In this document: positions 1 through 64,000 of the stretch, in pieces
How positions within the stretch are numbered: the first letter of the stretch is position 1
Layout: each line of letters starts with the position of its first letter
Assembly: GCF_002995495.1 (NCBI RefSeq)
Contig: NZ_PVZV01000004.1
Location: 1 to 64,000, forward strand
Origin: Actinocorallia populi
Lineage (GTDB): Bacteria; Actinomycetota; Actinomycetes; Streptosporangiales; Streptosporangiaceae
Reading direction: 5' to 3'
DNA length: 64,000 nt
Program-made: the position numbers and the translations under genes
Notes under the pieces: generated by a model
The model's input: the letters and a program-made list of their open reading frames with translations, nothing else
Told to the model about the DNA's origin: nothing
Databases searched by the model: none

Positions 1-15
1 GACGACGCGGCCTGA
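1..15 (+). CDS. 3' end of an upstream gene (partial)
   Basis: The window opens with GAC GAC GCG GCC TGA, which reads as the last four codons (D-D-A-A) and stop of a gene running in from the left. A hairpin follows the stop immediately, as expected for a gene end. Nothing can be said about the product. Confidence 0.35.
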   Translation, partial: DDAA

Positions 16-36
16 ACCACACCGGCCAGGTGTGGT
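16..36 (+). terminator. Hairpin after the partial upstream gene
   Basis: Inverted repeat AACCACACC / GGTGTGGT with a GGCCA loop lies directly after the stop codon of the partial gene. There is no T-tract, which is common for actinomycete terminators. Confidence 0.5.
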
Positions 37-49
37 GAAGAGCTGCAAG

Positions 50-69
50 CTCGGCCCTTCAGGGCCGAG
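50..69 (+). terminator. Second hairpin, CTCGGCCC-TTCA-GGGCCGAG
   Basis: Perfect 8-bp stem (50-57 / 62-69) with a TTCA tetraloop, 81 nt before the next gene. Probably a tandem terminator with the hairpin at 16-36; it could instead be a leader structure for the gene at 148. Confidence 0.45.
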
Positions 70-147
70 AAGCTGACGTAAGGATCGCTGAACCGTTGTA
101 AGGCGGGGAAGAGTGATGGAGACTCTCTGCGATCGGGAGGAGAGGAC

Positions 148-759
148 ATGAACAACGCGGCCAGGCATGTGCTGGGGCTCGTGGTGGGAGTGGTGGCGAC
201 GCCGGTGGCACTGCTGCTGTGGTGCTACGGGATCACCGAGATGGGGCAGGTGTACCGACTGGGCAGGGAGGCGCCGCTGCTGGGAGCCCTGCTGATGGTG
301 GCGGGCGGGGTGCTCCTCGGGGTGTTGTGCGGGTCGCGGATCTCTCCGCTGGCCTCGCTGGTGCCGGGAGTGGTGCTCGGCGGGCTCGGGACGGCCCTGC
401 TGTTCGAGCCGTACGCGTTCAGCCGACATGTCCACGACCTGATACCGGGTGACGCGGGGATCGGTTTCCTCACCCTGAGCAGCACGGGCGTGCTCGTCGC
501 GCTGGGGGTGACGCTGCTGGCCGCCTCGGTGCCGCCGTCGCGCTGGCGGGTGATGCGGAAGCCGCCGCCCGTGCCCTACCCGCAGTTGCCGTTCACGGTG
601 GGCGGCCCCGGGCAGTCGGCGGTCCCCGGGCAGCCCGACTTCTCCGGTTCCGGGCGGCCTCCGACGGACATGCCGGTGGCCGGAGGGCCCCCGCCCGCGG
701 TGCCGCCGCCGGGCGGCGCTCCGCAGCCACCCCCGCTCCCGTACCAGCCGGGCACATGA
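148..759 (+). CDS. Four-TM membrane protein with proline-rich tail
   Basis: 203 aa, family not recognised. Four hydrophobic segments are visible at about residues 9-28, 45-62, 66-86 and 107-127. A tail rich in Pro, Gly and Gln (about 138-203) follows and is probably cytoplasmic; such tails in actinomycete membrane proteins often bind partners. The start is well supported: GGGAGGAGAGG lies 3 nt before the ATG. The STAS gene at 827 follows after 67 nt on the same strand, so the two may be co-transcribed, though no functional link is evident. Confidence 0.75.
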   Translation: MNNAARHVLGLVVGVVATPVALLLWCYGITEMGQVYRLGREAPLLGALLMVAGGVLLGVLCGSRISPLASLVPGVVLGGLGTALLFEPYAFSRHVHDLIPGDAGIGFLTLSSTGVLVALGVTLLAASVPPSRWRVMRKPPPVPYPQLPFTVGGPGQSAVPGQPDFSGSGRPPTDMPVAGGPPPAVPPPGGAPQPPPLPYQPGT

Positions 760-826
760 GACGGTGGGCCCGCACAGGACAGAGGACTGAACATGAGCGG
801 TACTTCTGAGAACGTGGAGGTGGACG

Positions 827-1180
827 ATGGTGGGAGCCGGCGAACGGTTGCGGCTGGAGCACCGGGTCGAGGGGGAGGTCACCGTGGTGCGCCCCAGCGG
901 CGAGGTGGACGTGTTCACCGCGCCGGCGCTGCGTGAGTTCCTGCTCGAACTGCTCGAAGGCGGGATGCGCAGGCTCGTGGTGGACCTGTCGGGGGTGTCG
1001 TTCCTGGACAGCACGGGCCTGGCGGTCCTGGTCGGGATCTGGCAGCGGCTGCGCTACCACGAGGGCTCGTTCGCGTTGGCCGGGGCGAACCCCCACATCA
1101 CCCAGGTGCTGCACACCACCCGGCTGGACCAGCCGCTCCGCCTGCACGGCACGGTCGACGAGGCCGTCGCGGCGGGCTGA
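827..1180 (+). CDS. STAS-domain anti-sigma factor antagonist
   Basis: 117 aa, essentially one STAS domain (SpoIIAA/RsbV type). These proteins bind an anti-sigma kinase and release the sigma factor; the kinase inactivates them by phosphorylating a Ser or Thr. The classic motif FLDSTGL is present with Ser62 as the expected phosphosite, preceded by the usual VVDLSGV strand. Start ATG has GGAGG 6 nt upstream. An out-of-frame ATG at 793 also has a good ribosome site (AGAGGA), so a different N-terminus through a frameshift cannot be excluded. No partner kinase is adjacent. Confidence 0.88.
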   Translation: MVGAGERLRLEHRVEGEVTVVRPSGEVDVFTAPALREFLLELLEGGMRRLVVDLSGVSFLDSTGLAVLVGIWQRLRYHEGSFALAGANPHITQVLHTTRLDQPLRLHGTVDEAVAAG

Positions 1181-1283
1181 ACCCCGGCGACCGGCTCCGC
1201 GGGCGCGCCGAGAGCCGGACGGAGACCCGGTCCCGCGGGTGCGTCACGCGCCGGAGGACGCGCCCGCCGGGGGGCCGGAACGA

Positions 1284-2240
1284 TCAGTATCCGGCGGCCG
1301 GGTCGACGAGGCCGACCAGCGGCCGCCCTTCGGCGAACAGCCGTACGTTCTCCGCCACCCGCTCGCACAACATCGTCGCCACGTACTCCGACGAGTCCGC
1401 GCAGTGCGAAGTAATCAAAACCTGGTCATGGCTCCACAAAGGGTGCCCGTCGGGTAGCGGTTCGGGGTCCGTCACGTCCAGTCCGGCCGCGGCGAGCCGC
1501 CCGGCGTCCAGGGCCTTGAGCAGCGCCTCGGTGTCGACGTGCGGGCCGCGCGCCACGTTCACCAGGACGGCCCCCGGCGGCAGGAGCGCGAGCTCGGGCG
1601 CCCCCACGATGTGCCGGGTCTCCGGCGTCAGCGCCAGCGCCACGACGAGCACGTCCGTGGACGGCAGGACGTCGTGCAGCCGGGAGACCGGCAGCGTCTC
1701 GTCGGCCCCTTCCAGCGGGGTGGCGCTGCGCCGCAGCACCCGCACACGGCACCCGAACGGCCCGAGGAGCCGGACGAGTTCCGTCGCGATGCCCCCGCCG
1801 CCCAGGATCGTCACGTTCAGCCCGCCCAGGGAGCGCGGGTCGATGGGGTTCCAGTGCGGGACCCGCGCGTGCCGGACGAGGTCGCGCAGGCACGCCAGGG
1901 CCAGCATGAGGGCGTGCTCGCTGACCTGCTTGGCGTAGGAGCCCTTGGCGCACGTGAAGGCCTGCGGGTAGGAGAACGCCTCGGTGAAGTGCTCCACGCC
2001 CGCCCACGGCAGCTGCACCCAGCGCAGGCGCGGGTGGGCGTCCAGGACCTCCGTCAGCGGCCCCGGGCCGCCGGGCAGCAGCCACACGAGCCCGTCGGCG
2101 TCCGCCAGCGGCACGACCTTCCCGCCGCCGCGCTCGACGGCCCGCGCCATCCGTTCCCGCAGGGGGCCCACGGAGACGTCCGTGGGACGTCCGACCCCCT
2201 CGATCGCCGCTTCCGGGGCGATAGCGATTTTGACTTCCAT
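1284..2240 (-). CDS. D-isomer-specific 2-hydroxyacid dehydrogenase
   Basis: 318 aa from the ATG at 2240. NAD(P)-dependent reductase of the D-2-hydroxyacid family, interconverting 2-oxo acids and D-2-hydroxy acids; substrate not predictable. The nucleotide-binding glycines are in VTILGGGGIATEL. The catalytic triad is visible: Arg231 in NVARG, Glu in TDPEPLP, and His in the ITSHC stretch near the C-terminus. An in-frame upstream start at 2312 would add 24 polar residues that do not look like part of the fold, so 2240 is preferred although its ribosome site is weak. Convergent with the STAS gene at 827. Confidence 0.87.
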   Translation of the reverse strand: MEVKIAIAPEAAIEGVGRPTDVSVGPLRERMARAVERGGGKVVPLADADGLVWLLPGGPGPLTEVLDAHPRLRWVQLPWAGVEHFTEAFSYPQAFTCAKGSYAKQVSEHALMLALACLRDLVRHARVPHWNPIDPRSLGGLNVTILGGGGIATELVRLLGPFGCRVRVLRRSATPLEGADETLPVSRLHDVLPSTDVLVVALALTPETRHIVGAPELALLPPGAVLVNVARGPHVDTEALLKALDAGRLAAAGLDVTDPEPLPDGHPLWSHDQVLITSHCADSSEYVATMLCERVAENVRLFAEGRPLVGLVDPAAGY

Positions 2241-2378
2241 ACCCCGCAGTCTCCCACTCTCCCCGTCAGAGCCATGATTTCGTTCAGTGACGGATGACTC
2301 GCCCATAGCCATAGAAAGTGCGATCTTCGCGAGTTACTGTGATCTATACGAGCGATTCACCAAACGAGGAGGCGTCAG

Positions 2379-2591
2379 ATGACCGAAGCGGTGAAGAAGG
2401 GTGAACGTCTGACCGGTGCCCGGCGGGAGGAGCTGGCCAAGGAGCTGGCGGAGGCCTACCAGTCGGGCCGGAGCATCAGGCAGCTCGCGGCCGAGACGGG
2501 ACGCTCGTACGGCGCGGTGCACCGGCTCCTGGTCGACCACGGCGTCACCCTGCGCGGCCGAGGCGGAGCCCGGCGCGCCAAGGTGTCCTGA
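2379..2591 (+). CDS. Small helix-turn-helix protein, Gbn-like nucleoid protein
   Basis: 70 aa with one helix-turn-helix (about residues 25-55, SIRQLAAETGRSYGAVHRLL) and a basic RGRGGARRAK tail. The pattern, including VTLRGRGGA, matches a small actinobacterial protein family I recognise as the one containing Streptomyces Gbn, a GATC-binding nucleoid-associated protein; that identity is from memory. Two GATC sites, one being GATCTT, lie upstream at 2322-2325 and 2341-2344 and would fit autoregulation. Strong ribosome site GAGGAGG. A generic small DNA-binding regulator is the alternative. Confidence 0.8.
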   Translation: MTEAVKKGERLTGARREELAKELAEAYQSGRSIRQLAAETGRSYGAVHRLLVDHGVTLRGRGGARRAKVS

Positions 2592-2600
2592 CCCGCGCGT

Positions 2601-2951
2601 TCACCCAGCGTCCAGCAGGGCACGTACGGCTTCGGGAACGGTGTCGTACAGGGGGATCACCCGGTCCAGTCGGGTGATCTCGAAGGCCTTGCGCACCCGG
2701 GGGATGGCGCCGGCCACCGCCACCCCGGGGCCGAGCCCCCGGGTCATCTTCTGCGTGGTGACGATGCTGTTGAGGCCCGCCGCCGCGCAGAAGCGCACGT
2801 CGCGCAGGTTGACGACGAGGGCGCGGTCACCGAAGCCGATGGAGGACAGCAGGGCCTCACGGAACCTGGGCTCGGACGCCACGTCCAGCTCTCCGTGCAC
2901 GTCGATCAAGACGTAGTGCCCATAATCCGACACTTCGGCTGCATACTCCAT
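2601..2951 (-). CDS. STAS-domain protein lacking the phosphosite serine
   Basis: 116 aa, single STAS domain like the protein at 827-1180. The region that normally reads F-D-S-x-G-L is FCAAAGL here, so alanine (Ala57) stands where Ser/Thr is phosphorylated. If it still binds an anti-sigma factor it would not be switched off in the usual way, or it belongs to a non-partner-switching STAS branch. It converges on the small HTH gene with a 9-nt gap. Not in an operon with any kinase or phosphatase. Confidence 0.85.
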   Translation of the reverse strand: MEYAAEVSDYGHYVLIDVHGELDVASEPRFREALLSSIGFGDRALVVNLRDVRFCAAAGLNSIVTTQKMTRGLGPGVAVAGAIPRVRKAFEITRLDRVIPLYDTVPEAVRALLDAG

Positions 2952-3033
2952 GGAAGCCCCCTTTCCCCGTGACTATTCAGAGTCACTCGCCTACGGGCGG
3001 TTGCCAAGAGGGGCGAGGGAAATTTACCGACCC

Positions 3034-3696
3034 TTACCTCGGAGCATGCGCACTGGTCTGGATCTCCCGGACGAGCACCGCGGTGCGCCCGGAGGCCTCC
3101 AGGACCGGCAGCGTCCCCGACGGGGCGTCGCAGGCGCCCTCACAGGTCCAGGAGACCTCGTACTCGACGGTCGCGGTGACGGGGTAGGGCTCGCGCGCGG
3201 ACCGCGTCCAGACGTGGGAGCAGGGGCCTTCCGGGCCGCTGGGGCCCACGCAGACCTCCCGCCCGTCCCCCAGGTCCCAGCGGACCCGCAGCGGGCGCCC
3301 GGTCAGCACGACGCGCTGCCCCGCCGCCCTGGCCCGGGCCCGGTAGACGTGCCACAGGTCGGACTCCAGCCACAGGAACGTCCGCAGGCCCACATAGGTG
3401 GTGGGCGACGGCCGGGTGCGCGGCACCGGGAGCGGCATCTCCAGCCGCGCCAGGGCCATCCGCGCCACCTCCGCCGTGCCGGCCTTCGGCACGGCGATCA
3501 GCGTCGTGACGCAGAACTGCGACTCCGGCGGGCAGGGGATCACCACGTAGGGCTCGGGTTTCGGCGCGTACCGCCCCGGACGCCCCTCCGAGAGCGACTG
3601 CAGGCAGGAGACGACCGCGGCGACCTCGCACCGCGGCTCCACCACGCGGGGCTCCGGCGGGGCGAAGGCCAGCGCCAGGGCCAGGGACGTCAGCAC
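3034..3696 (-). CDS. Exported PKD-like domain protein
   Basis: 220 aa, starting at a GTG that overlaps the stop of the lipoprotein gene by 7 nt, so the pair is translationally coupled. The N-terminus (LTSLALALAFAPP) is a short hydrophobic export-type segment. The C-terminal half has the WDLGDG...CSHVW...YPVTATVEYEVSW pattern of PKD-like beta-sandwich domains common in actinomycete secreted proteins. Several Cys residues suggest disulfides. The catalytic role, if any, is unknown; probably a cell-surface accessory protein working with the adjacent lipoprotein. Confidence 0.7.
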   Translation of the reverse strand: MLTSLALALAFAPPEPRVVEPRCEVAAVVSCLQSLSEGRPGRYAPKPEPYVVIPCPPESQFCVTTLIAVPKAGTAEVARMALARLEMPLPVPRTRPSPTTYVGLRTFLWLESDLWHVYRARARAAGQRVVLTGRPLRVRWDLGDGREVCVGPSGPEGPCSHVWTRSAREPYPVTATVEYEVSWTCEGACDAPSGTLPVLEASGRTAVLVREIQTSAHAPR

Positions 3697-4238
3697 GGCC
3701 GCACCTCGCCGACCCGCCACACCTTCCAGGAACGCCCCGCCAAGGCGTCCTCCAGCTTCAGCCGGGTCTCCACCAGCGCCTGCTCGGTCACCGGACGGGG
3801 CCCGAGCCGCCGTCCCGTCACGGCGTCGAAGGTCGTGAACCCGGGGGAGTGCACGCAGTCCAGCACCAGCGCCGTCCGGTGCCTGATCCACGCGAGCCGC
3901 GGGTTGAGCGCCAGATGGGTGCGCCGCACCACCGACCGGCCGCGCTGCTCCTCGACCATCGCGACGAGCCGGGACGCCAGCGGCTCGGCCGCGACCTCGG
4001 GCAGGCGCGAGGCGTCGTTGCCGCCCAGCGCCGCCTCCAGCACCCGGTGGAACTCCCGGTAGGAGCCCAGGACGTCCTCGGGCCGCGACGGGACCGGCGG
4101 CGGTGGCGGAGCGGCCGCGGAAGCGGTGGAGGCGGCCGCCCCCGGGGGCGCGAACCCCCCTTCCGCGGCGCGGGCGGTGCACGCGGCCAGCGGCAGGATC
4201 AGGACGCAGGCCAGGGCGCGCGCCGGGGCGGAAGGCAT
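3690..4238 (-). CDS. Putative lipoprotein
   Basis: 182 aa. The N-terminus MPSAPARALACVLILPLAAC gives a basic n-region, hydrophobic stretch and an LAAC lipobox, indicating lipidation at the Cys near residue 20. A Pro/Ala-rich linker (about 30-55) follows, then a domain with conserved-looking LGSYREFHRVLEAAL and a C-terminal KVWRVGEVRPC. The mature domain resembles the small alpha/beta fold of actinomycete proteins that follow a PKD-like partner; the family name is not recognised. First gene of a two-gene unit with 3034-3696. Confidence 0.7.
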   Translation of the reverse strand: MPSAPARALACVLILPLAACTARAAEGGFAPPGAAASTASAAAPPPPPVPSRPEDVLGSYREFHRVLEAALGGNDASRLPEVAAEPLASRLVAMVEEQRGRSVVRRTHLALNPRLAWIRHRTALVLDCVHSPGFTTFDAVTGRRLGPRPVTEQALVETRLKLEDALAGRSWKVWRVGEVRPC

Positions 4239-4323
4239 GGCCCGGGAGCCTAGGGACGCCGCGCGCGGCCACGGAGCGGATCGACCGAGCCTTGGCCGAA
4301 ACCAGCCCGGAAGGATTCCGTCC

Positions 4324-4366
4324 ACCGCCGAGACCGCCGAGTCCGCCGAGTCCGCCGAGACCGCCG
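4324..4366. repeat. Tandem 9-bp repeat, (A/T)CCGCCGAG x4.7
   Basis: Four complete units and one partial unit of (A/T)CCGCCGAG run head to tail upstream of the lipoprotein gene. It is non-coding by context. Slippage-prone; no regulatory role can be read from it. Confidence 0.7.
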
Positions 4367-4440
4367 GTCGGCCCGGCCGACCGCGCACTCCGGCCGACCA
4401 CGCGCTCCAGCCGGTCACGTGCTCCGGCGGCCGCGCGCTC

Positions 4441-4461
4441 CGGCGGGGCGCCGCCCCGCCG
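4441..4461 (-). terminator. Palindromic hairpin downstream of the peptidase gene
   Basis: CGGCGGGGCG / CGCCCCGCCG are perfect 10-bp arms around a single C, 47 nt past the stop of the minus-strand peptidase gene. Its GC-only stem lacks a T-tract. Likely transcription terminator. Confidence 0.45.
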
Positions 4462-4480
4462 GAGAGGCCGCCGTGCGGAT

Positions 4481-4522
4481 CGGCCGAGCCGGGTCGGCCG
4501 AGCAGGGTCAGCCGAGCAGGTC
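4481..4522. repeat. Three 14-bp repeats over the peptidase stop codon
   Basis: CGGCCGAGCCGGGT, CGGCCGAGCAGGGT and CAGCCGAGCAGGTC are adjacent, and the last overlaps the 3' end of the peptidase gene (stop at 4508-4510). The repeat probably arose by local duplication of the gene end. Confidence 0.6.
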
Positions 4523-5662
4523 CAGCAGGCGCTGGTCCGGTTCGGCTCCGCGTTCCAGCGGGTCGATCAGCTCGTCCAGGTCGACGCGTTCGAAGTCCGG
4601 GCCGATCAGCACGTGCTGGCGCAGCACGTGCTCGGGCCGGTGGCCGCTGCGGCGCAGGGCGTCGCTGATCAGCGGCACCAGGATCCGGCTGACCGGGAAC
4701 AGCTCGGGCGACTGGCCGCCGCACCGCCGCAGGATCTCCGCGGCCCGCCCGGCCAGGACGAGGCCGAGCACGTCGCGGGCGAGCACCGCCGGGTGGCCGA
4801 GGATGTCGGCGGCGACCTCGCGCACCCGGATCGCGCACTGCGTGGCGGCCTCCTCCCACACCGAGGCGTCGGCGGCGTCGAACGTCACCGCGCGCAGGCC
4901 CGCGGGCTCGGGCTCGGTCCGGGCCCGCCCGCCGAAGCGCACCGACGTCGGGCAGGGCGCGGGCGCCAGCGGCGCGGGCGTGACCGGCCCGGGCGTGACC
5001 GGCCCGGGGGCGGCGCTGCCGAGCCGTTCGGCCAGCAGCTTGGCGAACCCCGCCTCCACCTCGACGGGCAGCGGGCGCAGCGGCACCGGGCGCACCCCGG
5101 CGACCCCGGCGGGGACGCGGGAGGTGCCGAGCAGGGCGGTGACCCGCCCGGCGAGCTCGGGCAGCTCGAACCGTTCGCGCTCCTGGCCGAGCCGCCAGCG
5201 CCAGGCGGCCCAGAAGTCCACCGGGTACCAGCCGGCGGCGGCCAGCGGGCCGACGTACTGCAGGACGAACCTCTCGAAGGTCAACGACAGGTAGGAGGCG
5301 TGCACCAGGGCGGCCGCGACGGACTCGGGCGAGACGACCTGCGCGACGAGCGCGTCGGCCAGGCCCTCGACGCCGGCCCCTCCGGCGGGCACCAGCCGCG
5401 AGGCCGAGTGCAGGTGCACCAGTTCGTGCGCGACGACCGCCGCGAGTTCGTCGGCGGGCAGGTCCAGGACGTAGGGGAGCCCGAGCAGCAGCCTGCCGGG
5501 CAGGGCGACGACCTCCGGCACCGGGTACAGGTCGACCTCGGCGGGGGCGGGCACGCCGAGGCGGGCGGCGGTGTCGGCCACCAGCAGCCACAGGTCCGGC
5601 TGGCTCTCGGCGGTGATCGGCACGGCGGCCGGCGCCGCACCGAAGCCGGGTGCTGTCTTCAC
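4508..5662 (-). CDS. Soluble M48-like zinc metallopeptidase
   Basis: 384 aa, GTG start. The zinc motif HELVH is at residues 79-83, and a downstream ExxAD (Glu99-Asp103) fits the third ligand of the M48/gluzincin arrangement. Unlike HtpX or Ste24 no transmembrane helix is visible and there is no signal peptide, so it should act in the cytoplasm. The second half (about 210-384) is of unknown function and begins with a Pro-Gly-Val-Thr repeat linker coded by a tandem duplication near 4970-5010. No operon partners. Substrate unknown; could also be a non-proteolytic relative. Confidence 0.72.
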   Translation of the reverse strand: MKTAPGFGAAPAAVPITAESQPDLWLLVADTAARLGVPAPAEVDLYPVPEVVALPGRLLLGLPYVLDLPADELAAVVAHELVHLHSASRLVPAGGAGVEGLADALVAQVVSPESVAAALVHASYLSLTFERFVLQYVGPLAAAGWYPVDFWAAWRWRLGQERERFELPELAGRVTALLGTSRVPAGVAGVRPVPLRPLPVEVEAGFAKLLAERLGSAAPGPVTPGPVTPAPLAPAPCPTSVRFGGRARTEPEPAGLRAVTFDAADASVWEEAATQCAIRVREVAADILGHPAVLARDVLGLVLAGRAAEILRRCGGQSPELFPVSRILVPLISDALRRSGHRPEHVLRQHVLIGPDFERVDLDELIDPLERGAEPDQRLLDLLG

Positions 5663-5770
5663 AAAGACCGGAGGCTACCAACGCGTTACGACGAAATGAC
5701 CGGGTGATCATTGTTCGTGGCGCGGCTCACGCGAACCGGAGCGCGGCCCGCGGCGTCCGAGGCGCGTGCC

Positions 5771-5776
5771 TAAGCT
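5771..5776 (+). promoter_or_regulatory. -10 element of a leaderless promoter (TAAGCT)
   Basis: TAAGCT matches the actinobacterial TAnnnT -10 hexamer and lies exactly 7 nt before the ATG at 5784, so transcription would start at the initiation codon. Confidence 0.5.
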
Positions 5777-5783
5777 GGGGGGC

Positions 5784-6425
5784 ATGCTGCGCCTATTGGA
5801 GACCCGGACCGGACAGGTCGTCGGAGTCCGGCCCGGGCCCCTGAGACTCTACGTGTATCAGCCGGATGACCTGCGTGTCTGCCTCACCGCGGACATGCTG
5901 CGCCGGGTGGCGCTCCGGCTGCGCCGCCGCGCCCTCACCACCGCAGCTCACGCGGCCGATCACGGGTGGCTGAGCATCCCCCGGCTGGAGGCCGGAGATC
6001 CACTTCCGGGGGCTTTGGGTGTGGGGAAGCTCACTTCCGGAGCGTCCGTCGGCGTGGCGGAATGGACGGCCCCGCCACCCGCCGACGTCGAGCCCGCGGC
6101 GCTGCGGCTCGCCCTCCTGCGCCACCGGTACCGGGAGGAGGCGCGTCTGGGGCCGGAAGCGGTCAGCGCGGCCTCGGCCGACCTGGCGCGCTGGCGCGGC
6201 AGGCTCGCCGAGTGGGCGACCCTGCCCTCCGAGCCGATCCACGCCCCCTACGCCGCGCAGACCCTGGAGGCCCTCTGCGACGACCTGGACGTTCCGCGGG
6301 CGCTGGACGTCCTGGACGGCCTGATGGACGACGAGGGCGTCGCGCCCGGCGCCCGCCTGGAGACGGTCCTGCAGCTCGACCAGATCCTGGCGCTCGAACT
6401 GCCCGCGGCCATCGGCACCCGCTGA
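5784..6425 (+). CDS. Shrunken MshC/CysRS-like protein without catalytic core
   Basis: 213 aa. The first ~40 residues (LETRTG...LRLYVYQPDD...LRRVALRLR) follow the opening of cysteinyl-tRNA synthetase and of MshC, the mycothiol ligase. Residues about 105-205 (VEPAALRLALLRHRYR...ADLARWRGRL...LCDDLDVPRAL) follow their C-terminal helical domain closely. Missing are the HIGH motif, the zinc cysteines and KMSKS, i.e. about 200 residues of the ~410 in MshC. It cannot be an active ligase. It may bind tRNA(Cys), cysteine or a partner enzyme. ATG at 5784 is preferred (leaderless); a GTG at 5766 would add six residues. Confidence 0.72.
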   Translation: MLRLLETRTGQVVGVRPGPLRLYVYQPDDLRVCLTADMLRRVALRLRRRALTTAAHAADHGWLSIPRLEAGDPLPGALGVGKLTSGASVGVAEWTAPPPADVEPAALRLALLRHRYREEARLGPEAVSAASADLARWRGRLAEWATLPSEPIHAPYAAQTLEALCDDLDVPRALDVLDGLMDDEGVAPGARLETVLQLDQILALELPAAIGTR

Positions 6426-6436
6426 GCCCGGTCCCG

Positions 6437-7246
6437 TCAGAACGCGGGGCCCGGCGGGAAGGGCTCGAAGCCGGGCGGCGGCGGGGCGCCGTCGGCCTTG
6501 CGGACGGCGGCGAAGCGCAGCCGCACGTAGTCGGCGACCCAGCCGGACTCGCGGCGCAGCGCCGGGGCGGCCAGCTCGTTCACCCGCTCCAGCAGCGGCT
6601 GGACGAGCGGCGGCGGCACGTCCCGCAGCGGCTCGGCGGCGTACACCCGCACCCAGTCGGCGGCGCCGTCGGGGCCCTCGGTCATCCGGGTGGGGCGGTC
6701 GAAGTACTCCAGCAGCCGGACGGTGAAGCCCGCCTCCTCCAGCCGGGTGGCGTATCCGGCGGGGGTGGGGAAGAACCACGGCAGCTCCGGCTCGGTGAGC
6801 CCGAACTCGCGCCAGGCCGTCTGCATCGCGGCGATCAGCTCGGCGCAGTTGCCGGCGCCGCCCATCTCGGCGACGAACCTGCCGCCGGGCCGCAGCGCCG
6901 AGTACACGCGGGCGATCACCGCGTCGGGGTCGCGCACCATCCAGTGCAGCGCCGACATGGAGATCACCGCGTCGTAGGCGTCGGAGACGGTGAAGTCGTG
7001 CGCGTCTCCGGCGGTGAAGGACAGCTCGGGGAACTGGGAGGAGGCCTGGGCGATGAGGTGGAGGCTGCCGTCGATGCCCAGCGGCTGCGCGCCGCGCGCG
7101 TGGAGTTCGGCGGTGAGCAGGCCCGCTCCGCAGCCCAGGTCGATGACCTTCTCGCCGGGCTGGGGGTCCAGCAGGTCGATCAGTGGCGCGCCGTGTGCGG
7201 AGACGTATCCGAAGGCGGAGTCGTACGTCGCCACGGACCAGTTCAT
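6437..7246 (-). CDS. Class I SAM-dependent methyltransferase
   Basis: 269 aa. SAM-binding motif VIDLGCGAG is at about residues 34-42, followed by the acidic loop and the ISMSALHWM post-motif, which resembles trans-aconitate 2-methyltransferase and related small-molecule methyltransferases. The substrate cannot be predicted. The C-terminal half (YFDRPTRM...AAEPLRDVPP) supports the same subfamily. No ribosome site; instead TATCTT lies 7 nt before the ATG on the minus strand, so the mRNA is probably leaderless. Convergent with the MshC-like gene (11-nt gap). Confidence 0.85.
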   Translation of the reverse strand: MNWSVATYDSAFGYVSAHGAPLIDLLDPQPGEKVIDLGCGAGLLTAELHARGAQPLGIDGSLHLIAQASSQFPELSFTAGDAHDFTVSDAYDAVISMSALHWMVRDPDAVIARVYSALRPGGRFVAEMGGAGNCAELIAAMQTAWREFGLTEPELPWFFPTPAGYATRLEEAGFTVRLLEYFDRPTRMTEGPDGAADWVRVYAAEPLRDVPPPLVQPLLERVNELAAPALRRESGWVADYVRLRFAAVRKADGAPPPPGFEPFPPGPAF

Positions 7247-7253
7247 AGAAGTG

Positions 7254-7259
7254 AAGATA
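7254..7259 (-). promoter_or_regulatory. -10 element (TATCTT) of a leaderless promoter
   Basis: On the minus strand TATCTT is followed by CACTTCT and then the ATG of the methyltransferase. The 7-nt spacing puts the transcription start at the start codon. Confidence 0.5.
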
Positions 7260-7337
7260 TCTGACGAAAGTACACGTGTGCGGAGGTAACGGTCCGACGG
7301 GTCGGCGGCCGCCCGGAGGCCGGGAGCGGCGGTCTTC

Positions 7338-7343
7338 TAAACT
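7338..7343 (+). promoter_or_regulatory. -10 element (TAAACT) before the crotonase gene
   Basis: TAAACT sits 31 nt upstream of the crotonase ATG, leaving room for a short leader with the GGAAGAGG ribosome site. No clear -35. Confidence 0.35.
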
Positions 7344-7374
7344 CGGCCCGACGTCCAGGCGGAAGAGGTGGATC

Positions 7375-8253
7375 ATGGAGTACCAGGAGATCGGCTACCG
7401 GGTCGAGGACGGCGTCGCCACGATCACCCTGAACCGGCCCGAGCAGCTCAACGCCTACACCAACCGCATGCGCGTGGAGACGCTGGACGCGTTCGACCGC
7501 GTCGACGCCGACGACGACGTGCGGGTCGTGGTCGTCACCGGCGCGGGCCGGGCGTTCTGCGCCGGAGCCGACCTCTCGGCCGGGGCGGGGACCTTCGACT
7601 ACGAGCGGGCCCCGGAGATGTTCGGCGGCGACGACCTCCTGCAGGACGGCACGCCCCGCGACGGCGGCGGCACCGTCGTGCTGCGCACCGCCCGCTGCCT
7701 CAAGCCCGTCATCGGCGCGATCAACGGCGCGGCCGTCGGCGTCGGGGTGACCATGACGCTGCCGATGGACGTGCGGATCGCCTCGGAGAAGGCCAGGTTC
7801 GGCTTCGTCTTCGCCCGCCGCGGCATCGTCGCCGAGGCCGCCTCCTCCTGGTACCTGCCGCGCGTCGTCGGGATCTCCCAGGCGATGGAGTGGACGATGA
7901 CCGGACGTGTCTTCTCCGCGTCCGAGGCGCTCGCGGGCCGGCTGGTCTCCCGGGTCGTCCCGCACGAGGAACTGCTGCCCGCCGCGTACGCCCTGGCCCG
8001 CGAGGTCGTCGAGAACACCTCGTCCGTGGCCGTCGCCTCGATCCGCCGCCTCATGTACGCGGGGCTGTCGGCCGAGACTCCCTGGCAGGCGCACGCCAAC
8101 GACTCCCGGCTGATGACGGCGCTGGGCGCCGCGCCCGACGTCGCCGAGGGCATCGAGTCCTTCCTGGGCAAGCGTCCGCCGGCCTTCCCGATGAAGGTCT
8201 CCCGCGACATGCCGGACGCCGTCCCGGACTTCCCCCGGCACCGGGAGGACTGA
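7375..8253 (+). CDS. Enoyl-CoA hydratase/isomerase family protein
   Basis: 292 aa of the crotonase fold, which binds acyl-CoA and stabilises its enolate. The oxyanion-hole segments AFCAGADLS and NGAAVGVGVTM are present, as is a candidate catalytic Glu in RRGIVAEAAS, so a hydratase or isomerase reaction on a short or medium acyl-CoA is likely. The insert around residues 70-95 (FDYERAPEMFGG) is larger than in classical hydratases and is typical of the actinobacterial subgroup annotated for fatty-acid or steroid side chains. GGAAGAGG precedes the ATG. It converges on the next gene with a 1-nt gap. Confidence 0.87.
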   Translation: MEYQEIGYRVEDGVATITLNRPEQLNAYTNRMRVETLDAFDRVDADDDVRVVVVTGAGRAFCAGADLSAGAGTFDYERAPEMFGGDDLLQDGTPRDGGGTVVLRTARCLKPVIGAINGAAVGVGVTMTLPMDVRIASEKARFGFVFARRGIVAEAASSWYLPRVVGISQAMEWTMTGRVFSASEALAGRLVSRVVPHEELLPAAYALAREVVENTSSVAVASIRRLMYAGLSAETPWQAHANDSRLMTALGAAPDVAEGIESFLGKRPPAFPMKVSRDMPDAVPDFPRHRED

Positions 8254-8254
8254 C

Positions 8255-8503
8255 TCAGGAGCGCGGACGGCGGCGCGGCGGCGCGGGCGGGACGACCTTG
8301 CCCGCGGCGATGATCCCCTCGGGGACGTCGACGAGTTCGCCGTCGCGGCGCCGCACCTTCAGGACGCCGTCGGCCCAGGATTCGAGAACTCCCACCACAT
8401 CGGAGTACTCTCCCGTCTGCAGCCGACGGCGTAGCGAGACCCGCTGACCCGTATCCGCTGGTGAGACCGTGACCGCGAGACGCGCGGCGAATCGGGATGA
8501 CAA
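8255..8503 (-). CDS. Stand-alone Rv0428c-type N-terminal SH3-like domain
   Basis: About 82 aa. The body, SPADTGQRVSLRRR...YSDVVGVLESW...VPEGIIAAGKVVPP, matches the SH3-like domain that normally precedes a GNAT acetyltransferase domain in actinobacterial proteins found beside fdxA. Here the gene stops after that domain, so the acetyltransferase half is absent. The start is uncertain: a TTG at 8503 has GGGGGT upstream; a GTG at 8557 would add 18 residues and would overlap promoter-like sequence. Either a genuine small adaptor or the relic of a truncated acetyltransferase gene. Confidence 0.62.
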   Translation of the reverse strand: MSSRFAARLAVTVSPADTGQRVSLRRRLQTGEYSDVVGVLESWADGVLKVRRRDGELVDVPEGIIAAGKVVPPAPPRRRPRS

Positions 8504-8615
8504 GTGGGCACCCCCACGTCGAAATGAAGACCCGGCGACCGCAATACTATTGCTCACAAGCTTACGGTGAGCCGTGGCTGACGGCGGGGCCGGGAAGTTC
8601 TGAGAGGAGTACGGC

Positions 8616-8936
8616 GTGACCTACGTCATCGCGCAGCCTTGCGTGGACGTTCTCGACAAGGCGTGCATCGAGGAGTGCCCTGTCGACTGCATCTACGAGG
8701 GGCAGCGTCAGCTCTACATCCACCCGGACGAGTGCGTCGACTGTGGTGCGTGCGAGCCCGTGTGCCCGGTAGAGGCGATCTACTACGAGGACGACCTTCC
8801 CGACCAGTGGAAGGAGTTCTACAAGGTCAACGTCGAGTTCTTCGAGGAGCTGGGTTCGCCCGGCGGCGCCTCCAAGGTCGGCAAGATCGAGCGGGACCAC
8901 CCGATCACCGCTGCTCTCCCCCCGCAGGGCGAGTAA
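8616..8936 (+). CDS. fdxA: 7Fe ferredoxin FdxA
   Basis: 106 aa. Cysteines at 9, 17, 21, 25, 40, 43, 46 and 50 are spaced as in 7Fe ferredoxins carrying one [3Fe-4S] and one [4Fe-4S] cluster (CxxCxxC at 40-46 followed by CP). These carry electrons to cytochromes P450 and other reductases and are common in actinobacteria. GTG start with GAGAGGAG upstream. DapC follows on the same strand after a 72-nt gap, the conserved actinobacterial fdxA-dapC arrangement. Confidence 0.96.
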   Translation: MTYVIAQPCVDVLDKACIEECPVDCIYEGQRQLYIHPDECVDCGACEPVCPVEAIYYEDDLPDQWKEFYKVNVEFFEELGSPGGASKVGKIERDHPITAALPPQGE

Positions 8937-9008
8937 CAGTCGTATCCCCCTCTCGGCCGTGACCGCGTTCGGGTCACGGCCGAGAGGCATGCCAGGAGGG
9001 AAAGACCG

Positions 9009-10088
9009 ATGGAACTGCCCGACTTCCCGTGGGACCGCCTGGAGCCGTACAAGAAGACGGCCTCCGCCCACCCCGGGGGACTCGTGGACCTGTCCGTCGG
9101 CACTCCCGTCGACCCCACCCCCGAGGTGGCGCGCAGGGCGCTGGCCGAGGCCTCCGACGCGCCCGGCTACCCGCAGACGTGGGGGACGCCCGCGCTGCGC
9201 GAGTCCGTCGCGCGCTGGCTGCGCCGCCGGCTGGGCGTCCAGGCCGACCCGGACGCGATCCTGCCCGCCATCGGCACCAAGGAACTCGTCGCCTGGCTGC
9301 CGCTGCTGCTGGGCGTGAAGCCCGGCGACACCGTCGTCTTCCCCGAACTGGCCTACCCCACCTACGACGTGGGCGCCCGCATCGCCGGGGCCACCGGGCT
9401 GGCCTCCGACGGGCTGCTCCAGCTCGGCCCGGCACGGCCTGGGCTGCTGTGGATCAACTCGCCCGCCAACCCGACCGGCAAGGTCCTGCCGCCCGACCAC
9501 CTGCGCAAGGTCGTCTCCTGGGCGCGGGAACGCGGCGTGACGCTGGTCAGCGACGAGTGCTACATCGAGCTGTACTGGGAGGGCGACGAGCCCGTCTCGG
9601 TGCTGCACCCCGACATCTGCGGCGGCTCCCACGAGGGCCTGCTGGCCGTGCACTCCCTGTCCAAGCGCTCCAACCTCGCCGGATACCGCGCGGGCTTCGT
9701 CACCGGCGACCCGGTGCTCGTCAAGCGGCTCCTGGAGCTGCGCAAGCACGCGGGCATGATCATGCCCGCCCCGGTGCAGGCCGCGATGGCCGCCACCTAC
9801 GACGACGACGCCCACGCCGCCGAGCAGATCGAGCGCTACCGGGCCCGCCGCGCCGCGCTGAAGACGGCCCTGGAGGGCCACGGCTTCCGCGTCGACCACT
9901 CCGAGGCGTCCCTGTACCTGTGGTCCACCCGTGACGAGCCCTGCTGGGAGACGGTCTCCTACCTCGCCGAGCGCGGGATCCTCGTCGCGCCCGGTGAGTT
10001 CTACGGCCCCGCGGGCTCCCGCCACGTCCGCGTCGCCATCACCGCGACGGACGAACGCGTCGCCGAAGCGGTCTCCCGCCTCGCCTGA
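9009..10088 (+). CDS. dapC: Succinyldiaminopimelate transaminase DapC
   Basis: 359 aa, fold-type I PLP aminotransferase. It converts N-succinyl-2-amino-6-oxopimelate to N-succinyl-LL-diaminopimelate in lysine/peptidoglycan precursor synthesis; actinobacterial members may also act on prephenate. The PLP lysine is Lys219 in SLSKRSNLAGYR; the cofactor ring contacts NSPANPTGK and DECYIELYW are present. Length and the position directly behind fdxA are as usual for DapC. AGGAGGGAAAG precedes the ATG. Confidence 0.93.
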   Translation: MELPDFPWDRLEPYKKTASAHPGGLVDLSVGTPVDPTPEVARRALAEASDAPGYPQTWGTPALRESVARWLRRRLGVQADPDAILPAIGTKELVAWLPLLLGVKPGDTVVFPELAYPTYDVGARIAGATGLASDGLLQLGPARPGLLWINSPANPTGKVLPPDHLRKVVSWARERGVTLVSDECYIELYWEGDEPVSVLHPDICGGSHEGLLAVHSLSKRSNLAGYRAGFVTGDPVLVKRLLELRKHAGMIMPAPVQAAMAATYDDDAHAAEQIERYRARRAALKTALEGHGFRVDHSEASLYLWSTRDEPCWETVSYLAERGILVAPGEFYGPAGSRHVRVAITATDERVAEAVSRLA

Positions 10089-10129
10089 AAGACCGGTACC
10101 ATCCGCTTGTTCTCCCCCCGGAACGACGG

Positions 10130-10621
10130 ATGGTCCGAGTGCTCAGCGCGCTGGAAGTGCCCTACCGTGACACGAGCGCCGACGCGCTCGTCTTCGCGTT
10201 GGACGAGCCGCGTCTCGAAGCGCTGGCCGTCCGGCGGTTTCACACCGCGGGGCTGACCGTGGAGCTGCGGCTGCTCGGCGCGTCCCACCAGGTGCTCGCA
10301 GGGCCCGTCATCGAGACGGTCGCCTGCCTGCCCGGCCGCGCAGGGGGCCTGCCGGACGAGGTGACGCGCCCGCTGGACGGGTGGACGTACACCTTCGAGT
10401 CCCGCACCCGGCGCGCCGCCGACTTCCCCGCCGAACTCGCGCGCGTCGAACGGGCGCTGGACCGCCCGGAAGCGCTCAGCGGCGTCTTCCCCGGAGCGCC
10501 CGGAGCGCTGACCGGGATCGTCCTCGACGCCCGGCCCGACGGGCTGGGCTGGCGGACCTGGCACACCTACCCCCCGACGGGAGAACTCGTGGAGACGACC
10601 ACCCGGATGGTGAGGCCGTGA
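10130..10621 (+). CDS. DUF2617 family protein (first copy)
   Basis: 163 aa. Recognised as DUF2617 from LLGASHQV, ETVACLPG, GVFPGAPGALTGI and WRTWHTYPPTGELV. Members are soluble, of unknown function, and occur with DUF4247, DUF350 and a membrane spermidine-synthase-like gene, as here. The C-terminal half may bind a phosphate or small ligand, but nothing is proven. First gene of a block whose next four genes each overlap the previous one by 1 to 4 nt. A second, diverged copy lies at 15238-15726. Confidence 0.85.
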   Translation: MVRVLSALEVPYRDTSADALVFALDEPRLEALAVRRFHTAGLTVELRLLGASHQVLAGPVIETVACLPGRAGGLPDEVTRPLDGWTYTFESRTRRAADFPAELARVERALDRPEALSGVFPGAPGALTGIVLDARPDGLGWRTWHTYPPTGELVETTTRMVRP

Positions 10622-11019
10622 AGAAGGCGCTGCTCGGCGGAGGCGTGCTCGTCATCATCGGCGCGACCATCCTGCTGGTGATGCTGACCAGCGGCACCAA
10701 GTCGCCCCAGGACTGGATCGCCGGGAGGTTCCCGGCGATCGAGGGCGGCTACCAGTCGAAGGACACGCCGATCGAGACCGCCGGCCAGATCATCGACCGC
10801 TCCGAGCCCGTCGAGCGCGCCTACGACCCGGCCGGGGTGTTCCTGCGCTACCCGGGAGCGGTGGTCGCCGTCCTCCCCGCGGTGGCGGGCAGCCTGATCT
10901 ACGTCGACACCCCTGAACGCGGCTACGAGCGCTGGCACAAGTACGTGAACGGACGCTGGGGAGGGCCCGCAGGACGGGTGTCCCTGTTCCGCGGCGGCGG
11001 CCCGGGAGGCGGCAAATGA
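10618..11019 (+). CDS. DUF4247 family membrane-anchored protein
   Basis: 133 aa with GTG start inside the GTGA overlap with DUF2617. One N-terminal transmembrane/signal-anchor segment (about 4-24) leads to an extracytoplasmic domain. Family hallmarks are VFLRYPGAVVAV, GYERWHKYV and the C-terminal FRGGGPGGGK. No lipobox Cys is present, so it is anchored by the helix and not by lipid. Function unknown; the conserved Gly-rich tail is shared across actinomycete homologues and may contact a partner protein. Confidence 0.82.
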   Translation: MKKALLGGGVLVIIGATILLVMLTSGTKSPQDWIAGRFPAIEGGYQSKDTPIETAGQIIDRSEPVERAYDPAGVFLRYPGAVVAVLPAVAGSLIYVDTPERGYERWHKYVNGRWGGPAGRVSLFRGGGPGGGK

Positions 11020-11786
11020 GCGCGGAGAAGCAGGGCGCGCAGCCTCAGCGGGAGAACCCGGGCGAGGAGCCGGCCGAGCAGGCCGCTCCCGAGAAGCTCG
11101 GCAAGCAGGGCTGGATGGGCTGCATCATCCTCATCATCCTCTTCTTCGTCCTGCCGACGGGCTGCGCGATGTGGAGCGAAGGCGCCTTCGACCCCGACCT
11201 GTCCGACGACGTGACGGCGGTCGCGCTGAGCCCGGCCGACACGGCCAGACTGGTGGAGCGGCTGCAGGAGGCCTCGCAGAGGCAGCGGGTCTGCTACGGC
11301 TGGGAGGTCGACGCCGACACCGGAGCACCGGTGGAGATCGGCTCCAACCTCGGCGTCGGCGTGGACGCCCGCCAGGACCCGGTGCGCTGCCCGAGATGGG
11401 TCGTGCTGGAGGCGAGGTTCACCTACCAGTCCAAGGAATGGACCGGGGTCAGCTACTCCATCGAGGACAGCTTCCCGCGGAAGGACTTCCGCATCACCGA
11501 CCTGTACGCCCACGACGTGGTGGAGCCCACCGACCTCGGCGACCGCGTCACCGCCGAGCTGGCCGACGGCATCGGCTCGCTGCCGCTGCTGGCCGCGCAG
11601 GAGGACCTCAGGCCGGTGCCCGTCCAGGAGCGGACGCCCGACCCCACCGCCTCGGACAACGACGAACTGGAGTCGCTGCGCGGCGCGGGCTGGTGGGTCC
11701 TGATCGGCTTCGCGGGCCTGCTGGTCGCCCTCGGTCTCCTCCTGATCGTCCTGAACGCCGTCAAGGAGTGGAGGAAGACCTCATGA
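11016..11786 (+). CDS. Two-TM membrane protein of the DUF4247 cluster
   Basis: 256 aa, no family recognised. A charged N-terminal tail (1-30) precedes TM1 (about 34-52, CIILIILFFVLPTGCAM). A soluble domain of about 170 residues follows, then TM2 (about 225-248). This topology places the central domain outside the membrane with both termini inside. Coupled by ATGA overlaps to DUF4247 before it and DUF350 after it, so the four products are probably made in fixed ratio and may form one membrane complex. Confidence 0.72.
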   Translation: MSAEKQGAQPQRENPGEEPAEQAAPEKLGKQGWMGCIILIILFFVLPTGCAMWSEGAFDPDLSDDVTAVALSPADTARLVERLQEASQRQRVCYGWEVDADTGAPVEIGSNLGVGVDARQDPVRCPRWVVLEARFTYQSKEWTGVSYSIEDSFPRKDFRITDLYAHDVVEPTDLGDRVTAELADGIGSLPLLAAQEDLRPVPVQERTPDPTASDNDELESLRGAGWWVLIGFAGLLVALGLLLIVLNAVKEWRKTS

Positions 11787-12217
11787 TGTACGACGAGCTT
11801 CTCAACGAGAGCCTGGCGACCCTGGCCTACGGCGTGCTCGGCGTCGGGCTGCTGGCCCTGGGCTTCCTCGTGGTGGACGTGCTGACGCCGGGACGGCTCG
11901 GCCACGTCATCTGGACCGGCGACGGGCGGGGCGGCGCGGTCGTCCTGGCCGCCAAGCTGCTGGGCATCGGCGCGATCGTGACGACGGCGATCGCCACCAG
12001 CTCCGACGACCTCGCCGAGGGGCTGCTGGAGACCGCGGTGTTCGCCCTGATCGGGCTGGCGCTGAGCGTCGTCGCCTTCTTCATCCTCGACTGGATCACG
12101 CCCGGGAAGCTGGGGGAGACCCTGCTGTCGGGCGGCTCGACCCCGCACGCCTCCTGCTGGGTCGTGGCCGCGACCGACCTGGCGACCGCGGCGATCGTGT
12201 CGGCGGCCGTCTCCTGA
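11783..12217 (+). CDS. DUF350 integral membrane protein
   Basis: 144 aa with four hydrophobic helices arranged as two repeats, each ending in a (V/I)D(V/W)(L/I)TPG(R/K)LG motif: residues about 30-40 (VDVLTPGRLG) and about 103-112 (DWITPGKLG). That internal duplication is the DUF350 hallmark. DUF350 genes in many phyla sit with spermidine-synthase-like enzymes, as here. A channel- or carrier-like role is inferred from the compact four-helix layout. The start is the first of two adjacent ATGs, overlapping the preceding stop. Confidence 0.87.
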   Translation: MMYDELLNESLATLAYGVLGVGLLALGFLVVDVLTPGRLGHVIWTGDGRGGAVVLAAKLLGIGAIVTTAIATSSDDLAEGLLETAVFALIGLALSVVAFFILDWITPGKLGETLLSGGSTPHASCWVVAATDLATAAIVSAAVS

Positions 12218-13761
12218 TGCGGCGCGTGCTGCCCGCACGCGCCGCCCGGGTGATGGTGCTCGCCGCCGTCTTCATCTGCGCCGCCTGCGGGCTCGTCTAC
12301 GAGCTGGCACTGGTCGCGCTCGGCAGCTACCTCGTCGGCAACTCCGTCACGCAGGCGTCGGTCGTCCTGTCGGTGATGGTGTGCGCGATGGGCGTGGGGT
12401 CGCTGGCCGCCAAACCGCTGCAGTCGCGGGCGCTGGTGGCGTTCGCGGTGATCGAGGCGGTGCTGGCGCTGCTCGGCGGCCTGTCGGTGCTGCTGCTGTA
12501 CGCGGCGTTCGCGTGGCTCGACCTGTACGTCCCGGCGCTGGTGTTCGCGGCGTTCGTGCTGGGGGCGCTGATCGGGGCGGAGATCCCGCTGCTGATGACG
12601 CTGCTCCAGCGCATCCGCAGGCAGGAGGCGGGGAGCGCCGTCGCGGACCTGTTCGCCGCCGACTACGTCGGGGCGCTCCTGGGCGGGCTGGCGTTCCCGT
12701 TCCTGCTGCTGCCGGTGTTCGGGCAGATCAAGGGGGCGCTGGTCGTCGGGACGGTGAACGCGGTCGCCGGCATCGCGGTCGTGCTGTGGGTGTTCCGCGC
12801 CGACGTGGGGCGGATGACGAGAGCCGTCCTGTGGAGCGTGATGGCGGGCGTGCTCGCCGTCCTGGCGGGCGTGTACGCGCTGGCCGACGGGTTCGAGGCG
12901 ACGGCACGGCAGGCTCTCTACAAGGACCCGATCGCGTTCTCCGCCCGCACGAGCTACCAGGAGATCGTGCTGACGCAGAAGGTGACGCTGTCGGGACGCC
13001 AGGACATGCGGCTCTACCTGAACGGGGACCTCCAGTTCTCCTCGGTGGACGAGTACCGGTACCACGAGTCGCTGGTGCACCCGGCGCTGGCCGGGGAGCG
13101 CGGGCGGGTGCTGATCCTCGGCGGCGGAGACGGGCTGGCCCTGCGCGAGGTGCTGCGCTATCCCGACGTCCGCGAGGTCACGCTGGTCGAACTCGACCCG
13201 GCGATGGTCACGATCGCCCGGACGTACCCGCCGCTGGCCGAGCTCAACGGCCGCGCCTTCGAGGACCCGCGCGTACGGGTCGTCAACCGCGACGCGTTCG
13301 TCTGGGCACGGGAGGGGCAGCCCTCCTACGACGCGGTGATCGTCGACTTCCCCGATCCGGACGCGGTCGCCACGGCCAAGCTCTACTCCGTGGAGTTCTA
13401 CGGGCTGGCCCGGCGGCTCATCGCCCCCGGCGGGCGCATGGTCGTCCAGGCCGGGTCGCCGTTCTTCGCGCCCCGCTCGTTCTGGTGCATCGAGAAGAGC
13501 ATCCGCGAGGCGGGCCTGCGGACGGCGCCGTACCACGTGGACGTGCCGAGCTTCGGCGACTGGGGGTTCGTGCTGGCCTCCGCGGCGGACCCCGTTCCGG
13601 CGATGCCGTCCGGCGCCCCGAAGACCCGCTTCCTGGACGAGCGGGTGCTCGGCGCGTCGACGGTCTTCGCCCGGGACCTGCGGCGCACGGACGTCGAGGC
13701 CAACACCCTGGTCGACCCGGTGATCGTCGGCTACGAGGACGCCGAGTGGGGAGAGTTCTGA
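12217..13761 (+). CDS. Membrane polyamine aminopropyltransferase-like protein
   Basis: 514 aa. About seven hydrophobic helices (residues 10-215) are followed by a cytosolic spermidine-synthase (SpeE) domain. In the latter, QFSSVDEYRYHESLVHP, LILGGGDGLALREVL and LVELDPAMV are the substrate- and dcSAM-binding motifs, and IVDFPDPDAV carries the catalytic Asp region. The reaction in this membrane form is unproven; an aminopropyl transfer onto a membrane-associated acceptor is a reasonable inference. ATG overlaps the DUF350 stop by 1 nt. No SAM decarboxylase gene is in the window. Confidence 0.85.
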   Translation: MRRVLPARAARVMVLAAVFICAACGLVYELALVALGSYLVGNSVTQASVVLSVMVCAMGVGSLAAKPLQSRALVAFAVIEAVLALLGGLSVLLLYAAFAWLDLYVPALVFAAFVLGALIGAEIPLLMTLLQRIRRQEAGSAVADLFAADYVGALLGGLAFPFLLLPVFGQIKGALVVGTVNAVAGIAVVLWVFRADVGRMTRAVLWSVMAGVLAVLAGVYALADGFEATARQALYKDPIAFSARTSYQEIVLTQKVTLSGRQDMRLYLNGDLQFSSVDEYRYHESLVHPALAGERGRVLILGGGDGLALREVLRYPDVREVTLVELDPAMVTIARTYPPLAELNGRAFEDPRVRVVNRDAFVWAREGQPSYDAVIVDFPDPDAVATAKLYSVEFYGLARRLIAPGGRMVVQAGSPFFAPRSFWCIEKSIREAGLRTAPYHVDVPSFGDWGFVLASAADPVPAMPSGAPKTRFLDERVLGASTVFARDLRRTDVEANTLVDPVIVGYEDAEWGEF

Positions 13762-13837
13762 GTTTCGTCTCCCCGAAGCTGCCGTTTTGGGAACAATGAT
13801 CTTTTCCCCGGTGGTCCATTGGAGAGGTGAGCACGAC

Positions 13838-14293
13838 ATGACACCCGTCGCGATGATCCGCGCGTACGTCGAGAAGATCGTGCAGGAGATGCTGGGCGGC
13901 GACGGCCCGCTGCACATCGACGAGGACGGCTCGATCCCGGTGCGGAGGGGCAGCGCGCTCTTCCACATCGACGTGATCGACAGGGGCGAGAACCCGGCGC
14001 TGGTGTGCGTGTGGTCGGTCGTGCTGCACAACGCCGCGGGCGGGCGGAGCCTGCTGAAGGCGCTGAACGACATCAACTCCCGCATCCTCCAGGCGCGGAT
14101 CTACCTCAAGGACGGCGACGTCATCATGAGCACCGAGCTGCTCGCCGACACCGTCACCGTCGAGAACCTCTCCTACGCCGCGGACGCGATCGGGGCGCTG
14201 GCCGACCGGTTCGACGACGAGCTGCAGGAGCACTTCAGCGGGGAGAAGGCGTTCGACGAGGACGACGAAGACGACGATGCGGTGATGGTGTGA
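13838..14293 (+). CDS. YbjN-domain protein
   Basis: 151 aa. The alpha/beta pattern (LFHIDVIDR...ALVCVWSVVL...ALNDINSRI...VIMSTELLAD) matches YbjN proteins, whose fold resembles type III secretion chaperones. They are small, soluble and probably bind other proteins. A very acidic tail (EDDEDDDA) closes the sequence. The ATG at 13838 is preferred to upstream in-frame codons because the domain begins there and GGAGAGG lies upstream. The protease gene starts within its stop codon. Confidence 0.78.
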   Translation: MTPVAMIRAYVEKIVQEMLGGDGPLHIDEDGSIPVRRGSALFHIDVIDRGENPALVCVWSVVLHNAAGGRSLLKALNDINSRILQARIYLKDGDVIMSTELLADTVTVENLSYAADAIGALADRFDDELQEHFSGEKAFDEDDEDDDAVMV

Positions 14294-15183
14294 GCCTCGA
14301 GGACTTCAGCGACGAGCTCGCCGCGCTGGCGGGCCGGGTCCTGCCGGGCGTGGTGGCGCTGACCGTCCGGTGCGGGCAGAACACCGGGTACGGGTCGGGC
14401 TTCGTCCTGGACGGGGACGGGCACGTGGTGACCAACCAGCACGTGGTCGAGGACGGCGACGAGATCATCGCCGAGCTGCCGGGGCTGCCGTCGCGGCCCG
14501 CGAAGGTCGTCGGCGCCGACCGGCTCACCGACCTGGCCGTCCTGCGGCTGGAGGGGGAGACCCCCGAGCACCTGGACCTGCGGCTGGAGCCGGCCCGGCT
14601 GGGCGAGCTGTGCCTGGCGCTGGGCTCCCCGCTCGGCCTGTACCCCGAGTCCGTCTCGCTGGGGATCATCAGCGGGCTGGCCCGTTCGCTGCCGACCCGG
14701 GGCGCCGCGCGCTCGCTGGAGCGGGTGCTGCAGACCGACTGCGCGATCAACCCCGGCAACTCGGGCGGGCCGCTGGTGGACGTCCGGGGCCGGGTGCTCG
14801 GGGTGAACACCGCGATCCGGGCGGACGGGGCGGGCATCGGCTTCGCCGTCCCGGCCGGGACGGTCCGCGCGATCGCCGCCGAGCTGATCGCGCGCGGGCG
14901 GGTCGCGCGCGCCTCGCTGGGCGTCGCGATCGCCGAACGGCACGTGGAGATCGAGGGGCGGACGGTCAAGCGCCAGGTCATCACCCGGATCGGCCGCGAC
15001 GTCGGGCACGACCTGCGGGTCGGCGACGCGCTGCTGGCCGTCGACGGGGTGGAGATCGACGGGCGGGCGGCCCTGTACGACCAGCTCGGCGGGGACCGCG
15101 TCGGCCGGGCGCTGACGCTGGCGGTGCACCGGGACGGGCGGATCTGCAACGTCCAGGTGGTGCCCTCCGCGCTGGCGGACTGA
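14290..15183 (+). CDS. HtrA-like trypsin-fold serine protease with PDZ domain
   Basis: 297 aa, GTG start in a GTGA overlap. The S1C triad is complete: His51 (TNQHVV), Asp81 (LTDLAVL), Ser158 (NPGNSGGP). Residues about 205-297 form a PDZ-like domain (GHDLRVGDALLAVDG). Unlike most HtrA/DegP proteins it has neither signal peptide nor transmembrane helix, so it appears cytoplasmic, and at about 300 residues is shorter. Coupled to the YbjN gene, which may supply a substrate-binding or chaperone partner. Confidence 0.88.
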   Translation: MSLEDFSDELAALAGRVLPGVVALTVRCGQNTGYGSGFVLDGDGHVVTNQHVVEDGDEIIAELPGLPSRPAKVVGADRLTDLAVLRLEGETPEHLDLRLEPARLGELCLALGSPLGLYPESVSLGIISGLARSLPTRGAARSLERVLQTDCAINPGNSGGPLVDVRGRVLGVNTAIRADGAGIGFAVPAGTVRAIAAELIARGRVARASLGVAIAERHVEIEGRTVKRQVITRIGRDVGHDLRVGDALLAVDGVEIDGRAALYDQLGGDRVGRALTLAVHRDGRICNVQVVPSALAD

Positions 15184-15200
15184 TTCCTCCCCCGGAGGCC

Positions 15201-15206
15201 TACAAT
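15201..15206 (+). promoter_or_regulatory. -10 element (TACAAT) before the second DUF2617 gene
   Basis: TACAAT lies 31 nt before the ATG at 15238, followed by a ribosome site GGAAGG. It indicates that the second DUF2617 gene has its own promoter. Confidence 0.45.
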
Positions 15207-15237
15207 CCGGGGGAATCCGAGATTTTGGAAGGTTCCC

Positions 15238-15726
15238 ATGCTGGAGCTGGTACGCCCCGCGGCCGACGTGCGCGCCGACGGCCTGGCGTTCACGCTGGAC
15301 GTCCCGCCGCAGGAGGCGCTGGCCGCCCGGTCCTGGACCGTGGCCGGGGTCGGGGTGCAGGCGCGGCTCCTGGACGCCGGCCACCAGGTCGTGGCGGGGG
15401 AGCTGGTCGAGACCGTCGCCCAGCTCCCCGGCCGCGACGGGCCGCTGCCGTACAAGCTGCACCGCGAGGTGGGCGGCTGGTCCTACGGCTTCTCCGCCGA
15501 CGTCTACAAGCGCGACTACGTCGACTTCGACCGGGCGGTGAAGTTCCTGCGCGGCTACCTGGACGGCCGGGACGACACCGTCGCGGGGGTCTTCGCCCGG
15601 GACCGGGACGAGCTCAGCGGGGTGCTGGTCCGGCAGATCAGACGGGGTCTGGAGTGGCGGGCCTGGCAGACCTTCCCCCGTACACGGCAGATCGTCAGTA
15701 CCCGGACCCGGATGCTCATCGTCTGA
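15238..15726 (+). CDS. DUF2617 family protein (second copy)
   Basis: 162 aa paralogue of the protein at 10130-10621. Shared landmarks are LLDAGHQV (LLGASHQV in the first copy), ETVAQLPGR, GVFARDRDELSGVL and WRAWQTFPRTRQIV. The sequences have diverged widely, so this is an old duplication. The two copies bracket the DUF4247/DUF350/SpeE-like/YbjN/protease genes. Ribosome site GGAAGG 5 nt before the ATG. Function unknown. Confidence 0.8.
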   Translation: MLELVRPAADVRADGLAFTLDVPPQEALAARSWTVAGVGVQARLLDAGHQVVAGELVETVAQLPGRDGPLPYKLHREVGGWSYGFSADVYKRDYVDFDRAVKFLRGYLDGRDDTVAGVFARDRDELSGVLVRQIRRGLEWRAWQTFPRTRQIVSTRTRMLIV

Positions 15727-15782
15727 CAAACCGGGTGCTAACCTGGCGCTGTCAGTGAGTACTTACCTGGGAGTGTGGGCCC

Positions 15783-16925
15783 GTGGCGCGCGAGATCTTC
15801 AACGAGGAACACGAGGCGTTCCGCGACATGGTGAAATCCTTCATCGAGAAGGAGATCACGCCTTTCCACGAGCAGTGGGAGAAGGACGGCATCGTCTCCC
15901 GCGACGTGTGGCTGGCCGCGGGCCGCGCCGGCCTGCTCGGCATCGACGTCCCGGAGGAGTTCGGCGGCGGCGGCAACGACGACTACCGCTACTACGTGAT
16001 CTTCAACGAGGAGCTGGCCCGCGCTGGCGTGCACGGCCCCGGTTTCGCCGTCCACAACGACATCAACGGCGGCTACCTGCGCCAGCTCGCCAACGACGAG
16101 CAGAAGGCCCGCTGGTTCCCCGGCTACTGCTCCGGCGAGATCATCACCGCGATCGCCATGACCGAGCCCGCCGCGGGCTCCGACCTGCAGGGCATCAAGA
16201 CCACCGCGGTCAAGGACGGCGACCACTACGTCCTCAACGGCTCCAAGACCTTCATCTCCAACGGCATCCTGTCCGACCTGGTGATCGTCGTCGCCAAGAC
16301 CGACCCGTCGGCCGGCTCCCGCGGCGTCTCCCTCCTCGTCGTCGAACGCGGCATGCCCGGCTTCGAACGCGGCCGCAACCTGGAGAAGGTCGGCATGCAC
16401 GCCCAGGACACCGCGGAGCTCTTCTTCGACAACGTCCGCGTCCCCGCCGCGAACCTCCTCGGCGAGGAGGGCATGGGCCTCATCTACCTGATGCAGAACC
16501 TCGCCCGCGAACGCCTGTCCATCGGTGCGACCGCCCTCGCGGGCGCCGAGATCGCCTTCGAGCAGACCCTCGAGTACTGCAAGACGAGGACGGCCTTCGG
16601 CAAGCCCATCGGCGCCTTCCAGAACACCCGCTTCAAGCTCGCCGAGATGAAGACGGAACTGACGTTCGCCCGCGCCTTCACCGACCAGTGCATCCTGGCC
16701 GACACCACCCACACCCTGACCCCCGAAGACGCCGCCATGCTCAAGTGGCGCAACACCGAGATGTGCAAGACCATCGTCGACAACTGCGTCCAGCTCTTCG
16801 GCGGCTACGGCTACATGACCGAGTACCCCATCGCCAAGGCCTACCAGGACGTCCGCATCCAGACCATCTTCGGCGGCACCACGGAGATCATGAAGGAGAT
16901 CATCGGCAGGAGCCTCTTCCGCTGA
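15783..16925 (+). CDS. Acyl-CoA dehydrogenase, LCAD type
   Basis: 380 aa, FAD-dependent alpha,beta-dehydrogenase of acyl-CoA. FAD/substrate motifs include AMTEPAAGSDLQGI and the GGYGYMTEYP loop. The terminal motif is IFGGTTEI, so the usual catalytic Glu of short- and medium-chain enzymes is Gly; instead Glu243 in LARERLS occupies the alternative position used by long-chain and isovaleryl enzymes. GTG start with GGGAGTG upstream. Monocistronic: an intrinsic terminator follows immediately. Confidence 0.93.
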   Translation: MAREIFNEEHEAFRDMVKSFIEKEITPFHEQWEKDGIVSRDVWLAAGRAGLLGIDVPEEFGGGGNDDYRYYVIFNEELARAGVHGPGFAVHNDINGGYLRQLANDEQKARWFPGYCSGEIITAIAMTEPAAGSDLQGIKTTAVKDGDHYVLNGSKTFISNGILSDLVIVVAKTDPSAGSRGVSLLVVERGMPGFERGRNLEKVGMHAQDTAELFFDNVRVPAANLLGEEGMGLIYLMQNLARERLSIGATALAGAEIAFEQTLEYCKTRTAFGKPIGAFQNTRFKLAEMKTELTFARAFTDQCILADTTHTLTPEDAAMLKWRNTEMCKTIVDNCVQLFGGYGYMTEYPIAKAYQDVRIQTIFGGTTEIMKEIIGRSLFR

Positions 16926-16936
16926 CCGATCGACTC

Positions 16937-16968
16937 AAGGCCGGGACGTGACCGCGTCCCGGCCTTTT
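16937..16968 (+). terminator. Intrinsic terminator with T-tract
   Basis: Perfect 12-bp stem AAGGCCGGGACG / CGTCCCGGCCTT with a TGACCG loop, ending in TTTT, 12 nt after the acyl-CoA dehydrogenase stop. Confidence 0.9.
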
Positions 16969-17000
16969 CAGATGGGCGGGCGTCGGTTCGGGCGCGGTGT

Positions 17001-17336
17001 TCAGAAGTTCACGAGCAGGTCCTCATCGTGCTGGGCCTTCTCGTCGCCGACGATGATGTGGAAGCGCACGCCCATCGCCTTCCCCAGCCTGCGGAGCGTC
17101 TCGATGTCGGGGATGCCGCCGCCGAGTTCGATCCGGGACAGGGCCGGCTGGCTGATTCCCGCGCGTTCGGCCACTTCCTTCTGCGTGAGGTTCTGGGCTC
17201 TGCGAATGGCTCGCAACTGGTCGCCGATCCTGAGATCCCGGCCGGCCCGCTCATATTCAGGATGCTCGGCCACGTCATCCGATTCCGCGAGACGCTTGGC
17301 CTGGAGGGTCCTCCACCGGCTGTGCCCGGCCATCAT
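17001..17336 (-). CDS. XRE-family antitoxin of a HigBA-like module
   Basis: 111 aa with an XRE helix-turn-helix (about 48-75, LTQKEVAERAGISQPALSRIE). It is encoded after, and overlapping by 4 nt (ATGA), a RelE/HigB-like toxin gene, the toxin-first order typical of HigBA. It should bind and neutralise the toxin and repress the operon. The first ATG of two adjacent ones is used. A phage-type regulator is possible, but the paired context makes antitoxin far more likely. Confidence 0.88.
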   Translation of the reverse strand: MMAGHSRWRTLQAKRLAESDDVAEHPEYERAGRDLRIGDQLRAIRRAQNLTQKEVAERAGISQPALSRIELGGGIPDIETLRRLGKAMGVRFHIIVGDEKAQHDEDLLVNF

Positions 17337-17698
17337 GAGCTCCTCTCGAAGTGATGGATGATCGTTAGGTCATGGTATGCCTGACACGTTTTCTTGGCCC
17401 GTATGGCCCGGTCAACGTCGGCCCTCTGGACGCCCTCGCGGGTTTTGCGGAAGACGGTGAGCAGAATGATCAACCGCTTGCCGGGCTTCCAGAAGGTGAT
17501 CCGCCAAGTGGTGTGGTCGAGGACGACCCGCAGCTCGTGAACGCCGTCGGCGTCCTTGAGTTTCTTGACATGGTCGCCGTCCGCCACGCCACCGGTGACG
17601 AGATGGTCGTCCACGTTCCGCATGACTCGTTGGTAGTGCCCGTAGGGCAGGGACAGCAGCCAGGCTTCCACCTCCGGCTCCAGGTCGATCTCGTGCAT
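17333..17698 (-). CDS. RelE/HigB-like toxin (Gp49-like)
   Basis: 121 aa. The pattern VEAWLLSLP...VMRNVDDHL...VKKLKDADGVHELRVVL...WRITFWKPGKRLIILLTVFRKT matches the phage Gp49-like/HigB branch of RelE-fold mRNA interferases, which cut translated mRNA on the ribosome. Conserved basic residues (Arg in HELRV, Lys in FRKT) are present. First gene of the toxin-antitoxin operon. The start codon lies inside a palindrome that probably serves as operator. Intact in length, so the module may be active. Confidence 0.87.
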   Translation of the reverse strand: MHEIDLEPEVEAWLLSLPYGHYQRVMRNVDDHLVTGGVADGDHVKKLKDADGVHELRVVLDHTTWRITFWKPGKRLIILLTVFRKTREGVQRADVDRAIRAKKTCQAYHDLTIIHHFERSS

Positions 17699-17712
17699 AC
17701 CTTCGAGGGTAT
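17697..17712. promoter_or_regulatory. Operator palindrome at the toxin start codon
   Basis: ATACCTTCGAGGGTAT is a 16-bp palindrome matched at 14 of 16 positions and covers the toxin start codon; an AT-rich TATATA -10 candidate overlaps its outer edge. This is where an XRE antitoxin would be expected to autorepress. Confidence 0.5.
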
Positions 17713-17880
17713 ATATCTCTGATGGTAACTCGGGTCGCTTTGTAGAGTCCAGGGTCCTCGGTCAGGGGAAATCATGGCTGAATGTCTGCTTCTTCCGCTG
17801 AAATTCCTCTAGGGAAACCGCTCTCGCAGGGCAACGAGCCTGGTGACATTTGGGGACCATCCCCGCGTGCGGGTGGATAG

Positions 17881-18390
17881 ATGAGGGCCTCTTCGGACAG
17901 CCGCCACTGTCCGTGGTCGGCGACGAGGACGGGAACGGTGGAGCTGGCGACCCCGAAGCTGCGGTCGGGCTCGTACTCCCCTGAGTGGCCGCTGGACGCA
18001 GGTCCCTACACGTTCGTGTGGGTCGACGCGCTCACCCAGAAGGTTCGGGAGGGTGGTGGGATCGTGAACGTCCACGTTCTGGTCGCCACGGCGGTGAACG
18101 CCGACGGACGCCGCGAGATCCTCGGGTGCGAGGTCACCTCCGGAGAGGACGGCGCTGGCTGGCTGGCATTCCTGCGTGGCCTGGCCGGGGTCCAGCTCGT
18201 GGTCTCCGACGCCCACCGCGACCGGGTGGACGCGATCGCCTACGTGGGTGCGCAGAACGGTGGGCGTTTGATCGAGGCCGGTGACGAAGCGGAGAGTCTG
18301 GCGGTACGGTTCGAGGAAATCGGGGCGTTGGCTGAGTCACGAGACGCTTCGAGGGACCTGATCGTCCGGATCATGAGGATGTACGAGTGA
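17881..18390 (+). pseudogene. Chimeric relic: IS256 transposase fragment fused to DUF5753 tail
   Basis: One open frame joins two broken genes. Residues ~8-118 are IS256-family transposase with an internal loss of about 75 residues: WSATRTGTVELATPKLRSGS runs directly into PLDAGPYTFVWVDALTQKV. The two catalytic Asp regions (VWVDAL, VSDAH) remain but the Glu-bearing C-terminus is gone. From about residue 119, YVGAQNGGRLIE...LIVRIMRMYE is the C-terminal end of a DUF5753 (Scr1-type) regulator, the usual partner of the DUF397 gene that follows in a GTGA overlap. Neither function can survive. Confidence 0.8.
17902..18236 (+). mobile_element. Degenerate IS256-family insertion remnant
   Basis: The recognisable transposase fragment lies between these approximate limits. 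No terminal inverted repeats or target duplication could be identified, so the exact ends are unknown. It interrupted or replaced the 5' part of the DUF5753 gene. Confidence 0.7.
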
Positions 18391-18569
18391 TCAAGTGGCG
18401 GAAGAGTTCTTACACGGGCGGCGGCAGTGATGAGGCCTGTGTGGAGGTGGCCTCCTTGCGAGAGGGCATCGGCCTGCGGGACTCCAAGAACCGTGACCTC
18501 GGGAAGCTGGAAGTCCGGCGGGAGGCGTTCGCCGGACTCGTCGCGCGGGTGAAGCGCGGAGAGCTCTGA
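18387..18569 (+). CDS. DUF397 protein
   Basis: 60 aa. WRKSSYTGGGSDEACVEVA and VGLRDSKN-type motifs define DUF397, small actinobacterial proteins nearly always paired with an HTH/DUF5753 regulator (the BldB/WhiJ-like systems of development). Here the partner gene is destroyed by an IS256 relic, leaving this member orphaned, though its own frame is intact. GTG start overlaps the relic's stop. Paralogous to the protein at 63026-63217. Confidence 0.87.
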   Translation: MIKWRKSSYTGGGSDEACVEVASLREGIGLRDSKNRDLGKLEVRREAFAGLVARVKRGEL

Positions 18570-18921
18570 GCCTCCTTCCCTCCGGCACGTTCGCCGGGGT
18601 GGTTCTGGTCGATCCGGCGGCCCGCACTGTGAGCAGGCTTGTTCAGAGGCCGTCAGCGGACACCACGGCTCCGCCGCCCGTCAGCAACAGTGGCGGCGCC
18701 GTCAACGCGTCGTTCTTGGCGGAGCAGCGGCGGTAGAAGGTCTGCGGGGAGATGTCCGACGGCTCGTTCGCGTCTTAATAATTCATACTTTGAGTGCTTA
18801 GGATGCCTGTGCCGGTTCGGGGCGTGCGCGTGGCCCTGAAGCCGAGCCCTCCTACGGCCCGGCGCCGGGTGAGCCCGCCCCATGTCACCCGTGCCCGGGT
18901 CCGCGCCTCGAAAGGAACGTC
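18570..18921. other. 352-nt gene-free stretch with diverged repeat and AT-rich segment
   Basis: It holds the first copy of a dispersed repeat (18591-18660) and an unusually AT-rich run at about 18775-18800 (TTAATAATTCATAC and neighbouring bases), probably promoter or operator sequence for the SDR gene at 18922. A minus-strand frame over 18649-18760 reads like protein but has no start codon, ribosome site or recognised family, so it is not called a gene. Confidence 0.5.
18591..18660 (+). repeat. Dispersed repeat, copy A
   Basis: About 70 bp resembling 25331-25397 at roughly 75-80% by eye. The best-conserved core is CTGTGAGCAGGC followed by a GGCCGTC block. Non-coding in both places. Confidence 0.5.
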
Positions 18922-19734
18922 ATGAACAGGGTCCAGGGCAAAGTCGCTTTCATCACCGGTGCCGCGCGCGGCCAGGGCCGCGCGGAGGCGGTCAGGCTCG
19001 CCGAAGAGGGCGCCGACCTGATCCTCACCGACCTGTGCGCGTCCCCCGCCGAGACCGACTACGCGGCGGCCACGCCCGAGGAGCTGGCCGAGACCGTCGC
19101 GCTGGTCGAGAAGCTCGGCCGCCGCGTCGTCCACGGCATCGCCGACGTGCGCGACCTCGAGGCGCTGGAGGAACTCGTGCGGCGCGGAGTCGAGGAGCTG
19201 GGCCGTCTCGACATCGTCGTCGCCAACGCCGGCATCGTCAGCTGGGGGCGCTTCTGGGAGATGAGCCCGCAGCGCTGGCAGGACATGATCGACATCAATC
19301 TCACCGGTGTCTTCAACACCCTGCGTGCCGCCGCACCGGCCATGATCGACGCGGGCAACGGCGGCTCCGTCATCGCGATCAGCTCCGTCGCGGGCATCAA
19401 GTCCCTGCCCGGCCAGTCCCACTACAGCGCGGCCAAGCACGGCGTCGTGGGCTTCGCCAAGTCCGCCGCCATCGAGCTCGCGCCCTACCGCATCCGCGTC
19501 AACACCATCCACCCGTGGGGCGTCCACACCCCGATGGGCGAGATGGGCCCGGACGCCCAGAAGATCTTCACGGACAACCCCTCCTACGGGGGCTCCATGG
19601 GCCAGATCCTGACCGATCCGGTCTTCTCCGAGCCCGAGGACATCGCCAACACCGTCCTCTTCCTCGCCTCCGACGAATCCCGCACCATCACCGGCGCGCA
19701 GATCACCGTCGACCACGGCGCGACCAAGGTCTGA
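18922..19734 (+). CDS. Mycofactocin-type SDR oxidoreductase
   Basis: 270 aa short-chain dehydrogenase. The nucleotide motif TGAARGQGR (12-20) and the catalytic Tyr168-x-x-x-Lys172 (HYSAAKHG) are present. The FITGAARGQGR variant and the ~25-residue insert after the second strand (LCASPAETDYAAATPEELAET) are typical of the subfamily whose NAD stays bound and is recycled through mycofactocin. No mft genes are in the window. AAAGGAA precedes the ATG. A strong terminator follows, so it is monocistronic. Likely an alcohol dehydrogenase of lipid or terpenoid substrates. Confidence 0.87.
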   Translation: MNRVQGKVAFITGAARGQGRAEAVRLAEEGADLILTDLCASPAETDYAAATPEELAETVALVEKLGRRVVHGIADVRDLEALEELVRRGVEELGRLDIVVANAGIVSWGRFWEMSPQRWQDMIDINLTGVFNTLRAAAPAMIDAGNGGSVIAISSVAGIKSLPGQSHYSAAKHGVVGFAKSAAIELAPYRIRVNTIHPWGVHTPMGEMGPDAQKIFTDNPSYGGSMGQILTDPVFSEPEDIANTVLFLASDESRTITGAQITVDHGATKV

Positions 19735-20105
19735 CTCCGCTCGCGCCCCCGACCTCGCCCACCCGTCACCGGCCCGGAGCGGGGCAGGCGTCACCCGAGC
19801 CGTGCGGAGGCCGTCCGCACGGCTCGGGAACCACCGCTCTCCGTAGGCGGCGAGGAGTCCGCGACTCCCGGTCCGGCGTCGATGTTCCGTGATGTCGGCC
19901 GGGTCTCGCGGCCCGGACACGGGACCTTCCGCAGGCTGACCAGCCGAATTTCGGCTTCTCCTCGACTGGCGTCAACGCATGCTCGTGTCAGACGCATTCG
20001 AGGAATGCGCTCGGTGTCGCATATCCCACGGCGTGCGCGACCTGGTCACGGGTCGGTGTTCGCGGTGCGCCCGGCCGGGAGCGTGTGCCGAACCGTCCGA
20101 GTCCG
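19735..20105. other. 371-nt gene-free stretch with terminator
   Basis: Apart from the 15-bp hairpin at 19794-19828 nothing is recognised. Short frames exist, including one starting at 19979, but have no ribosome site or family support. Confidence 0.5.
19794..19828. terminator. Perfect 15-bp hairpin
   Basis: CCCGAGCCGTGCGGA / TCCGCACGGCTCGGG with a GGCCG loop, 60 nt after the SDR stop. It may also end transcription of the converging MFS gene. Confidence 0.8.
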
Positions 20106-21377
20106 TTATGCGGCCTTGGACAGGGTGGATCTGTCCGTCCACGGTGTGGGCCGCTCGAGGGCCGCGGGTACGGTCACGGCTCGTCCGTCGTGGCGCGGCC
20201 ACAGGAGGAGGGCTCCGACGGCGCCCGTTCCGGCGAGGACCGCGAGGACGGACCAGGTGAGGGCGAAGCCTGCGGTCGTGCCGAGCCGGCCCGCGATGGG
20301 GTAGGTGATCAGCCAGGCCAGGTGGGACAGGGAGAACTGGGCGGCGAAGGTCTCGGGGATCGCATCCGGTGCGACGGAGGCGCGCAGGACCTTGCCGGTC
20401 GGGGTGACGATCAGTGCCATTCCGATGCCGATCGCGGCCCAGACGATCGCCGTCCCGGCCCAGGTGGCCAGGCCGGTCGCGAGGAGGGCCACCGCGGCGG
20501 CCGTGCCGCCGACGAGAACCGCGGAGCCGGTCACCATGACGGTGCGGGCGGCGATCCGGTCGAGCACGCGGGGCAGCACGAGGGCGGCCAGGAGGGTACC
20601 GCCGCCGGACGCGGCGAGCATCCACGCGACGTCCGACTGCGAGCCGCCGAGCTCGTCGCGGACGTGGTTGACGGTGTTGACGACGACGATCGATCCCGCC
20701 GCCGCGACCACGAGGTTGAGCGCCATGATGCCGCGCAGCCGCGGTGTCCTGAGGAACGTCCTGATCCCTGCCGCGGCCTTGTCCCACACCCCGGTGCGGG
20801 CGCTGGGACGGGCGTCGGGGACGCGCGTCGACAGGATGAGCAGGGCCGAGAGGAGGAATCCGGCGGAGGTGCCCAGGAACAGCCAGTTGAAGCTGATGAA
20901 CGCCAGGGCGATGGCCGTCAGCACGGGGCTGAGCAGGCTCTCCATGGTGTAGGCGACCTGGGAGGCGGACAGGGCGCGCGTGTAGTCGGACTCGTCGGTG
21001 ACGATGTCGGGGATGACGGCCTGGAACGTCGGGGTGAACGCCGCGGACGCGGCCTGGAGCAGGCCGATCAGGACGTAGATGTGCCAGACCTCGGTGACGA
21101 ACGGCAGTGCCAGCACGACTGCGGCGCGCACCACGTCGAGGAGGATCAGGAGGGTTCTTCTGGGGAGCCGGTCGGCGTACGCGGCGGCGAGGGGCGCTAT
21201 GACCACGTACATGACCATCTTGACGGTCAGGGCGGTGCCGAGGACGGTGCCGGCGCGCGGGCCTGCGAGGTCGTAGGCGAGCAGTCCGAGGGCCACGGTG
21301 GTCAGCCCGGTGCCGAACAGGGCGATGACCTGGGCGCCGAACAGGTGGCGGTAGGCGCGGATGGTGAACAGTCGCAT
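20106..21377 (-). CDS. MFS transporter
   Basis: 423 aa with about 12 hydrophobic helices. The motif between helices 2 and 3 reads AAAYADRLPRRTLLIL, the MFS signature; the opening MRLFTIRAYRHLFGAQV is characteristic of the actinomycete enterobactin-exporter/DHA1-like group. An efflux pump for a drug, siderophore or metal complex is likely; the substrate is not predictable. Last gene of a probable minus-strand unit (His-rich protein, AhpD-like protein, this transporter) downstream of a CsoR-type operator, so metal stress may control it. GGAAGGAA before the ATG. Confidence 0.88.
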   Translation of the reverse strand: MRLFTIRAYRHLFGAQVIALFGTGLTTVALGLLAYDLAGPRAGTVLGTALTVKMVMYVVIAPLAAAYADRLPRRTLLILLDVVRAAVVLALPFVTEVWHIYVLIGLLQAASAAFTPTFQAVIPDIVTDESDYTRALSASQVAYTMESLLSPVLTAIALAFISFNWLFLGTSAGFLLSALLILSTRVPDARPSARTGVWDKAAAGIRTFLRTPRLRGIMALNLVVAAAGSIVVVNTVNHVRDELGGSQSDVAWMLAASGGGTLLAALVLPRVLDRIAARTVMVTGSAVLVGGTAAAVALLATGLATWAGTAIVWAAIGIGMALIVTPTGKVLRASVAPDAIPETFAAQFSLSHLAWLITYPIAGRLGTTAGFALTWSVLAVLAGTGAVGALLLWPRHDGRAVTVPAALERPTPWTDRSTLSKAA

Positions 21378-21458
21378 GGCGGGTTCCTTCCGTGTCCATG
21401 CGGCGGGGCACGGCCTCGGGCTGCAGGCCGTGCCCCGCGAGTCGGGGTGGGGGCGTTC

Positions 21459-21989
21459 CTATGCACCGGTGCCGCTCTCCGGTGTGAGGCCGGCGAGCAG
21501 GTTGAAGGCGCCGGTGAGGACGTTGAGCGCGACGACGCCGACGACGTCGGCTATCGCGCGGTCGCTGTAACCGTGTTCGCGCAGCGCGGTGACCTGCTCG
21601 TCGGTGATCGACGCAGGTTCGCGGTAGACCTGGAGGGCGAGGGCGATGATCGCCGCGATCGCGGGGTCGGCCGAGGTGCCCGCGCGGGCCCGCTCGATCT
21701 CCTCCTCGGCGACTCCCATCGCGCGGGCGGCGCTGACGTGCGCGTCGAGACACAGCCCGCATCCCTGCAGGGTCTGGACGGCGATCGAGATCCGTTCGCT
21801 GGTCCTGCGGTCGAGTTCGGCCCGTTTCATGGCCCGGCTGAGCTGGAGGTAGCCGCCCAGGACGGCGGGCGAGTGCGCCATGGTGGAGACCATGTCGCCG
21901 ATCCGGCCGTGGCGGGAGGCCAGGTCGGCGAGGAGGTCGCGCGAGGCGCCGACCGCCGTGTCGGGCGTGAGTCGGGTCAGGCGTGGCAT
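21459..21989 (-). CDS. AhpD-like carboxymuconolactone decarboxylase-family protein
   Basis: 176 aa, all-helical. The CxxCxxxH motif of alkylhydroperoxidase D is present as CGLCLDAH, which supports thiol-dependent peroxide reduction more than the decarboxylase reaction of the family name. SERISIAVQTL and ALNVLTGAFN complete the fold. Placed between a His-rich metal-binding protein and an MFS transporter, it may relieve metal-driven oxidative stress. AAGGGA before the ATG. Confidence 0.87.
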   Translation of the reverse strand: MPRLTRLTPDTAVGASRDLLADLASRHGRIGDMVSTMAHSPAVLGGYLQLSRAMKRAELDRRTSERISIAVQTLQGCGLCLDAHVSAARAMGVAEEEIERARAGTSADPAIAAIIALALQVYREPASITDEQVTALREHGYSDRAIADVVGVVALNVLTGAFNLLAGLTPESGTGA

Positions 21990-22026
21990 GACGGTCCCTT
22001 TCGCGTGGCGGGTGTACCGGAGGCGG

Positions 22027-22071
22027 CGGGCCGCCCGGCGGGTCGAGGGGCGGGCCGCCCGGCAGGTCGAG
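22027..22071. repeat. Direct repeat of 21 bp, 24-bp period
   Basis: CGGGCCGCCCGGCGGGTCGAG and its near copy (one mismatch) lie at 22027-22047 and 22051-22071 between the AhpD-like gene and the His-rich gene. The 24-bp spacing is not a simple helical multiple. Likely a slippage duplication. Confidence 0.6.
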
Positions 22072-22124
22072 CGGCCTTCGGCCGCGACGCGTGTCGCGGC
22101 GGTCGGCCGGTGACGTCACTGCGG

Positions 22125-23006
22125 TCAGTGGTGTGCGTGCGCGTGGCCCTCGTGGTGACCTTCGTGGTGGGCCTCGTGGTGGCCCCCGTGGTGGGCTCCG
22201 TGCCCGGGGGCGGCCTGGGGCGCGGTCTCCGGGCGGGGGGCGGCCGCGGTGGCCCGCACCGTGAACTCGGCCGTCCGGACGACGCCGTCGTGCTGGAAGT
22301 CCAGGTAGAGGCGGTAGAGGCCGCCCGACGGCGCGGCGGCCATGAAGGTGATCGCGGGCCCCGGCTCGGCGGTGCCGTCACCGGGCGCGCCCTCCGGGTG
22401 GACGTGCAGGTAGCCGAGGTCGCCCACCCGCAGCGCCACCAGGTGCCCGTACGCGCCCAGGTAGGGCTGCAGGTCGGTGACGGGCCGACCGCCGCGGCTG
22501 ACGGTGAGCGTCAGGTCGCCCGCTTCACCGGGCACGAGTGCGCCGTCGAGGGTGACGGTGTACTCGCCGACGTGAGCGGTGCGGGTCTCCTCGGGAAGCG
22601 GCCGCGGGTCGTACCGTCCGGCGACCGAGGCGTCGACTCCCAGCGTCATGGACCCGTCGTGGCCGTCCGGGTGGATGTCGGCGAAGAACCTCCAGGCCCC
22701 CGGCTCGAGGGTCACTTCTGCGCTCCAGGTGCCCTTCTCGTCCATCACCGGGTGCACGTGCTGGAACCCGGTCGTGTCGCGGCGAACGGCGATGAAGTGC
22801 AGCTCCTTCTCGTGCTCGGGCGTGAACCCGGTCACCGGCCGTCCGTCGGGACCGGTCACCCGGAAGGCGACCGTCCGCGCCCCGGCGGGCAGGATCGCCG
22901 AGTCGAGTTCGAGGGTGTACCCGTTCTCGGAGACCGAGAGCCCCCCGGGGCGGGTTTCGCCGTGGGCCGCGTGGCCGGTCATCCGGTGTCCGGAGTGGTT
23001 CTTCAT
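22125..23006 (-). CDS. His-rich metal-binding protein
   Basis: 293 aa. Two beta-sandwich modules repeat the theme FRVTGPDGRPVTGF...HFIAVR...FQHVHP and LTVSRGGRPVTDLQP...HLVALR...YLHVHP; the paired H-V-H-P motifs look like metal sites. The C-terminal ~30 residues are a His-rich tail (repeated HHEG/HHEA units). No signal peptide is evident despite the extracytoplasmic look of the domains. A CsoR-type operator 67 nt upstream implies induction by Cu(I) or a related metal. GGAGAG before the ATG. Probably binds and buffers copper or nickel. Confidence 0.75.
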   Translation of the reverse strand: MKNHSGHRMTGHAAHGETRPGGLSVSENGYTLELDSAILPAGARTVAFRVTGPDGRPVTGFTPEHEKELHFIAVRRDTTGFQHVHPVMDEKGTWSAEVTLEPGAWRFFADIHPDGHDGSMTLGVDASVAGRYDPRPLPEETRTAHVGEYTVTLDGALVPGEAGDLTLTVSRGGRPVTDLQPYLGAYGHLVALRVGDLGYLHVHPEGAPGDGTAEPGPAITFMAAAPSGGLYRLYLDFQHDGVVRTAEFTVRATAAAPRPETAPQAAPGHGAHHGGHHEAHHEGHHEGHAHAHH

Positions 23007-23073
23007 GATCTCTCTCCACCTGTGCGATGCGTCTTCTGGTGCCGTCCGTGTCCGGCTCACCTGTCGCAACAAC

Positions 23074-23090
23074 ATACCCCCGGGGGGTAT
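23074..23090. promoter_or_regulatory. CsoR-type operator upstream of the His-rich protein gene
   Basis: ATACCCCCGGGGGGTAT: perfect 7-bp arms ATACCCC / GGGGTAT with a CGG spacer. This is the sequence type bound by CsoR/RcnR-family metal sensors. Confidence 0.75.
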
Positions 23091-23155
23091 TTCCGTCAAC
23101 GGCGCCCAGATGGCGGTATTCCGTGGGATCGCCGGTGGCGACGGTCTCCGCACGG

Positions 23156-23195
23156 CTCAAGGGCCTGCCCGCCGGACGGCGGGCAGGCCCTTGAG
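23156..23195 (-). terminator. Perfect 18-bp hairpin after the MFS gene
   Basis: CTCAAGGGCCTGCCCGCC / GGCGGGCAGGCCCTTGAG with a GGAC loop, 118 nt beyond the stop of the MFS gene at 23314. It separates that gene from the operator at 23074. The rest of the 307-nt stretch 23007-23313 holds nothing else recognised. Confidence 0.75.
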
Positions 23196-23313
23196 CGTCC
23201 GTGTCGTCACCGCGCCACCGAACCGGTTGACGGCGGGTGGTGCGCATCGCTCCCCAGGGCATCCTGAGGCCGCCTCTTTCTCTGGTCTCGACGGTCGGTG
23301 CGGGGCTCGATGG

Positions 23314-24753
23314 TCAGCGGCCGGCGGCGGGGCTCTGCTCGGCCGGGGAGGCGGGCCGGGCGGAGCGCAGGGTCGCGGCGGCCAGCGCTGCTCCGGCGAG
23401 GGCGATCAGGCCCGCGCCGACGAAGGCGGAGGAGAACCCGTCGGTGAGGGCGGACGGGTCGCCCGGCTCGTCGGCGCCTCGGGAGGAGGCGACGGCGGTC
23501 ATCGCGGCGAGGCCGAGGGCCGAGCCGACCTGGTAGCCGGTGTTGACGATGCCGGAGGCCAGGCCGCCCTCCTCGGGCCGGGCGGAGGAGATCGCGGTGC
23601 CCAGGGAGGGGATGAAGGCCAGCGACATGCCCAGGGCCGCCACCAGCGATGCGGGCAGGACGTCCACCCAGAAGTTCCCGTCGGGGCGGATCAGCGACAA
23701 CCAGCCCATGCCGGCGGCCAGGACGGCGAGACCGGCGACGGTCGCCGCCTTGGGGCCGAAGCGGCCGATGACGCGCGGGGCGATGACGATCATCCCGAGC
23801 ATGATCAGGGCGGTCATCGGCAGCAGCGCCGCGCCGGACGGGAAGGCGCTGTAGCCGAGCACCTGCTGCAGGTAGAGGTTGAGGAAGAACCACATCGGGA
23901 TCCAGGCCGCGCCGAGCAGCAGCTGCGCCAGGTTGGCGGCGCCGAGGTCGGGGGCGCGGAAGACCGACAATGGCATCAGCGGCTCGCGGCGCCCGGCCTG
24001 CACCGCCAGGAACACCCCGAGCAGTACCACGCCCACGGCCAGCACGCCCCAGGTCCCGGCCGAGGCCCAGCCGGTCTCGGGGGCCCGCACGACCGCGTAG
24101 ACCAGGGCGCCGAGGCCCAGGGTGACGGTCAGCGCGCCGACCACGTCGATGGAGCCGCGGGCTCCGGCGCCGCCGGAGGGCATCAGCGCGGGCGCGGCGA
24201 CCAGCGCCAGGATCGCGATGGGAATGTTGATGTAGAAGACCCACGACCAGGTGACGTACTCGGTGATGACCCCGCCGAGGAAGACGCCGGCGGTGCCTCC
24301 CGCGGGCGCGGCGGCGCCGTACAGGGCGAGCGCCTTGGTGAGCTCCTTGGGCTCGGACCCGAACAGCATCATCAGCAGGGTCAGCGCGGCGGGTGCGATG
24401 AGGGCGGAGCCGACGCCCTGGACGGCGCGGCCCGCGAGCTCGACCGCCACGTTGCCGGCGGCTCCGGCCAGCACCGAGCCGGCGAGGAGGACGACCCAGC
24501 CGGCCGAGAACAGGCGGCGGGCGCCGAACAGGTCGGACAGGCGGCCGCCGAGCAGCAGCAGGCCGCCGAACGCGACGACGTAGGCGTTGAACACCCACGA
24601 CAGGTTCTCCTGGGAGAACCCGAGGTCCTCCTGGATCCGGGGCAGGGCCACCCCGATGATCGAGGTGTCCATGATCACCATGAACTGGGCCAGGGCGATC
24701 AGCGCCAGCGCCCACCAACGGCGGGCGGCCGGCGAGGCCGATGAGGTAGACAT
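23314..24753 (-). CDS. DHA2-type MFS efflux transporter
   Basis: 479 aa, about 14 helices, typical of the 14-TM drug:H+ antiporters (EmrB/QacA group). Motifs: LGGRLSDLFGARRLF (loop 2-3), GRAVQGVGSALIAPAAL (motif C region) and WSWVFYINIPIA. ATG at 24753 is chosen because GGAG is 5 nt upstream; an in-frame GTG two codons earlier is less well placed. Two CsoR-type operators sit in its promoter, one abutting the ribosome site, so metal induction is likely. Substrate unknown. Confidence 0.9.
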   Translation of the reverse strand: MSTSSASPAARRWWALALIALAQFMVIMDTSIIGVALPRIQEDLGFSQENLSWVFNAYVVAFGGLLLLGGRLSDLFGARRLFSAGWVVLLAGSVLAGAAGNVAVELAGRAVQGVGSALIAPAALTLLMMLFGSEPKELTKALALYGAAAPAGGTAGVFLGGVITEYVTWSWVFYINIPIAILALVAAPALMPSGGAGARGSIDVVGALTVTLGLGALVYAVVRAPETGWASAGTWGVLAVGVVLLGVFLAVQAGRREPLMPLSVFRAPDLGAANLAQLLLGAAWIPMWFFLNLYLQQVLGYSAFPSGAALLPMTALIMLGMIVIAPRVIGRFGPKAATVAGLAVLAAGMGWLSLIRPDGNFWVDVLPASLVAALGMSLAFIPSLGTAISSARPEEGGLASGIVNTGYQVGSALGLAAMTAVASSRGADEPGDPSALTDGFSSAFVGAGLIALAGAALAAATLRSARPASPAEQSPAAGR

Positions 24754-24763
24754 GATCACTCCT

Positions 24764-24778
24764 TACCCCCGGGGGGTA
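24764..24778. promoter_or_regulatory. CsoR-type operator next to the MFS ribosome site
   Basis: TACCCC-CGG-GGGGTA, a perfect palindrome 11 nt upstream of the MFS start codon. Bound repressor would block transcription start or elongation. Confidence 0.7.
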
Positions 24779-24795
24779 TAGATCCGACAGGGGGA

Positions 24796-24812
24796 ATACC
24801 CTAGGGGGGTAT
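24796..24812. promoter_or_regulatory. Second CsoR-type operator of the MFS gene
   Basis: ATACCCTAGGGGGGTAT, arms matched at 6 of 7 positions, about 33 bp (three helical turns) upstream of the first site. Confidence 0.65.
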
Positions 24813-25410
24813 CGCTCGAACCGCAAGACCCGATCCCGCGACGGCACCGAGGGATTCGGGAGCGGACGGGTCCCGGCACTTCGGAGCGGGGCGCGCACCG
24901 TAAGGCGGCCGGGGCCCGCCACGGGAAGGGCGCGGCGCGGCTGGAGCGGCGGCGGATCGTCGGTCGGCTGAAACCGCCTGGGCTGCGGAACCTCATGGCT
25001 CGGGAGACGCTCGAATGCCCTGCGGGTGATTCGGCGGTGATGTGCGATCGTCGGCTCGCCCCGGCGAAGAGAACTCGTGTCTCGATTCGCGCGTGCCGCG
25101 TTCCGCGGTCAGGTATCCCGGGCCATGGTGGGCCTTTCCGGATACCGGATCTTCAGGGCGGTAATTCGCCTATGCGGGGGGCGCGGATGGGCGGTCATCC
25201 GCTCGGGGCCGGTGACAGGGCGAAGGCCCTGAAAATACGGTCGACGAGATCATGGCCGCGGAAAGGCGGAACCGCGATCGCGGGAGGCCGGAAGTGCGGC
25301 GGATTCTGATCTTCGCCCGTTCGGCGGCCCGCCGGGGTGGGGTCGGCCGGTTCGGCGGCCTGCGCTGTGAGCAGGCCGTTCGAGGGCCGTCGGCGGGCGG
25401 GCGCGGGGTG
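24813..25410. other. About 600-nt stretch without a recognised gene
   Basis: It contains dispersed repeat copy B (25331-25397). Short frames are present on both strands but none has a ribosome site plus protein-like composition. No structured RNA was recognised. Confidence 0.45.
25331..25397 (+). repeat. Dispersed repeat, copy B
   Basis: Second copy of the repeat at 18591-18660, in the same orientation, just downstream of the small membrane-peptide gene at 25411. Core GCTGTGAGCAGGC is conserved. Confidence 0.5.
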
Positions 25411-25551
25411 TCAGTAGCGGCGGCGCCAGCGCCTGTCGTCGCTGGGACGGCTCTGCGGGTCGTCGAAGTAGAAGGCCACGATCAGAACGAGCATCGTGAT
25501 GGTCAGCACGGCAAGGAAAACGGCAGGGGAAAAGAGGGAGTCGGACATCAT
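25411..25551 (-). CDS. 46-aa single-pass membrane peptide
   Basis: A short gene: ATG ATG TCC GAC... to TGA gives 46 residues. A short polar start (MMSDS) is followed by one strong hydrophobic helix (about 6-29, ending VLIVAFYF) and an acidic/basic tail DDPQSRPSDDRRWRRRY. That topology, positive-inside at the C-terminus, is what a real small membrane protein looks like, and GAGAAGGG lies just before the ATG. A -10-like CATAAT is found near 25600. Family and function unknown. Confidence 0.62.
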   Translation of the reverse strand: MMSDSLFSPAVFLAVLTITMLVLIVAFYFDDPQSRPSDDRRWRRRY

Positions 25552-26033
25552 GCCCTTCTCTCGCGGGTCGGGGGCGGACAGAATTGGCTTTCTCCCATTA
25601 TGTGTGGTCCGGTGGGCTGACGATGCCGCTCCTTAGGACGGGTACGGGGGCCGGAGGCCGCAGGCCCGTCGGATTTCCCTGTGAGCGATATGCCGTGACC
25701 TGGCCTGTTTTGTATTCCCTGTGACGGGCCGCACAGGAAAGGCGCGCTCCGGGGTCGCCGCGGCTGTAACGAAGACCACTCGGGAAATGCCGCCGCGCGG
25801 GTGTCGATTCCCCCGGCAGGGAAAGTCCGGGACCGGTCCACCGGACTGCGCTCCGTCTGGGAGCCGCACGACGGGGTCTGGCCGGCCGCCGCGCTGGAGA
25901 ACTTCCCGGTCCCGCAGGAGGCCTGAGCCGGGGGCCTTGCCCAGGGGCCGCGCCGCACGGCCGGTGTGACCGGCGAGAAGATCTGCCGAACGGCAGATGC
26001 CCGGCTACGGCCGTGGACCCGAGGCTTGTCCCC
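25552..26033. other. 482-nt stretch, no clear gene
   Basis: A plus-strand frame ending at a TGA at 25924-25926 (...VWPAAALENFPVPQEA) looks protein-like over ~40 codons but has no ribosome site and no known family; it may be a gene relic. The promoters of the small membrane peptide (minus) and of the deiminase gene (plus) should lie here. Confidence 0.4.
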
Positions 26034-27929
26034 ATGAAAGATCACAAGCGGATCGTAGGGATCGGGGTGTCCGCGGTCGTGCTGGCCCAGCTCACCGCGT
26101 GCGGCCTGACGGCCGGCGCCTCACCGGTGGGCGCGTCGCAGGCCGGGGCGTTGTTGCGTGCCGACACCGACCGCGACGGACGGCTGTCGCCCGCCGACGA
26201 CGACCGGCGCGGGAACTGGACGGACACCCGCGGCGCGATCATGTTGCCGAACGTCGACGACGACGCGTCGCGCTGCCCCGCGAAGGGACGGGGCGGCGCG
26301 CGGCTCACCGACGCGGCGCTGGCCGCCTGCAACGACGCCGCGGACGCGGTGGTGAACGGGGCGGAGGACGCCGCGGATCTGGCGCCGCTGGAGATACCGG
26401 CGGTCAAGGGGGTTTCGTCCGCCGCGCGGGCGACGCTGCTGCCCGATGCCCCTTCCCGGAACAGGATGCGGATCTTCATCACCCGCGGCGGGCGCCTCAA
26501 GGCACTCGGCGCGGACGGTGCGATCCGCGCGGACGAACTGCGGCGCGGAGTCAGGCTGGCGGTCGAGGCGCGCGACTTCGTCCGCGATCCGGCCGTCTGG
26601 TCCGGGTTCGCCGACCTCACCCTCACCGTCACCGACGGCGGCCGGACCCGGAGCGATACCGTGCGGCTGCGCGTGGCCCCCGTGCTCTTCCAGCACGACC
26701 TCCTGCGCCTGGACCGGGCCGTGGTGGCGAGCCCCGAGGCTCCCGTGACGCTCGAAGGAGGGAACGCGCCTGCCGAGCCCACTGCGGGAGCGAAGGAGTA
26801 CCGGCGCGACCTGCGGCGCGGCCTCGACGCCGAAGGGCTGCGCAAGCCGTTCATCGAGTCGCCTGCGGGCGGCGACCAGTGGATGGGCGACATGTTCAAG
26901 GCCGGTTACGCGTCCATGCCGGGACCGGGCGGTCGGGAGCACCACATCGTGGTCAACCTCCGTTCCCCGGCCGTGACGCCGGACTTCCCGGCCCGTGACC
27001 GCCCGCTGCGGGACGCCTCCCGGCCCGTGTTCACGATGATGCGCGGTCCGGGCGTCGCGGGACTCCAGCAGTTCGACGCGAAGGCCGTCGACCGCCCTGA
27101 CGACAACCTGTACTACGGATCGGCGAGCTCGAGCGGCAATTTCGGGACGATCCCGCCGTACGGCGAGTACCCCACCGGACGGATCCTCTACGGCGGCGAG
27201 GGAAGGTTCACCCCGGACGCGACGTTCGTCCGGATGCTGGAGGCCCAGGGCCACCAGGCCCCGCTCGCCGTCGACACCGGCTGGCTCGGCGTGGGGCACC
27301 TCGACGAGTTCCTCCACTTCGTGCCCAGGCGGGGCGGCAAGGGGTGGGCCATGGTCGTCGCCGATCCCGGTCTGGGAATGGAGCTCCTGAAGCAGGTCGC
27401 CGACGGCGGCGGAGGCGGGCAGCGGCTGGTCCGGGGCGTCGCGCCGGCGGACACGCCCTTCCCCGGCCTCACCGTCGACCAGGCCCTCGCCAAGCCGGAA
27501 CTGGTGAACGGCACCCGCATCGCCGCGGCCGGCGTCGAGCGGGCCCTGCGGCAGCTCCGCGACGGGGCGGGGATCACCGAGCAGGACATCATCCGCCTTC
27601 CGGCGCTGTTCACCCGGCTCGACCTGCCCGACGACTACCCGCGCAAGGACCTGACCATCACCTACCTGCCCGATGTCGCCAACGGCATCAGCACGGGGAC
27701 CGGCGGGTACCTGGCCCCCGCCCAGCACGGGCCGCGGCAGGGCGGGCAGGACGTGTTCCAGCGGGCCACCGAACGGGCACTGGACCGGGTCGGCGTCCGC
27801 GTCCACTGGATCGAGGACTGGGACTACGCGCACAACGTCGGCACCTCGGGCGGGGACGTCCACTGCGTCACCAACGTCCAGCGCGATCTGAGCGGCACCG
27901 AGCCCTGGTGGCGTCCCGCGAAGGGCTGA
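26034..27929 (+). CDS. Secreted protein-arginine deiminase lipoprotein
   Basis: 631 aa. MKDHKR plus a hydrophobic stretch ends in LTAC, a lipobox placing the mature protein on the outer face of the membrane. Residues ~275-631 match the catalytic domain of animal PADs. Asp286 (GDQWMGDMF), His422 and Asp424 (GVGHLDEF) and Cys611 (GGDVHCVTNV) correspond to human PAD4 Asp350, His471, Asp473 and Cys645. All four catalytic residues are kept, so peptidyl-arginine to citrulline conversion is expected. The N-terminal part (30-270) has an EF-hand-like DTDRDGRLSPADDD loop, perhaps for Ca2+. Weak ribosome site. Confidence 0.9.
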   Translation: MKDHKRIVGIGVSAVVLAQLTACGLTAGASPVGASQAGALLRADTDRDGRLSPADDDRRGNWTDTRGAIMLPNVDDDASRCPAKGRGGARLTDAALAACNDAADAVVNGAEDAADLAPLEIPAVKGVSSAARATLLPDAPSRNRMRIFITRGGRLKALGADGAIRADELRRGVRLAVEARDFVRDPAVWSGFADLTLTVTDGGRTRSDTVRLRVAPVLFQHDLLRLDRAVVASPEAPVTLEGGNAPAEPTAGAKEYRRDLRRGLDAEGLRKPFIESPAGGDQWMGDMFKAGYASMPGPGGREHHIVVNLRSPAVTPDFPARDRPLRDASRPVFTMMRGPGVAGLQQFDAKAVDRPDDNLYYGSASSSGNFGTIPPYGEYPTGRILYGGEGRFTPDATFVRMLEAQGHQAPLAVDTGWLGVGHLDEFLHFVPRRGGKGWAMVVADPGLGMELLKQVADGGGGGQRLVRGVAPADTPFPGLTVDQALAKPELVNGTRIAAAGVERALRQLRDGAGITEQDIIRLPALFTRLDLPDDYPRKDLTITYLPDVANGISTGTGGYLAPAQHGPRQGGQDVFQRATERALDRVGVRVHWIEDWDYAHNVGTSGGDVHCVTNVQRDLSGTEPWWRPAKG

Positions 27930-28034
27930 GCGGAGCCGTCAGAGAGGAAGCGGCGCCCACCGGCGGCGAATTACGGTGTGAAACCGGGAATATTTGCTTC
28001 TCCCGGCCGTGCTGCCCCTCATGTGACAGGTGTC

Positions 28035-28922
28035 ATGGAGAGGGCGGCCGTGCCGGGGGCCGCGTGGGAGATGTCGAGTCTGCGCCATGTCCGGCTGGCG
28101 GGCGGGATGACGCTCGCCGGGCCTTCCGGGCCGCGGTGGGCGCTGGTGGCGGACGGTGCGGTCGTGCTCGAGACGGCGGCCGGGTCCGAGCCGCTCGCCG
28201 GTGGCGACGCGGTCCTCGTCGAGGCCCGTACCGCCCACCGGTTCACCGCGTCCGGGCCGTCCGGCCTGGTCGTCGCGGACCTGCGGCTGGCCGTCCCGGC
28301 GTACCGGCTGCCGAGCCCGCTGGTCGTGCGGGACTTCGGCACCCGTCACGCCGGCGTCTCGGCGCTCGTGGGGCAGTGCCAGCTCGGAGACGGACGCGGG
28401 CTGCCGCTCTTCGCCGCGAGTTACGGCAACCTCATCGGCGCGGCGATGACCCAGTCCTGGCTCGACGAGGAGCGGCGGGACGGCGGCGACGCCTCGCCGG
28501 ATCCGGCCGTCGCCGCCGTCGTGGCCGCCGTGACAGAGCGGCCGGGGGAGCCGTGGACGGTCGAGCGGATGGCGGGTCTGGTGCACCTGTCGCGTTCCGC
28601 ACTCGGCGAGAGGTTCCGGCGCGCGCTCGGGCGGAGCCCCGTCGAGGTGCTCCGGGAGGCGCGGATGCGGGAGGCGCGCCGGTTGCTCGGCGACGCCTCC
28701 CATCCGGTGGAGTACGTGGCATTCGCTGTCGGTTACGGGTCGTCTGCGGCTTTCAGCCGGGCTTTCTCCACACACCACGGGATCGCGCCGCAGGCCTGGC
28801 GCGGCGCCTCATCCACGGGGGACCCGGAGCAGGGCGAAGAGCACACCGGCCGCGACGGCGGACGCGGCGCCGAGCAGGAGCGCGGACGTGACGCCGTACG
28901 TGTCGAGGAGCGCGCCTCCTGA
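28035..28922 (+). CDS. AraC-family transcriptional regulator
   Basis: 295 aa. The N-terminal cupin-type domain (WALVADGAVVLETAAG...LVEARTAHRFTA) resembles the cupin_6 ligand domain. Two C-terminal helix-turn-helix units follow (about 170-255: VERMAGLVHLSRSALGERFRRALGRSPVEVL and VEYVAFAVGYGSSAAFSRAF). The frame runs on through an extra ~45 polar residues and overlaps the convergent MFS gene by 114 nt. ATG at 28035 is preferred; a GTG at 27978 would add 19 residues. Likely regulator of the adjacent MFS pump, whose upstream region has an AraC-like direct repeat. Confidence 0.87.
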   Translation: MERAAVPGAAWEMSSLRHVRLAGGMTLAGPSGPRWALVADGAVVLETAAGSEPLAGGDAVLVEARTAHRFTASGPSGLVVADLRLAVPAYRLPSPLVVRDFGTRHAGVSALVGQCQLGDGRGLPLFAASYGNLIGAAMTQSWLDEERRDGGDASPDPAVAAVVAAVTERPGEPWTVERMAGLVHLSRSALGERFRRALGRSPVEVLREARMREARRLLGDASHPVEYVAFAVGYGSSAAFSRAFSTHHGIAPQAWRGASSTGDPEQGEEHTGRDGGRGAEQERGRDAVRVEERAS

Positions 28923-29999
28923 GGCGGAGCCGAGGGTGATCGCCACCTGGAAGGCGGTGACCTGCAGCGACAGGGCCGACTCGGCGCGCTCCGGCTCGAC
29001 GCGGGTCACCCACAGCTGGGTGGCGACCGGGACCATGTTGAAGGCCACGCCCCACAACACGACCGCCGCGGCCAGCAGCGGCAGCGCCGTCGAGGTCACG
29101 GTGAGCAGGAGGCTCGCGCCGAGCAGCAGCGGGGCCGTCGCGACCACCGCCCGCAGCCGGCCGGCGAACCGCCCGGCCGCCAGGTTGCCGACCAGGCCGC
29201 CCACGCCCCAGGCCAGCAGCAGCCAGGTGGTGCTCCCGCGGTCCACCTCCTCGATGACGACCCGGATGTAGGGGTAGGCGGCGAAGTTGCCGAACGCGAC
29301 GAGGACCACGCCCAGCACGCCGGTCATCAGCCGCCGGTTGGCGACCGCGCGCCGCAGCATGGTGAAACCGGCGGACGGGTGCGCGGGCACGGGCGGCAGC
29401 GTCCTGGCGACGGCCAGCGCGCTCAGGGCGCTGAGGACGGCCGCGCCGGCGAACACGGCGCGCCAGCCGACCTCGTCGCCGACCAGGGACGCCAGGGGCA
29501 CGCCCGCGATGGTCGCGAGGGTGACGCCGAGCGCGATGGAGGTCGAGACCGTGTTGTCGCGGCCGGGCACGGCGTGGGTCCCCGCGCCGAACGCGAACGA
29601 CCAGTAGCCCGCGATCGCGATGCCGAGCACGAGTCGGCCCAGGAGCAGGACGGCGAAGTTGGGCGCGGCCGCCACCGCGAGGTTCGCGACGACCGACGCG
29701 AGCAGCAGCCCGACCAGCACGGTGCGCCGGTCGGTCCGCGGCAGGAGGACGGCGATGCTGGGCGCGGTGACCGCGCCGGCGATCGCGGTCGCCGCGACCG
29801 CCAGCCCGGCGACGCCCTCGCTGACGCCGATGTCGGCGGCCATGGCGGGCAGCACGCTCGCGGGCAGGAACTCGCTGGCCACCAGGGCCCCGATCCCGGT
29901 CGCGAGCGCGGCGAGCGGAGCACGGGCGCCGCGCTCGGCGGCCGGTGTCTTCGTGACGGGTGCGGAGTCGGGAGGAGGGAGAGATTCTTGCGTGTGCAT
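28809..29999 (-). CDS. DHA1-type MFS transporter
   Basis: 396 aa, about 12 helices. LVASEFLPASVLPAMAADIGV is the N-terminal signature of the AraJ/SotB-like sugar or drug efflux group; further motifs are PSIAVLLPRTDRRTVL (loop 2-3) and IAGYWSFAFGAG. The first 25 residues are a charged cytoplasmic tail. Its 3' end overlaps the AraC gene antisense, and its promoter region carries direct repeats at 30028-30066, so the AraC protein probably controls it. Confidence 0.9.
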   Translation of the reverse strand: MHTQESLPPPDSAPVTKTPAAERGARAPLAALATGIGALVASEFLPASVLPAMAADIGVSEGVAGLAVAATAIAGAVTAPSIAVLLPRTDRRTVLVGLLLASVVANLAVAAAPNFAVLLLGRLVLGIAIAGYWSFAFGAGTHAVPGRDNTVSTSIALGVTLATIAGVPLASLVGDEVGWRAVFAGAAVLSALSALAVARTLPPVPAHPSAGFTMLRRAVANRRLMTGVLGVVLVAFGNFAAYPYIRVVIEEVDRGSTTWLLLAWGVGGLVGNLAAGRFAGRLRAVVATAPLLLGASLLLTVTSTALPLLAAAVVLWGVAFNMVPVATQLWVTRVEPERAESALSLQVTAFQVAITLGSASGGALLDTYGVTSALLLGAASAVAAGVLFALLRVPRG

Positions 30000-30027
30000 G
30001 GACCCAGCTTCGCCGCCCCCGGACCGC

Positions 30028-30066
30028 CGCGGTTGATCGTGTGACGCGCGCGGTTGATCGTATGAC
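30028..30066. promoter_or_regulatory. 21-bp-spaced direct repeat upstream of the MFS gene (AraC-type site)
   Basis: CGCGGTTGATCGTGTGAC and CGCGGTTGATCGTATGAC, identical except for one base, start 21 bp apart (two helical turns). That is the geometry of AraC-family binding sites. They lie 29-67 nt upstream of the MFS start. Confidence 0.7.
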
Positions 30067-30080
30067 CGGTCCGGGCGGCG

Positions 30081-30728
30081 TCAGGCGCCGCGGGAGGACA
30101 TCGTCTCGACGCCGGCGAGGAGGAGGTCGACGCCGAAGGCGTAGTACTCGTCGAGGTCGAGGTCGGTCTCGACGGAGTCGGCGAAGGCGTTCAGCTTCGG
30201 GAACTCGCCGGCGGGGTAGCGGTGCAGCTGCATCTTGATCTGCCGCCGCCACTCGTCGGCGTCGCCGTGCTTCCACGTCCGCGGGCAGGGCTGGTCGGAG
30301 ACCAGCGCGCAGACGCCCTTCAGGAGGTATGAAGCCACCTGGTTGGCCTCGATCAGGGAGAAGCCGCCCCTGGTCAGAAAGGTCAGGGCGGTCTCCATGG
30401 CGTGCGCGAAGCCGGCGGCGCCGAGCTTGTCGGGCGTCTGCAGCAGTTCGTTCGCGTACGGGTGGGCGCGCAGGCTGCCGAGCAGCGCCACCACCTGGCG
30501 GCGGAGGCCTTCGAGCCACGGTTCGGTGTCCCTGTCGACGCACACGTCGGCCATCAGCGCGTCGATCATGCCGATGAACAGCTGATCCTTGTTCTTGAAG
30601 TGCCAGTAGAGCGCCATGGGCGTGACGCCCAGCTCGTGGGCCAGCCGGCGGATGGTGACCGCCGCGAGCCCCTCCTCGTCGCCGATCCGGAGGGCGCTGT
30701 CGACGACCGCCTGCTTGGTGAGTGCCAC
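30081..30728 (-). CDS. TetR-family repressor
   Basis: 215 aa. The N-terminal helix-turn-helix (about 20-45, VTIRRLAHELGVTPMALYWHF) is of the TetR type with the tetracycline-repressor-like C-terminal ligand domain (YANELLQTPDKLG...GFSLIEANQVASYLLKG). Divergent from a DHA2 MFS gene, with four short palindromes in between: the standard arrangement of a drug-responsive repressor and its efflux pump. Ligand unknown. The start ATG lies 11 nt from the first operator box. Confidence 0.92.
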   Translation of the reverse strand: MALTKQAVVDSALRIGDEEGLAAVTIRRLAHELGVTPMALYWHFKNKDQLFIGMIDALMADVCVDRDTEPWLEGLRRQVVALLGSLRAHPYANELLQTPDKLGAAGFAHAMETALTFLTRGGFSLIEANQVASYLLKGVCALVSDQPCPRTWKHGDADEWRRQIKMQLHRYPAGEFPKLNAFADSVETDLDLDEYYAFGVDLLLAGVETMSSRGA

Positions 30729-30738
30729 TTGACAACTA

Positions 30739-30794
30739 TACGTCGTACGAGTTCAGATGTACGCCGTACATGTACGTCGTACAAGTACTTCGTA
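30739..30794. promoter_or_regulatory. Four-box TetR operator array
   Basis: Four 9-bp palindromes: TACGTCGTA (30739), TACGCCGTA (30760), TACGTCGTA (30773) and TACTTCGTA (30786). Start-to-start distances are 21, 13 and 13 bp. They fill the divergent promoter between the TetR and MFS genes; TTGACA at 30729 could be the -35 of the MFS gene. Confidence 0.85.
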
Positions 30795-30811
30795 TAGGAC
30801 AGGGAGCGGTA

Positions 30812-32203
30812 GTGGATCGCCGGGTCGCCCTGGGGGCAGTCGCCCTCGGAACCTTCATGACTTATCTCGACAACAACGTCGTCAATGTCGCGCTGCCATC
30901 GATCCAGCGCGATCTGGGGCTCACGATCTCCGGCCTCGAGTGGATCGTCAGCTCCTACATCCTGGTCTTCGCGGGACTCCTGCTGGCCGGCGGCCGCCTC
31001 GCCGACCTCTTCGGCGTCCGGGCCGCCTTCCTCGGCGGGCTCGGCGTCTTCACCGCGGCGTCCGCGCTCGCCGGTCTGGCCGGCAGCCAGGAGGTCCTCA
31101 TCGGGGCGCGGGCGCTGCAGGGCGTCGGGGCCGCGCTGCTGGCGCCCGCCGCGCTGGCCGCGATCGCGGCGCTGTTCCCCGAGCCCGCCGAGCGGGCCAG
31201 GGCCATCGGCCTGTGGGGCGGCATCGGGGCGCTGGCCCTGGCGCTCGGCCCGCTGATCGGCGGGGTGCTCAGCGAGCACGCCCACTGGGGGTGGATCTTC
31301 CTGGTCAACGTGCCGGTCGGCGTCGTGACGGCGGTCCTGGGCGTGCGCCACCTGCCCGCGGGCAGCCGCTCCCGCCGCCCCCTGGACGTGTACGGGCTGG
31401 GCACGTCGTCGGCGGCGCTGCTGGCCCTGACCTACGCGCTCATCGAGGGCGAGCGGAACGGCTGGACCTCCGCCCCGATCCTCGGCTCCTTCGCCGCGGC
31501 CGCGCTCTTCGCGGCGGTGTTCGCCGCGGTCGAGCTCCGCTCCGCCGACCCGATGATCGACCTGCGCCTGTTCCGCCGGAGGATGTTCACCGGCGGGCTG
31601 GCGATCACCGGCCTGTGGGCGTTCGGCGTCTTCGGGATCTACTTCTTCCTCGCCCTCTACCTGCAGGGCGTGCTCGGCTTCAGCCCGACCGGGGCGGGTG
31701 CGGCGTTCGTGCCGCTGGCCCTGGTCATGGCCGTCATGGCGGGGGTCTCCGACCGGCTGGCGCGGCGGTTCGGCCCCGGCCCGGTCACCGCGTCCGGCAT
31801 GGCGCTGATGGCGGCGGCCGTCGGCTGGATGTCCACGATCGGCGCCGGCGGCGGCTACTTCGACCTGCTGCCCGCGTTCCTGCTCTACGGGCTCGGCGCG
31901 GGCATGCTGATCCCGCTCAACGACGTGATCATCGGCGCGATCCCCGCGTCCGACACGGGCGTCGCCAGCGGCATGCTCAACGTCTCCCGCGAGGTGTTCG
32001 GCCTGCTCGGCGTGACGGTCCTGGGCGCGATCCTCACCGCCCGCCAGACCGCGGAGACCCCGGCCGCCTTCCTCGACGCCTACCGGTTCACCCTGGTGGC
32101 CGCCGCCGTGATCATCGCCCTGGCGGTGCCGCTGGCCCTGGCCACCCTGCGCCGCCCCGCCCCCTCCGCGGAGAAGGAGCCGGATCCCGTCCTCGCCGCC
32201 TGA
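30812..32203 (+). CDS. DHA2-type MFS multidrug transporter
   Basis: 463 aa, about 14 helices. LDNNVVNVALPSIQRDLG is the motif D1 of 14-TM drug antiporters; LAGGRLADLFGVRAAF (loop 2-3), ARALQGVGAALLAPAAL and WGWIFLVNVPVG follow. GTG start with AGGGAG 5 nt upstream; the divergent TetR presumably represses it. Exports an unknown hydrophobic compound with proton exchange. Paralogous in type to the pump at 23314-24753. Confidence 0.92.
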   Translation: MDRRVALGAVALGTFMTYLDNNVVNVALPSIQRDLGLTISGLEWIVSSYILVFAGLLLAGGRLADLFGVRAAFLGGLGVFTAASALAGLAGSQEVLIGARALQGVGAALLAPAALAAIAALFPEPAERARAIGLWGGIGALALALGPLIGGVLSEHAHWGWIFLVNVPVGVVTAVLGVRHLPAGSRSRRPLDVYGLGTSSAALLALTYALIEGERNGWTSAPILGSFAAAALFAAVFAAVELRSADPMIDLRLFRRRMFTGGLAITGLWAFGVFGIYFFLALYLQGVLGFSPTGAGAAFVPLALVMAVMAGVSDRLARRFGPGPVTASGMALMAAAVGWMSTIGAGGGYFDLLPAFLLYGLGAGMLIPLNDVIIGAIPASDTGVASGMLNVSREVFGLLGVTVLGAILTARQTAETPAAFLDAYRFTLVAAAVIIALAVPLALATLRRPAPSAEKEPDPVLAA

Positions 32204-32222
32204 CCGCGGCCACGGCCCGAGC

Positions 32223-32248
32223 CCCCGCTCCCCGCCCGGGGACCGGGG
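32223..32248 (+). terminator. GC-rich hairpin after the MFS gene
   Basis: CCCCGCTCCCCG / CGGGGACCGGGG arms with one mismatch and a tight loop, 19 nt after the stop. No T-tract. Confidence 0.4.
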
Positions 32249-32330
32249 CCGGGTGAGGGGGCACCGTGGTCGATCAGGTCGGGGTGTTTCGCCGGGGGGC
32301 GGAGGGGCATCGACGTCTTGGGGGGGGAAC

Positions 32331-32753
32331 ATGTCCAAACCGCCGTTGCCGGCTGATGCCGTCGCCATGCTGGGCCGACCGAATCCGTGCGTGATGGCCA
32401 CGCTCCGCTCGGACGGGACGCCCGTCACCACGCCCACCTGGTACCTGTGGGAGGACGGGCGGGTGGTGGTGAACCTGGACGGGGAGCGGGTGCGGCTGAA
32501 GCACCTGCGGCGCGATCCCCGGGTGTCGTTCACGGTGCTGTCCGAGGACGACTGGTACTCGCACGTCAGCCTGATCGGCCGTGTGGTGGAACTGCGCGAG
32601 GACCGGGAGCTGGCCGACATCGACCGGATCGCCCGCCACTACACCGGCGAGCCCTACCCCGACCGGGTCCGCGCCCGGGTCACCGCCTTCGTCGAGGTCG
32701 ACCGCTGGCACGGGTGGGGCGCCTTCAAGGACAGCGACCAGGCCTCCACCTGA
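32331..32753 (+). CDS. PPOX-class F420-dependent oxidoreductase family protein
   Basis: 140 aa split-beta-barrel protein. VMATLRSDGTPVTTPTWYLWEDGRVVV and RVSFTVL are the flavin/F420-binding strands of the PNPOx-like fold; the small size and sequence fit the actinobacterial F420-dependent branch, which reduces or detoxifies varied substrates. The exact reaction is unknown. ATG with GGGGGGGAAC before it. It converges on the response-regulator gene (15-nt gap). Confidence 0.85.
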   Translation: MSKPPLPADAVAMLGRPNPCVMATLRSDGTPVTTPTWYLWEDGRVVVNLDGERVRLKHLRRDPRVSFTVLSEDDWYSHVSLIGRVVELREDRELADIDRIARHYTGEPYPDRVRARVTAFVEVDRWHGWGAFKDSDQAST

Positions 32754-32768
32754 GGGAGGCTCCTTCCG

Positions 32769-33428
32769 TCACGTGGCCTGGCGGCTGTGGAGGTAGGCGA
32801 GGACGGCCAGTACGCGGCGGTTGTCGTCGTCCGAGGGGGCCAGGCCGAGCTTGGCGAAGATGCCGGCCGTGTGCTTGGCCACGGTGCTCTCGCTCAGGTA
32901 GAGGTGCTGGGAGATGGCGGCGTTGGAGCGGCCCTCGGCCATCTGCTCCAGCACCTCGCGTTCGCGCGGTGTGAGCGCGGCCAGCGGCTCGTTCCGGGCG
33001 TTGCCGGCGAGGAGTTTGGCGATGACCTCGGGGTCCATCGCGGTGCCGCCCGCGGCGACACGGCGCACCGCGTCGATGAACTGCTCGGCGTTGAACACCC
33101 GGTCCTTCAGCAGGTAGCCGATGCCGCCCGAGCCGTCGGCCAGCAGTTCGCGGGCGTAGAGCTGCTCGACGTGCTGGGACAGGACGAGGACCGGCAGCCC
33201 GGGGATCTTCCGCCGTGCTTCGAGGGACGCCTGGAGGCCCTCGTCGGTGAACGTCGGGGGCAGCCGGACGTCCACGACCGAGACGTCGGGGCGCAGCTCC
33301 AGCAGGCCGCGCAGCAGCTCGGGACCGCTCTCCACGGCTGCCACGACCTCGAAGCCGTGGGCTTGCAGCAGGTGGACCAGACCGTCTCGCAGCAGGTAGA
33401 GGTCTTCGGCGACGAGTACTCGGTTCAT
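32769..33428 (-). CDS. NarL/LuxR-type response regulator
   Basis: 219 aa. Receiver domain with phospho-acceptor Asp53 (VSVVDVRLPP) and acidic pair Glu8-Asp9, then a LuxR-type HTH (about 150-205, LTPREREVLEQMAEGRSNAAISQHLYLSESTVAKH). Starts inside the stop of the histidine-kinase gene (TGATG), so both are made together. By position it probably controls the divergent ABC exporter. Confidence 0.94.
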   Translation of the reverse strand: MNRVLVAEDLYLLRDGLVHLLQAHGFEVVAAVESGPELLRGLLELRPDVSVVDVRLPPTFTDEGLQASLEARRKIPGLPVLVLSQHVEQLYARELLADGSGGIGYLLKDRVFNAEQFIDAVRRVAAGGTAMDPEVIAKLLAGNARNEPLAALTPREREVLEQMAEGRSNAAISQHLYLSESTVAKHTAGIFAKLGLAPSDDDNRRVLAVLAYLHSRQAT

Positions 33429-34894
33429 CAGGGGAACAGTACGTGCCGAGGGACGTTCTGGCACATATAGGCCTCGCGGTTGTGGAGGGCGGGGAGGGTG
33501 GCGGCCACCACGTACATGGCGGTGCCGAGCAGGGTCATGAAGGCGATGCACGGCCACTGCCACGGCTCGGGCAGGTACAGCGCGAGGAACCAGCTCCTCT
33601 GCTCGGAGCCGAGCGCCTTGGCGACGCCGGCCACGATGCCCTGGGGGAACAGCGGGAGCCACGACGTCGACCACAGGAAGATCACCGTGGCCGTCTTCCA
33701 GCGCGGCAGCTTGACCACGTCCCCGGCCCAGTACTCGGGCAGCACCCGGGGCAGCTCCATGGCCACCGTGGTCGGCCCGCCCGGCGGGCTGTCGATCGCC
33801 ATCACCCCGTCGAAGGCCGCCAGCCTGCGCTCGATCCCGTTCAGGCCGCTGCCCCTCGACGGGTCGGCGCCGCCCCACCCGTCGTCGGTGACCAGGACGC
33901 GCAGATTCGGCCCGCTGCTGCTGATGTCGATCTGCACCGTCTCGGCGCCGCCGTGCCGGGCGGCGTTGGCCAGCAGCTCGCTGACCGCGAAGTAGGCGGC
34001 CGCCTCCACCGGGGCCTCGGGCCGGTGCGGCAGGTCCACCTCGACCGACACCCGCAGCGGGCTGTCCATGGCCAGCGCCCGCACGGCGTCGCCGAGCCCG
34101 CGCTCGGCCAGCACCGGCGGGTGGACGCCGCGGATCAGCCGGCGCAGCTCGGTCAGCGTCTCCGCCGACGCCTCCTTGGCCTTGGTCATCAGCGCCCTGG
34201 CCGCCCCGGGGTCGGTGTCCATGAGCCGTTCGGCGGCGCCGATCGTCATGCCGAGGGCCACCAGCCTGGCCTGGGTGCCGTCGTGCAGGTCGCGTTCGAT
34301 CCTGCGCATCTCGACGGCCTGCGTGTCGACCGCGAGGTTGCGCGCGCGGTTGAGGTGCGCCAGCCGTCCGGCCATGCGGCTGGCCGGGGTGGCGGCGAGG
34401 AGCAGCTCGCACCAGAACGCGTACACGCGCAGCCCCCGCCCGGGGAGCAGCACCAGCAGCGGCAGCAGCGCCGTCTTGACCAGGGGGTCCAGCAGCAGCC
34501 AGAGCAGGTCGCGCCAGGTCGCCGGGTCGGTGACCATCCACTTCCAGCGGTCGTTCCAGGCAGGCATCCGGGGCGTCTTGTAGAGGGTGCGGTGCGAGCG
34601 GTACAGCCCGTCGGCCTGCGGCTGCGGGGGAGGCGGCTCCGGCAGGTACGGAGGGTCGATCACCACACCGGTGGAGCCGCCCGCCAGGCGCCTCGCCGTT
34701 CCCGTCACCCATCTGGCCATGCGCACCTGCGGCGGGAACAGGAACACCATGCCCAGGCCGAAGACGCACAGCAGGCACAGGAACGCGGACGCGAGCGTGA
34801 CGAGCTCGGCGACGCCGAGCGCGAGCAGCGCCAGGACCTGACCGTACTTCCGCAACATGCCATAAGTGTCGGGGAAGAGCGCTGATCCGAACAT
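33428..34894 (-). CDS. HisKA_3-type sensor histidine kinase
   Basis: 488 aa. Two membrane helices near the N-terminus (about 15-52), a cytoplasmic stretch, another hydrophobic region around 120-145, then the dimerisation domain with phospho-acceptor His204 (ERDLHDGTQARLVAL), the ATPase domain (SELLANAARHGGAE, DDGWGG, GLNGIERRL), and unusually two or three further hydrophobic segments after the ATPase (about 400-480). C-terminal membrane anchoring is rare for this class. Start at 34894 is the best-placed; a Met 12 codons later is possible. Confidence 0.9.
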   Translation of the reverse strand: MFGSALFPDTYGMLRKYGQVLALLALGVAELVTLASAFLCLLCVFGLGMVFLFPPQVRMARWVTGTARRLAGGSTGVVIDPPYLPEPPPPQPQADGLYRSHRTLYKTPRMPAWNDRWKWMVTDPATWRDLLWLLLDPLVKTALLPLLVLLPGRGLRVYAFWCELLLAATPASRMAGRLAHLNRARNLAVDTQAVEMRRIERDLHDGTQARLVALGMTIGAAERLMDTDPGAARALMTKAKEASAETLTELRRLIRGVHPPVLAERGLGDAVRALAMDSPLRVSVEVDLPHRPEAPVEAAAYFAVSELLANAARHGGAETVQIDISSSGPNLRVLVTDDGWGGADPSRGSGLNGIERRLAAFDGVMAIDSPPGGPTTVAMELPRVLPEYWAGDVVKLPRWKTATVIFLWSTSWLPLFPQGIVAGVAKALGSEQRSWFLALYLPEPWQWPCIAFMTLLGTAMYVVAATLPALHNREAYMCQNVPRHVLFP

Positions 34895-34967
34895 GGCACC
34901 TAGGTACACCCTTGTCCGGCAGCCAGCCCGGTTCTCGGGAAAGGGCCGCGTTCCTAGCGTTGAGGAC

Positions 34968-35873
34968 ATGAACGTCATCGAGGTCGAGAACCTCCACAAG
35001 CGCTACAAGGACCAGGTGGCGGTGGACGACGTGTCGTTCGAGGTGAGGGCCGGGGAGATCTTCGGCATCCTCGGCCCGAACGGCTCGGGCAAGACCACCA
35101 CCGTGGAGTGCGTGTCCGGGCTGCGGATCCCCGACCGCGGCGTGATCCGCGTGGCGGGCATCGACCCCGTCCGGGAGCGGGACGCGCTGCGCCGCGTGCT
35201 GGGCGTGCAGCTGCAGAGCGCCACGCTGCCCGAGAAGATGAAGGTGGGGGAGGCACTCGACCTGTACGCCTCCTTCTACCCCGAGCCGGCCGACTGGCGG
35301 GAGCTCCTCGAGCGGGTGGGGCTGGGCGCCAAGCGGGACAGCATGGTCGGCAAGATCTCCGGCGGCCAGCGGCAGCGGTTGTCCGTGGCGCTCGCGCTGG
35401 TCGGGAAGCCGCGCATCACGGTGCTCGACGAGCTCACCACGGGCCTGGACCCGCAGGCTCGCCGCGACACCTGGGAGCTGGTCGAGCAGGTCCGCGACTC
35501 CGGCGTGACGGTCGTGCTCGTCACCCACTTCATGGAGGAGGCCCAGCGCCTCTGCGACCGGATGGCGCTCATCGACACCGGCCGCATCGTCGCCACCGAC
35601 ACCCCCGCCGGGCTCATCGAGCGGGTGGGCGGCGGGAAGCGGATGCGCTTCCGCCCCTCCGCCCCGGTCGACGACGCCGTGCTGCTGGCCCTGCCGGAGG
35701 TCACGGGCGTCACCCGCGACGGCGGCCAGGTGGTGGTGACCGGCACCGGCGACCTCGCCGTCGCCGTCACACTCGCCCTGACCGGGCTGAAGATCGTCCC
35801 CGGCGACCTGCACGTCGAGGAGACCACGCTCGACGACGCGTTCGTCGCGCTCACCGGAAGGAAGTCGGCGTGA
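34968..35873 (+). CDS. ABC transporter ATP-binding protein (drug-exporter type)
   Basis: 301 aa. Walker A GPNGSGKT (36-43), signature ISGGQRQRLS, Walker B ITVLDELTTGLD and switch His in LVTHFMEEA. The Walker B Glu is followed by Leu in place of the usual Pro. The C-terminal domain (KRMRFRPSAPV...TTLDDAFVALTG) is that of DrrA-like exporters. GAGGAC precedes the ATG. Works with the permease whose GTG overlaps its stop. Divergent from the two-component genes with a 73-nt gap. Confidence 0.94.
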   Translation: MNVIEVENLHKRYKDQVAVDDVSFEVRAGEIFGILGPNGSGKTTTVECVSGLRIPDRGVIRVAGIDPVRERDALRRVLGVQLQSATLPEKMKVGEALDLYASFYPEPADWRELLERVGLGAKRDSMVGKISGGQRQRLSVALALVGKPRITVLDELTTGLDPQARRDTWELVEQVRDSGVTVVLVTHFMEEAQRLCDRMALIDTGRIVATDTPAGLIERVGGGKRMRFRPSAPVDDAVLLALPEVTGVTRDGGQVVVTGTGDLAVAVTLALTGLKIVPGDLHVEETTLDDAFVALTGRKSA

Positions 35874-36604
35874 AGAAGATCCTGCTGGTCGAGACCAGGC
35901 TGCTCCTGCGCGACTGGGCCGCCATCCTGTTCGCCCTCCTGCTGCCGGTGCTCCTCGTCGTGGGCCTCGGCCAGATCCCCGATCTGCGCAAGTCCGACCC
36001 GAACTTCGGCGGGGAGCGCTTCGTGGACGCCCAGCTGCCCGCCCAGATGATCCTGCTCGCGCTGCTGACGGTCTCCTTCACGATGCTCCCCAACGTGATG
36101 GCCACCTACCGCGAGCAGGGCGTGCTGCGCAGGATGTCGACGACCCCGGTGCACCCGTCCCGCCTGCTGGGCGCGCAGCTCCTGATCAGCCTGTGCTACG
36201 CGGCGTTCGGCGCGGCCGCGGTGATTTTTACTGCGTGGCTGGTCCTCGGCTCCGCGATCCCCGCCCAGTTCTTCGGCTTCGTACTGGTCTTCCTGCTGGG
36301 TTCCGCCGCCATGCTGGCCCTCGGCCTGGTGATCGCCTCGATCGCCCCCAACGCCAAGACCGCCCCCACCATCGGCACCGCGGTGATGTTCCCGCTCATG
36401 TTCCTCGCCGGCATGTGGGTCCCCCGCGAGGTCATGCCCGACGCGCTGCGCACCGCCAGCGACTACTCGGTCGTCGGCCCCTTCATCAACGCCATGCGCG
36501 ACACCTGGGCCGGAGACTGGCCCGAGCTCTCCCACCTGGCCGTCATGACGGCGGGCCTGGCGCTGTTCTCCGCCCTGGCCGTGAAGCTCTTCCGCTGGGA
36601 GTAG
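35870..36604 (+). CDS. ABC-2 type permease
   Basis: 244 aa with six hydrophobic helices, the DrrB/ABC-2 layout. EQGVLRRMSTTPVHPSRLLGAQLL is the conserved cytoplasmic coupling segment, and PLMFLAGMWVPREVMPDALRTAS the typical re-entrant loop before the last helices. GTG start within GTGA. Forms the export channel for the ATPase at 34968-35873; lipid, antibiotic or peptide substrates are all possible. Confidence 0.92.
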   Translation: MKKILLVETRLLLRDWAAILFALLLPVLLVVGLGQIPDLRKSDPNFGGERFVDAQLPAQMILLALLTVSFTMLPNVMATYREQGVLRRMSTTPVHPSRLLGAQLLISLCYAAFGAAAVIFTAWLVLGSAIPAQFFGFVLVFLLGSAAMLALGLVIASIAPNAKTAPTIGTAVMFPLMFLAGMWVPREVMPDALRTASDYSVVGPFINAMRDTWAGDWPELSHLAVMTAGLALFSALAVKLFRWE

Positions 36605-36629
36605 CCACGCCGTCTCCCCCGGTTCCCGT

Positions 36630-37163
36630 TCAGGGGGCCGGGGAGTAGGTGGTGTAGCTGCCCTGGCGTTCGACGACCGGGGCGCTCAGGGTGACCGAGC
36701 CCGCCTTCTGGAACTTCAGGGTGAGGGGGACGGAGGCGTCGCTGTCGAGGTCCTCGGCCAGGTCGCGCAGGACGATGCGGGCGTCGGGGCCGATGCGGAC
36801 GTCCTGGCCGGGCGGGAGCCGGACGGGGCCGCCGATGATCTCGGCGGATCCGGCGGCGGTGGAGGAGACGGATTCCAGGGTGTCGTCCTCGGCGGCGGCG
36901 GTGCCGGCGGTGGGGTCGGGCTCGCCGCCGGCGGGGCGGTTGATGAGGGTGAGGTAGACGGGGGCCGAGCCCCCGGCGGGGATGTCCTGCTGGTCGCCGC
37001 CGAGGACGAAGAGGTCGCGGATGTCGACCTGCCCGACCTCGCCGGAGACGCCGGCCTCGGGTGACACGTCGGACGGCTGGTCCTTGTCGTTCTCGGCGTC
37101 GCCGCATCCGCTCAGGAGAGCGGTCGCCAGGAACGCGGCGGCCGCCGCGCGGGTGAACCTCAT
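36630..37163 (-). CDS. LpqE-like lipoprotein
   Basis: 177 aa. Signal MRFTRAAAAAFLATALLSGC with lipobox LSGC. After a charged linker comes a beta-rich domain (VDIRDLFVLG...APVYLTLINR...GGPVRLPPGQDVRIGP...VPLTLKFQKAGSVTLSAPVVE). This resembles the actinobacterial LpqE/PCu(A)C-related proteins, but the copper-binding His/Met pattern of PCu(A)C is not evident, so metal binding is doubtful. Its upstream region carries a 34-bp element shared with the PI-PLC gene. Confidence 0.8.
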   Translation of the reverse strand: MRFTRAAAAAFLATALLSGCGDAENDKDQPSDVSPEAGVSGEVGQVDIRDLFVLGGDQQDIPAGGSAPVYLTLINRPAGGEPDPTAGTAAAEDDTLESVSSTAAGSAEIIGGPVRLPPGQDVRIGPDARIVLRDLAEDLDSDASVPLTLKFQKAGSVTLSAPVVERQGSYTTYSPAP

Positions 37164-37251
37164 GGCTTCCTCATGCCTGGAAGGACGTCGCGGAAAACGC
37201 CCCGCCCGCCATGCGCGGGTAAAACGACGCCCGAGTCATGCCGGATAGCGC

Positions 37252-37285
37252 GATGTTTGACCGGACCATGGCCCTTGCCGGTCTT
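37252..37285. promoter_or_regulatory. 34-bp shared upstream element, copy A
   Basis: Reads GATGTTTGACCGGA, one base, CATGGC and so on; identical to 38569-38602 at 30 of 34 positions. Located 89-122 nt upstream of the lipoprotein start (minus strand). Confidence 0.65.
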
Positions 37286-37310
37286 CGACGGCCCGTCCCC
37301 CCGGAGCGGA

Positions 37311-38453
37311 TCAGTCGGCGACGGCGCAGGCGTCCGGTGCGGTGACCGGGTTGCAGCGGACGTCCGCGAAGCCGGGCAGCGCGGCGTAGTAGCCGGTGGC
37401 GAAACGTGCGGCCAGGCCCGGGACGGGGTAGTCGGTGCTGACCCACTGGGCGCCGCTCGCCAGGGCCCGGTCGCGCAGGGCGGTGGAGCCGGAGCGGGCC
37501 TCCTCGGTGTCGGAATCGGCGCGGGTGCGCACCATGTAACCCCGGGCGACCAGGTCGGGGATGGACGCGGAGGCCGCGTCGTTGCGCTGGACGAACGCGG
37601 CGTCGGCCCGGCCGGGCGCGGACGCGGTGAAGAGGAGCCTTCCCTCCAGGGAGGGGCTGCCCTCGAGATAGCGGTCGCGCTGCGTCGCGTTGGAGTCCTG
37701 CAGGAACATCACCTTGCCGCGGGCCTCGTCCAGCAGTGGCCAGCCGTCCTGTAGGACCGACTCCTCCAGGGTCTTGCCGGGGCTGCGGACATCGTCGGGC
37801 GCCATGATCCGCTCACGGGGGAAGACCGAGAGGATCTCCTGCTCGGCGGTCAGCATGCGTTCCCGCGTCCACGTCACCAGCCGGATCGGCGGAAGCCCCT
37901 GCACCGGGATGTCCAGGGTGTCCTTGAACTCCAGCAGGATCGCGATCGGGACGTGCGACGGGCGGCCGTCCGACCACTGCTTCACCACTTGCAAGCACTC
38001 CACGAGCGACAGGCAGGTGCTCCGATAGTCGACGCCCGCGATGTGCAGCACCTTGGTGCCGGGTTCCTCCATCCGGGAGTCGTAGCGAGGCTTCTGCCCC
38101 GTCAGCGGCCGGATGGCGGGTCTGGCGTACGCGCCGCCCTCGGGGTCGGCGTAGAGGTCGAGTTCGATGTGCCGGACGTGCTGCCCCGCGAACTGCTGGT
38201 CCAGCGGAGCGTGGCTGTACTGCAGTCCCTGCGCCGCGCTTCCGGCGACCGTCGAGATGGGCCCGTACTCCTTCTGCGGGGGTTCGAGGTGGTAGCTGTT
38301 GTGGCTTCCGATCGTCTGGATCTGGTTGAGCCGCAGCTGCGGCGCGGCGGCCTCGGAGGGCGGGGCGGTCCAGGACGCCAGTGCCAGCGCGGCGGACACG
38401 GTGAGGGCGGTGAGGCCGGCGGCGGCGGCGAGGCGCGGGGGGCGACGGATCAT
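37311..38453 (-). CDS. Secreted Ca2+-dependent PI-specific phospholipase C
   Basis: 380 aa with a Sec signal (RRPPRLAAAAGLTALTVS to about residue 36, AAA cleavage). IQTIGSHNSYH holds the catalytic His, with HIELDLYAD and LLEFKDTLD carrying metal ligands, as in the PI-PLC-C1-like family. It would cleave inositol phospholipids or glycolipids outside the cell. CNPVTAPDACAVAD at the end suggests disulfides. Monocistronic. The upstream element shared with the lipoprotein gene implies co-regulation. Confidence 0.87.
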   Translation of the reverse strand: MIRRPPRLAAAAGLTALTVSAALALASWTAPPSEAAAPQLRLNQIQTIGSHNSYHLEPPQKEYGPISTVAGSAAQGLQYSHAPLDQQFAGQHVRHIELDLYADPEGGAYARPAIRPLTGQKPRYDSRMEEPGTKVLHIAGVDYRSTCLSLVECLQVVKQWSDGRPSHVPIAILLEFKDTLDIPVQGLPPIRLVTWTRERMLTAEQEILSVFPRERIMAPDDVRSPGKTLEESVLQDGWPLLDEARGKVMFLQDSNATQRDRYLEGSPSLEGRLLFTASAPGRADAAFVQRNDAASASIPDLVARGYMVRTRADSDTEEARSGSTALRDRALASGAQWVSTDYPVPGLAARFATGYYAALPGFADVRCNPVTAPDACAVAD

Positions 38454-38568
38454 GGATGCGAATGAATCTCACCTTCTCCTCCGCCGTCAAGGGCCGTCGG
38501 GCGCGAGGAACGCGTCGGCGCCCGGTGTCCGGGCCCGGCCCGATCGCGCATGGAAGTTCGGGTAACTG

Positions 38569-38602
38569 GATGTTTGACCGGAGCATGGCGCTTGCTGGTT
38601 TT
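38569..38602. promoter_or_regulatory. 34-bp shared upstream element, copy B
   Basis: Second copy of the element at 37252-37285, in the same orientation, 116-149 nt upstream of the PI-PLC start and also next to the divergent urea transporter gene. Confidence 0.65.
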
Positions 38603-38631
38603 TGTTGATCCAAATCCCGGAAACCAGTGTC

Positions 38632-39690
38632 GTGTACCTGCGTATCGATCCTGCGCCGAAAGGCCGCGGGGTCCGCACGCCTGCCGCGGTCGGGGGAGTT
38701 GGCGTCTTGGTATCGGCATCCGCATCACCGGATCAGCCCGGAGAGGGGCCGCACCCCTCGGGGCGGCGTGGCGTCGACGACCTGCTCACGATCCCGAAGG
38801 GCGTCGCGCAGGTCGACTTCCAGTCGAATCCCTGGACCGGCCTGATCTTCCTCCTCGCGTTGTTCGTCGGCGGCTGGCAGTTCGGCGTCTTCGGCCTGCT
38901 GGGCACGGTCGTCGCCACGCTCACCGCGTACCTGCTCGGCGTCTCCTGGAAGGACCGGATCTCGCTGGGCCTGGAGGGCTTCTGCGGCACGCTGATCGGC
39001 GTCGGCCTGGTGCTGTACCTGGGCGCGAGCTGGATGACGGTCCTCGTCGTCATCCTCAGCGCGATCGCCGGGAGCGTGCTGACGTCGGCGATGAACGTGT
39101 GGCTCACTCCTTACAAGCTGCCCACCTTCACCGCGCCCTTCTGCGTGGTCACCACCGCGGTGGTGATCGCCGCACCCGCCTACGCCAGGGTCTGGTCCCA
39201 CCACGCGGGTGCTGCGCCGCCGTCGGCCACCGCCCCGGGCACCGAGATGACCTGGAAGTACCTGTGGCAGGGCACGTTCAACGGCGTCGGCCAGGTGTTC
39301 TTCCAGGACGTCTGGTACGTCGGCCTGATCTTCCTGATCGGGCTGTTCGTCGCCGGCTGGATGACGGGGCTGGTGGCGCTGGTCTCCAGCGTGGTCGGCC
39401 TGCTCACCGGCTGGGTGCTGGGCGTGCAGGCGGCCGATCTCGGAGCCGGCCTGTACGGCTACAACTCCGTCCTGACCGGGCTCGCGCTGTTCGGCATCTT
39501 CGTGGCGGTGAGCCCGGTGAGCGGCGTTTACGCCCTGATCGGCGCAGTGGCCGCCGCGGCGGCGACCGCCACCATCGGCAACCTGCTCCAGGTGGTCGGC
39601 GGCCACACCCTCACCTGGCCCTTCGTGCTGGTGACGTGGGTGTTCCTGGCGGCCGTCCCCATGTTCCGCAAGCTCCACCGCGCCGGATGA
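38632..39690 (+). CDS. Urea transporter (UT family)
   Basis: About 352 aa. Two homologous halves, each opening with (N/D)xWxxGLIFLxxLFVxGW (NPWTGLIFLLALFVGGW and VWYVGLIFLIGLFVAGW), and LGLEGFCGTLIGVGL / LYGYNSVLTGLALFGI repeats give the UT fold of urea channels. The first of a urea/urease gene set; ureA follows after 33 nt. The start is uncertain: GTG at 38632 (GGAAA upstream) is used; TTG at 38707 has a stronger GGGGGAG site. The transporter core begins near 38779. Confidence 0.85.
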   Translation: MYLRIDPAPKGRGVRTPAAVGGVGVLVSASASPDQPGEGPHPSGRRGVDDLLTIPKGVAQVDFQSNPWTGLIFLLALFVGGWQFGVFGLLGTVVATLTAYLLGVSWKDRISLGLEGFCGTLIGVGLVLYLGASWMTVLVVILSAIAGSVLTSAMNVWLTPYKLPTFTAPFCVVTTAVVIAAPAYARVWSHHAGAAPPSATAPGTEMTWKYLWQGTFNGVGQVFFQDVWYVGLIFLIGLFVAGWMTGLVALVSSVVGLLTGWVLGVQAADLGAGLYGYNSVLTGLALFGIFVAVSPVSGVYALIGAVAAAAATATIGNLLQVVGGHTLTWPFVLVTWVFLAAVPMFRKLHRAG

Positions 39691-39723
39691 GCGTCCGGCG
39701 GCGACCGACCGAGAGGAACCTCG

Positions 39724-40032
39724 ATGAACCTCACCCCGAGGGAGATGGACAGGCTGACCATCTTCACCGTCGCGCAGATGGCCATCAGGCGCCGCGACCG
39801 CGGCCTGAAGCTGAACTATCCCGAAGCGGTGGCGCTGATCACCCACGAGATCGTCGAGGCCGCCCGGGACGGCAAGAGCGTCGCCGACTGCATGAAGCTG
39901 GGCAAGGAGGTGCTGGGGCCCGACAAGGTGCTGCCCGGCGTCCGCGAGATGCTCCCGCTGCTGCAGGTCGAGGCCGTCTTCGAGGACGGCACCAAGCTGG
40001 TCTCCTGCCACGACCCGGTGGGCGGGAAGTAA
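39724..40032 (+). CDS. ureA: Urease subunit gamma
   Basis: 102 aa, full length. [41 protein letters not shown] and the C-terminal [14 protein letters not shown] are invariant UreA features. Structural subunit of the (ABC)3 nickel urease that hydrolyses urea to ammonia and carbamate. AGAGGAA before the ATG. The next gene overlaps its stop by 1 nt, but that gene is not ureB, which is unusual. Confidence 0.97.
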
Positions 40033-40829
40033 TGCCGGACGGCCGCACCGTCCTGCTGGTCGGCGGGCACGAGAGCCGCGACGGCGCGGTCCTGCCCGCG
40101 CTCGCCGGGCCGGACGGGCCACGGGCCGGAGGGCCGGGCCGCGACCTGCACGTCGCGCTGCGCGAGCACGAACGGGCCGTCGCGGTGCCGATGACGTTCG
40201 GCAGGGATCCCGGCCTGGCGGCCACCGCGGCCCAGACGCTGGGCTGGGCGGCGCGCGACCGGGCGGCCGGGGCGCTGCTGCTGGCCGGGCCGCTGGGCAC
40301 CACCGGGCACCTGGTCTCCTGGATCAGGAGCGCGGTGACCCGGGCGCTGCGCGAGGGGCGGCCGGACCAGGCGGTGCTGCTGGTGGCGCCCGCTGCCGGG
40401 CCCGAGGCGGACGCCGAGCTGTTCCGGGTGGCCCGCCTGGTGTGGCAGCACCTGCCGGTGCGCTGGGTGGAGGTGGCGCTGACCGGGGGCGAGCCGGAGG
40501 TGGACGAGGGGATCGAGCGCTGCCGCCGGCTGGGCGCCGGGAGCGTCGTGCTGGTGCCCGCCTCCTTCGTCCCGGTCCCCGAGCGGCCCGGCATCCGGTC
40601 CACCGGGCCGCTGCTGGGCCGGGCGTCGCTGACGGCGCTGGTCCGCGACCGGGTGGCCGAGGCGGAGCGGCGGTGGGACCGGTACGGCGACGACGGGCTC
40701 GCGACGGCCCGCCACGACCACGGGCACGGCCATGGCCACGGACACGAGAACGACCACGAACACGACAGCCGTGACGGCTTTCCCGCCGCGCTGACGGTGA
40801 TCCAGAAAGGGGCGGCATCCCATGCCTGA
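40032..40829 (+). CDS. CbiX-like protein with His-rich tail inside the urease operon
   Basis: 265 aa. The fold resembles sirohydrochlorin chelatase CbiX: GHES with His13 in the first strand and His93 in [14 protein letters not shown] correspond to the two metal-site histidines of the family. Residues 228-245 are a metal-binding tail with eight His ([17 protein letters not shown]). Coupled to ureA (TAATG) and overlapping ureB by 8 nt, it is an integral operon member. The operon has no ureE, the His-tailed Ni chaperone, so a nickel-delivery role is a good inference. No cobalamin or siroheme genes are nearby. Confidence 0.78.
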
Positions 40830-41244
40830 GTACATGTACGGCGAGGGCGACATCGAGCTGAACGCCGGTCAGGAACGCGTGACGATCACGGTGCGCAACA
40901 CCGGTGACCGGGCCATCCAGATCGGCTCCCACTTCCATTTCTTCGAGACGAACCGCGCGCTGAGCTTCGATCGCGACCGCGCGTTCGGAAAACGCCTGGA
41001 CATCCCCGCGGGCACCGCCGTGCGGTTCGAGCCCGGGGACACCAAGCAGGTGAAGCTGGTCGAGTACGGCGGAGGGCAGCGGCTCGTGGGCTTCGGCGGC
41101 CTGCTCAACGGGAGCGTCCGCTCCACCGAGGCGCGCCGCAAGGCGCTGAAGCGCATGCGTGAGCGCGGCTACCTCGACGAGCCCGAGGAGCCGGGCAAGG
41201 CCAAGGGCGGCGACAAGAAGCCGAAATCCTCCAAGAAGGGCTGA
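40822..41244 (+). CDS. ureB: Urease subunit beta
   Basis: 140 aa. [40 protein letters not shown] and the VGFGGLLNG segment are diagnostic. The C-terminal ~20 residues ([16 protein letters not shown]) form a lysine-rich tail longer than in most UreB proteins. Overlaps the CbiX-like gene by 8 nt and precedes ureC by 5 nt. Confidence 0.97.
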
Positions 41245-41249
41245 CCACG

Positions 41250-42971
41250 ATGACTTCGATAAGCCGTGAGAAATACGCGTCCATGTACGGCCCGACGGTG
41301 GGCGACCGCATCCGGTTGGGGGACACCGACCTCATCGTCGAGGTGGAGCTGGACCACACCGAGGGGCACTACGGCGACGAGACCCAGTACGGCGGCGGCA
41401 AGACCGTCCGCGACGGCATGTCGAGCGATCCCGCCACGAGCGGTCTGATCGCCCTCGACGTGGTGATCACCAACGCGGTGGTCATCGACCCGATGATCGG
41501 CGTCGTCAAGGGCGACATCGGCATCAAGGACGGCAAGATCGTCGGGATCGGCAAGTCCGGCAACCCGCACACCCAGAACGGGGTGGACCGGCGCCTCATC
41601 GTCAGCGCGGACACCGAGGTGATCTCGGGTGAGAACCTCATCGCCACTCCGGGCGGGATCGACACCCACGTGCACTTCCTCGCACCCGAGCAGGCCAAGC
41701 ACGCGCTGAGCAACGGGATCACCACGCTGGTCGGCGGCGGCACCGGCCCCGCCGACGGCAGCCGCGGCTGCACCACCACGCCCGGCCCGTGGAACCTCGC
41801 CCGCATGCTGCAGGCCTACGAGGACATCCCCATCAACGTCGCGGTGTACGGCAAGGGCAACAGCAGCCTGCCCGCGGCGCTGGAGGACCAGATCCGGGGC
41901 GGGGCCGCGGGGCTGAAGGTCCACGAGGACTGGGGCAGCACGCCCGCGGTCATCGACTGCGCGCTCTCGGTGGCCGACGAGTACGACATCCAGGTCGCGA
42001 TCCACACCGACACCCTGAACGAGGGCGGGTTCGTCGAGGACACGATCAACATGATCAACGGCCGCTCGATCCACACCTTCCACTCCGAGGGGGCGGGCGG
42101 CGGCCACGCGCCCGACATCCTGCGGGTGACGGGCGAGCCCAACGTCCTGCCGGCGTCCACGAACCCGACGCTGCCCTACACCGTCAACTCGGTGGACGAG
42201 CTGCTGGACATGACGATGGTCTGCCACCACCTCAGCTACAGCGTGCCCGAGGACGTGGCGTTCGCCGAGAGCCGGGTCCGCGCCGAGACCATCGCCGCCG
42301 AGACCGTGCTGCACGACCTCGGCATCATCAGCATCATCGCGTCGGACTCCCAGGCGATGGGCCGGGTCGGCGAGTCGTTCACCCGCGCCTTCCAGGTCGC
42401 CCACCACAACAAGGACAAGCGCGGGCCGCTGCCGGAGGACTCCTCCCGCAACGACAACTTCCGGGTGCTGCGCTACCTGGCCAAGCTCACCATCAACCCG
42501 GCCCGCGCCAACGGGATGGCGAACACGATCGGCTCGCTGGAGGACGGCAGGCTCGCCGACATCGTGCTGTGGCAGCCGCACTCCTTCGGGGCCAAGCCCT
42601 TCATGGTGGTCAAGGGCGGCGCGATCAGCTGGTTCCCGATGGGCGACCCGAACGCGTCGCTGCCGACGCCGCAGCCGGTCGTCTACCGGCGCACGTTCGG
42701 CGCCCGCGGAACCGCGCTGGCCAGCAGCTGCGTCACCTTCATGTCCCAGGCCGGGATCGCGGCCGGGGTGCCGGAGCGGCTCGGCCTGAGGCGGATCATC
42801 GAGCCGATCCGCCAGTGCCGCACCGTCGACAAGCGCCACATGGTCCGCAACACCACGCTCGCCGACATCGCGGTCGATCCGGAGACCTACAAGGTCACGG
42901 TGAACGGCGACGTCGTCAGCATCGAACCGGCCAAGAAGCTGCCGCTCAACAAGCTGTTCTTCCTCACATGA
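41250..42971 (+). CDS. ureC: Urease subunit alpha (catalytic)
   Basis: 573 aa, full length. Nickel ligands and active-site residues are present: His140 and His142 (DTHVH), the carbamylated Lys223 (GLKVHEDWG, with His225), and flap residues Cys325-His326-His327 (VCHHL). Catalyses urea hydrolysis at a dinuclear Ni site. UreF overlaps its stop by 4 nt. All catalytic positions are conserved, so the enzyme should be active once metallated. Confidence 0.98.
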
Positions 42972-43687
42972 GCGCACCCGCGGCCGAACGCGTCGAGGAA
43001 CTGGACCCGCTGCTGGCCCAGTTCCAGCTCACCGACTCGGGCTTCCCCAGCGGCCTGTACACGCTCTCGCACGGGCTGGAGGGGTACGTCCAGCTCGGGC
43101 TGCTGGACGGTCCGGCGGAGATCTCCGGGCTGCTGCGCGACCTGCTGTACCACTCGGTCGGCCCGGGGGACGCCACGGCGCTGGTGCTCGCCCACCGCGC
43201 CGTCACCGAAGGCGACTGGGACCGGCTGGCGCAGGTCGACCACCGGCTGCACGCGGTCAAGCTCAACCGCGAGCAGCGCACCGCCTCGGTGCGGACCGGC
43301 CGCCAGGTCCTCGACACGGCGGCCTGGGCGTTCGCGCTGCCCGAGACCGACCGGCTGGCCGCCCTGGTGGCGCGGAAGGAGGTGCCCGGCAACCACGCGG
43401 TCGTGGTGGGCGCCGTCCACGCCGGGCTCGGGGTCCCCGTCGAACGCGCGGTGGCCGGCGACCTGTACGCCTTCGCCGCGAGCTGGACGGCGGCGGCGGT
43501 ACGCCTGGCGCGGGTGGACTTCCGCCGCGCCCAGGCGATCCTGCGCGAGGTCCGGCCGGACCTCGCGCGGGTGGCCCGCCGCGCCCTCGCCGCCGAGGAC
43601 CTGCTCGACCTGCACGGCGCGGTCCCCGTCGCCGACACCGTCTCGGCCGCCCACGAGCGGGCTCCGGCCCGCCTGTTCATCACCTGA
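42968..43687 (+). CDS. ureF: Urease accessory protein UreF
   Basis: 239 aa, all-helical. [24 protein letters not shown] is the conserved N-terminal segment; [27 protein letters not shown] matches the central helices. UreF joins UreD to UreG in the activation complex and governs GTPase fidelity. ATG inside the ureC stop. The order C-F-G-D is the usual actinobacterial one. Confidence 0.94.
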
Positions 43688-43697
43688 AGGGAAAGAC

Positions 43698-44333
43698 ATG
43701 GAACTGGAGAAGGTCTTCAAGGTAGGGGTGGGCGGCCCGGTGGGCTCCGGCAAGACCGCCCTGATCGAGGCGCTGGCGCCCCTGCTCATCGACCGCGGGC
43801 ACCACCTCGGCGTGATCACCAACGACATCTACACCCAGGAGGACGCCCAGCACGTCCGGCGGACCCTGGCCGGGGTGCTCGACCCCGAGCGGATCGTGGG
43901 CGTGGAGACGGGCGCCTGCCCGCACACCGCCGTCCGCGACGACCCGACCATGAACCTGGCCGCCGCCGCCGACCTGGTCGACCGGTTCCCCGACATCGAC
44001 CTGCTGCTGTTCGAGAGCGGAGGCGACAACCTGACGCTCACCTTCAGCCCGGCGCTGGCCGACATGTACATCTTCGTCCTGGACACCGCCGAGGGCGAGA
44101 AGATGCCGCGCAAGCGCGGTCCCGGCACCACGGACTCCGACCTCCTCGTCATCAACAAGATCGACATCGCGCGGTACGTGCGGACCGACCTGGGGGTGAT
44201 GGAACGCGACGCGCGGGCGGTGCGCGGTGCGGGCCCGGTGGTGCTGACCGACTGCCTGGCCGGCACCGGGATCGTCGAGGTGGCCGATCTCATCGAGTCG
44301 CGGGCGGGGGCGGCGTGTACCTCTCCGGCCTAG
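43698..44333 (+). CDS. ureG: Urease accessory GTPase UreG
   Basis: 211 aa SIMIBI GTPase. P-loop GGPVGSGKT (12-20), ETGACPHTAVRDD with the CPH nickel-binding motif, FESGGDNL and the NKID guanine motif are all visible. Delivers Ni2+ to apo-urease at the cost of GTP. AAGGGAAAG precedes the ATG. The ureD gene starts 19 nt before its stop. Confidence 0.97.
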   Translation: MELEKVFKVGVGGPVGSGKTALIEALAPLLIDRGHHLGVITNDIYTQEDAQHVRRTLAGVLDPERIVGVETGACPHTAVRDDPTMNLAAAADLVDRFPDIDLLLFESGGDNLTLTFSPALADMYIFVLDTAEGEKMPRKRGPGTTDSDLLVINKIDIARYVRTDLGVMERDARAVRGAGPVVLTDCLAGTGIVEVADLIESRAGAACTSPA

Positions 44334-45283
44334 AGACGCCCGGCGGCGCGGGGGCCGGCGACCGGCTGGCCCCCGGGTGGTACGAGCCGCCGTGGGTGCC
44401 GCCGGCGGTGCGCAGGCACTCCGCCCCGCCGGACACGCTGCCGGTCGGCAGTCCGGGCAAGGTCGGCGTCCTGGATCTGGCGTACGAGGAGATCGGCGGC
44501 CGGACGGAGCTGACCGGGCACTACCAGAAGTCGCCGCTGCAGATCACCCGCCCGCTGTACCACGACCCCGCGCTGCGGCACATGGCGCACACGATCATGA
44601 TCGCGACCGGCGGCGGCACCCTCCAGGGCGACCGCTACCGCGTCGACGTCTCCTGCGGGGCGGGCGCGTTCGTCAACCTCACCACCCAGGGCGCCACCCG
44701 GGTCTACCGGATGGAGCAGGACTACGCCACCCAGCTGGTCAACCTCACGGCCGGTCCCGGCGCCTACCTGGAGTACCTGCCGGACACCACGATCCCCTTC
44801 GCCGGCTCCCGGTACTACCAGCGGATCGGGGTCACCGCCGACCCGGAGGCCACGGTCGTGCTGGGCGAGACGATGCTGGCCGGCCGGCTGGCACGGGGGG
44901 AGCGGCACGCCTACACGGCGTACTGCAGCGACATCGAGGTGCACGACCCCGACGGAGGGCTGCTGTTCGCCGACCCGCTCCGGCTGGTGCCGCAGGAGGA
45001 GGGGGTGACCGGTCTCGCGGTGATGGACGGCTTCGACGCCCTGTCGTCCCTGTACGTCGTCACCGGGGCCCGGCCCGCGCAGGAGGTGGCCGACGCCCTG
45101 CACGAGGCGCTCGCCGGCACCGGTCTGCGGACCGGGGCCAGCGTCCTGCCGGGCGGGCGGGGAGCCTGGGCGCGGATCCTCGGCGACACGTCGCCCGAGG
45201 TGGAGGAGGCCTTCATGCGGGCCTGGGAGGCCGTCCGCAGGCTGCTGCTGGGGGTGCCCGCCCCCGACCGCCGCAGGGCGTGA
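44315..45283 (+). CDS. ureD: Urease accessory protein UreD
   Basis: 322 aa. LTGHYQKSPLQITRPLYHD, TTQGATRVYRM and LEYLPDTTIPFAGSRYYQR are UreD/UreH landmarks. Binds apo-urease and channels nickel from UreG. GTG start overlapping ureG by 19 nt. The first ~45 residues, including a Pro-rich stretch, are longer than in most homologues, so a later start cannot be excluded. Confidence 0.93.
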   Translation: MYLSGLETPGGAGAGDRLAPGWYEPPWVPPAVRRHSAPPDTLPVGSPGKVGVLDLAYEEIGGRTELTGHYQKSPLQITRPLYHDPALRHMAHTIMIATGGGTLQGDRYRVDVSCGAGAFVNLTTQGATRVYRMEQDYATQLVNLTAGPGAYLEYLPDTTIPFAGSRYYQRIGVTADPEATVVLGETMLAGRLARGERHAYTAYCSDIEVHDPDGGLLFADPLRLVPQEEGVTGLAVMDGFDALSSLYVVTGARPAQEVADALHEALAGTGLRTGASVLPGGRGAWARILGDTSPEVEEAFMRAWEAVRRLLLGVPAPDRRRA

Positions 45284-45323
45284 CCCCGAGCCGTCCGTCT
45301 TATCGAGATCTGGAGCACCGGCA

Positions 45324-45839
45324 ATGGAAGATTCGAGAGAGGCGGGAGGGCGCCTGCTCCATCGTGAGAAGGCCGAGGCCTCCGCCCTGGACCGGAACAA
45401 GACGGGGCCTCCCCGCCATCCGGGAATGCATTCCAGCGCGTTCCTGGACATCGCCGTCGGCGGCGCGATCGGCGCCCTGCTGCGTTATCTGATCACCGAG
45501 GCGATGCCCGGGGCGAAGAGCGGCTTCCCCTGGGGCACCCTCCTGGTGAACGTCCTCGCCTGCCTTCTCATGGGTCTGCTGACGACGTACCTGCTCAAGG
45601 GGCGGCCGCACCCCTCCGCCCGGCTCTTCCTGGTCACCGGCTACCTCGGCGGCTTCAGCACGTTCTCCCACCTCATCGACGGGATAGACGCGCTGGCCCG
45701 CGCCGGGAGCTGGGGCCTGAGCGTCACCTACGCGGTGGTCAGCGTGCTGGGCGGCCTGATCGCCGTCGCGGCGGGGCTGCGGCTGGGCGGGATGATCCCG
45801 CATCCGGCCGACCGGTCCGGAGAGGGGCGGACGCCATGA
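45324..45839 (+). CDS. crcB: Fluoride ion channel CrcB (first subunit)
   Basis: 171 aa. Core with four helices: VGGAIGALLRYLI, FPWGTLLVNVLACLLMG, GYLGGFSTFSHLID, then the last helix. GGFSTFS and N(V)LA carry the conserved Fluc residues. The first 40 residues are a charged N-terminal extension not in the basic family; Met35 (GMHSSAFLDI) is an alternative start. Works as an antiparallel dimer with the second CrcB, whose gene overlaps by ATGA. No fluoride riboswitch was recognised upstream. Confidence 0.9.
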   Translation: MEDSREAGGRLLHREKAEASALDRNKTGPPRHPGMHSSAFLDIAVGGAIGALLRYLITEAMPGAKSGFPWGTLLVNVLACLLMGLLTTYLLKGRPHPSARLFLVTGYLGGFSTFSHLIDGIDALARAGSWGLSVTYAVVSVLGGLIAVAAGLRLGGMIPHPADRSGEGRTP

Positions 45840-46192
45840 CGTTCCTGCTGGTGCTCATCGGAGGCGCGTTCGGCGCCGTGCTGCGCTACGTCCTCGACGC
45901 GAGGGTCAAGAAGCGGTTCGGCAAGGCGTTCCCCTGGGGGACGCTGACGGTCAACATCCTGGGCGCGGGCCTCCTGGGGGCGCTGCACGGCGCGGGCACG
46001 GGCACCGCGGTGGAAGCACTGCTGGGCACGGGCTTCTGCGGCGCGCTGACCACGTTCAGCACCTTCGAGCTGGACACCGTCCACCTCATCCAGAACGGCG
46101 AGCACACCAAGGCCGTCACGAACATCTTCGTCTCCATCCTGCTCGGCGTCATCGTCTTCGCGCTCTTCTACGCCCTGTTCCGCGCGATCTGA
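45836..46192 (+). CDS. crcB: Fluoride ion channel CrcB (second subunit)
   Basis: 118 aa. IGGAFGAVLRYVLD, FPWGTLTVNILGAGLLGAL and GFCGALTTFSTFELDT match Fluc/CrcB. The two adjacent, dissimilar copies are the usual heterodimeric arrangement in Gram-positive bacteria. Expels F- from the cytosol. Translation is coupled to the first gene. Confidence 0.93.
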   Translation: MTFLLVLIGGAFGAVLRYVLDARVKKRFGKAFPWGTLTVNILGAGLLGALHGAGTGTAVEALLGTGFCGALTTFSTFELDTVHLIQNGEHTKAVTNIFVSILLGVIVFALFYALFRAI

Positions 46193-46209
46193 CGTCTGCT
46201 GGAGGCGGT

Positions 46210-48132
46210 ATGGCGACAGGCGGCGTGCGAGCCGACACGAGGAGCTGGCTGAGCCGGGCGCTCGCACTGTCGCAGGACCCCCTGCCCTGGCTCGAGGCGA
46301 CCCGCGCCGCCATCGGGCTCGGCGTGGTGATCGCGGTGGCGATGGCGCTGGGCAGGCCCGACGCCGGGCTGCTCGCGGCGGCGGGCATGGTGCAGGGGGT
46401 GATGCGGCCGGACGTGGGACCGTACCGGTCCAGGGTGCTGGGCCTGCTCGTCTCGCAGCTGGCCGGCGCGGCCGGTCTGGTCATGGGCCAGCTCGTCCAC
46501 GGGCACGGCTGGTGGACGGTGGCGATGATCACGCTCGTCGCGCTGTTCTCCGGGCTGATCAGCTCGGTCGGCAAGGTCCTGTCGGGGGCCGCGCTGAGCC
46601 TGCTGTTCATGAACGTGCTCGGCGCCGGGCTGCACCCGGTCGGGGAGTTGTGGCTGCCCCCGCTGCTCCAGCTCGCGGGCGGCGTCTTCTACATCCTGCT
46701 GGCGCTGCTGAGCTGGCGCATCGCGGGCTCCGGCGCCGATCCCCAGCGCAAGGCAGTCGCCGCCGTGTACGCCGGGATCGCCGATCTCCTGGACGCCTCC
46801 CCCCACCCGGGCGAGGCCCGCCGGGCGCTCAGCCGGGCCACGGACGGCGCCCAGGACGCGCTGCTGCGCCATCAGCTCCGCGGAGAGGGGAGCTGGGACA
46901 CCGAGACGCGGTGGCTGGTCGGCATGCTCAACGCGGCCACACCCCTGGCGGAGGAGACCACCGTGCTCATCCGGTCCGGGCGGACCGCGCCGCCGGGGCT
47001 GGCCGAGACGGTGCGGCGGATCGCGGAAGCGGTGCGGACCGGCCGCAAGGACGCCGACATCGCGCCGTTCGAGGGCGATCCGGCGTTCGCCCGGAGCATC
47101 GGCTACATCCTGCGGCGGCTGCCGAGCACGGAACTGGAGGGCCCCGACTGGCTCGGCCTGCCCGAGCCCCTGCCGACCAGGGCGCGGGAGGCGGCCAGGC
47201 TCGCCCTCACCTCCGGGGCCGCCTGGCGGTACGGGCTCCGGCTCGCCCTGTGCATGGCGATCGCCTCGGTGATCACCGAGGTGCCGGGGGTGCCGCACCT
47301 CCTCGGGATCCCCCAGGCGCACTCCTTCTGGGTGTCGCTGACCGTGGTCGTCGTGCTGAAACCCGACTTCGGATCGGTCTTCGTCCGGTCGCTGCTGCGC
47401 GCGCTCGGCACGATCGCCGCGGCCGTCCCCACCCTGCTGGTGCTGGTCGCGGTCCCGCGCGGCTGGGCCGCGGTCCCGCTCGCGGCGTTCTTCGGCGGGC
47501 TGATCCCGCTGCTGAAGGTCAAGTCCTACGCGATGCGCACGGCGGCGGTCACGCCGCTGATGCTCTTCCTGCTCGACATGATCTCCCCGGCGCCCTCCGG
47601 GGAGCTGGTGGCGGCCCGGCTGGCCGACACCGTCCTCGGCAGCCTGATCGTGCTGGTCTTCGGCTACGCCCTCTGGCCGGAGAGCTGGCGGATCCGGCTC
47701 GGCGACCGGATCACCGCCGGGTTCGAGGCGGCCGCCGACTACCTCGACGAGGCCTTCACCGGCTCCTGGGACGTCAGGGCCCGCGACCGGCGGGCGCTGC
47801 ACCGCAGCCTCAACTCCATCCAGAACGGGTTGCGGCAGTCCTTGTCCGAGCCTCCTCCGGCCAGCCGCCAGGGCGGCGCCTGGTGGCCGGTCCTGATCGA
47901 GCTCGACCACCTCGTGGACGCCGTCACGGCCGCGTCCGTCCAGGTCAGGGAAGGCGCCGAGCCGCCGCCGGAACCGGAGGTCCGGGCGGTCTCGGCGGAG
48001 CTGCGGGAGATGGCGATGGCGATCCACGAGGGCCGGAAGCCGGCGGTCCGAGCCGCGGCCGCCCCCTCCGAGGACGTCCTCGACGATGTCGCCGCCCAGA
48101 CCCGCTCCCTGCGCGGCAGCCTTCCGCTGTGA
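46210..48132 (+). CDS. FUSC-family membrane protein
   Basis: 640 aa. Two membrane blocks (about 30-175 and 335-490), each of some six helices, separated and followed by soluble helical regions: the YccS/fusaric-acid resistance (FUSC) layout. In the second block, HLLGIPQAHSFWVSLTVVVVLKPDFGSVF is the family signature. It probably exports aromatic acids or related compounds. It starts 17 nt after crcB, so may be transcribed with the urease/crcB genes. GGAGGCG before the ATG. Confidence 0.87.
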   Translation: MATGGVRADTRSWLSRALALSQDPLPWLEATRAAIGLGVVIAVAMALGRPDAGLLAAAGMVQGVMRPDVGPYRSRVLGLLVSQLAGAAGLVMGQLVHGHGWWTVAMITLVALFSGLISSVGKVLSGAALSLLFMNVLGAGLHPVGELWLPPLLQLAGGVFYILLALLSWRIAGSGADPQRKAVAAVYAGIADLLDASPHPGEARRALSRATDGAQDALLRHQLRGEGSWDTETRWLVGMLNAATPLAEETTVLIRSGRTAPPGLAETVRRIAEAVRTGRKDADIAPFEGDPAFARSIGYILRRLPSTELEGPDWLGLPEPLPTRAREAARLALTSGAAWRYGLRLALCMAIASVITEVPGVPHLLGIPQAHSFWVSLTVVVVLKPDFGSVFVRSLLRALGTIAAAVPTLLVLVAVPRGWAAVPLAAFFGGLIPLLKVKSYAMRTAAVTPLMLFLLDMISPAPSGELVAARLADTVLGSLIVLVFGYALWPESWRIRLGDRITAGFEAAADYLDEAFTGSWDVRARDRRALHRSLNSIQNGLRQSLSEPPPASRQGGAWWPVLIELDHLVDAVTAASVQVREGAEPPPEPEVRAVSAELREMAMAIHEGRKPAVRAAAAPSEDVLDDVAAQTRSLRGSLPL

Positions 48133-48159
48133 CGGGCGGTCTCCGGCGGGGCCGCGTCC

Positions 48160-48846
48160 TCAGTCCCAGTCCTTTGCGCCGGAAAGCCTGGTGGCGGCAT
48201 ACGCGGCCACGGCGCACCCGGTGAGGAGGGCACCGGCCGCCCACAGGGGCGCCACCGGGAAGAGCTTGCGGTGCAGCAGGCTCGACACCACGGCGCCCGC
48301 CAGCAGCGCGCAGATCGAGACGAGCCGCCGGGCCTGCCGGGCGGGCGCGACGGACTCGGCGAACAGCGAGTTGAGCGTGGTCGTGACCACCAGCGGGTTC
48401 AGGTCGGACACTTTCAGCGCGCGCGCGATCGCGTACTCCCAGCCCAGGGAGAAGGCGAGTATCACGATGACCGGCCGTCGCTCCCACGGTTCGGTGAACC
48501 CGTACCGGGAGGCCAGCACCGCGGCCCCGCAGACGAGAGCCGCATGGACGGCGGTGCCCGCCGCCAGCAGCAGGCCGCGGTGCCGGCGTGCGAACCGCGG
48601 CAGGACGGCCTGGCCGCCGCAGCCCGCCCCCACCGCGAAGGCCAGGAGCGACAGCGCGGAGGACAGCGCGGTGTCGAGGTCGGCCACGCTGAGGCCGAGG
48701 ATGATGACGTTCCCGGTCATGGCGGCGACGAAGACCCCGCCGAGCGCCAGGAAGCTCATCGCGTCGATCATCCCGGTCGTGAAGGCCAGGACGGTGAACA
48801 GGAACGGCAGCGGCCCGTCGGTCCGGCCGCCGTTCCGCGTGCTCAT
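48160..48846 (-). CDS. DUF1275 (YoaK) family membrane protein
   Basis: 228 aa, six to seven helices. FTTGMIDAMSFLALGGVFVAAMTGNVIILGL is the DUF1275 signature. Role unknown; possibly a carrier. ATG overlaps the stop of amt by 4 nt, so the two are one operon and may be linked to ammonium handling. Confidence 0.87.
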   Translation of the reverse strand: MSTRNGGRTDGPLPFLFTVLAFTTGMIDAMSFLALGGVFVAAMTGNVIILGLSVADLDTALSSALSLLAFAVGAGCGGQAVLPRFARRHRGLLLAAGTAVHAALVCGAAVLASRYGFTEPWERRPVIVILAFSLGWEYAIARALKVSDLNPLVVTTTLNSLFAESVAPARQARRLVSICALLAGAVVSSLLHRKLFPVAPLWAAGALLTGCAVAAYAATRLSGAKDWD

Positions 48847-50057
48847 CCGATGCGCAGCTCGGTGTCGAGCCCCGCGGTCTCCTCCTTGGGCGGCGGCCGG
48901 AAGCGGAACAGGACGTCCACGACCTTGCCGATGAGGTAGGTGAGCACGAACGTGTAGCAGGCGACGGCGAGGATCGCGACGATCTGCTTGCCCAGCAGGG
49001 AGATCGAGCCGCCGTAGAAGAGCCCGGCGGTGGTGCTGCCGTACTTGCCGGTGGCGAAGAACCCGAGCAGCACCAGGCCGACGATGCCGCCTGCCCCGTG
49101 GATGCCCACGACGTCCAGGGTGTCGTCGTAGCCGACGGTCGTCTTGACCTCCACGGCGTAGGTGCAGACGATCGCGACGACGATGCCGATGACGGTCGCG
49201 CCGAACAGGTTGACGTAACCGCAGGCCGGGGTGATGGCGACGAGTCCGGCGAGCGCGCCGGTCGTGCCGCCCAGCCGGGAGAATTGTCCGAACCGCAGGC
49301 GTTCGATCAGCATCCAGACGAGCATCGCGACGCAGCCGCACATCATGGTGTTGACGACCGCGTTCGCCGCCAGGGCGCCGTCGGTCAGCGCCGAGCCGCC
49401 GTTGAACCCGAACCACCCGAACCACAACAACCCCATGCCCGTCATGACCAGCGGGATGTTCTTGGGCTGCGGGGGCCCCTCCCGGCGGAAGCGCAGGGAG
49501 GGTCCGAGCACCACGGCCAGCGCCAGGCCCGCGATCCCGGAGTTCAGCTCGACGACCAGGCCGCCGGCGAAGTCCAGTGCGCCCCACTTGTTGATCCAGC
49601 CGCCCGAGGAGAACACCCAGTGGGCGATCGGCAGGTAGACCAGCGTCATCCAGACCGCCCCGAAGACCATCCAGGGCCCGAGCCTGACCCGGTTGGCGAC
49701 CGACCCGCTGATCAGCGCGAGCGTGATGATCGCGAAGACCAGCTGGAAGAGCGAGTAGACGTACAGCGGGATGACCCCCCGCATGACCCGCGGCGTGGTC
49801 CTGAAGAACTGCCAGTCCCCCCACCCGATCAGGCCGACCCCGCCTACGTCCTTGCCGAACGCCAGCCCGTACCCGTAGACGAACCAGATGACGGTCACCA
49901 CGGCGATCGAGACGAAGCTCATGTACAGCACGCTGATGAGGTTCTCCGCGCGGACCATCCCGCCGTAGAACAGGGCGAGCCCCGGCGTCATGAGCAGCAC
50001 CATCGCGAAGCTGACGAGCACCCATGCGGAGTCGCCGGTGTTCAACCCATAGGACAT
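48843..50057 (-). CDS. amt: Ammonium transporter with Glu at the first pore-His position
   Basis: 404 aa, 11 helices. PGLALFYGGMVRAENL, DFAGG...NSGIAGLAL, GWFGFNGGSAL and DVVGIHGAGG define Amt. Of the conserved pore pair, the second His is present (His320), but the first is Glu170 (FAGGLVVELNSG where AmtB has VVHIN). Such His-to-Glu variants occur in Mep1/3-type proteins and change transport properties. No glnK follows; DUF1275 takes that place. No convincing GlnR site was identified upstream. Confidence 0.94.
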   Translation of the reverse strand: MSYGLNTGDSAWVLVSFAMVLLMTPGLALFYGGMVRAENLISVLYMSFVSIAVVTVIWFVYGYGLAFGKDVGGVGLIGWGDWQFFRTTPRVMRGVIPLYVYSLFQLVFAIITLALISGSVANRVRLGPWMVFGAVWMTLVYLPIAHWVFSSGGWINKWGALDFAGGLVVELNSGIAGLALAVVLGPSLRFRREGPPQPKNIPLVMTGMGLLWFGWFGFNGGSALTDGALAANAVVNTMMCGCVAMLVWMLIERLRFGQFSRLGGTTGALAGLVAITPACGYVNLFGATVIGIVVAIVCTYAVEVKTTVGYDDTLDVVGIHGAGGIVGLVLLGFFATGKYGSTTAGLFYGGSISLLGKQIVAILAVACYTFVLTYLIGKVVDVLFRFRPPPKEETAGLDTELRIG

Positions 50058-50179
50058 GTCCGCACTCCCGATCTAGATCACTACCTTGGGCATAGGCGAT
50101 CCGTGGATCAGTGAAACCCGCCGTGACCTGCGTCGGAACAAACCTTTATCCGTGCCATCCCTCCTTGCGCTCTTGAAGA

Positions 50180-50221
50180 AACTAGCGGTGGTAGGTTACT
50201 GTGCGCTGAAAACTAGCAGTG
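50180..50221. promoter_or_regulatory. Direct repeats flanking the -10 of the acyl-CoA dehydrogenase operon
   Basis: AACTAGCGGTG (50180-50190) and AACTAGCAGTG (50211-50221) are 31 bp apart and flank TAGGTT (50192-50197), a good TAnnnT -10. A repressor bound to both would cover the promoter. Confidence 0.55.
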
Positions 50222-50239
50222 CTCATCAAGGGAGCCGGC

Positions 50240-51388
50240 ATGGACTTCACCCTCACCGGGGAGCAGGAGCAGTTCCGGGAGCTGGCGCGGGAGTGGGTCG
50301 ACCGGGAGGTCGTGCCGCACGCGGCCGAGTGGGACCGGGTCGAGCAGGTGGACGCCGGGATCGTGAAGAAGCTCGGTGAGGTGGGGTTCCTCGGGATGGG
50401 GATCGACGAGGAGCACGGGGGGTCGGGGGGCGACTTCCTCTCCTACTGCCTGCTGATGGAGGAGCTCGGGCGCGGGGACACGTCGGTGCGGGGGATCGTG
50501 TCGGTGTCGCTGGGGCTGGTGGCCAAGAGCGTCCAGAAGTGGGGGAGCCGGGAGCAGAAGCGGCGGTTCCTGCCGGGGTTGTGCTCGGGGGAGTCGCTGG
50601 GGTGCTTCGGGCTGACCGAGCCGGGGACGGGGTCCGACGCGGCGTCCCTGGCGGCGCGGGCGGTGCGCGACGGCGACGACTGGGTGATCAGCGGCACCAA
50701 GATGTTCATCACCAACGGGACGTGGGCCGACGTGGCGCTCGTGTTCGCGCGGACGGGAGGCCCCGGGGCCCGGGGGATCACGGCGTTCCTCGTGCCGACC
50801 TCCGGCGAGGGGTTCGGGCGGCGGGAGGTCAAGGGGAAGCTCGGCCTGCGGGGGCAGGCGACGGCGGAGCTCGTGCTCGACGGGGTGCGGGTGCCCGACG
50901 GGCTGCGGCTCGGGCCCGAAGGGTCCGGTTTCAAGATCGCGATGACGGCGCTGGACAAGGGGCGCATCTCCGTGGCCGCGGGCTGCGTGGGGCTGGCGCG
51001 GGGGTGCCTGGAGGCGGCCGTGGCCTACGCGGGGCAGCGCACCCAGTTCGGGAAGCCCATCGCGTCCTACCAGCTCGTCCAGGAGATGCTCGCGGAGATG
51101 GCCGTCGAGACGGACGCCGCGCGGCTGCTGACGTGGCGGGCGGCGGACCTCGCCGAGCGGGGCGAGAGGTTCGGGACCGAGGCGTCGATGGCCAAGCTCT
51201 TCGCGACCGAGGCGTCGGTCAAAGCGGCCAACCAGGCCGTCCAGGTCTTCGGGGGCTACGGGTACGTTGACGAGTTCCCCGTCGGCAAGGCGCTGCGGGA
51301 CGCCCGCGTGACCACCCTGTACGAGGGCACCAGCCAGATCCAGAAACTGCTCATCGGCCGGGCGCTGACCGGCATCAACGCCTTCTGA
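50240..51388 (+). CDS. Acyl-CoA dehydrogenase (short/medium-chain type)
   Basis: 382 aa. MDFTLTGEQEQFRELAREWV start, CFGLTEPGTGSDAASL (FAD/substrate), FGKPIASYQLVQEMLAEMA and GGYGYVDEFPV. The catalytic base is Glu362 in LYEGTSQIQ, the canonical place. ATG at 50240 has GGGAG 5 nt upstream. First gene of a three-gene unit with another dehydrogenase and a FabG-type SDR, suggesting a beta-oxidation-like side pathway. Confidence 0.93.
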   Translation: MDFTLTGEQEQFRELAREWVDREVVPHAAEWDRVEQVDAGIVKKLGEVGFLGMGIDEEHGGSGGDFLSYCLLMEELGRGDTSVRGIVSVSLGLVAKSVQKWGSREQKRRFLPGLCSGESLGCFGLTEPGTGSDAASLAARAVRDGDDWVISGTKMFITNGTWADVALVFARTGGPGARGITAFLVPTSGEGFGRREVKGKLGLRGQATAELVLDGVRVPDGLRLGPEGSGFKIAMTALDKGRISVAAGCVGLARGCLEAAVAYAGQRTQFGKPIASYQLVQEMLAEMAVETDAARLLTWRAADLAERGERFGTEASMAKLFATEASVKAANQAVQVFGGYGYVDEFPVGKALRDARVTTLYEGTSQIQKLLIGRALTGINAF

Positions 51389-51411
51389 GAATCCGAAAGG
51401 ACCCCCCGACC

Positions 51412-52569
51412 ATGCGTCGCACAGTTTTCAACGACGACCACGAGGCCTTCCGCAAGACCCTGCGCGCCTTCATCGAGGCCGAGGTGTCACCGCACTACGA
51501 GCAGTGGCTCGCCGACGGGCAGATGCCCCGGGAGTTCTACTACAAGCTCGGCGAGCTGGGGACCTTCGGCATCGAGGTGCCGGAGGAGTACGGCGGGGCC
51601 GGCATCGACTCGTTCAAGTTCTCCGCGATCCAGTACGAGGAGACTGCGCGGGCCGCGGTGTCGTTCGGCGGCTCCAGCGTGCACGTCGCGTTGTGCCTGC
51701 CCTACATCCTCAGCCTGGGCACCGAGGAGCAGAAGCAGCGGTGGCTGCCGCCGTTCGTCACCGGCGAGACGATGTTCGCGATCGCGATGACCGAGCCCGG
51801 CACCGGCTCCGACCTCGCGGGCATGACGACCACCGCGAAACTGTCGGAGGACGGAAGCCACTACGTGCTCAACGGCGCCAAGACGTTCATCACCGGCGGC
51901 GTGCACGCCGATCGCGTCATCGTCTGCGCCCGTACGGCGCCGCCCAAGGAGGACGACCGCCGCTTCGGCATCTCGCTGCTGGTCGTCGACACCAAGGCCG
52001 AGGGCTACTCCGTCGGCCGCAAGCTCGACAAGCTCGGGCTGAAGGTCTCCGACACCGCCGAACTGTCGTTCCAGGACGTGAAGGTGCCCGTGGCGGACCT
52101 GCTCGGCGAGGAGAACAAGGGCTTCTCCTACCTCGGCCAGAACCTGCCTCAGGAGCGTTTCAGCATCGCGTACGGCGCGTACTCGCAGGCCGTGGCGGCG
52201 GTGGAGTTCGCCAAGAAGTACACCCAGGAGCGCCTGGTGTTCGGCAAGCCGGTCTCCTCCTTCCAGAACACGAAGTTCGAGCTGGCCGCCTGCCAGGCCG
52301 AGGTGGACGCCGCGCAGGCCGTCGTCGACCGGGCGCTGGAGGCCCTCGACGCCCGCGAGCTCACCCCGGCCGAGGCCGCCTCGGCCAAGTTGTTCTGCAC
52401 CGAGGTCGCGCACCGCGTCATCGACCGCTGCCTGCAGCTGCACGGCGGCTACGGCTTCGTCAACGAGTACCCGATCGCCCGGCTGTACGCCGACAACCGC
52501 GTCAACCGCATCTACGGCGGTACCTCCGAGGTCATGAAGATGATCATCGCCAAGGACATGGGCCTGTAG
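51412..52569 (+). CDS. Acyl-CoA dehydrogenase, LCAD type
   Basis: 385 aa. AMTEPGTGSDLAGM, FGKPVSSFQNTKFELA and GGYGFVNEYPIARLYADNRV. The end motif is IYGGTSEVMK, with Gly where Glu is catalytic in short-chain enzymes; Glu248 (LPQERFS) is at the alternative LCAD/isovaleryl position. Closely similar in type to the gene at 15783. Starts 23 nt after the first dehydrogenase. In steroid degradation such enzymes act as heteromeric pairs, but here the two subunits are of different types, so that is only a possibility. Confidence 0.93.
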   Translation: MRRTVFNDDHEAFRKTLRAFIEAEVSPHYEQWLADGQMPREFYYKLGELGTFGIEVPEEYGGAGIDSFKFSAIQYEETARAAVSFGGSSVHVALCLPYILSLGTEEQKQRWLPPFVTGETMFAIAMTEPGTGSDLAGMTTTAKLSEDGSHYVLNGAKTFITGGVHADRVIVCARTAPPKEDDRRFGISLLVVDTKAEGYSVGRKLDKLGLKVSDTAELSFQDVKVPVADLLGEENKGFSYLGQNLPQERFSIAYGAYSQAVAAVEFAKKYTQERLVFGKPVSSFQNTKFELAACQAEVDAAQAVVDRALEALDARELTPAEAASAKLFCTEVAHRVIDRCLQLHGGYGFVNEYPIARLYADNRVNRIYGGTSEVMKMIIAKDMGL

Positions 52570-52580
52570 GGAGGCATGTG

Positions 52581-53300
52581 ATGGGAAGGTTCGACGGGAA
52601 GGTCGCCGTGGTGACCGGCGCGGCGCAGGGCATCGGCGCGGCCACCGCGCGCAGGCTGGCGTCCGAGGGCGCGACGGTCGCGGTGGTCGACCTGAAGGAG
52701 CCGCAAGAGGGCCGCGCGTACGCGTGCGACGTGTCCGACCACGCGGCCGTCCGGGAGGTCTTCGACCGGATCGCGGCCGATCTCGGCGGGCTGCACATCC
52801 TGGTCAACAACGCCGGGATCACCCGCGACAACCTGCTGTACAAGATGCCCAAGGCCGACTGGGACAGCGTCCTGGAGGTCAACCTGACCAGCGTCTTCAA
52901 CTGCGTGCAGGCGGCCCAGCGGCACATGGTCGCCCAGCGCCACGGCAAGATCGTCTCGTTGAGCAGCCGTTCGGCGCTGGGCAACCGGGGCCAGGCCAAC
53001 TACGCCGCGGCCAAGGCCGGCATCCAGGCCCTCACCTCGACGCTCGCCATCGAGCTGGGCCCCTACGGCATCAACGTCAACGCGGTCGCCCCCGGCTACA
53101 TCGCCACCGCGATGACCGCCGCGACCGCCGAGCGCGTCGGCGCCTCGCCTGCCGAGCACCAGGCGATGGCGGCCGAGCGCACGCCGCTCGGCCGCGTCGG
53201 CTCCCCCGAGGAGGTCGCCTCCGTCATCGCCTTCCTGGCGAGCGAGGACGCCTCCTACGTCAGCGGCCAGACCCTCTACATCAACGGCGGCGCCCGCTGA
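52581..53300 (+). CDS. FabG-type SDR oxidoreductase
   Basis: 239 aa. TGAAQGIGAATA cofactor motif, NNAGITRDNLLYKM, and catalytic Tyr141-x-x-x-Lys145 (ANYAAAKAG) with ITRDNLL typical of 3-oxoacyl-ACP/CoA reductases. It probably oxidises or reduces the 3-hydroxy/3-oxoacyl intermediate made by the preceding dehydrogenases. ATG at 52581 has GGGAGG 6 nt upstream. Last gene of the unit, followed by a strong hairpin. Confidence 0.92.
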   Translation: MGRFDGKVAVVTGAAQGIGAATARRLASEGATVAVVDLKEPQEGRAYACDVSDHAAVREVFDRIAADLGGLHILVNNAGITRDNLLYKMPKADWDSVLEVNLTSVFNCVQAAQRHMVAQRHGKIVSLSSRSALGNRGQANYAAAKAGIQALTSTLAIELGPYGINVNAVAPGYIATAMTAATAERVGASPAEHQAMAAERTPLGRVGSPEEVASVIAFLASEDASYVSGQTLYINGGAR

Positions 53301-53340
53301 CGGACGGGGTCCGGACGTCCCGGGAACGTCTTCCCGGGAG

Positions 53341-53382
53341 CGGCGGCTCCGCGCCCGGGACGTTCCCGGCGCGGAGCCGCCG
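53341..53382 (+). terminator. Perfect 15-bp hairpin after the SDR gene
   Basis: CGGCGGCTCCGCGCC / GGCGCGGAGCCGCCG with a 12-nt loop, 40 nt after the stop. A weaker CCCGGGAACG/CGTTCCCGG-type symmetry lies in and before the loop. Confidence 0.75.
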
Positions 53383-53512
53383 AAGACCGCTGATCCGTCT
53401 CACTCTCCGGAGCGCCGCCGACACGGGGGAACCGGTCGTGGAATTCCAATCATGAGACTCTCTGATCGGCTGCGACGCGTGGGGGAACCGGTACGTCGGC
53501 GGATGCAAAGTT

Positions 53513-55222
<1,710 letters not shown>

Positions 55223-55241
55223 CGATGACCTGATCGAACAA

Positions 55242-55272
55242 GCCGGCCGCGGGCGCGTGTGGCCGGCCTTTT
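55242..55272 (+). terminator. Intrinsic terminator after cholesterol oxidase
   Basis: GCCGGCC (55242-55248) / GGCCGGC (55261-55267) stem followed by CTTTTT, 20 nt after the stop. Confidence 0.85.
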
Positions 55273-55280
55273 TCATGCCC

Positions 55281-55760
55281 TCAGTGGCCCGGCAGCACGC
55301 ACACCGCGTCGAGGCCCAGCACGTGGTTGAGGCGCCCGAACGCCAGCCACGCGCCGATGCTCATGCTCAGCTCCACGATCTCGCGCTGGTCGTAGTGCGC
55401 GGTCATCCGCGCCCAGAACTCCTCGTCCAGGCCGTGGTGGTCGAGCGCGTAACGCTCGGCGTACTCGGCGGCCAGGCGGGTGCGCTCGTCGAACGCCTCG
55501 GCGGTGCGCCAGTTCGTGACGGCGTCGGCGAACTCCTCCTCGACCTTCTGCCCGTCCCGTTCGGTGCGCCAGTCGAGGCAGAAGAGGCAGCCGTTGATCT
55601 GGGCGATCCGCAACCGCGCGGCCTCGAACTCGCGGAGCCCGAGCGTCGTGTGCTCGTACACCGACAACGAGAAGGCCGCCGCGGCGGGCCCGATGCCGTG
55701 GACCATCTCGCCCCACACGTAGCCGATGGGGTCCTTGCCCTCGGGGATGTCGATGTTCAC
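55281..55760 (-). CDS. AhpD-like carboxymuconolactone decarboxylase-family protein
   Basis: 159 aa. RLRIAQINGCLFCLDWRTERD carries the CxxC of the AhpD fold; the His seen in the classical CxxCxxxH is replaced (CLFCLDWR). VELSMSIGAWLAFGRLNHVLG is the C-terminal helix. Peroxidase-like or structural role. Its GTG/ATG start overlaps the stop of the DapB-like gene by 4 nt, so the two form an operon converging on cholesterol oxidase; it may deal with the H2O2 or peroxides from sterol oxidation. Confidence 0.85.
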   Translation of the reverse strand: MNIDIPEGKDPIGYVWGEMVHGIGPAAAAFSLSVYEHTTLGLREFEAARLRIAQINGCLFCLDWRTERDGQKVEEEFADAVTNWRTAEAFDERTRLAAEYAERYALDHHGLDEEFWARMTAHYDQREIVELSMSIGAWLAFGRLNHVLGLDAVCVLPGH

Positions 55761-56839
55761 GGGGTCTTCCTTCCGAGTCTTCCGATCGCGGGGCGCAGCG
55801 GGACGTCGAGCGCGTCGTAGAGGCCGGGCCCGGCCTCGGCGAGCCAGTCGACGGCGTTCACGAGGCGGCCGACCGCGGTGGCGTTGCCGCCCTCGGCGCG
55901 GTTGCCGTCCCCGTCGAGGGCCTCCAGCGTCACCTCGATGCGCGGGCGGCCCTCGATGATCACGCGGTGGGCGCCGTCACCGCCGTCGGGCGGCGTCGGC
56001 CAGTCCGGCGCGCAGGAGGCGTGGATGCGGGTGACGTGCTCGATGACGATCAGGGGCTCGCCGCCGACGATGCCCTGCACCTCGAACCGGACCGCGCCCT
56101 GCGTGCCGGCCTCGAAGTCGCCCATCGCCTTGGTGGACACGGTGGCCTCCAGCGGGCGCCGCTCCACGGTCTCGCGGACGTCGTCGAGCTCCACGCCCAG
56201 CGCCCGCGCCATCAGCCGCACCTGCCCGCCCCACACCATGGACGGGACGGTCGGGGAGAGCATCGGCGGCTCGTAGTCCATCGGCTGGCCCATGCCGACC
56301 AGGTAGCGGACGGAGTCCTCCTGGTCGTAGGTGGTGTAGTCGAAGATCTCCTGGCAGCGCACCGCGTCGACGACGGAGCCCACTCCGCTGACGAGTAGGG
56401 GGAGCACGTCGTTGCCCCAGCCCGGATCCACCCCGGAGACGAACAGCGACCCGCCGCCCTCCGCGACCGCGGCCAGCAGCGGCTCGCGCATCTCGGCCGG
56501 CGCGTTCCGGATGTCGTAGAGCGCGTACAGGGAGGGCGTGACGACCACGGCCCCCGCCCGTACCGCCCGGACGATGTCGTTGAGCGCGTCGTCGGGCCGG
56601 ATGTCCCCGGACGCCGCGTACACCACCGCTCCCGGCCCGGCGGCCAGCACGGCCTCGATGTCGTCGGTCGCCGCCACGCCCAGCTCGCGCTCGAGCCCGC
56701 CCAGCGTGCCCGCGTCCCGTCCGACCTTGTCGGGGTTGTGGACGATCACCCCGGTCAATTCCAGCCCCGGATGGGCGTCGACGGCCCGGATGGCCAGCCG
56801 CCCGACATTGCCGGTGCCCCAGACAACTGTAGAGATCAT
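55757..56839 (-). CDS. DapB-like NAD(P)H-dependent dehydrogenase family protein
   Basis: 360 aa. VVWGTGNVGRLAIRAVDAHPGLELTGVIVHNPDKVGRDAG is the Rossmann/dihydrodipicolinate-reductase-like start; the C-terminal half resembles the actinobacterial proteins related to 2,4-diaminopentanoate dehydrogenase. Length and GGDGAHRVIIEGRP fit this group, which is expanded in lipid-degrading actinobacteria and is of unknown reaction. Coupled to the AhpD-like gene. An imperfect palindrome lies just upstream. Confidence 0.85.
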   Translation of the reverse strand: MISTVVWGTGNVGRLAIRAVDAHPGLELTGVIVHNPDKVGRDAGTLGGLERELGVAATDDIEAVLAAGPGAVVYAASGDIRPDDALNDIVRAVRAGAVVVTPSLYALYDIRNAPAEMREPLLAAVAEGGGSLFVSGVDPGWGNDVLPLLVSGVGSVVDAVRCQEIFDYTTYDQEDSVRYLVGMGQPMDYEPPMLSPTVPSMVWGGQVRLMARALGVELDDVRETVERRPLEATVSTKAMGDFEAGTQGAVRFEVQGIVGGEPLIVIEHVTRIHASCAPDWPTPPDGGDGAHRVIIEGRPRIEVTLEALDGDGNRAEGGNATAVGRLVNAVDWLAEAGPGLYDALDVPLRPAIGRLGRKTP

Positions 56840-56848
56840 GCAAATCAG

Positions 56849-56866
56849 CCTAGCGAGCGTTTGGTT
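56849..56866. promoter_or_regulatory. Imperfect palindrome upstream of the DapB-like gene
   Basis: CCTAGCGAGCGTTTGGTT contains an imperfect palindrome (CCTAGCGA/GCGTTTGG, 5 of 8 pairs) 10 nt before the start. This type of site is often bound by TetR regulators of lipid genes in actinobacteria; weak evidence. Confidence 0.3.
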
Positions 56867-57080
56867 GTGTGAACAGGGTCACAATCCGGTTCGCCGGTCC
56901 GGGATCATACGAGCGGCCGGCCGGCCCGCCATCGGGGAGACCACCGGCCTCGGCCGCGGTGGACGGAGGTCTGGGAGGCGGCACAGAAAACACCTCGCAC
57001 GCTGTCCCGCGAGCCAGCGCTTCGCGGCCGCAGGCATCTGAGAATGTCGGCGTCGTGACCCCCACCTCCAAGGAGAGAAC

Positions 57081-57845
57081 ATGCGACACATCCGGCTGCT
57101 GCTGGGCGCCGCCGTGGCGGGCCTGGCGTCCTCGCTGCTCATGGCACCCGCCCAGGCCGCGGCTCCCGAGTACGTGGCGCTCGGCGACTCGTACTCGTCC
57201 GGGACGGGCGCCGGCTCGTACACGGACGTGGCCTGCACCCGCAGCGCCAACGCCTATCCCGCCCTGCTCGCCGCGGCCCGCCCCGGCACGGTGTTCAAGT
57301 TCGTCGCGTGCGGCGGCGCCACCATCCCCGACGTCGTCGGGAACCAGCTGTCGGCCCTCGGCGCGAACACCACCCTGGTGACGATCAGCATCGGCGGCAA
57401 CGACTCCGGCTTCGCAGCCACGATGCTCACCTGCAAGTACGCCACCACCTACCAGTGCCGCTCGGCTCTGGAGGAGGGCCGGGAGTTCGTCGAGGAGGAG
57501 CTCCCGTCCCGCCTCGACTCCCTGTACGCCCAGATCCGCTCCCGCGCGCCCCGGGCGAAGGTCGTGGTCGTCGGCTACCCCTACCTGTACAAGCAGGGCG
57601 GCCTGTGCCTGGGCGGCCTCAGCTCCACCAAACGCACCATGATCAACGAAGCGGCCGACGTCCTGACCGGTGTCCTGTCCGCCCGCGCCGCCGCCGCCGG
57701 CTTCACCTTCGCCGACGCCCGTCCGGGCTTCGCCGGCCACGAGATCTGCACCACCGCCGAGTGGATCGACGCCTCCAACGTCCACCCCACCGCCACCGGC
57801 CACGCCCAGGGCTACCTCCCGGCCGTCACCGCCGCGGCCTCCTGA
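57081..57845 (+). CDS. Secreted SGNH/GDSL lipase-esterase
   Basis: 254 aa with a Sec signal (MRHIRLLLGAAVAGLASSLL to APAQA|AA, cleavage near 26). Block I GDSYSSG has nucleophile Ser37; VACGGATIPDV and SIGGNDSGF are blocks II-III; the His is in DASNVHPTATGH. Six Cys suggest three disulfides as in Streptomyces esterases of this type. Hydrolyses lipid esters outside the cell, which fits the neighbouring lipid/sterol genes. AAGGAGAGAAC before the ATG. Confidence 0.92.
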   Translation: MRHIRLLLGAAVAGLASSLLMAPAQAAAPEYVALGDSYSSGTGAGSYTDVACTRSANAYPALLAAARPGTVFKFVACGGATIPDVVGNQLSALGANTTLVTISIGGNDSGFAATMLTCKYATTYQCRSALEEGREFVEEELPSRLDSLYAQIRSRAPRAKVVVVGYPYLYKQGGLCLGGLSSTKRTMINEAADVLTGVLSARAAAAGFTFADARPGFAGHEICTTAEWIDASNVHPTATGHAQGYLPAVTAAAS

Positions 57846-57888
57846 AGCCCTCCTGGCGACCGGCGGCCCTGTCCGCCCTGCCTTCCGG

Positions 57889-58207
57889 TCAGGGCCGCCA
57901 CAACCGCACCGAGCCGTCGGCACTGCCGCTGGCCAGGACCCTGCCGTCGTGGTTGAACGCCACCGACTGGACCGTGCCTTCGTGGCCTTTGAGGGGTCCG
58001 CCGAGGGGAGCCGGGTGGTCCCAGCGGGGAGGAGGTCTGCTGCCGCAGGGCGATTGGCGGTGGGGCGGTGACCGGGTTCCTCGGACAGCAGAGCGCACAG
58101 GATCGGTTGCAGCGGTCCTGCGTGCACGGGGGGTTCGACCGCGCCGTGGACGACGGCCATCAGCAGGGCGGCGCGCAGGGACCATATGTCGGACGAGGGT
58201 TCACCCT
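57889..58207 (-). pseudogene. Relic of a Ser/Thr protein kinase-WD40 gene
   Basis: On the minus strand, [13 protein letters not shown] then [21 protein letters not shown] and [13 protein letters not shown] are the C-terminal end of a Hanks-type kinase domain, with subdomain sequence missing after WSL. A frame change at about 58025 then leads into a WD40 repeat, [19 protein letters not shown]...[15 protein letters not shown], with stop at 57889. So a kinase-WD40 gene has lost its ATP-binding lobe, linker and all but one propeller blade. Not functional. Confidence 0.78.
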
Positions 58208-58237
58208 GCGTCCGCGGTGACGCCGGACTCGGCGGGG

Positions 58238-59464
58238 TCAGGGCCGACGCAGTGGCAGGCGCAGGATCAGGCGGGCTCCGGAGGCGCCGTCGGCGCGGTG
58301 GGCGGAGTGCAGGGTGCCGCCATGGGACTCGGCGATCTGGCGGGCGATCGGCAGGCCCAGGCCGCTGCCGCTCGGATCGCTGGTGCGCGCGTCGGAGCGG
58401 CGGAAGAAACGGGTGAAGACTTCTTCCCTGTCGGCGTCGGGAATGCCGGGTCCGTCGTCGATCACCTCCAGCACCGCCTGGCCGTCGTCGGCGGCGACGC
58501 TGACCTCGATGCGGGAGCGGGCGTGGCGTTCGGCGTTGGCCAGCAGGTTGCCCACCAGGCGGGCCAGCCGGATCGGGGAGCCCTCCACCACGATTCCGGG
58601 GTCCAGGTGGGTGGTGATGGCGGTCTTGAGGTCACGGCGGGCCAGTTCGTCGCGCACCAGGTAGGCCAGGTCGACCTGCTCGGTCGGCGCAAGTGCCCCC
58701 GCCTCCAGGCGTGCCAGTTCCAGCAGATCGCCGATGATGTCGCCGAGCCGTTCGGCGTCGTGCAGGGCGGCCAGCAGGATCTCGCGCGGGTCGGCGTCGG
58801 GGTCGGCCAGCGCGTCCTCCAGCCGGATCTGCAGGCCGGTGACCGGGCCGCGCAGATCGTGGGAGGTGTCGGCGACCGCCTGGCGCTGGTGCCGCACCAT
58901 CTCCCGCAGCCCTTCGGAGACTTGCCGCTCTTCGGCTTCGGAGCTGCGCAGCCGCCGGTTGATCGACTGCAGCTCCCTGGTCTGGGAGAACAACTGGGCC
59001 TCGACCGCCGCCGCGTGGATCAAACCGGCGTCGGAGAACGCCGATAGGCCGTCCTCCCGCATCCGGTCGATGAACGAGGTCACCTCCTGTATCCGCACGA
59101 TGACGCCGCACACCGTGCCTTCGCGGTCCAGCAGCGGAGAGCTGGCCACGCTCCAGTACCGCTCCTCGGAGGCTCCCGGACTGCCGGGCACCTCGATGTC
59201 ATAGCGCTGCAGCATCAAGGTGTCGGCCTCACCCTCGCCCCCGGCCAGCGCCCGCTCCAGCGACGACCGCAGCACCGCCACCCCCTCTCCAGAGGAGCCT
59301 CCCGGGAACACCTCGAAGATGTTGCGGCCGATGATCTCCTCGCGCGTACGATCGAGCAGCCGCTCATAGGCCCGGTTCACCGCGACGAAGACCAGATCGG
59401 GCGACAGCAGGGCCAGCGCGGCCGGAGCGGCGTCGAACAAAGCCTGGAAATCCACCTCGGCCAC
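58238..59464 (-). CDS. PAS-domain sensor histidine kinase
   Basis: 408 aa. N-terminal PAS (about 3-120: VDFQALFDAAPAALALLSPDLVFVAVNRAY), a second PAS-like/PAC stretch, a coiled-coil linker rich in Glu/Arg, then HisKA with phospho-acceptor His202 (DTSHDLRGPV) and HATPase (NLLANAERHA, DDGPGIPDADREEVFTRF, GSGLGLPIARQI). No membrane helix, so it senses a cytoplasmic signal. GTG at 59464 with GGGGG upstream is the best start. No response regulator is adjacent. Confidence 0.88.
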   Translation of the reverse strand: MAEVDFQALFDAAPAALALLSPDLVFVAVNRAYERLLDRTREEIIGRNIFEVFPGGSSGEGVAVLRSSLERALAGGEGEADTLMLQRYDIEVPGSPGASEERYWSVASSPLLDREGTVCGVIVRIQEVTSFIDRMREDGLSAFSDAGLIHAAAVEAQLFSQTRELQSINRRLRSSEAEERQVSEGLREMVRHQRQAVADTSHDLRGPVTGLQIRLEDALADPDADPREILLAALHDAERLGDIIGDLLELARLEAGALAPTEQVDLAYLVRDELARRDLKTAITTHLDPGIVVEGSPIRLARLVGNLLANAERHARSRIEVSVAADDGQAVLEVIDDGPGIPDADREEVFTRFFRRSDARTSDPSGSGLGLPIARQIAESHGGTLHSAHRADGASGARLILRLPLRRP

Positions 59465-59685
59465 CGGAGCCCCCGTACCGTCGCACCCTCGAATACCGTT
59501 GCTGACCTGTGACAACACTACGCCGGTCCCGCCATCGAGCCGCTGACCGGCCTCGTCGTGATACCGCCACAACAAAGATCGACTTCTGGCGCCGGTCTCC
59601 GCACCCGGTCTCCTGAGGGGCCGGGAGGGGTGGCACTCCTGTACGTCACCGAACCACCGCCAAGGTCATCCCCCCGCGCCCTCGA

Positions 59686-60606
59686 CTACCGCGACACGAC
59701 CTCGACCCCGTCCTCGGCGAGCCACTGAAGCACCTGGTCAACGGTAATGTCGAGGACCTCCGCATCCGGAACGGAGACAGAGACCCAACGGCTCCGTGCG
59801 ACAGCGAAGTCATGCCACACGAGCTTGAACGGCCTCGCCGCACCCCACCCGCCCAGCGTGCAGTCATGCAGGGCGCCGAGGTTCCATCCGAAGTAGCCGC
59901 CAGGTCCGTTGACCGCTTCACCGATGGCGCAGTAGAAGCCCTCGATATCGGTGACGTCGCGTCCGTCGAGGTGATAGACGGTGCCGGAGGGCTTGTCGGG
60001 CGTATCGCGCGGATGATGGAACAGCGCCGCACTTGCCCACTGGAGACGGGTTTCGCGGTCGTACCGCGCCCAGCCGCCGGGTTCGGCCGGACGACCGGCG
60101 CGCCAGAGCTCCCAGATCTGTCGCGCCTCCGCGGGTATCGGGTCGGCGATGGCGGCGTCGAAGGCCACGTCGAGCAGCCCGTCGCCCAGCACCGAAGGGC
60201 GAACATCGGCCACCGACGCCTGAAGAGAGGCCCCGACGGACGTCGCGGTGCCGTCATCGGCCACGCTGAAGACCGAGGCGAGGATCCGGCGGCGCCACAG
60301 GGCGCCGCCGGGATTCCCGGCCCCCCGGGCGAGCGCGTCCAGCGCCCGCCGCAGAGGCGGCTCAGGACGGCATCCGAGCAGCATCGCCGGTCGAAGGACG
60401 GACTCCTCGAACACGTCCGGGCATCCGACGCCATCCGCCGAAGGCCCAGGGGGCACATCAACGAACAACCCGTCGATATCGGCACATGCCGCAATCGCAG
60501 TGTCCGGTTCGCCCATGGTGTATTCATCGACCAGCAGCCAGCGAAGCGGCACCGACTCGTCCCAGCGCCACCGCAGCTCGCCCGGCGTCTTCTCGTCATC
60601 GGGCAC
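59686..60606 (-). CDS. Barstar-domain protein with long N-terminal region
   Basis: 306 aa. The C-terminal ~90 residues are a barstar (barnase inhibitor) domain: VYHLDGRDVTDIEGFYCAIG and GYFGWNLGALHDCTLGG carry the family pattern (hydrophobic-D-x-x-G-F..., Y-F-G-x-N-L-x-A-L-x-D). The first ~190 residues, with RWLLVDEYTMGEPDTAIAACADIDGLF, are not recognised. No barnase-like RNase gene is next to it. It may neutralise RNase toxins from elsewhere, such as polymorphic toxins. Confidence 0.8.
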   Translation of the reverse strand: MPDDEKTPGELRWRWDESVPLRWLLVDEYTMGEPDTAIAACADIDGLFVDVPPGPSADGVGCPDVFEESVLRPAMLLGCRPEPPLRRALDALARGAGNPGGALWRRRILASVFSVADDGTATSVGASLQASVADVRPSVLGDGLLDVAFDAAIADPIPAEARQIWELWRAGRPAEPGGWARYDRETRLQWASAALFHHPRDTPDKPSGTVYHLDGRDVTDIEGFYCAIGEAVNGPGGYFGWNLGALHDCTLGGWGAARPFKLVWHDFAVARSRWVSVSVPDAEVLDITVDQVLQWLAEDGVEVVSR

Positions 60607-60811
60607 CGAGCCGCCCCTCCCGTCGCGACCTGTAATGCACCGTCCGGATTCAGGGAAAGTCTTCCACCCGAATCCGGACCCAGGCGTCAGAACAAGGCCA
60701 GCACGATCAGAGGGAGCTCATGGATGCTCGACATGCAGCAGTTCAATACCCAAGGCACGTTCTGTGATTAACCTATTACGGCTTGCGCTCTCGCCAGCGA
60801 CATAAGAAATC

Positions 60812-60817
60812 TATTAT
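60812..60817 (+). promoter_or_regulatory. -10 element (TATTAT) of a leaderless toxin promoter
   Basis: TATTAT lies 7 nt before the ATG of the toxin gene (60825); no ribosome site is present, so the mRNA should be leaderless. Confidence 0.6.
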
Positions 60818-60824
60818 GCTGGCC

Positions 60825-61196
60825 ATGAAATGGACCATCGTGATCGTTCCGGAGGTCGCCGAGTGGCTCCATGCTCTGCGCAAGAGCGACAGGCCTACCC
60901 TCGGTCTGATCACGGCCGCTCTCGACCAGCTGGCAGCCGAGGGGCCGGCACTGGGACGCCCCTTGGTGGACACGCTCACCGGTTCGAACCTGTCGAACAT
61001 GAAGGAACTGCGGCCAGGTTCCACCGGGCGCGGCGAGATGAGGATGCTCTTCGTCTTCGACCCTTGGCGCAACGCGGTCGTCCTCGTGGCCGGTGACAAA
61101 GCGGGTCGGTGGAAGAGTTGGTACCCGGCTGCGATGGAGGAAGCCGAGCAGAGGTACAGGCGACACCTCAAGGAACGGGGAAGACGAGATGGATGA
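60825..61196 (+). CDS. RelE/HigB-like toxin (second module)
   Basis: 123 aa. WTIVIVPEVAEWLHALRKSD...LAAEGPALGRPLVDTLTGS...MKELRPGSTGRGEMRMLFVFDPWRNAVVLVAGDK is the Gp49-like/RelE toxin pattern (K-E-L-R-x-G and R-x-x-F-V-F). An mRNA interferase is expected. First gene, with the antitoxin overlapping by 8 nt. Distinct in sequence from the toxin at 17333-17698. Confidence 0.87.
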   Translation: MKWTIVIVPEVAEWLHALRKSDRPTLGLITAALDQLAAEGPALGRPLVDTLTGSNLSNMKELRPGSTGRGEMRMLFVFDPWRNAVVLVAGDKAGRWKSWYPAAMEEAEQRYRRHLKERGRRDG

Positions 61197-61521
61197 GGTC
61201 ACTTGGGACGAGCTTCGCAAAGAGCTCATCGAGCCCGAGGATGAGCCGCTCATCGAAGAGCAGCGCCGGCGACTGATCGCCCGCCAACGTGCCTACAAAC
61301 TCGTCGAAGCTCGTCAACGGCGTGGGCTCCGGCAGATCGACATCGCCGAGGTGATGGGCGTCTCCCAAGCGCGGGTCTCCCAGATCGAACATGGCGTGAT
61401 CTCCGAGGTCGCGACCCTCGCCGCTTATGTCGCGGCACTCGGCGGGCAACTCAAGGTCGTCGCTGATTTCGGCGACGACACCATGGTGCTCGACGTCCCA
61501 GGAGGCAAGCGCGCCTCATGA
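61189..61521 (+). CDS. XRE-family antitoxin (second module)
   Basis: 110 aa. An acidic N-terminus (IEPEDEPLIEEQRR) probably wraps the toxin; the XRE helix-turn-helix is at about 50-75 (GLRQIDIAEVMGVSQARVSQIE); GGQLKVVADFGDDTM closes it. ATG overlaps the toxin gene. Pairs with the preceding toxin to form a HigBA-like module. Confidence 0.88.
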   Translation: MDEVTWDELRKELIEPEDEPLIEEQRRRLIARQRAYKLVEARQRRGLRQIDIAEVMGVSQARVSQIEHGVISEVATLAAYVAALGGQLKVVADFGDDTMVLDVPGGKRAS

Positions 61522-61566
61522 CCGGAGCGTAGAGCGGCGGTGGCCGGTGTCGGCGTCCAGGGTGTC

Positions 61567-62316
61567 TTACGCGGTCGGTGCTGCGGTCGGCTGTTCATCG
61601 CCGCCGGGTGGGGCGTGCTCTCGGCGGCGCTTGACGAACCGTGCCCGTTCCTCCGGGGGCAGCCGTTCGGTCGCGTGCCGGACGGTGATGCGCGGCAGTT
61701 CGGGGGCGTGCCGGTCGAGGAAGTCCACCAGCGCCCGCTCGTCGTGGCGGCTGATCTCCCGCAGCATCCATCCCAGCGCTTTGTGGATCAGGGGCTCCGG
61801 ATCGCGGCGCAGCGTGAGGACCAGCTCGAACGTCGGCTCGTGGCGGCCGGCGCGGATCAGCGCCAGGGTGGCCACCACGGCGATCCGCCGTTCCCACAGC
61901 GAGGTCGAAGCGGCGAGCCGGTCCAGGACGTCCGACGCCGACTCCAGCAGCCACGGCCCCAGCACGACCGGTGCGGAGCCGTCCACCAGGTCCCAGTTGT
62001 CCACATGGCCGGTGCGCGCCAGGTAGAAGTCCACCAGCGCACCGCGGTCGGCGCCGCGGGCCGTGCGCACCTGCTCGGCGAGGACCAGCAGTCCGGCGAA
62101 ACGCTCGTCATGGACCCTGCTGCGCAGCAGCGAGTCCACTTCGTCCAGCGTCAGGTCCCGGTAGGTCCGGGCCAGCCCGCGCAGCACGGGGACCCGTACG
62201 CCGAGCAGTTCGTCGCCGTCCGCGGGAGCGAGCACCCTCTCCTGCTGGGCGCGCACCCGAGGCTCGGCCAGTTCGCGCAACTCGGCCCGCAACCGCTCAA
62301 GAGGTGCATCCGCCAT
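61567..62316 (-). CDS. AlkD-type DNA alkylation repair protein
   Basis: 249 aa of HEAT-like helical repeats. GHVDNWDLVDGSAP contains the conserved Trp and Asp of AlkD glycosylases that excise N3- and N7-alkylpurines; RDPEPLIHKALGWMLREIS and RVTVRHATERLP-like ends are typical. ATG at 62316 has TATCGT 6 nt upstream and no ribosome site, so a leaderless mRNA is probable; the in-frame start seven codons earlier is unlikely. The C-terminus ends in a Pro/Gly/Ala-rich tail. Confidence 0.9.
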   Translation of the reverse strand: MADAPLERLRAELRELAEPRVRAQQERVLAPADGDELLGVRVPVLRGLARTYRDLTLDEVDSLLRSRVHDERFAGLLVLAEQVRTARGADRGALVDFYLARTGHVDNWDLVDGSAPVVLGPWLLESASDVLDRLAASTSLWERRIAVVATLALIRAGRHEPTFELVLTLRRDPEPLIHKALGWMLREISRHDERALVDFLDRHAPELPRITVRHATERLPPEERARFVKRRREHAPPGGDEQPTAAPTA

Positions 62317-62322
62317 ATCTGG

Positions 62323-62328
62323 ACGATA
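62323..62328 (-). promoter_or_regulatory. -10 element (TATCGT) of a leaderless promoter
   Basis: TATCGT on the minus strand lies 6 nt before the ATG of the alkylation repair gene. Confidence 0.45.
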
Positions 62329-62382
62329 GTGCAGCACGCAGCCGCCGTCTCGGAGAGCGGCGCACGGCAGGCCGGGACAAGG

Positions 62383-62856
62383 TCAGAGCGGTCCGAAGTA
62401 GTCGTGAGGGTCCGCGTCGGATTCCAGTGCGGACAGGATGCCGAGGAGTTGCCGCTCTTCGTACCGGAAGTGGGATTCCATGATCGCCGAGATCCCGTCG
62501 AGGTGGAGTGCCACTTCGCTCACCGGGGCGTCCGAGGCGAGCACGCGTTCGAGCCGGCCGAGCAGGGACGCGATCATCCCGTGGTCCTGCTCGAGTTTCC
62601 CGATCGTCGGGCGCAGCTCCGGATGGCGCGCGGACAACTCGGGGAAGAGCGCGACGTCCTCGCTCACATGGTGCCTGCTGAGGGCGGCACAGAATCCCTT
62701 GCAGTACAGCAGGAGGTCGGCCCGTGCCGAAGCGGGGTCCTCTCCGTCACCGGCGAGGGAATCTCGCACGAGTCGCAGTGCTCGGCGCAGCCGCTCGTGC
62801 GCGGCCGTCATCTCACGATTCCAGGCGATGAGCCTGTTCTTCTCGCCCTCACTCAT
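62383..62856 (-). CDS. Hemerythrin-like domain protein
   Basis: 157 aa four-helix bundle. Candidate di-iron ligands: His in AHERLRRAL, His and Glu in RHHVSEDVALFPE, His in EQDHGMI, and His-x-x-x-Glu in HFRYEERQLL. It may sense or carry O2/NO. The ATG at 62856 has no ribosome site of its own; a ten-codon open frame with a good site (AGGAAGGTGG) ends 8 nt inside the gene and could supply ribosomes. Confidence 0.83.
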   Translation of the reverse strand: MSEGEKNRLIAWNREMTAAHERLRRALRLVRDSLAGDGEDPASARADLLLYCKGFCAALSRHHVSEDVALFPELSARHPELRPTIGKLEQDHGMIASLLGRLERVLASDAPVSEVALHLDGISAIMESHFRYEERQLLGILSALESDADPHDYFGPL

Positions 62857-62881
62857 GCGTGAGGAGCAGGGAAAGGGCCAT
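62849..62881 (-). CDS. Possible leader peptide MALSLLLTHE of the hemerythrin gene
   Basis: ATG GCC CTT TCC CTG CTC CTC ACG CAT GAG TGA. It has a good ribosome site (AGGAAGGTGG) that the downstream gene lacks, and its stop overlaps the hemerythrin start by 8 nt, as for translational coupling. Four of the ten codons are Leu. May be chance. Confidence 0.35.
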   Translation of the reverse strand: MALSLLLTHE

Positions 62882-63025
62882 GACGACCACCTTCCTGGTC
62901 CCACGCCTCCATGCCTGACACAGTCCGCCACCGGCACGCGACGCTGCCTTCACTCTAGAGGAAGCGGCACCCGAACCGAACGGGAGAGCTACAAAACGCC
63001 GCATCCGGCAGAGGGCAGAAGCGCC

Positions 63026-63217
63026 TCAGATTCGGTCGCGGAGGCGGCGGGTGAAGGCGGCCCATTCGGTGCGGGTGAACTCCAGGACGGGGCCGCTGTC
63101 CTCGGCCTTACTGTCGCGGACGCCGACAGTACGTGCTGTGGAGCGGCCGACTTCAACGCAGTCGGCACCGGGGTCGCTGTGGCGGGATTTCCGCCAACCG
63201 CGGTACTGCTGGGTCAT
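63026..63217 (-). CDS. DUF397 protein
   Basis: 63 aa. GWRKSRHSDPGADCVEVGRS and VGVRDSKAEDSGPVLEFTRTEWAAFTRRL define DUF397. Its ATG overlaps the stop of the HTH/DUF5753 gene by 4 nt: the intact regulator-partner arrangement, in contrast to the broken one at 17.9-18.6 kb. Such pairs act in development or antibiotic production, with the DUF397 protein affecting the regulator. Confidence 0.92.
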   Translation of the reverse strand: MTQQYRGWRKSRHSDPGADCVEVGRSTARTVGVRDSKAEDSGPVLEFTRTEWAAFTRRLRDRI

Positions 63218-64000
63218 CCGTGCGTTCCTGTCTCGTGTGAGATGTGGTCGGCGATCTCTTCGAGCATCGCCAGGCTTGCTACCTCTGATAGTGCCTCATC
63301 TCGCACCGTTTCATAGCGGTGTACGTGGTGTGCGACTTCCGCAGGGTCGGTGTACATGACGTCTGCGGAAGTCGTTTCCGACACGGCCATGGCCGTGTCG
63401 GCCGGGTCGATGAAGGTGAGGAGCTTGATCTGTCTCATCGGCCATGGGATGCGGGTCCGGCCCGTTCGGAAAGGAAGGACTCGGACGGTCAGCCGGGCAT
63501 GCTGATGGGACAGGCCGACGATGTGCTTCAGCTGACGTGCCATCAGGTGGGCCGGGATGTTGAATCGGCGAAGCCCGATCTCGTCGACGATCACTTCGTA
63601 TGAAGGTCCATTTTCCCGGAAGACGGTGGCTTGGCGGCGTAGCCGTGCTTCGATCATGCGTTCCGGAATGTAGGTGATCTGGTGTTCGGCTTGTTCTCGC
63701 TCTATCAGCGCCCGCGTGAACTCCGGTAGCTGCATCAGGCCGGGCATCGAACCGTAGTGGTATTCGCGGATCGTGGCGGCGCCGGACTCCAGGTCGGCGT
63801 AGAGGCGTTGGCGGTCGCCCATGGCGACGCCGTAGGCGTCCCACCAGCCTCGGGCGGCGGCCTCGCGGGCGATGCGGAGGATCTGGGCGCGTTTCTCCTC
63901 GGTGGGCTCCAGGAGGTCGAGGAGGTCCATGACCTCGGCGAGGTCGGGGCGGACCTGGGCGTTCTCCAGGCGGGAGATCTTCATGCGGGACCGGTGGAAC
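63214..64000 (-). CDS. HTH/DUF5753 (Scr1-type) regulator, 5' end outside the window
   Basis: At least 257 residues seen; the frame is open to the window edge (…HRSRMKISRLENAQVRPD), which is the end of an XRE-type helix-turn-helix. The DUF5753 domain follows (REYHYGSMPGLMQLPEFTRALI...VIVDEIGLRR...LKHIVGLSHQHARLTVRVLPF...LLTFIDPADTAMAV). The rest of the HTH lies beyond 64000. Coupled to the DUF397 gene. Putative ligand-sensing regulator; target unknown. Confidence 0.9.
   Translation of the reverse strand, partial: FHRSRMKISRLENAQVRPDLAEVMDLLDLLEPTEEKRAQILRIAREAAARGWWDAYGVAMGDRQRLYADLESGAATIREYHYGSMPGLMQLPEFTRALIEREQAEHQITYIPERMIEARLRRQATVFRENGPSYEVIVDEIGLRRFNIPAHLMARQLKHIVGLSHQHARLTVRVLPFRTGRTRIPWPMRQIKLLTFIDPADTAMAVSETTSADVMYTDPAEVAHHVHRYETVRDEALSEVASLAMLEEIADHISHETGTHG

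Follow-up and report, generated by a model that had tools for sequence, protein, structure and literature searches.

A chelatase-like protein with a histidine-rich tail in a UreE-less urease operon of Actinocorallia populi: a candidate nickel handler

The window, a 64,000-nucleotide stretch of the Actinocorallia populi genome, carries a urease operon whose Pfam matches give the order UT-ureA-X-ureB-ureC-ureF-ureG-ureD, where UT is a urea transporter gene and X is an additional gene inserted between ureA and ureB (Table 1). The first-pass annotation had described X as a 265-residue open frame, coupled to ureA by TAATG and to ureB by an 8-nucleotide overlap, with eight histidines between residues 228 and 245, in an operon devoid of ureE. 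All of this is borne out: the frame is present, the ureA stop shares bases with the X start, the ureB ATG lies at 40822 and the X stop TGA ends at 40829, the eight histidines were counted on the translation, and no UreE_N match occurs in the genome. The X gene overlaps both of its neighbours and is therefore probably transcribed together with ureA and ureB and coupled to them in translation. The genome also encodes a second urease, with a UreC 53% identical, in which ureA directly adjoins ureB and no X is present.

Table 1. Genes and features of the urease operon, in positions of the window
Feature	Position	Strand	Basis or remark
Urea transporter (UT)	38602..39690	+	Pfam PF03253, E 2.7e-82; first operon gene
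ureA, urease gamma	39724..40032	+	Pfam PF00547, E 1.7e-42
X (265 aa), class II chelatase-like, with two lobes and a His-rich tail	40032..40829	+	
His13 codon of X, GGHES motif	40068..40070	+	Profile alignment to first catalytic His of CbiX/SirB
T-F/L-G-R-D-P motif, X residues 55-60	40194..40211	+	Loop of second catalytic His in most CbiX
His93 codon of X	40308..40310	+	
His-rich tail of X, residues 228-245, 8 His	40713..40766	+	
ureB, urease beta	40822..41244	+	Pfam PF00699
ureC, urease alpha	41250..42971	+	Pfam PF00449 + PF01979
ureF	42968..43687	+	Pfam PF01730, E 2.8e-35
ureG, without N-terminal His stretch	43698..44333	+	Pfam PF02492
ureD	44315..45283	+	Pfam PF01774

Some further features lie in and around the operon. 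A Nur-type box, sought by pattern, gave one match at 17200 with three mismatches against a chance expectation of 2.8, and thus no support. The Rfam model 5_ureB_sRNA (RF02514) matches 41405-41703 (-), antisense to ureC, with a score of 49.7 against a cut-off of 40; the match is probably due to conservation of the urease alpha coding sequence and not to a genuine sRNA. Just past ureD, two mutually overlapping CrcB-like frames are found at 45324-45839 (+), matched by Pfam CrcB, and 45836-46192 (+), alike by eye.

At the level of sequence, the match of X to Pfam CbiX is marginal (22.6 bits against a cut-off of 22) and covers lobe 2 only, and 59 of the 78 rows of the X alignment, which holds the window and 77 relatives, match this family at E <= 0.01. 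Despite this, structure and secondary-structure prediction return a clear two-lobed class II chelatase fold. No NCBIfam model fits X; three other NCBIfam families match between one and five of the 78 rows, which we think is compositional. A PDB sequence search with X returned nothing relevant.

The first-pass annotation had assigned both conserved histidines, His13 and His93, to CbiX positions, and this holds for the first only. In profile alignment, His13 (GGHES) falls on the first catalytic His of CbiX/SirB (SirB His10), and the GHE motif is found in 79 of 80 relatives, His13 being absent from two urease-linked copies (L003 and L093). The second catalytic position (SirB His76) falls, by profile alignment and secondary structure, in the X loop TFGRDPG, which contains no His and in which T55, G57, R58 and D59 are invariant over 78 rows. 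His93 lies off that position, where the following helix begins, and close to the canonical PLGPH motif. We take the His in the GHxKGDIP/YHSKIDLP motif to be the catalytic His76 of SirB; the numbering of the SirB catalytic residues as His10 and His76 follows PMC11301274.

The loss of the second catalytic His is not special to X, because this residue, present in 19 of 28 compared CbiX-like sequences, is also missing from the other nine, none of which belongs to the X group. CxxC occurs in 0 of 78 X rows; MxCxxC before the His tail, the iron-sulfur motif of CbiX-L, is found in 15 of 26 CbiX-like loci and is absent from X. By its predicted fold, X belongs with the CbiX chelatases, yet without a defining catalytic residue. 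A second CbiX-like group in Streptosporangiaceae (L013-L016, L018, L020, L023, L024, L030) is likewise without the second catalytic His, and also without MxCxxC and a His tail. The A. populi genome has two other CbiX genes, on which ground a role of X as the gene meeting a siroheme need was rejected.

An alignment of 31 family members was used to scan 84,980 species genomes, and of the 102 relatives of X that emerged, 80 were retained. The first-pass annotation had called for a search for CbiX-like genes between ureA and ureB across genomes. When run, it gave a complete ureA-X-ureB arrangement in 63 of the 80 relatives, the order UT-X-ureB-F-G-D with ureA-ureC moved aside in four, and a urease operon cut off at a contig end in six, these being counts over related genomes that are not independent. 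The homologues do not lie mainly with siroheme or cobalamin genes, since 73 of 80 are in urease operons. The hosts of linked copies include Streptosporangium, Nonomuraea, Microtetraspora, Actinomadura, Streptomyces, Kitasatospora, Streptacidiphilus, Rhodococcus/Prescottella and Speluncibacter. The distances among X proteins follow those among the UreC proteins (Mantel r 0.88, n=68, 0/2000 permutations). Additionally, PLSDB contains two unannotated megaplasmid copies of X, both adjacent to urease genes; the operon extends through ureD in one, and only ureB and part of UT accompany X in the other. The split operons are those of Actinomadura L095, L096, L102 and L124, where UT-X-ureB-F-G-D is followed by ureA-ureC placed downstream.

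Two features of X track this linkage. His93 is present in 73/73 urease-linked relatives (in L110 as assigned by alignment) and in 0/7 unlinked ones. A His-rich C-terminus, a trait of CbiX-L, is found with five or more tail histidines in 71 of the 73 linked relatives, of the remainder L146 being cut by a contig end and L104 having four; all seven unlinked copies have three or four. Across the 78 rows, from which L118, L146 and L162 of the 80 were left out, the tail holds 3-32 histidines. The X of Streptomyces abyssomicinicus (L118:7986-9698) reaches 571 aa through a very long His/Gly tail.

The seven unlinked copies (four in Catenulispora, two in Spongiactinospora and one in a MAG with an internally deleted ureA ahead of X) stand for a minimum of three lineages and should not be read as seven separate events. 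Catenulispora pinistramenti additionally has a linked copy with both His93 and a long tail. Both Spongiactinospora loci (L129, L133) are UT-X pairs with no urease genes nearby, and a ureC search at E 1e-30 found none in one of the two assemblies. In the MAG, an internal deletion has left only the opening and the last few codons of ureA (L004, 325-375, on the contig shared with L103), and the X frame that follows is open; L103 was scored as unlinked despite this remnant. Inspection by eye of the frames next to X in the window, L129 and L164 showed no tetrapyrrole genes, the latter two being the unlinked loci (2/7) whose neighbouring frames were read.

The first-pass proposal of a chelatase diverted to urease appears well supported by these comparisons, namely the linkage of 73/80 copies, the agreement with UreC, the missing second catalytic His and CxxC, and the restriction of His93 and the long tail to linked copies. 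The core of X is under selection as well, with dN/dS mostly 0.14-0.38, similar to UT and higher than UreC; the closest pair, at 0.58, falls outside this range and has very few changes. Chance or artefact was rejected by the linkage together with this purifying selection. The unlinked cores give 0.32 between two Spongiactinospora species and 0.14 between two paralogues of one Catenulispora genome. Since these tail-less cores are under purifying selection away from urease genes, the core may have a role independent of urease, and this constraint is the chief finding that speaks against a purely urease-bound role.

The distribution of X was assessed in 341 genomes of the family and in 296 sampled from the class, by scoring the best first-look candidates per genome, which may miss some. 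In the family, strong X matches (1.1e-28 or better) occur in 47/341 genomes and ureA in 246/341, while UreE passes the Pfam cut-off in 0/341; sub-threshold UreE matches appear in 12/341, with none in A. populi itself. The class sample has five genomes with X at 1e-15 or better, two of them strongly (A. populi and G459), and five with UreE over the cut-off. A UreE elsewhere in the genome was rejected on the absence of even a sub-threshold match, and X as a general UreE substitute was rejected on the family counts. No UreE domain was found in X among Pfam matches at E <= 1, or in the 78 rows at E <= 0.01.

Among the UreC matches listed from 297 family genomes, 40 have at least 69% identity and the others at most 59%; 30 of the 40 are in genomes with X and ten in genomes without it. 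These ten X-less sister operons have a ureA-ureB gap of 27-126 bp. By parsimony on a quick UreC tree (82 rows, 12 of them X-less, two long-branch outgroups, L207 counted as X-carrying), X appears to have undergone three or more losses within its own clade: in G329, in G292 and in a clade of eight. In G329, the X start and His tail survive as a single 45-codon frame, which could reflect either retention of the tail or a deletion of recent date. The ureB of G241 (L204:4456-5493) is a 345-aa frame with a Lys/Ala-rich C-terminal end.

Where X is missing, the histidines are often found on UreG. Three or more histidines before the P-loop are present on UreG in 1/68 X-carrying operons, in 28/30 X-less operons of the other clade (32 regions hand-picked from the UreC matches listed, 30 with UreG) and in 5/9 X-less sisters (9/10 held UreG), a contrast inflated by relatedness among the genomes. 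With the nearest or farthest start codons, these counts become 0-2/68, 27-29/30 and 2-5/9; the stretch depends on an upstream start in three of the five sisters having one. In the sister operons of G241, G247 and G251, UreG has no stretch and no other carrier was seen. According to PMC2770081, most genomes that lack ureE encode a UreG with a His stretch, which is proposed to compensate for the missing UreE; for two exceptions HypB was suggested. In such systems the stretch sits on the GTPase itself; in X-carrying operons UreG is without it and X carries one, and X fits as the His carrier where UreG has none. The A. populi genome also encodes a HypA, which might supply nickel.

Among the nearest known systems is the actinobacterial form of CbiX-L, the sirohydrochlorin cobaltochelatase of the cobalamin pathway, for example L005, which shares the two lobes, the first catalytic His and the His-rich C-terminal tail, with 36% identity in lobe 2 over residues 85-192. 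X differs from it in having no second catalytic His and no CxxC, and in having TLGRDP, His93 and a place in the urease operon; the neighbours of L005 look, on a reading of the frames, CobJ- and CbiC-like. Compared with SirB, the Bacillus subtilis sirohydrochlorin ferrochelatase, X is 12% identical, lacks the His76 partner and has a His tail. UreE, the nickel metallochaperone of urease, also has a His-rich C-terminus and is encoded in urease operons, its fold being unlike that of X, and no UreE match exists in X or its relatives. Because His tails occur on CbiX-L too, the tail alone appears specific to neither nickel nor urease; according to one review (PMC7689651), the His-rich region of CbiX-L was proposed to store and deliver metal. 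In the open PMC set, no paper was found that describes a urease operon containing a gene for CbiX or a sirohydrochlorin chelatase.

The comparative evidence suggests that the X of many soil actinomycetes now handles nickel for urease. The explanation we favour, with confidence a little above even, is that X is a metal handler dedicated to urease, built on what was once a cobalamin-type chelatase (CbiX-L), and that it would supply nickel to UreG or urease. The His tail would gather several Ni2+ ions; the folded domain would dock on the UreDFG-apourease assembly, perhaps via its cleft and His93, and so let nickel pass to UreG or urease. X would take the place of UreE, or of the UreG His stretch in other UreE-less ureases, and in this reading would work like UreE without being a UreE. 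Against this dedicated handler stand the absence of X from most ureases of the family and its three or more losses in its own clade, the three sisters (G241, G247, G251) with neither X nor a UreG stretch, and the start-dependence of that stretch in three of five others. The loss of the second His in 9/28 CbiX-like sequences outside the group, the missing His13 of linked L003 and L093, the purifying selection on unlinked tail-less copies (one Spongiactinospora assembly showing no ureC match), the possible supply by HypA, the His tail of CbiX-L itself and the chance that the G329 frame is a mere recent deletion also weigh against it.

Nickel storage alone, in which X would be a His-rich buffer holding the metal safely beside urease without handing it on specifically, is unlikely, yet this reading gains from the widely varying tail (3-32 His, and 571 aa in L118) and from G329, where only the X start and tail are retained. 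However, the folded core is conserved under purifying selection, His93, inside the fold, tracks urease linkage, and X lies between ureA and ureB in 63/80 relatives. We regard as quite improbable a third role, in which X would act in urease assembly, its core binding UreA/UreB or apourease, with metal being secondary. The order ureA-X-ureB, the X/ureB overlap, the persistence of X with ureB where ureA and ureC relocate, and the core retained in tail-less unlinked copies speak for it; however, the features that track linkage are the His tail and His93, and X-less operons occur in the same UreC clade. Least probable of all is a working tetrapyrrole chelatase (for siroheme, cobalamin or a nickel tetrapyrrole) merely riding in the operon, for despite the predicted class II fold, the first catalytic His, the likeness to CbiX-L and the selection on unlinked cores, the second catalytic His is missing, no tetrapyrrole genes were seen by eye beside X (window, L129, L164) and the genome has two other CbiX genes.

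We rate the urease-dedicated nickel handler as a His-rich metal-handling accessory protein of a known sort, new in its unexpected scaffold. A bolder version, to which we give somewhat less than an even chance, is a third nickel route besides UreE and the UreG stretch, in which a duplicated cobaltochelatase without the second catalytic His would use its cleft and tail as the nickel metallochaperone of a whole actinobacterial urease clade, some losses of X being offset by a UreG His stretch. For X genes, the chelatase label becomes doubtful. The tail-only G329, the X-less sister operons and the unlinked paralogues without His93 or a long tail offer natural experiments. X represents a conserved candidate for nickel supply to the UreE-less ureases of a family in which ureA occurs in 246/341 genomes and UreE passes the cut-off in 0/341, and, if this is true, it would be a cofactor-metalation scaffold re-used for protein metal handling.
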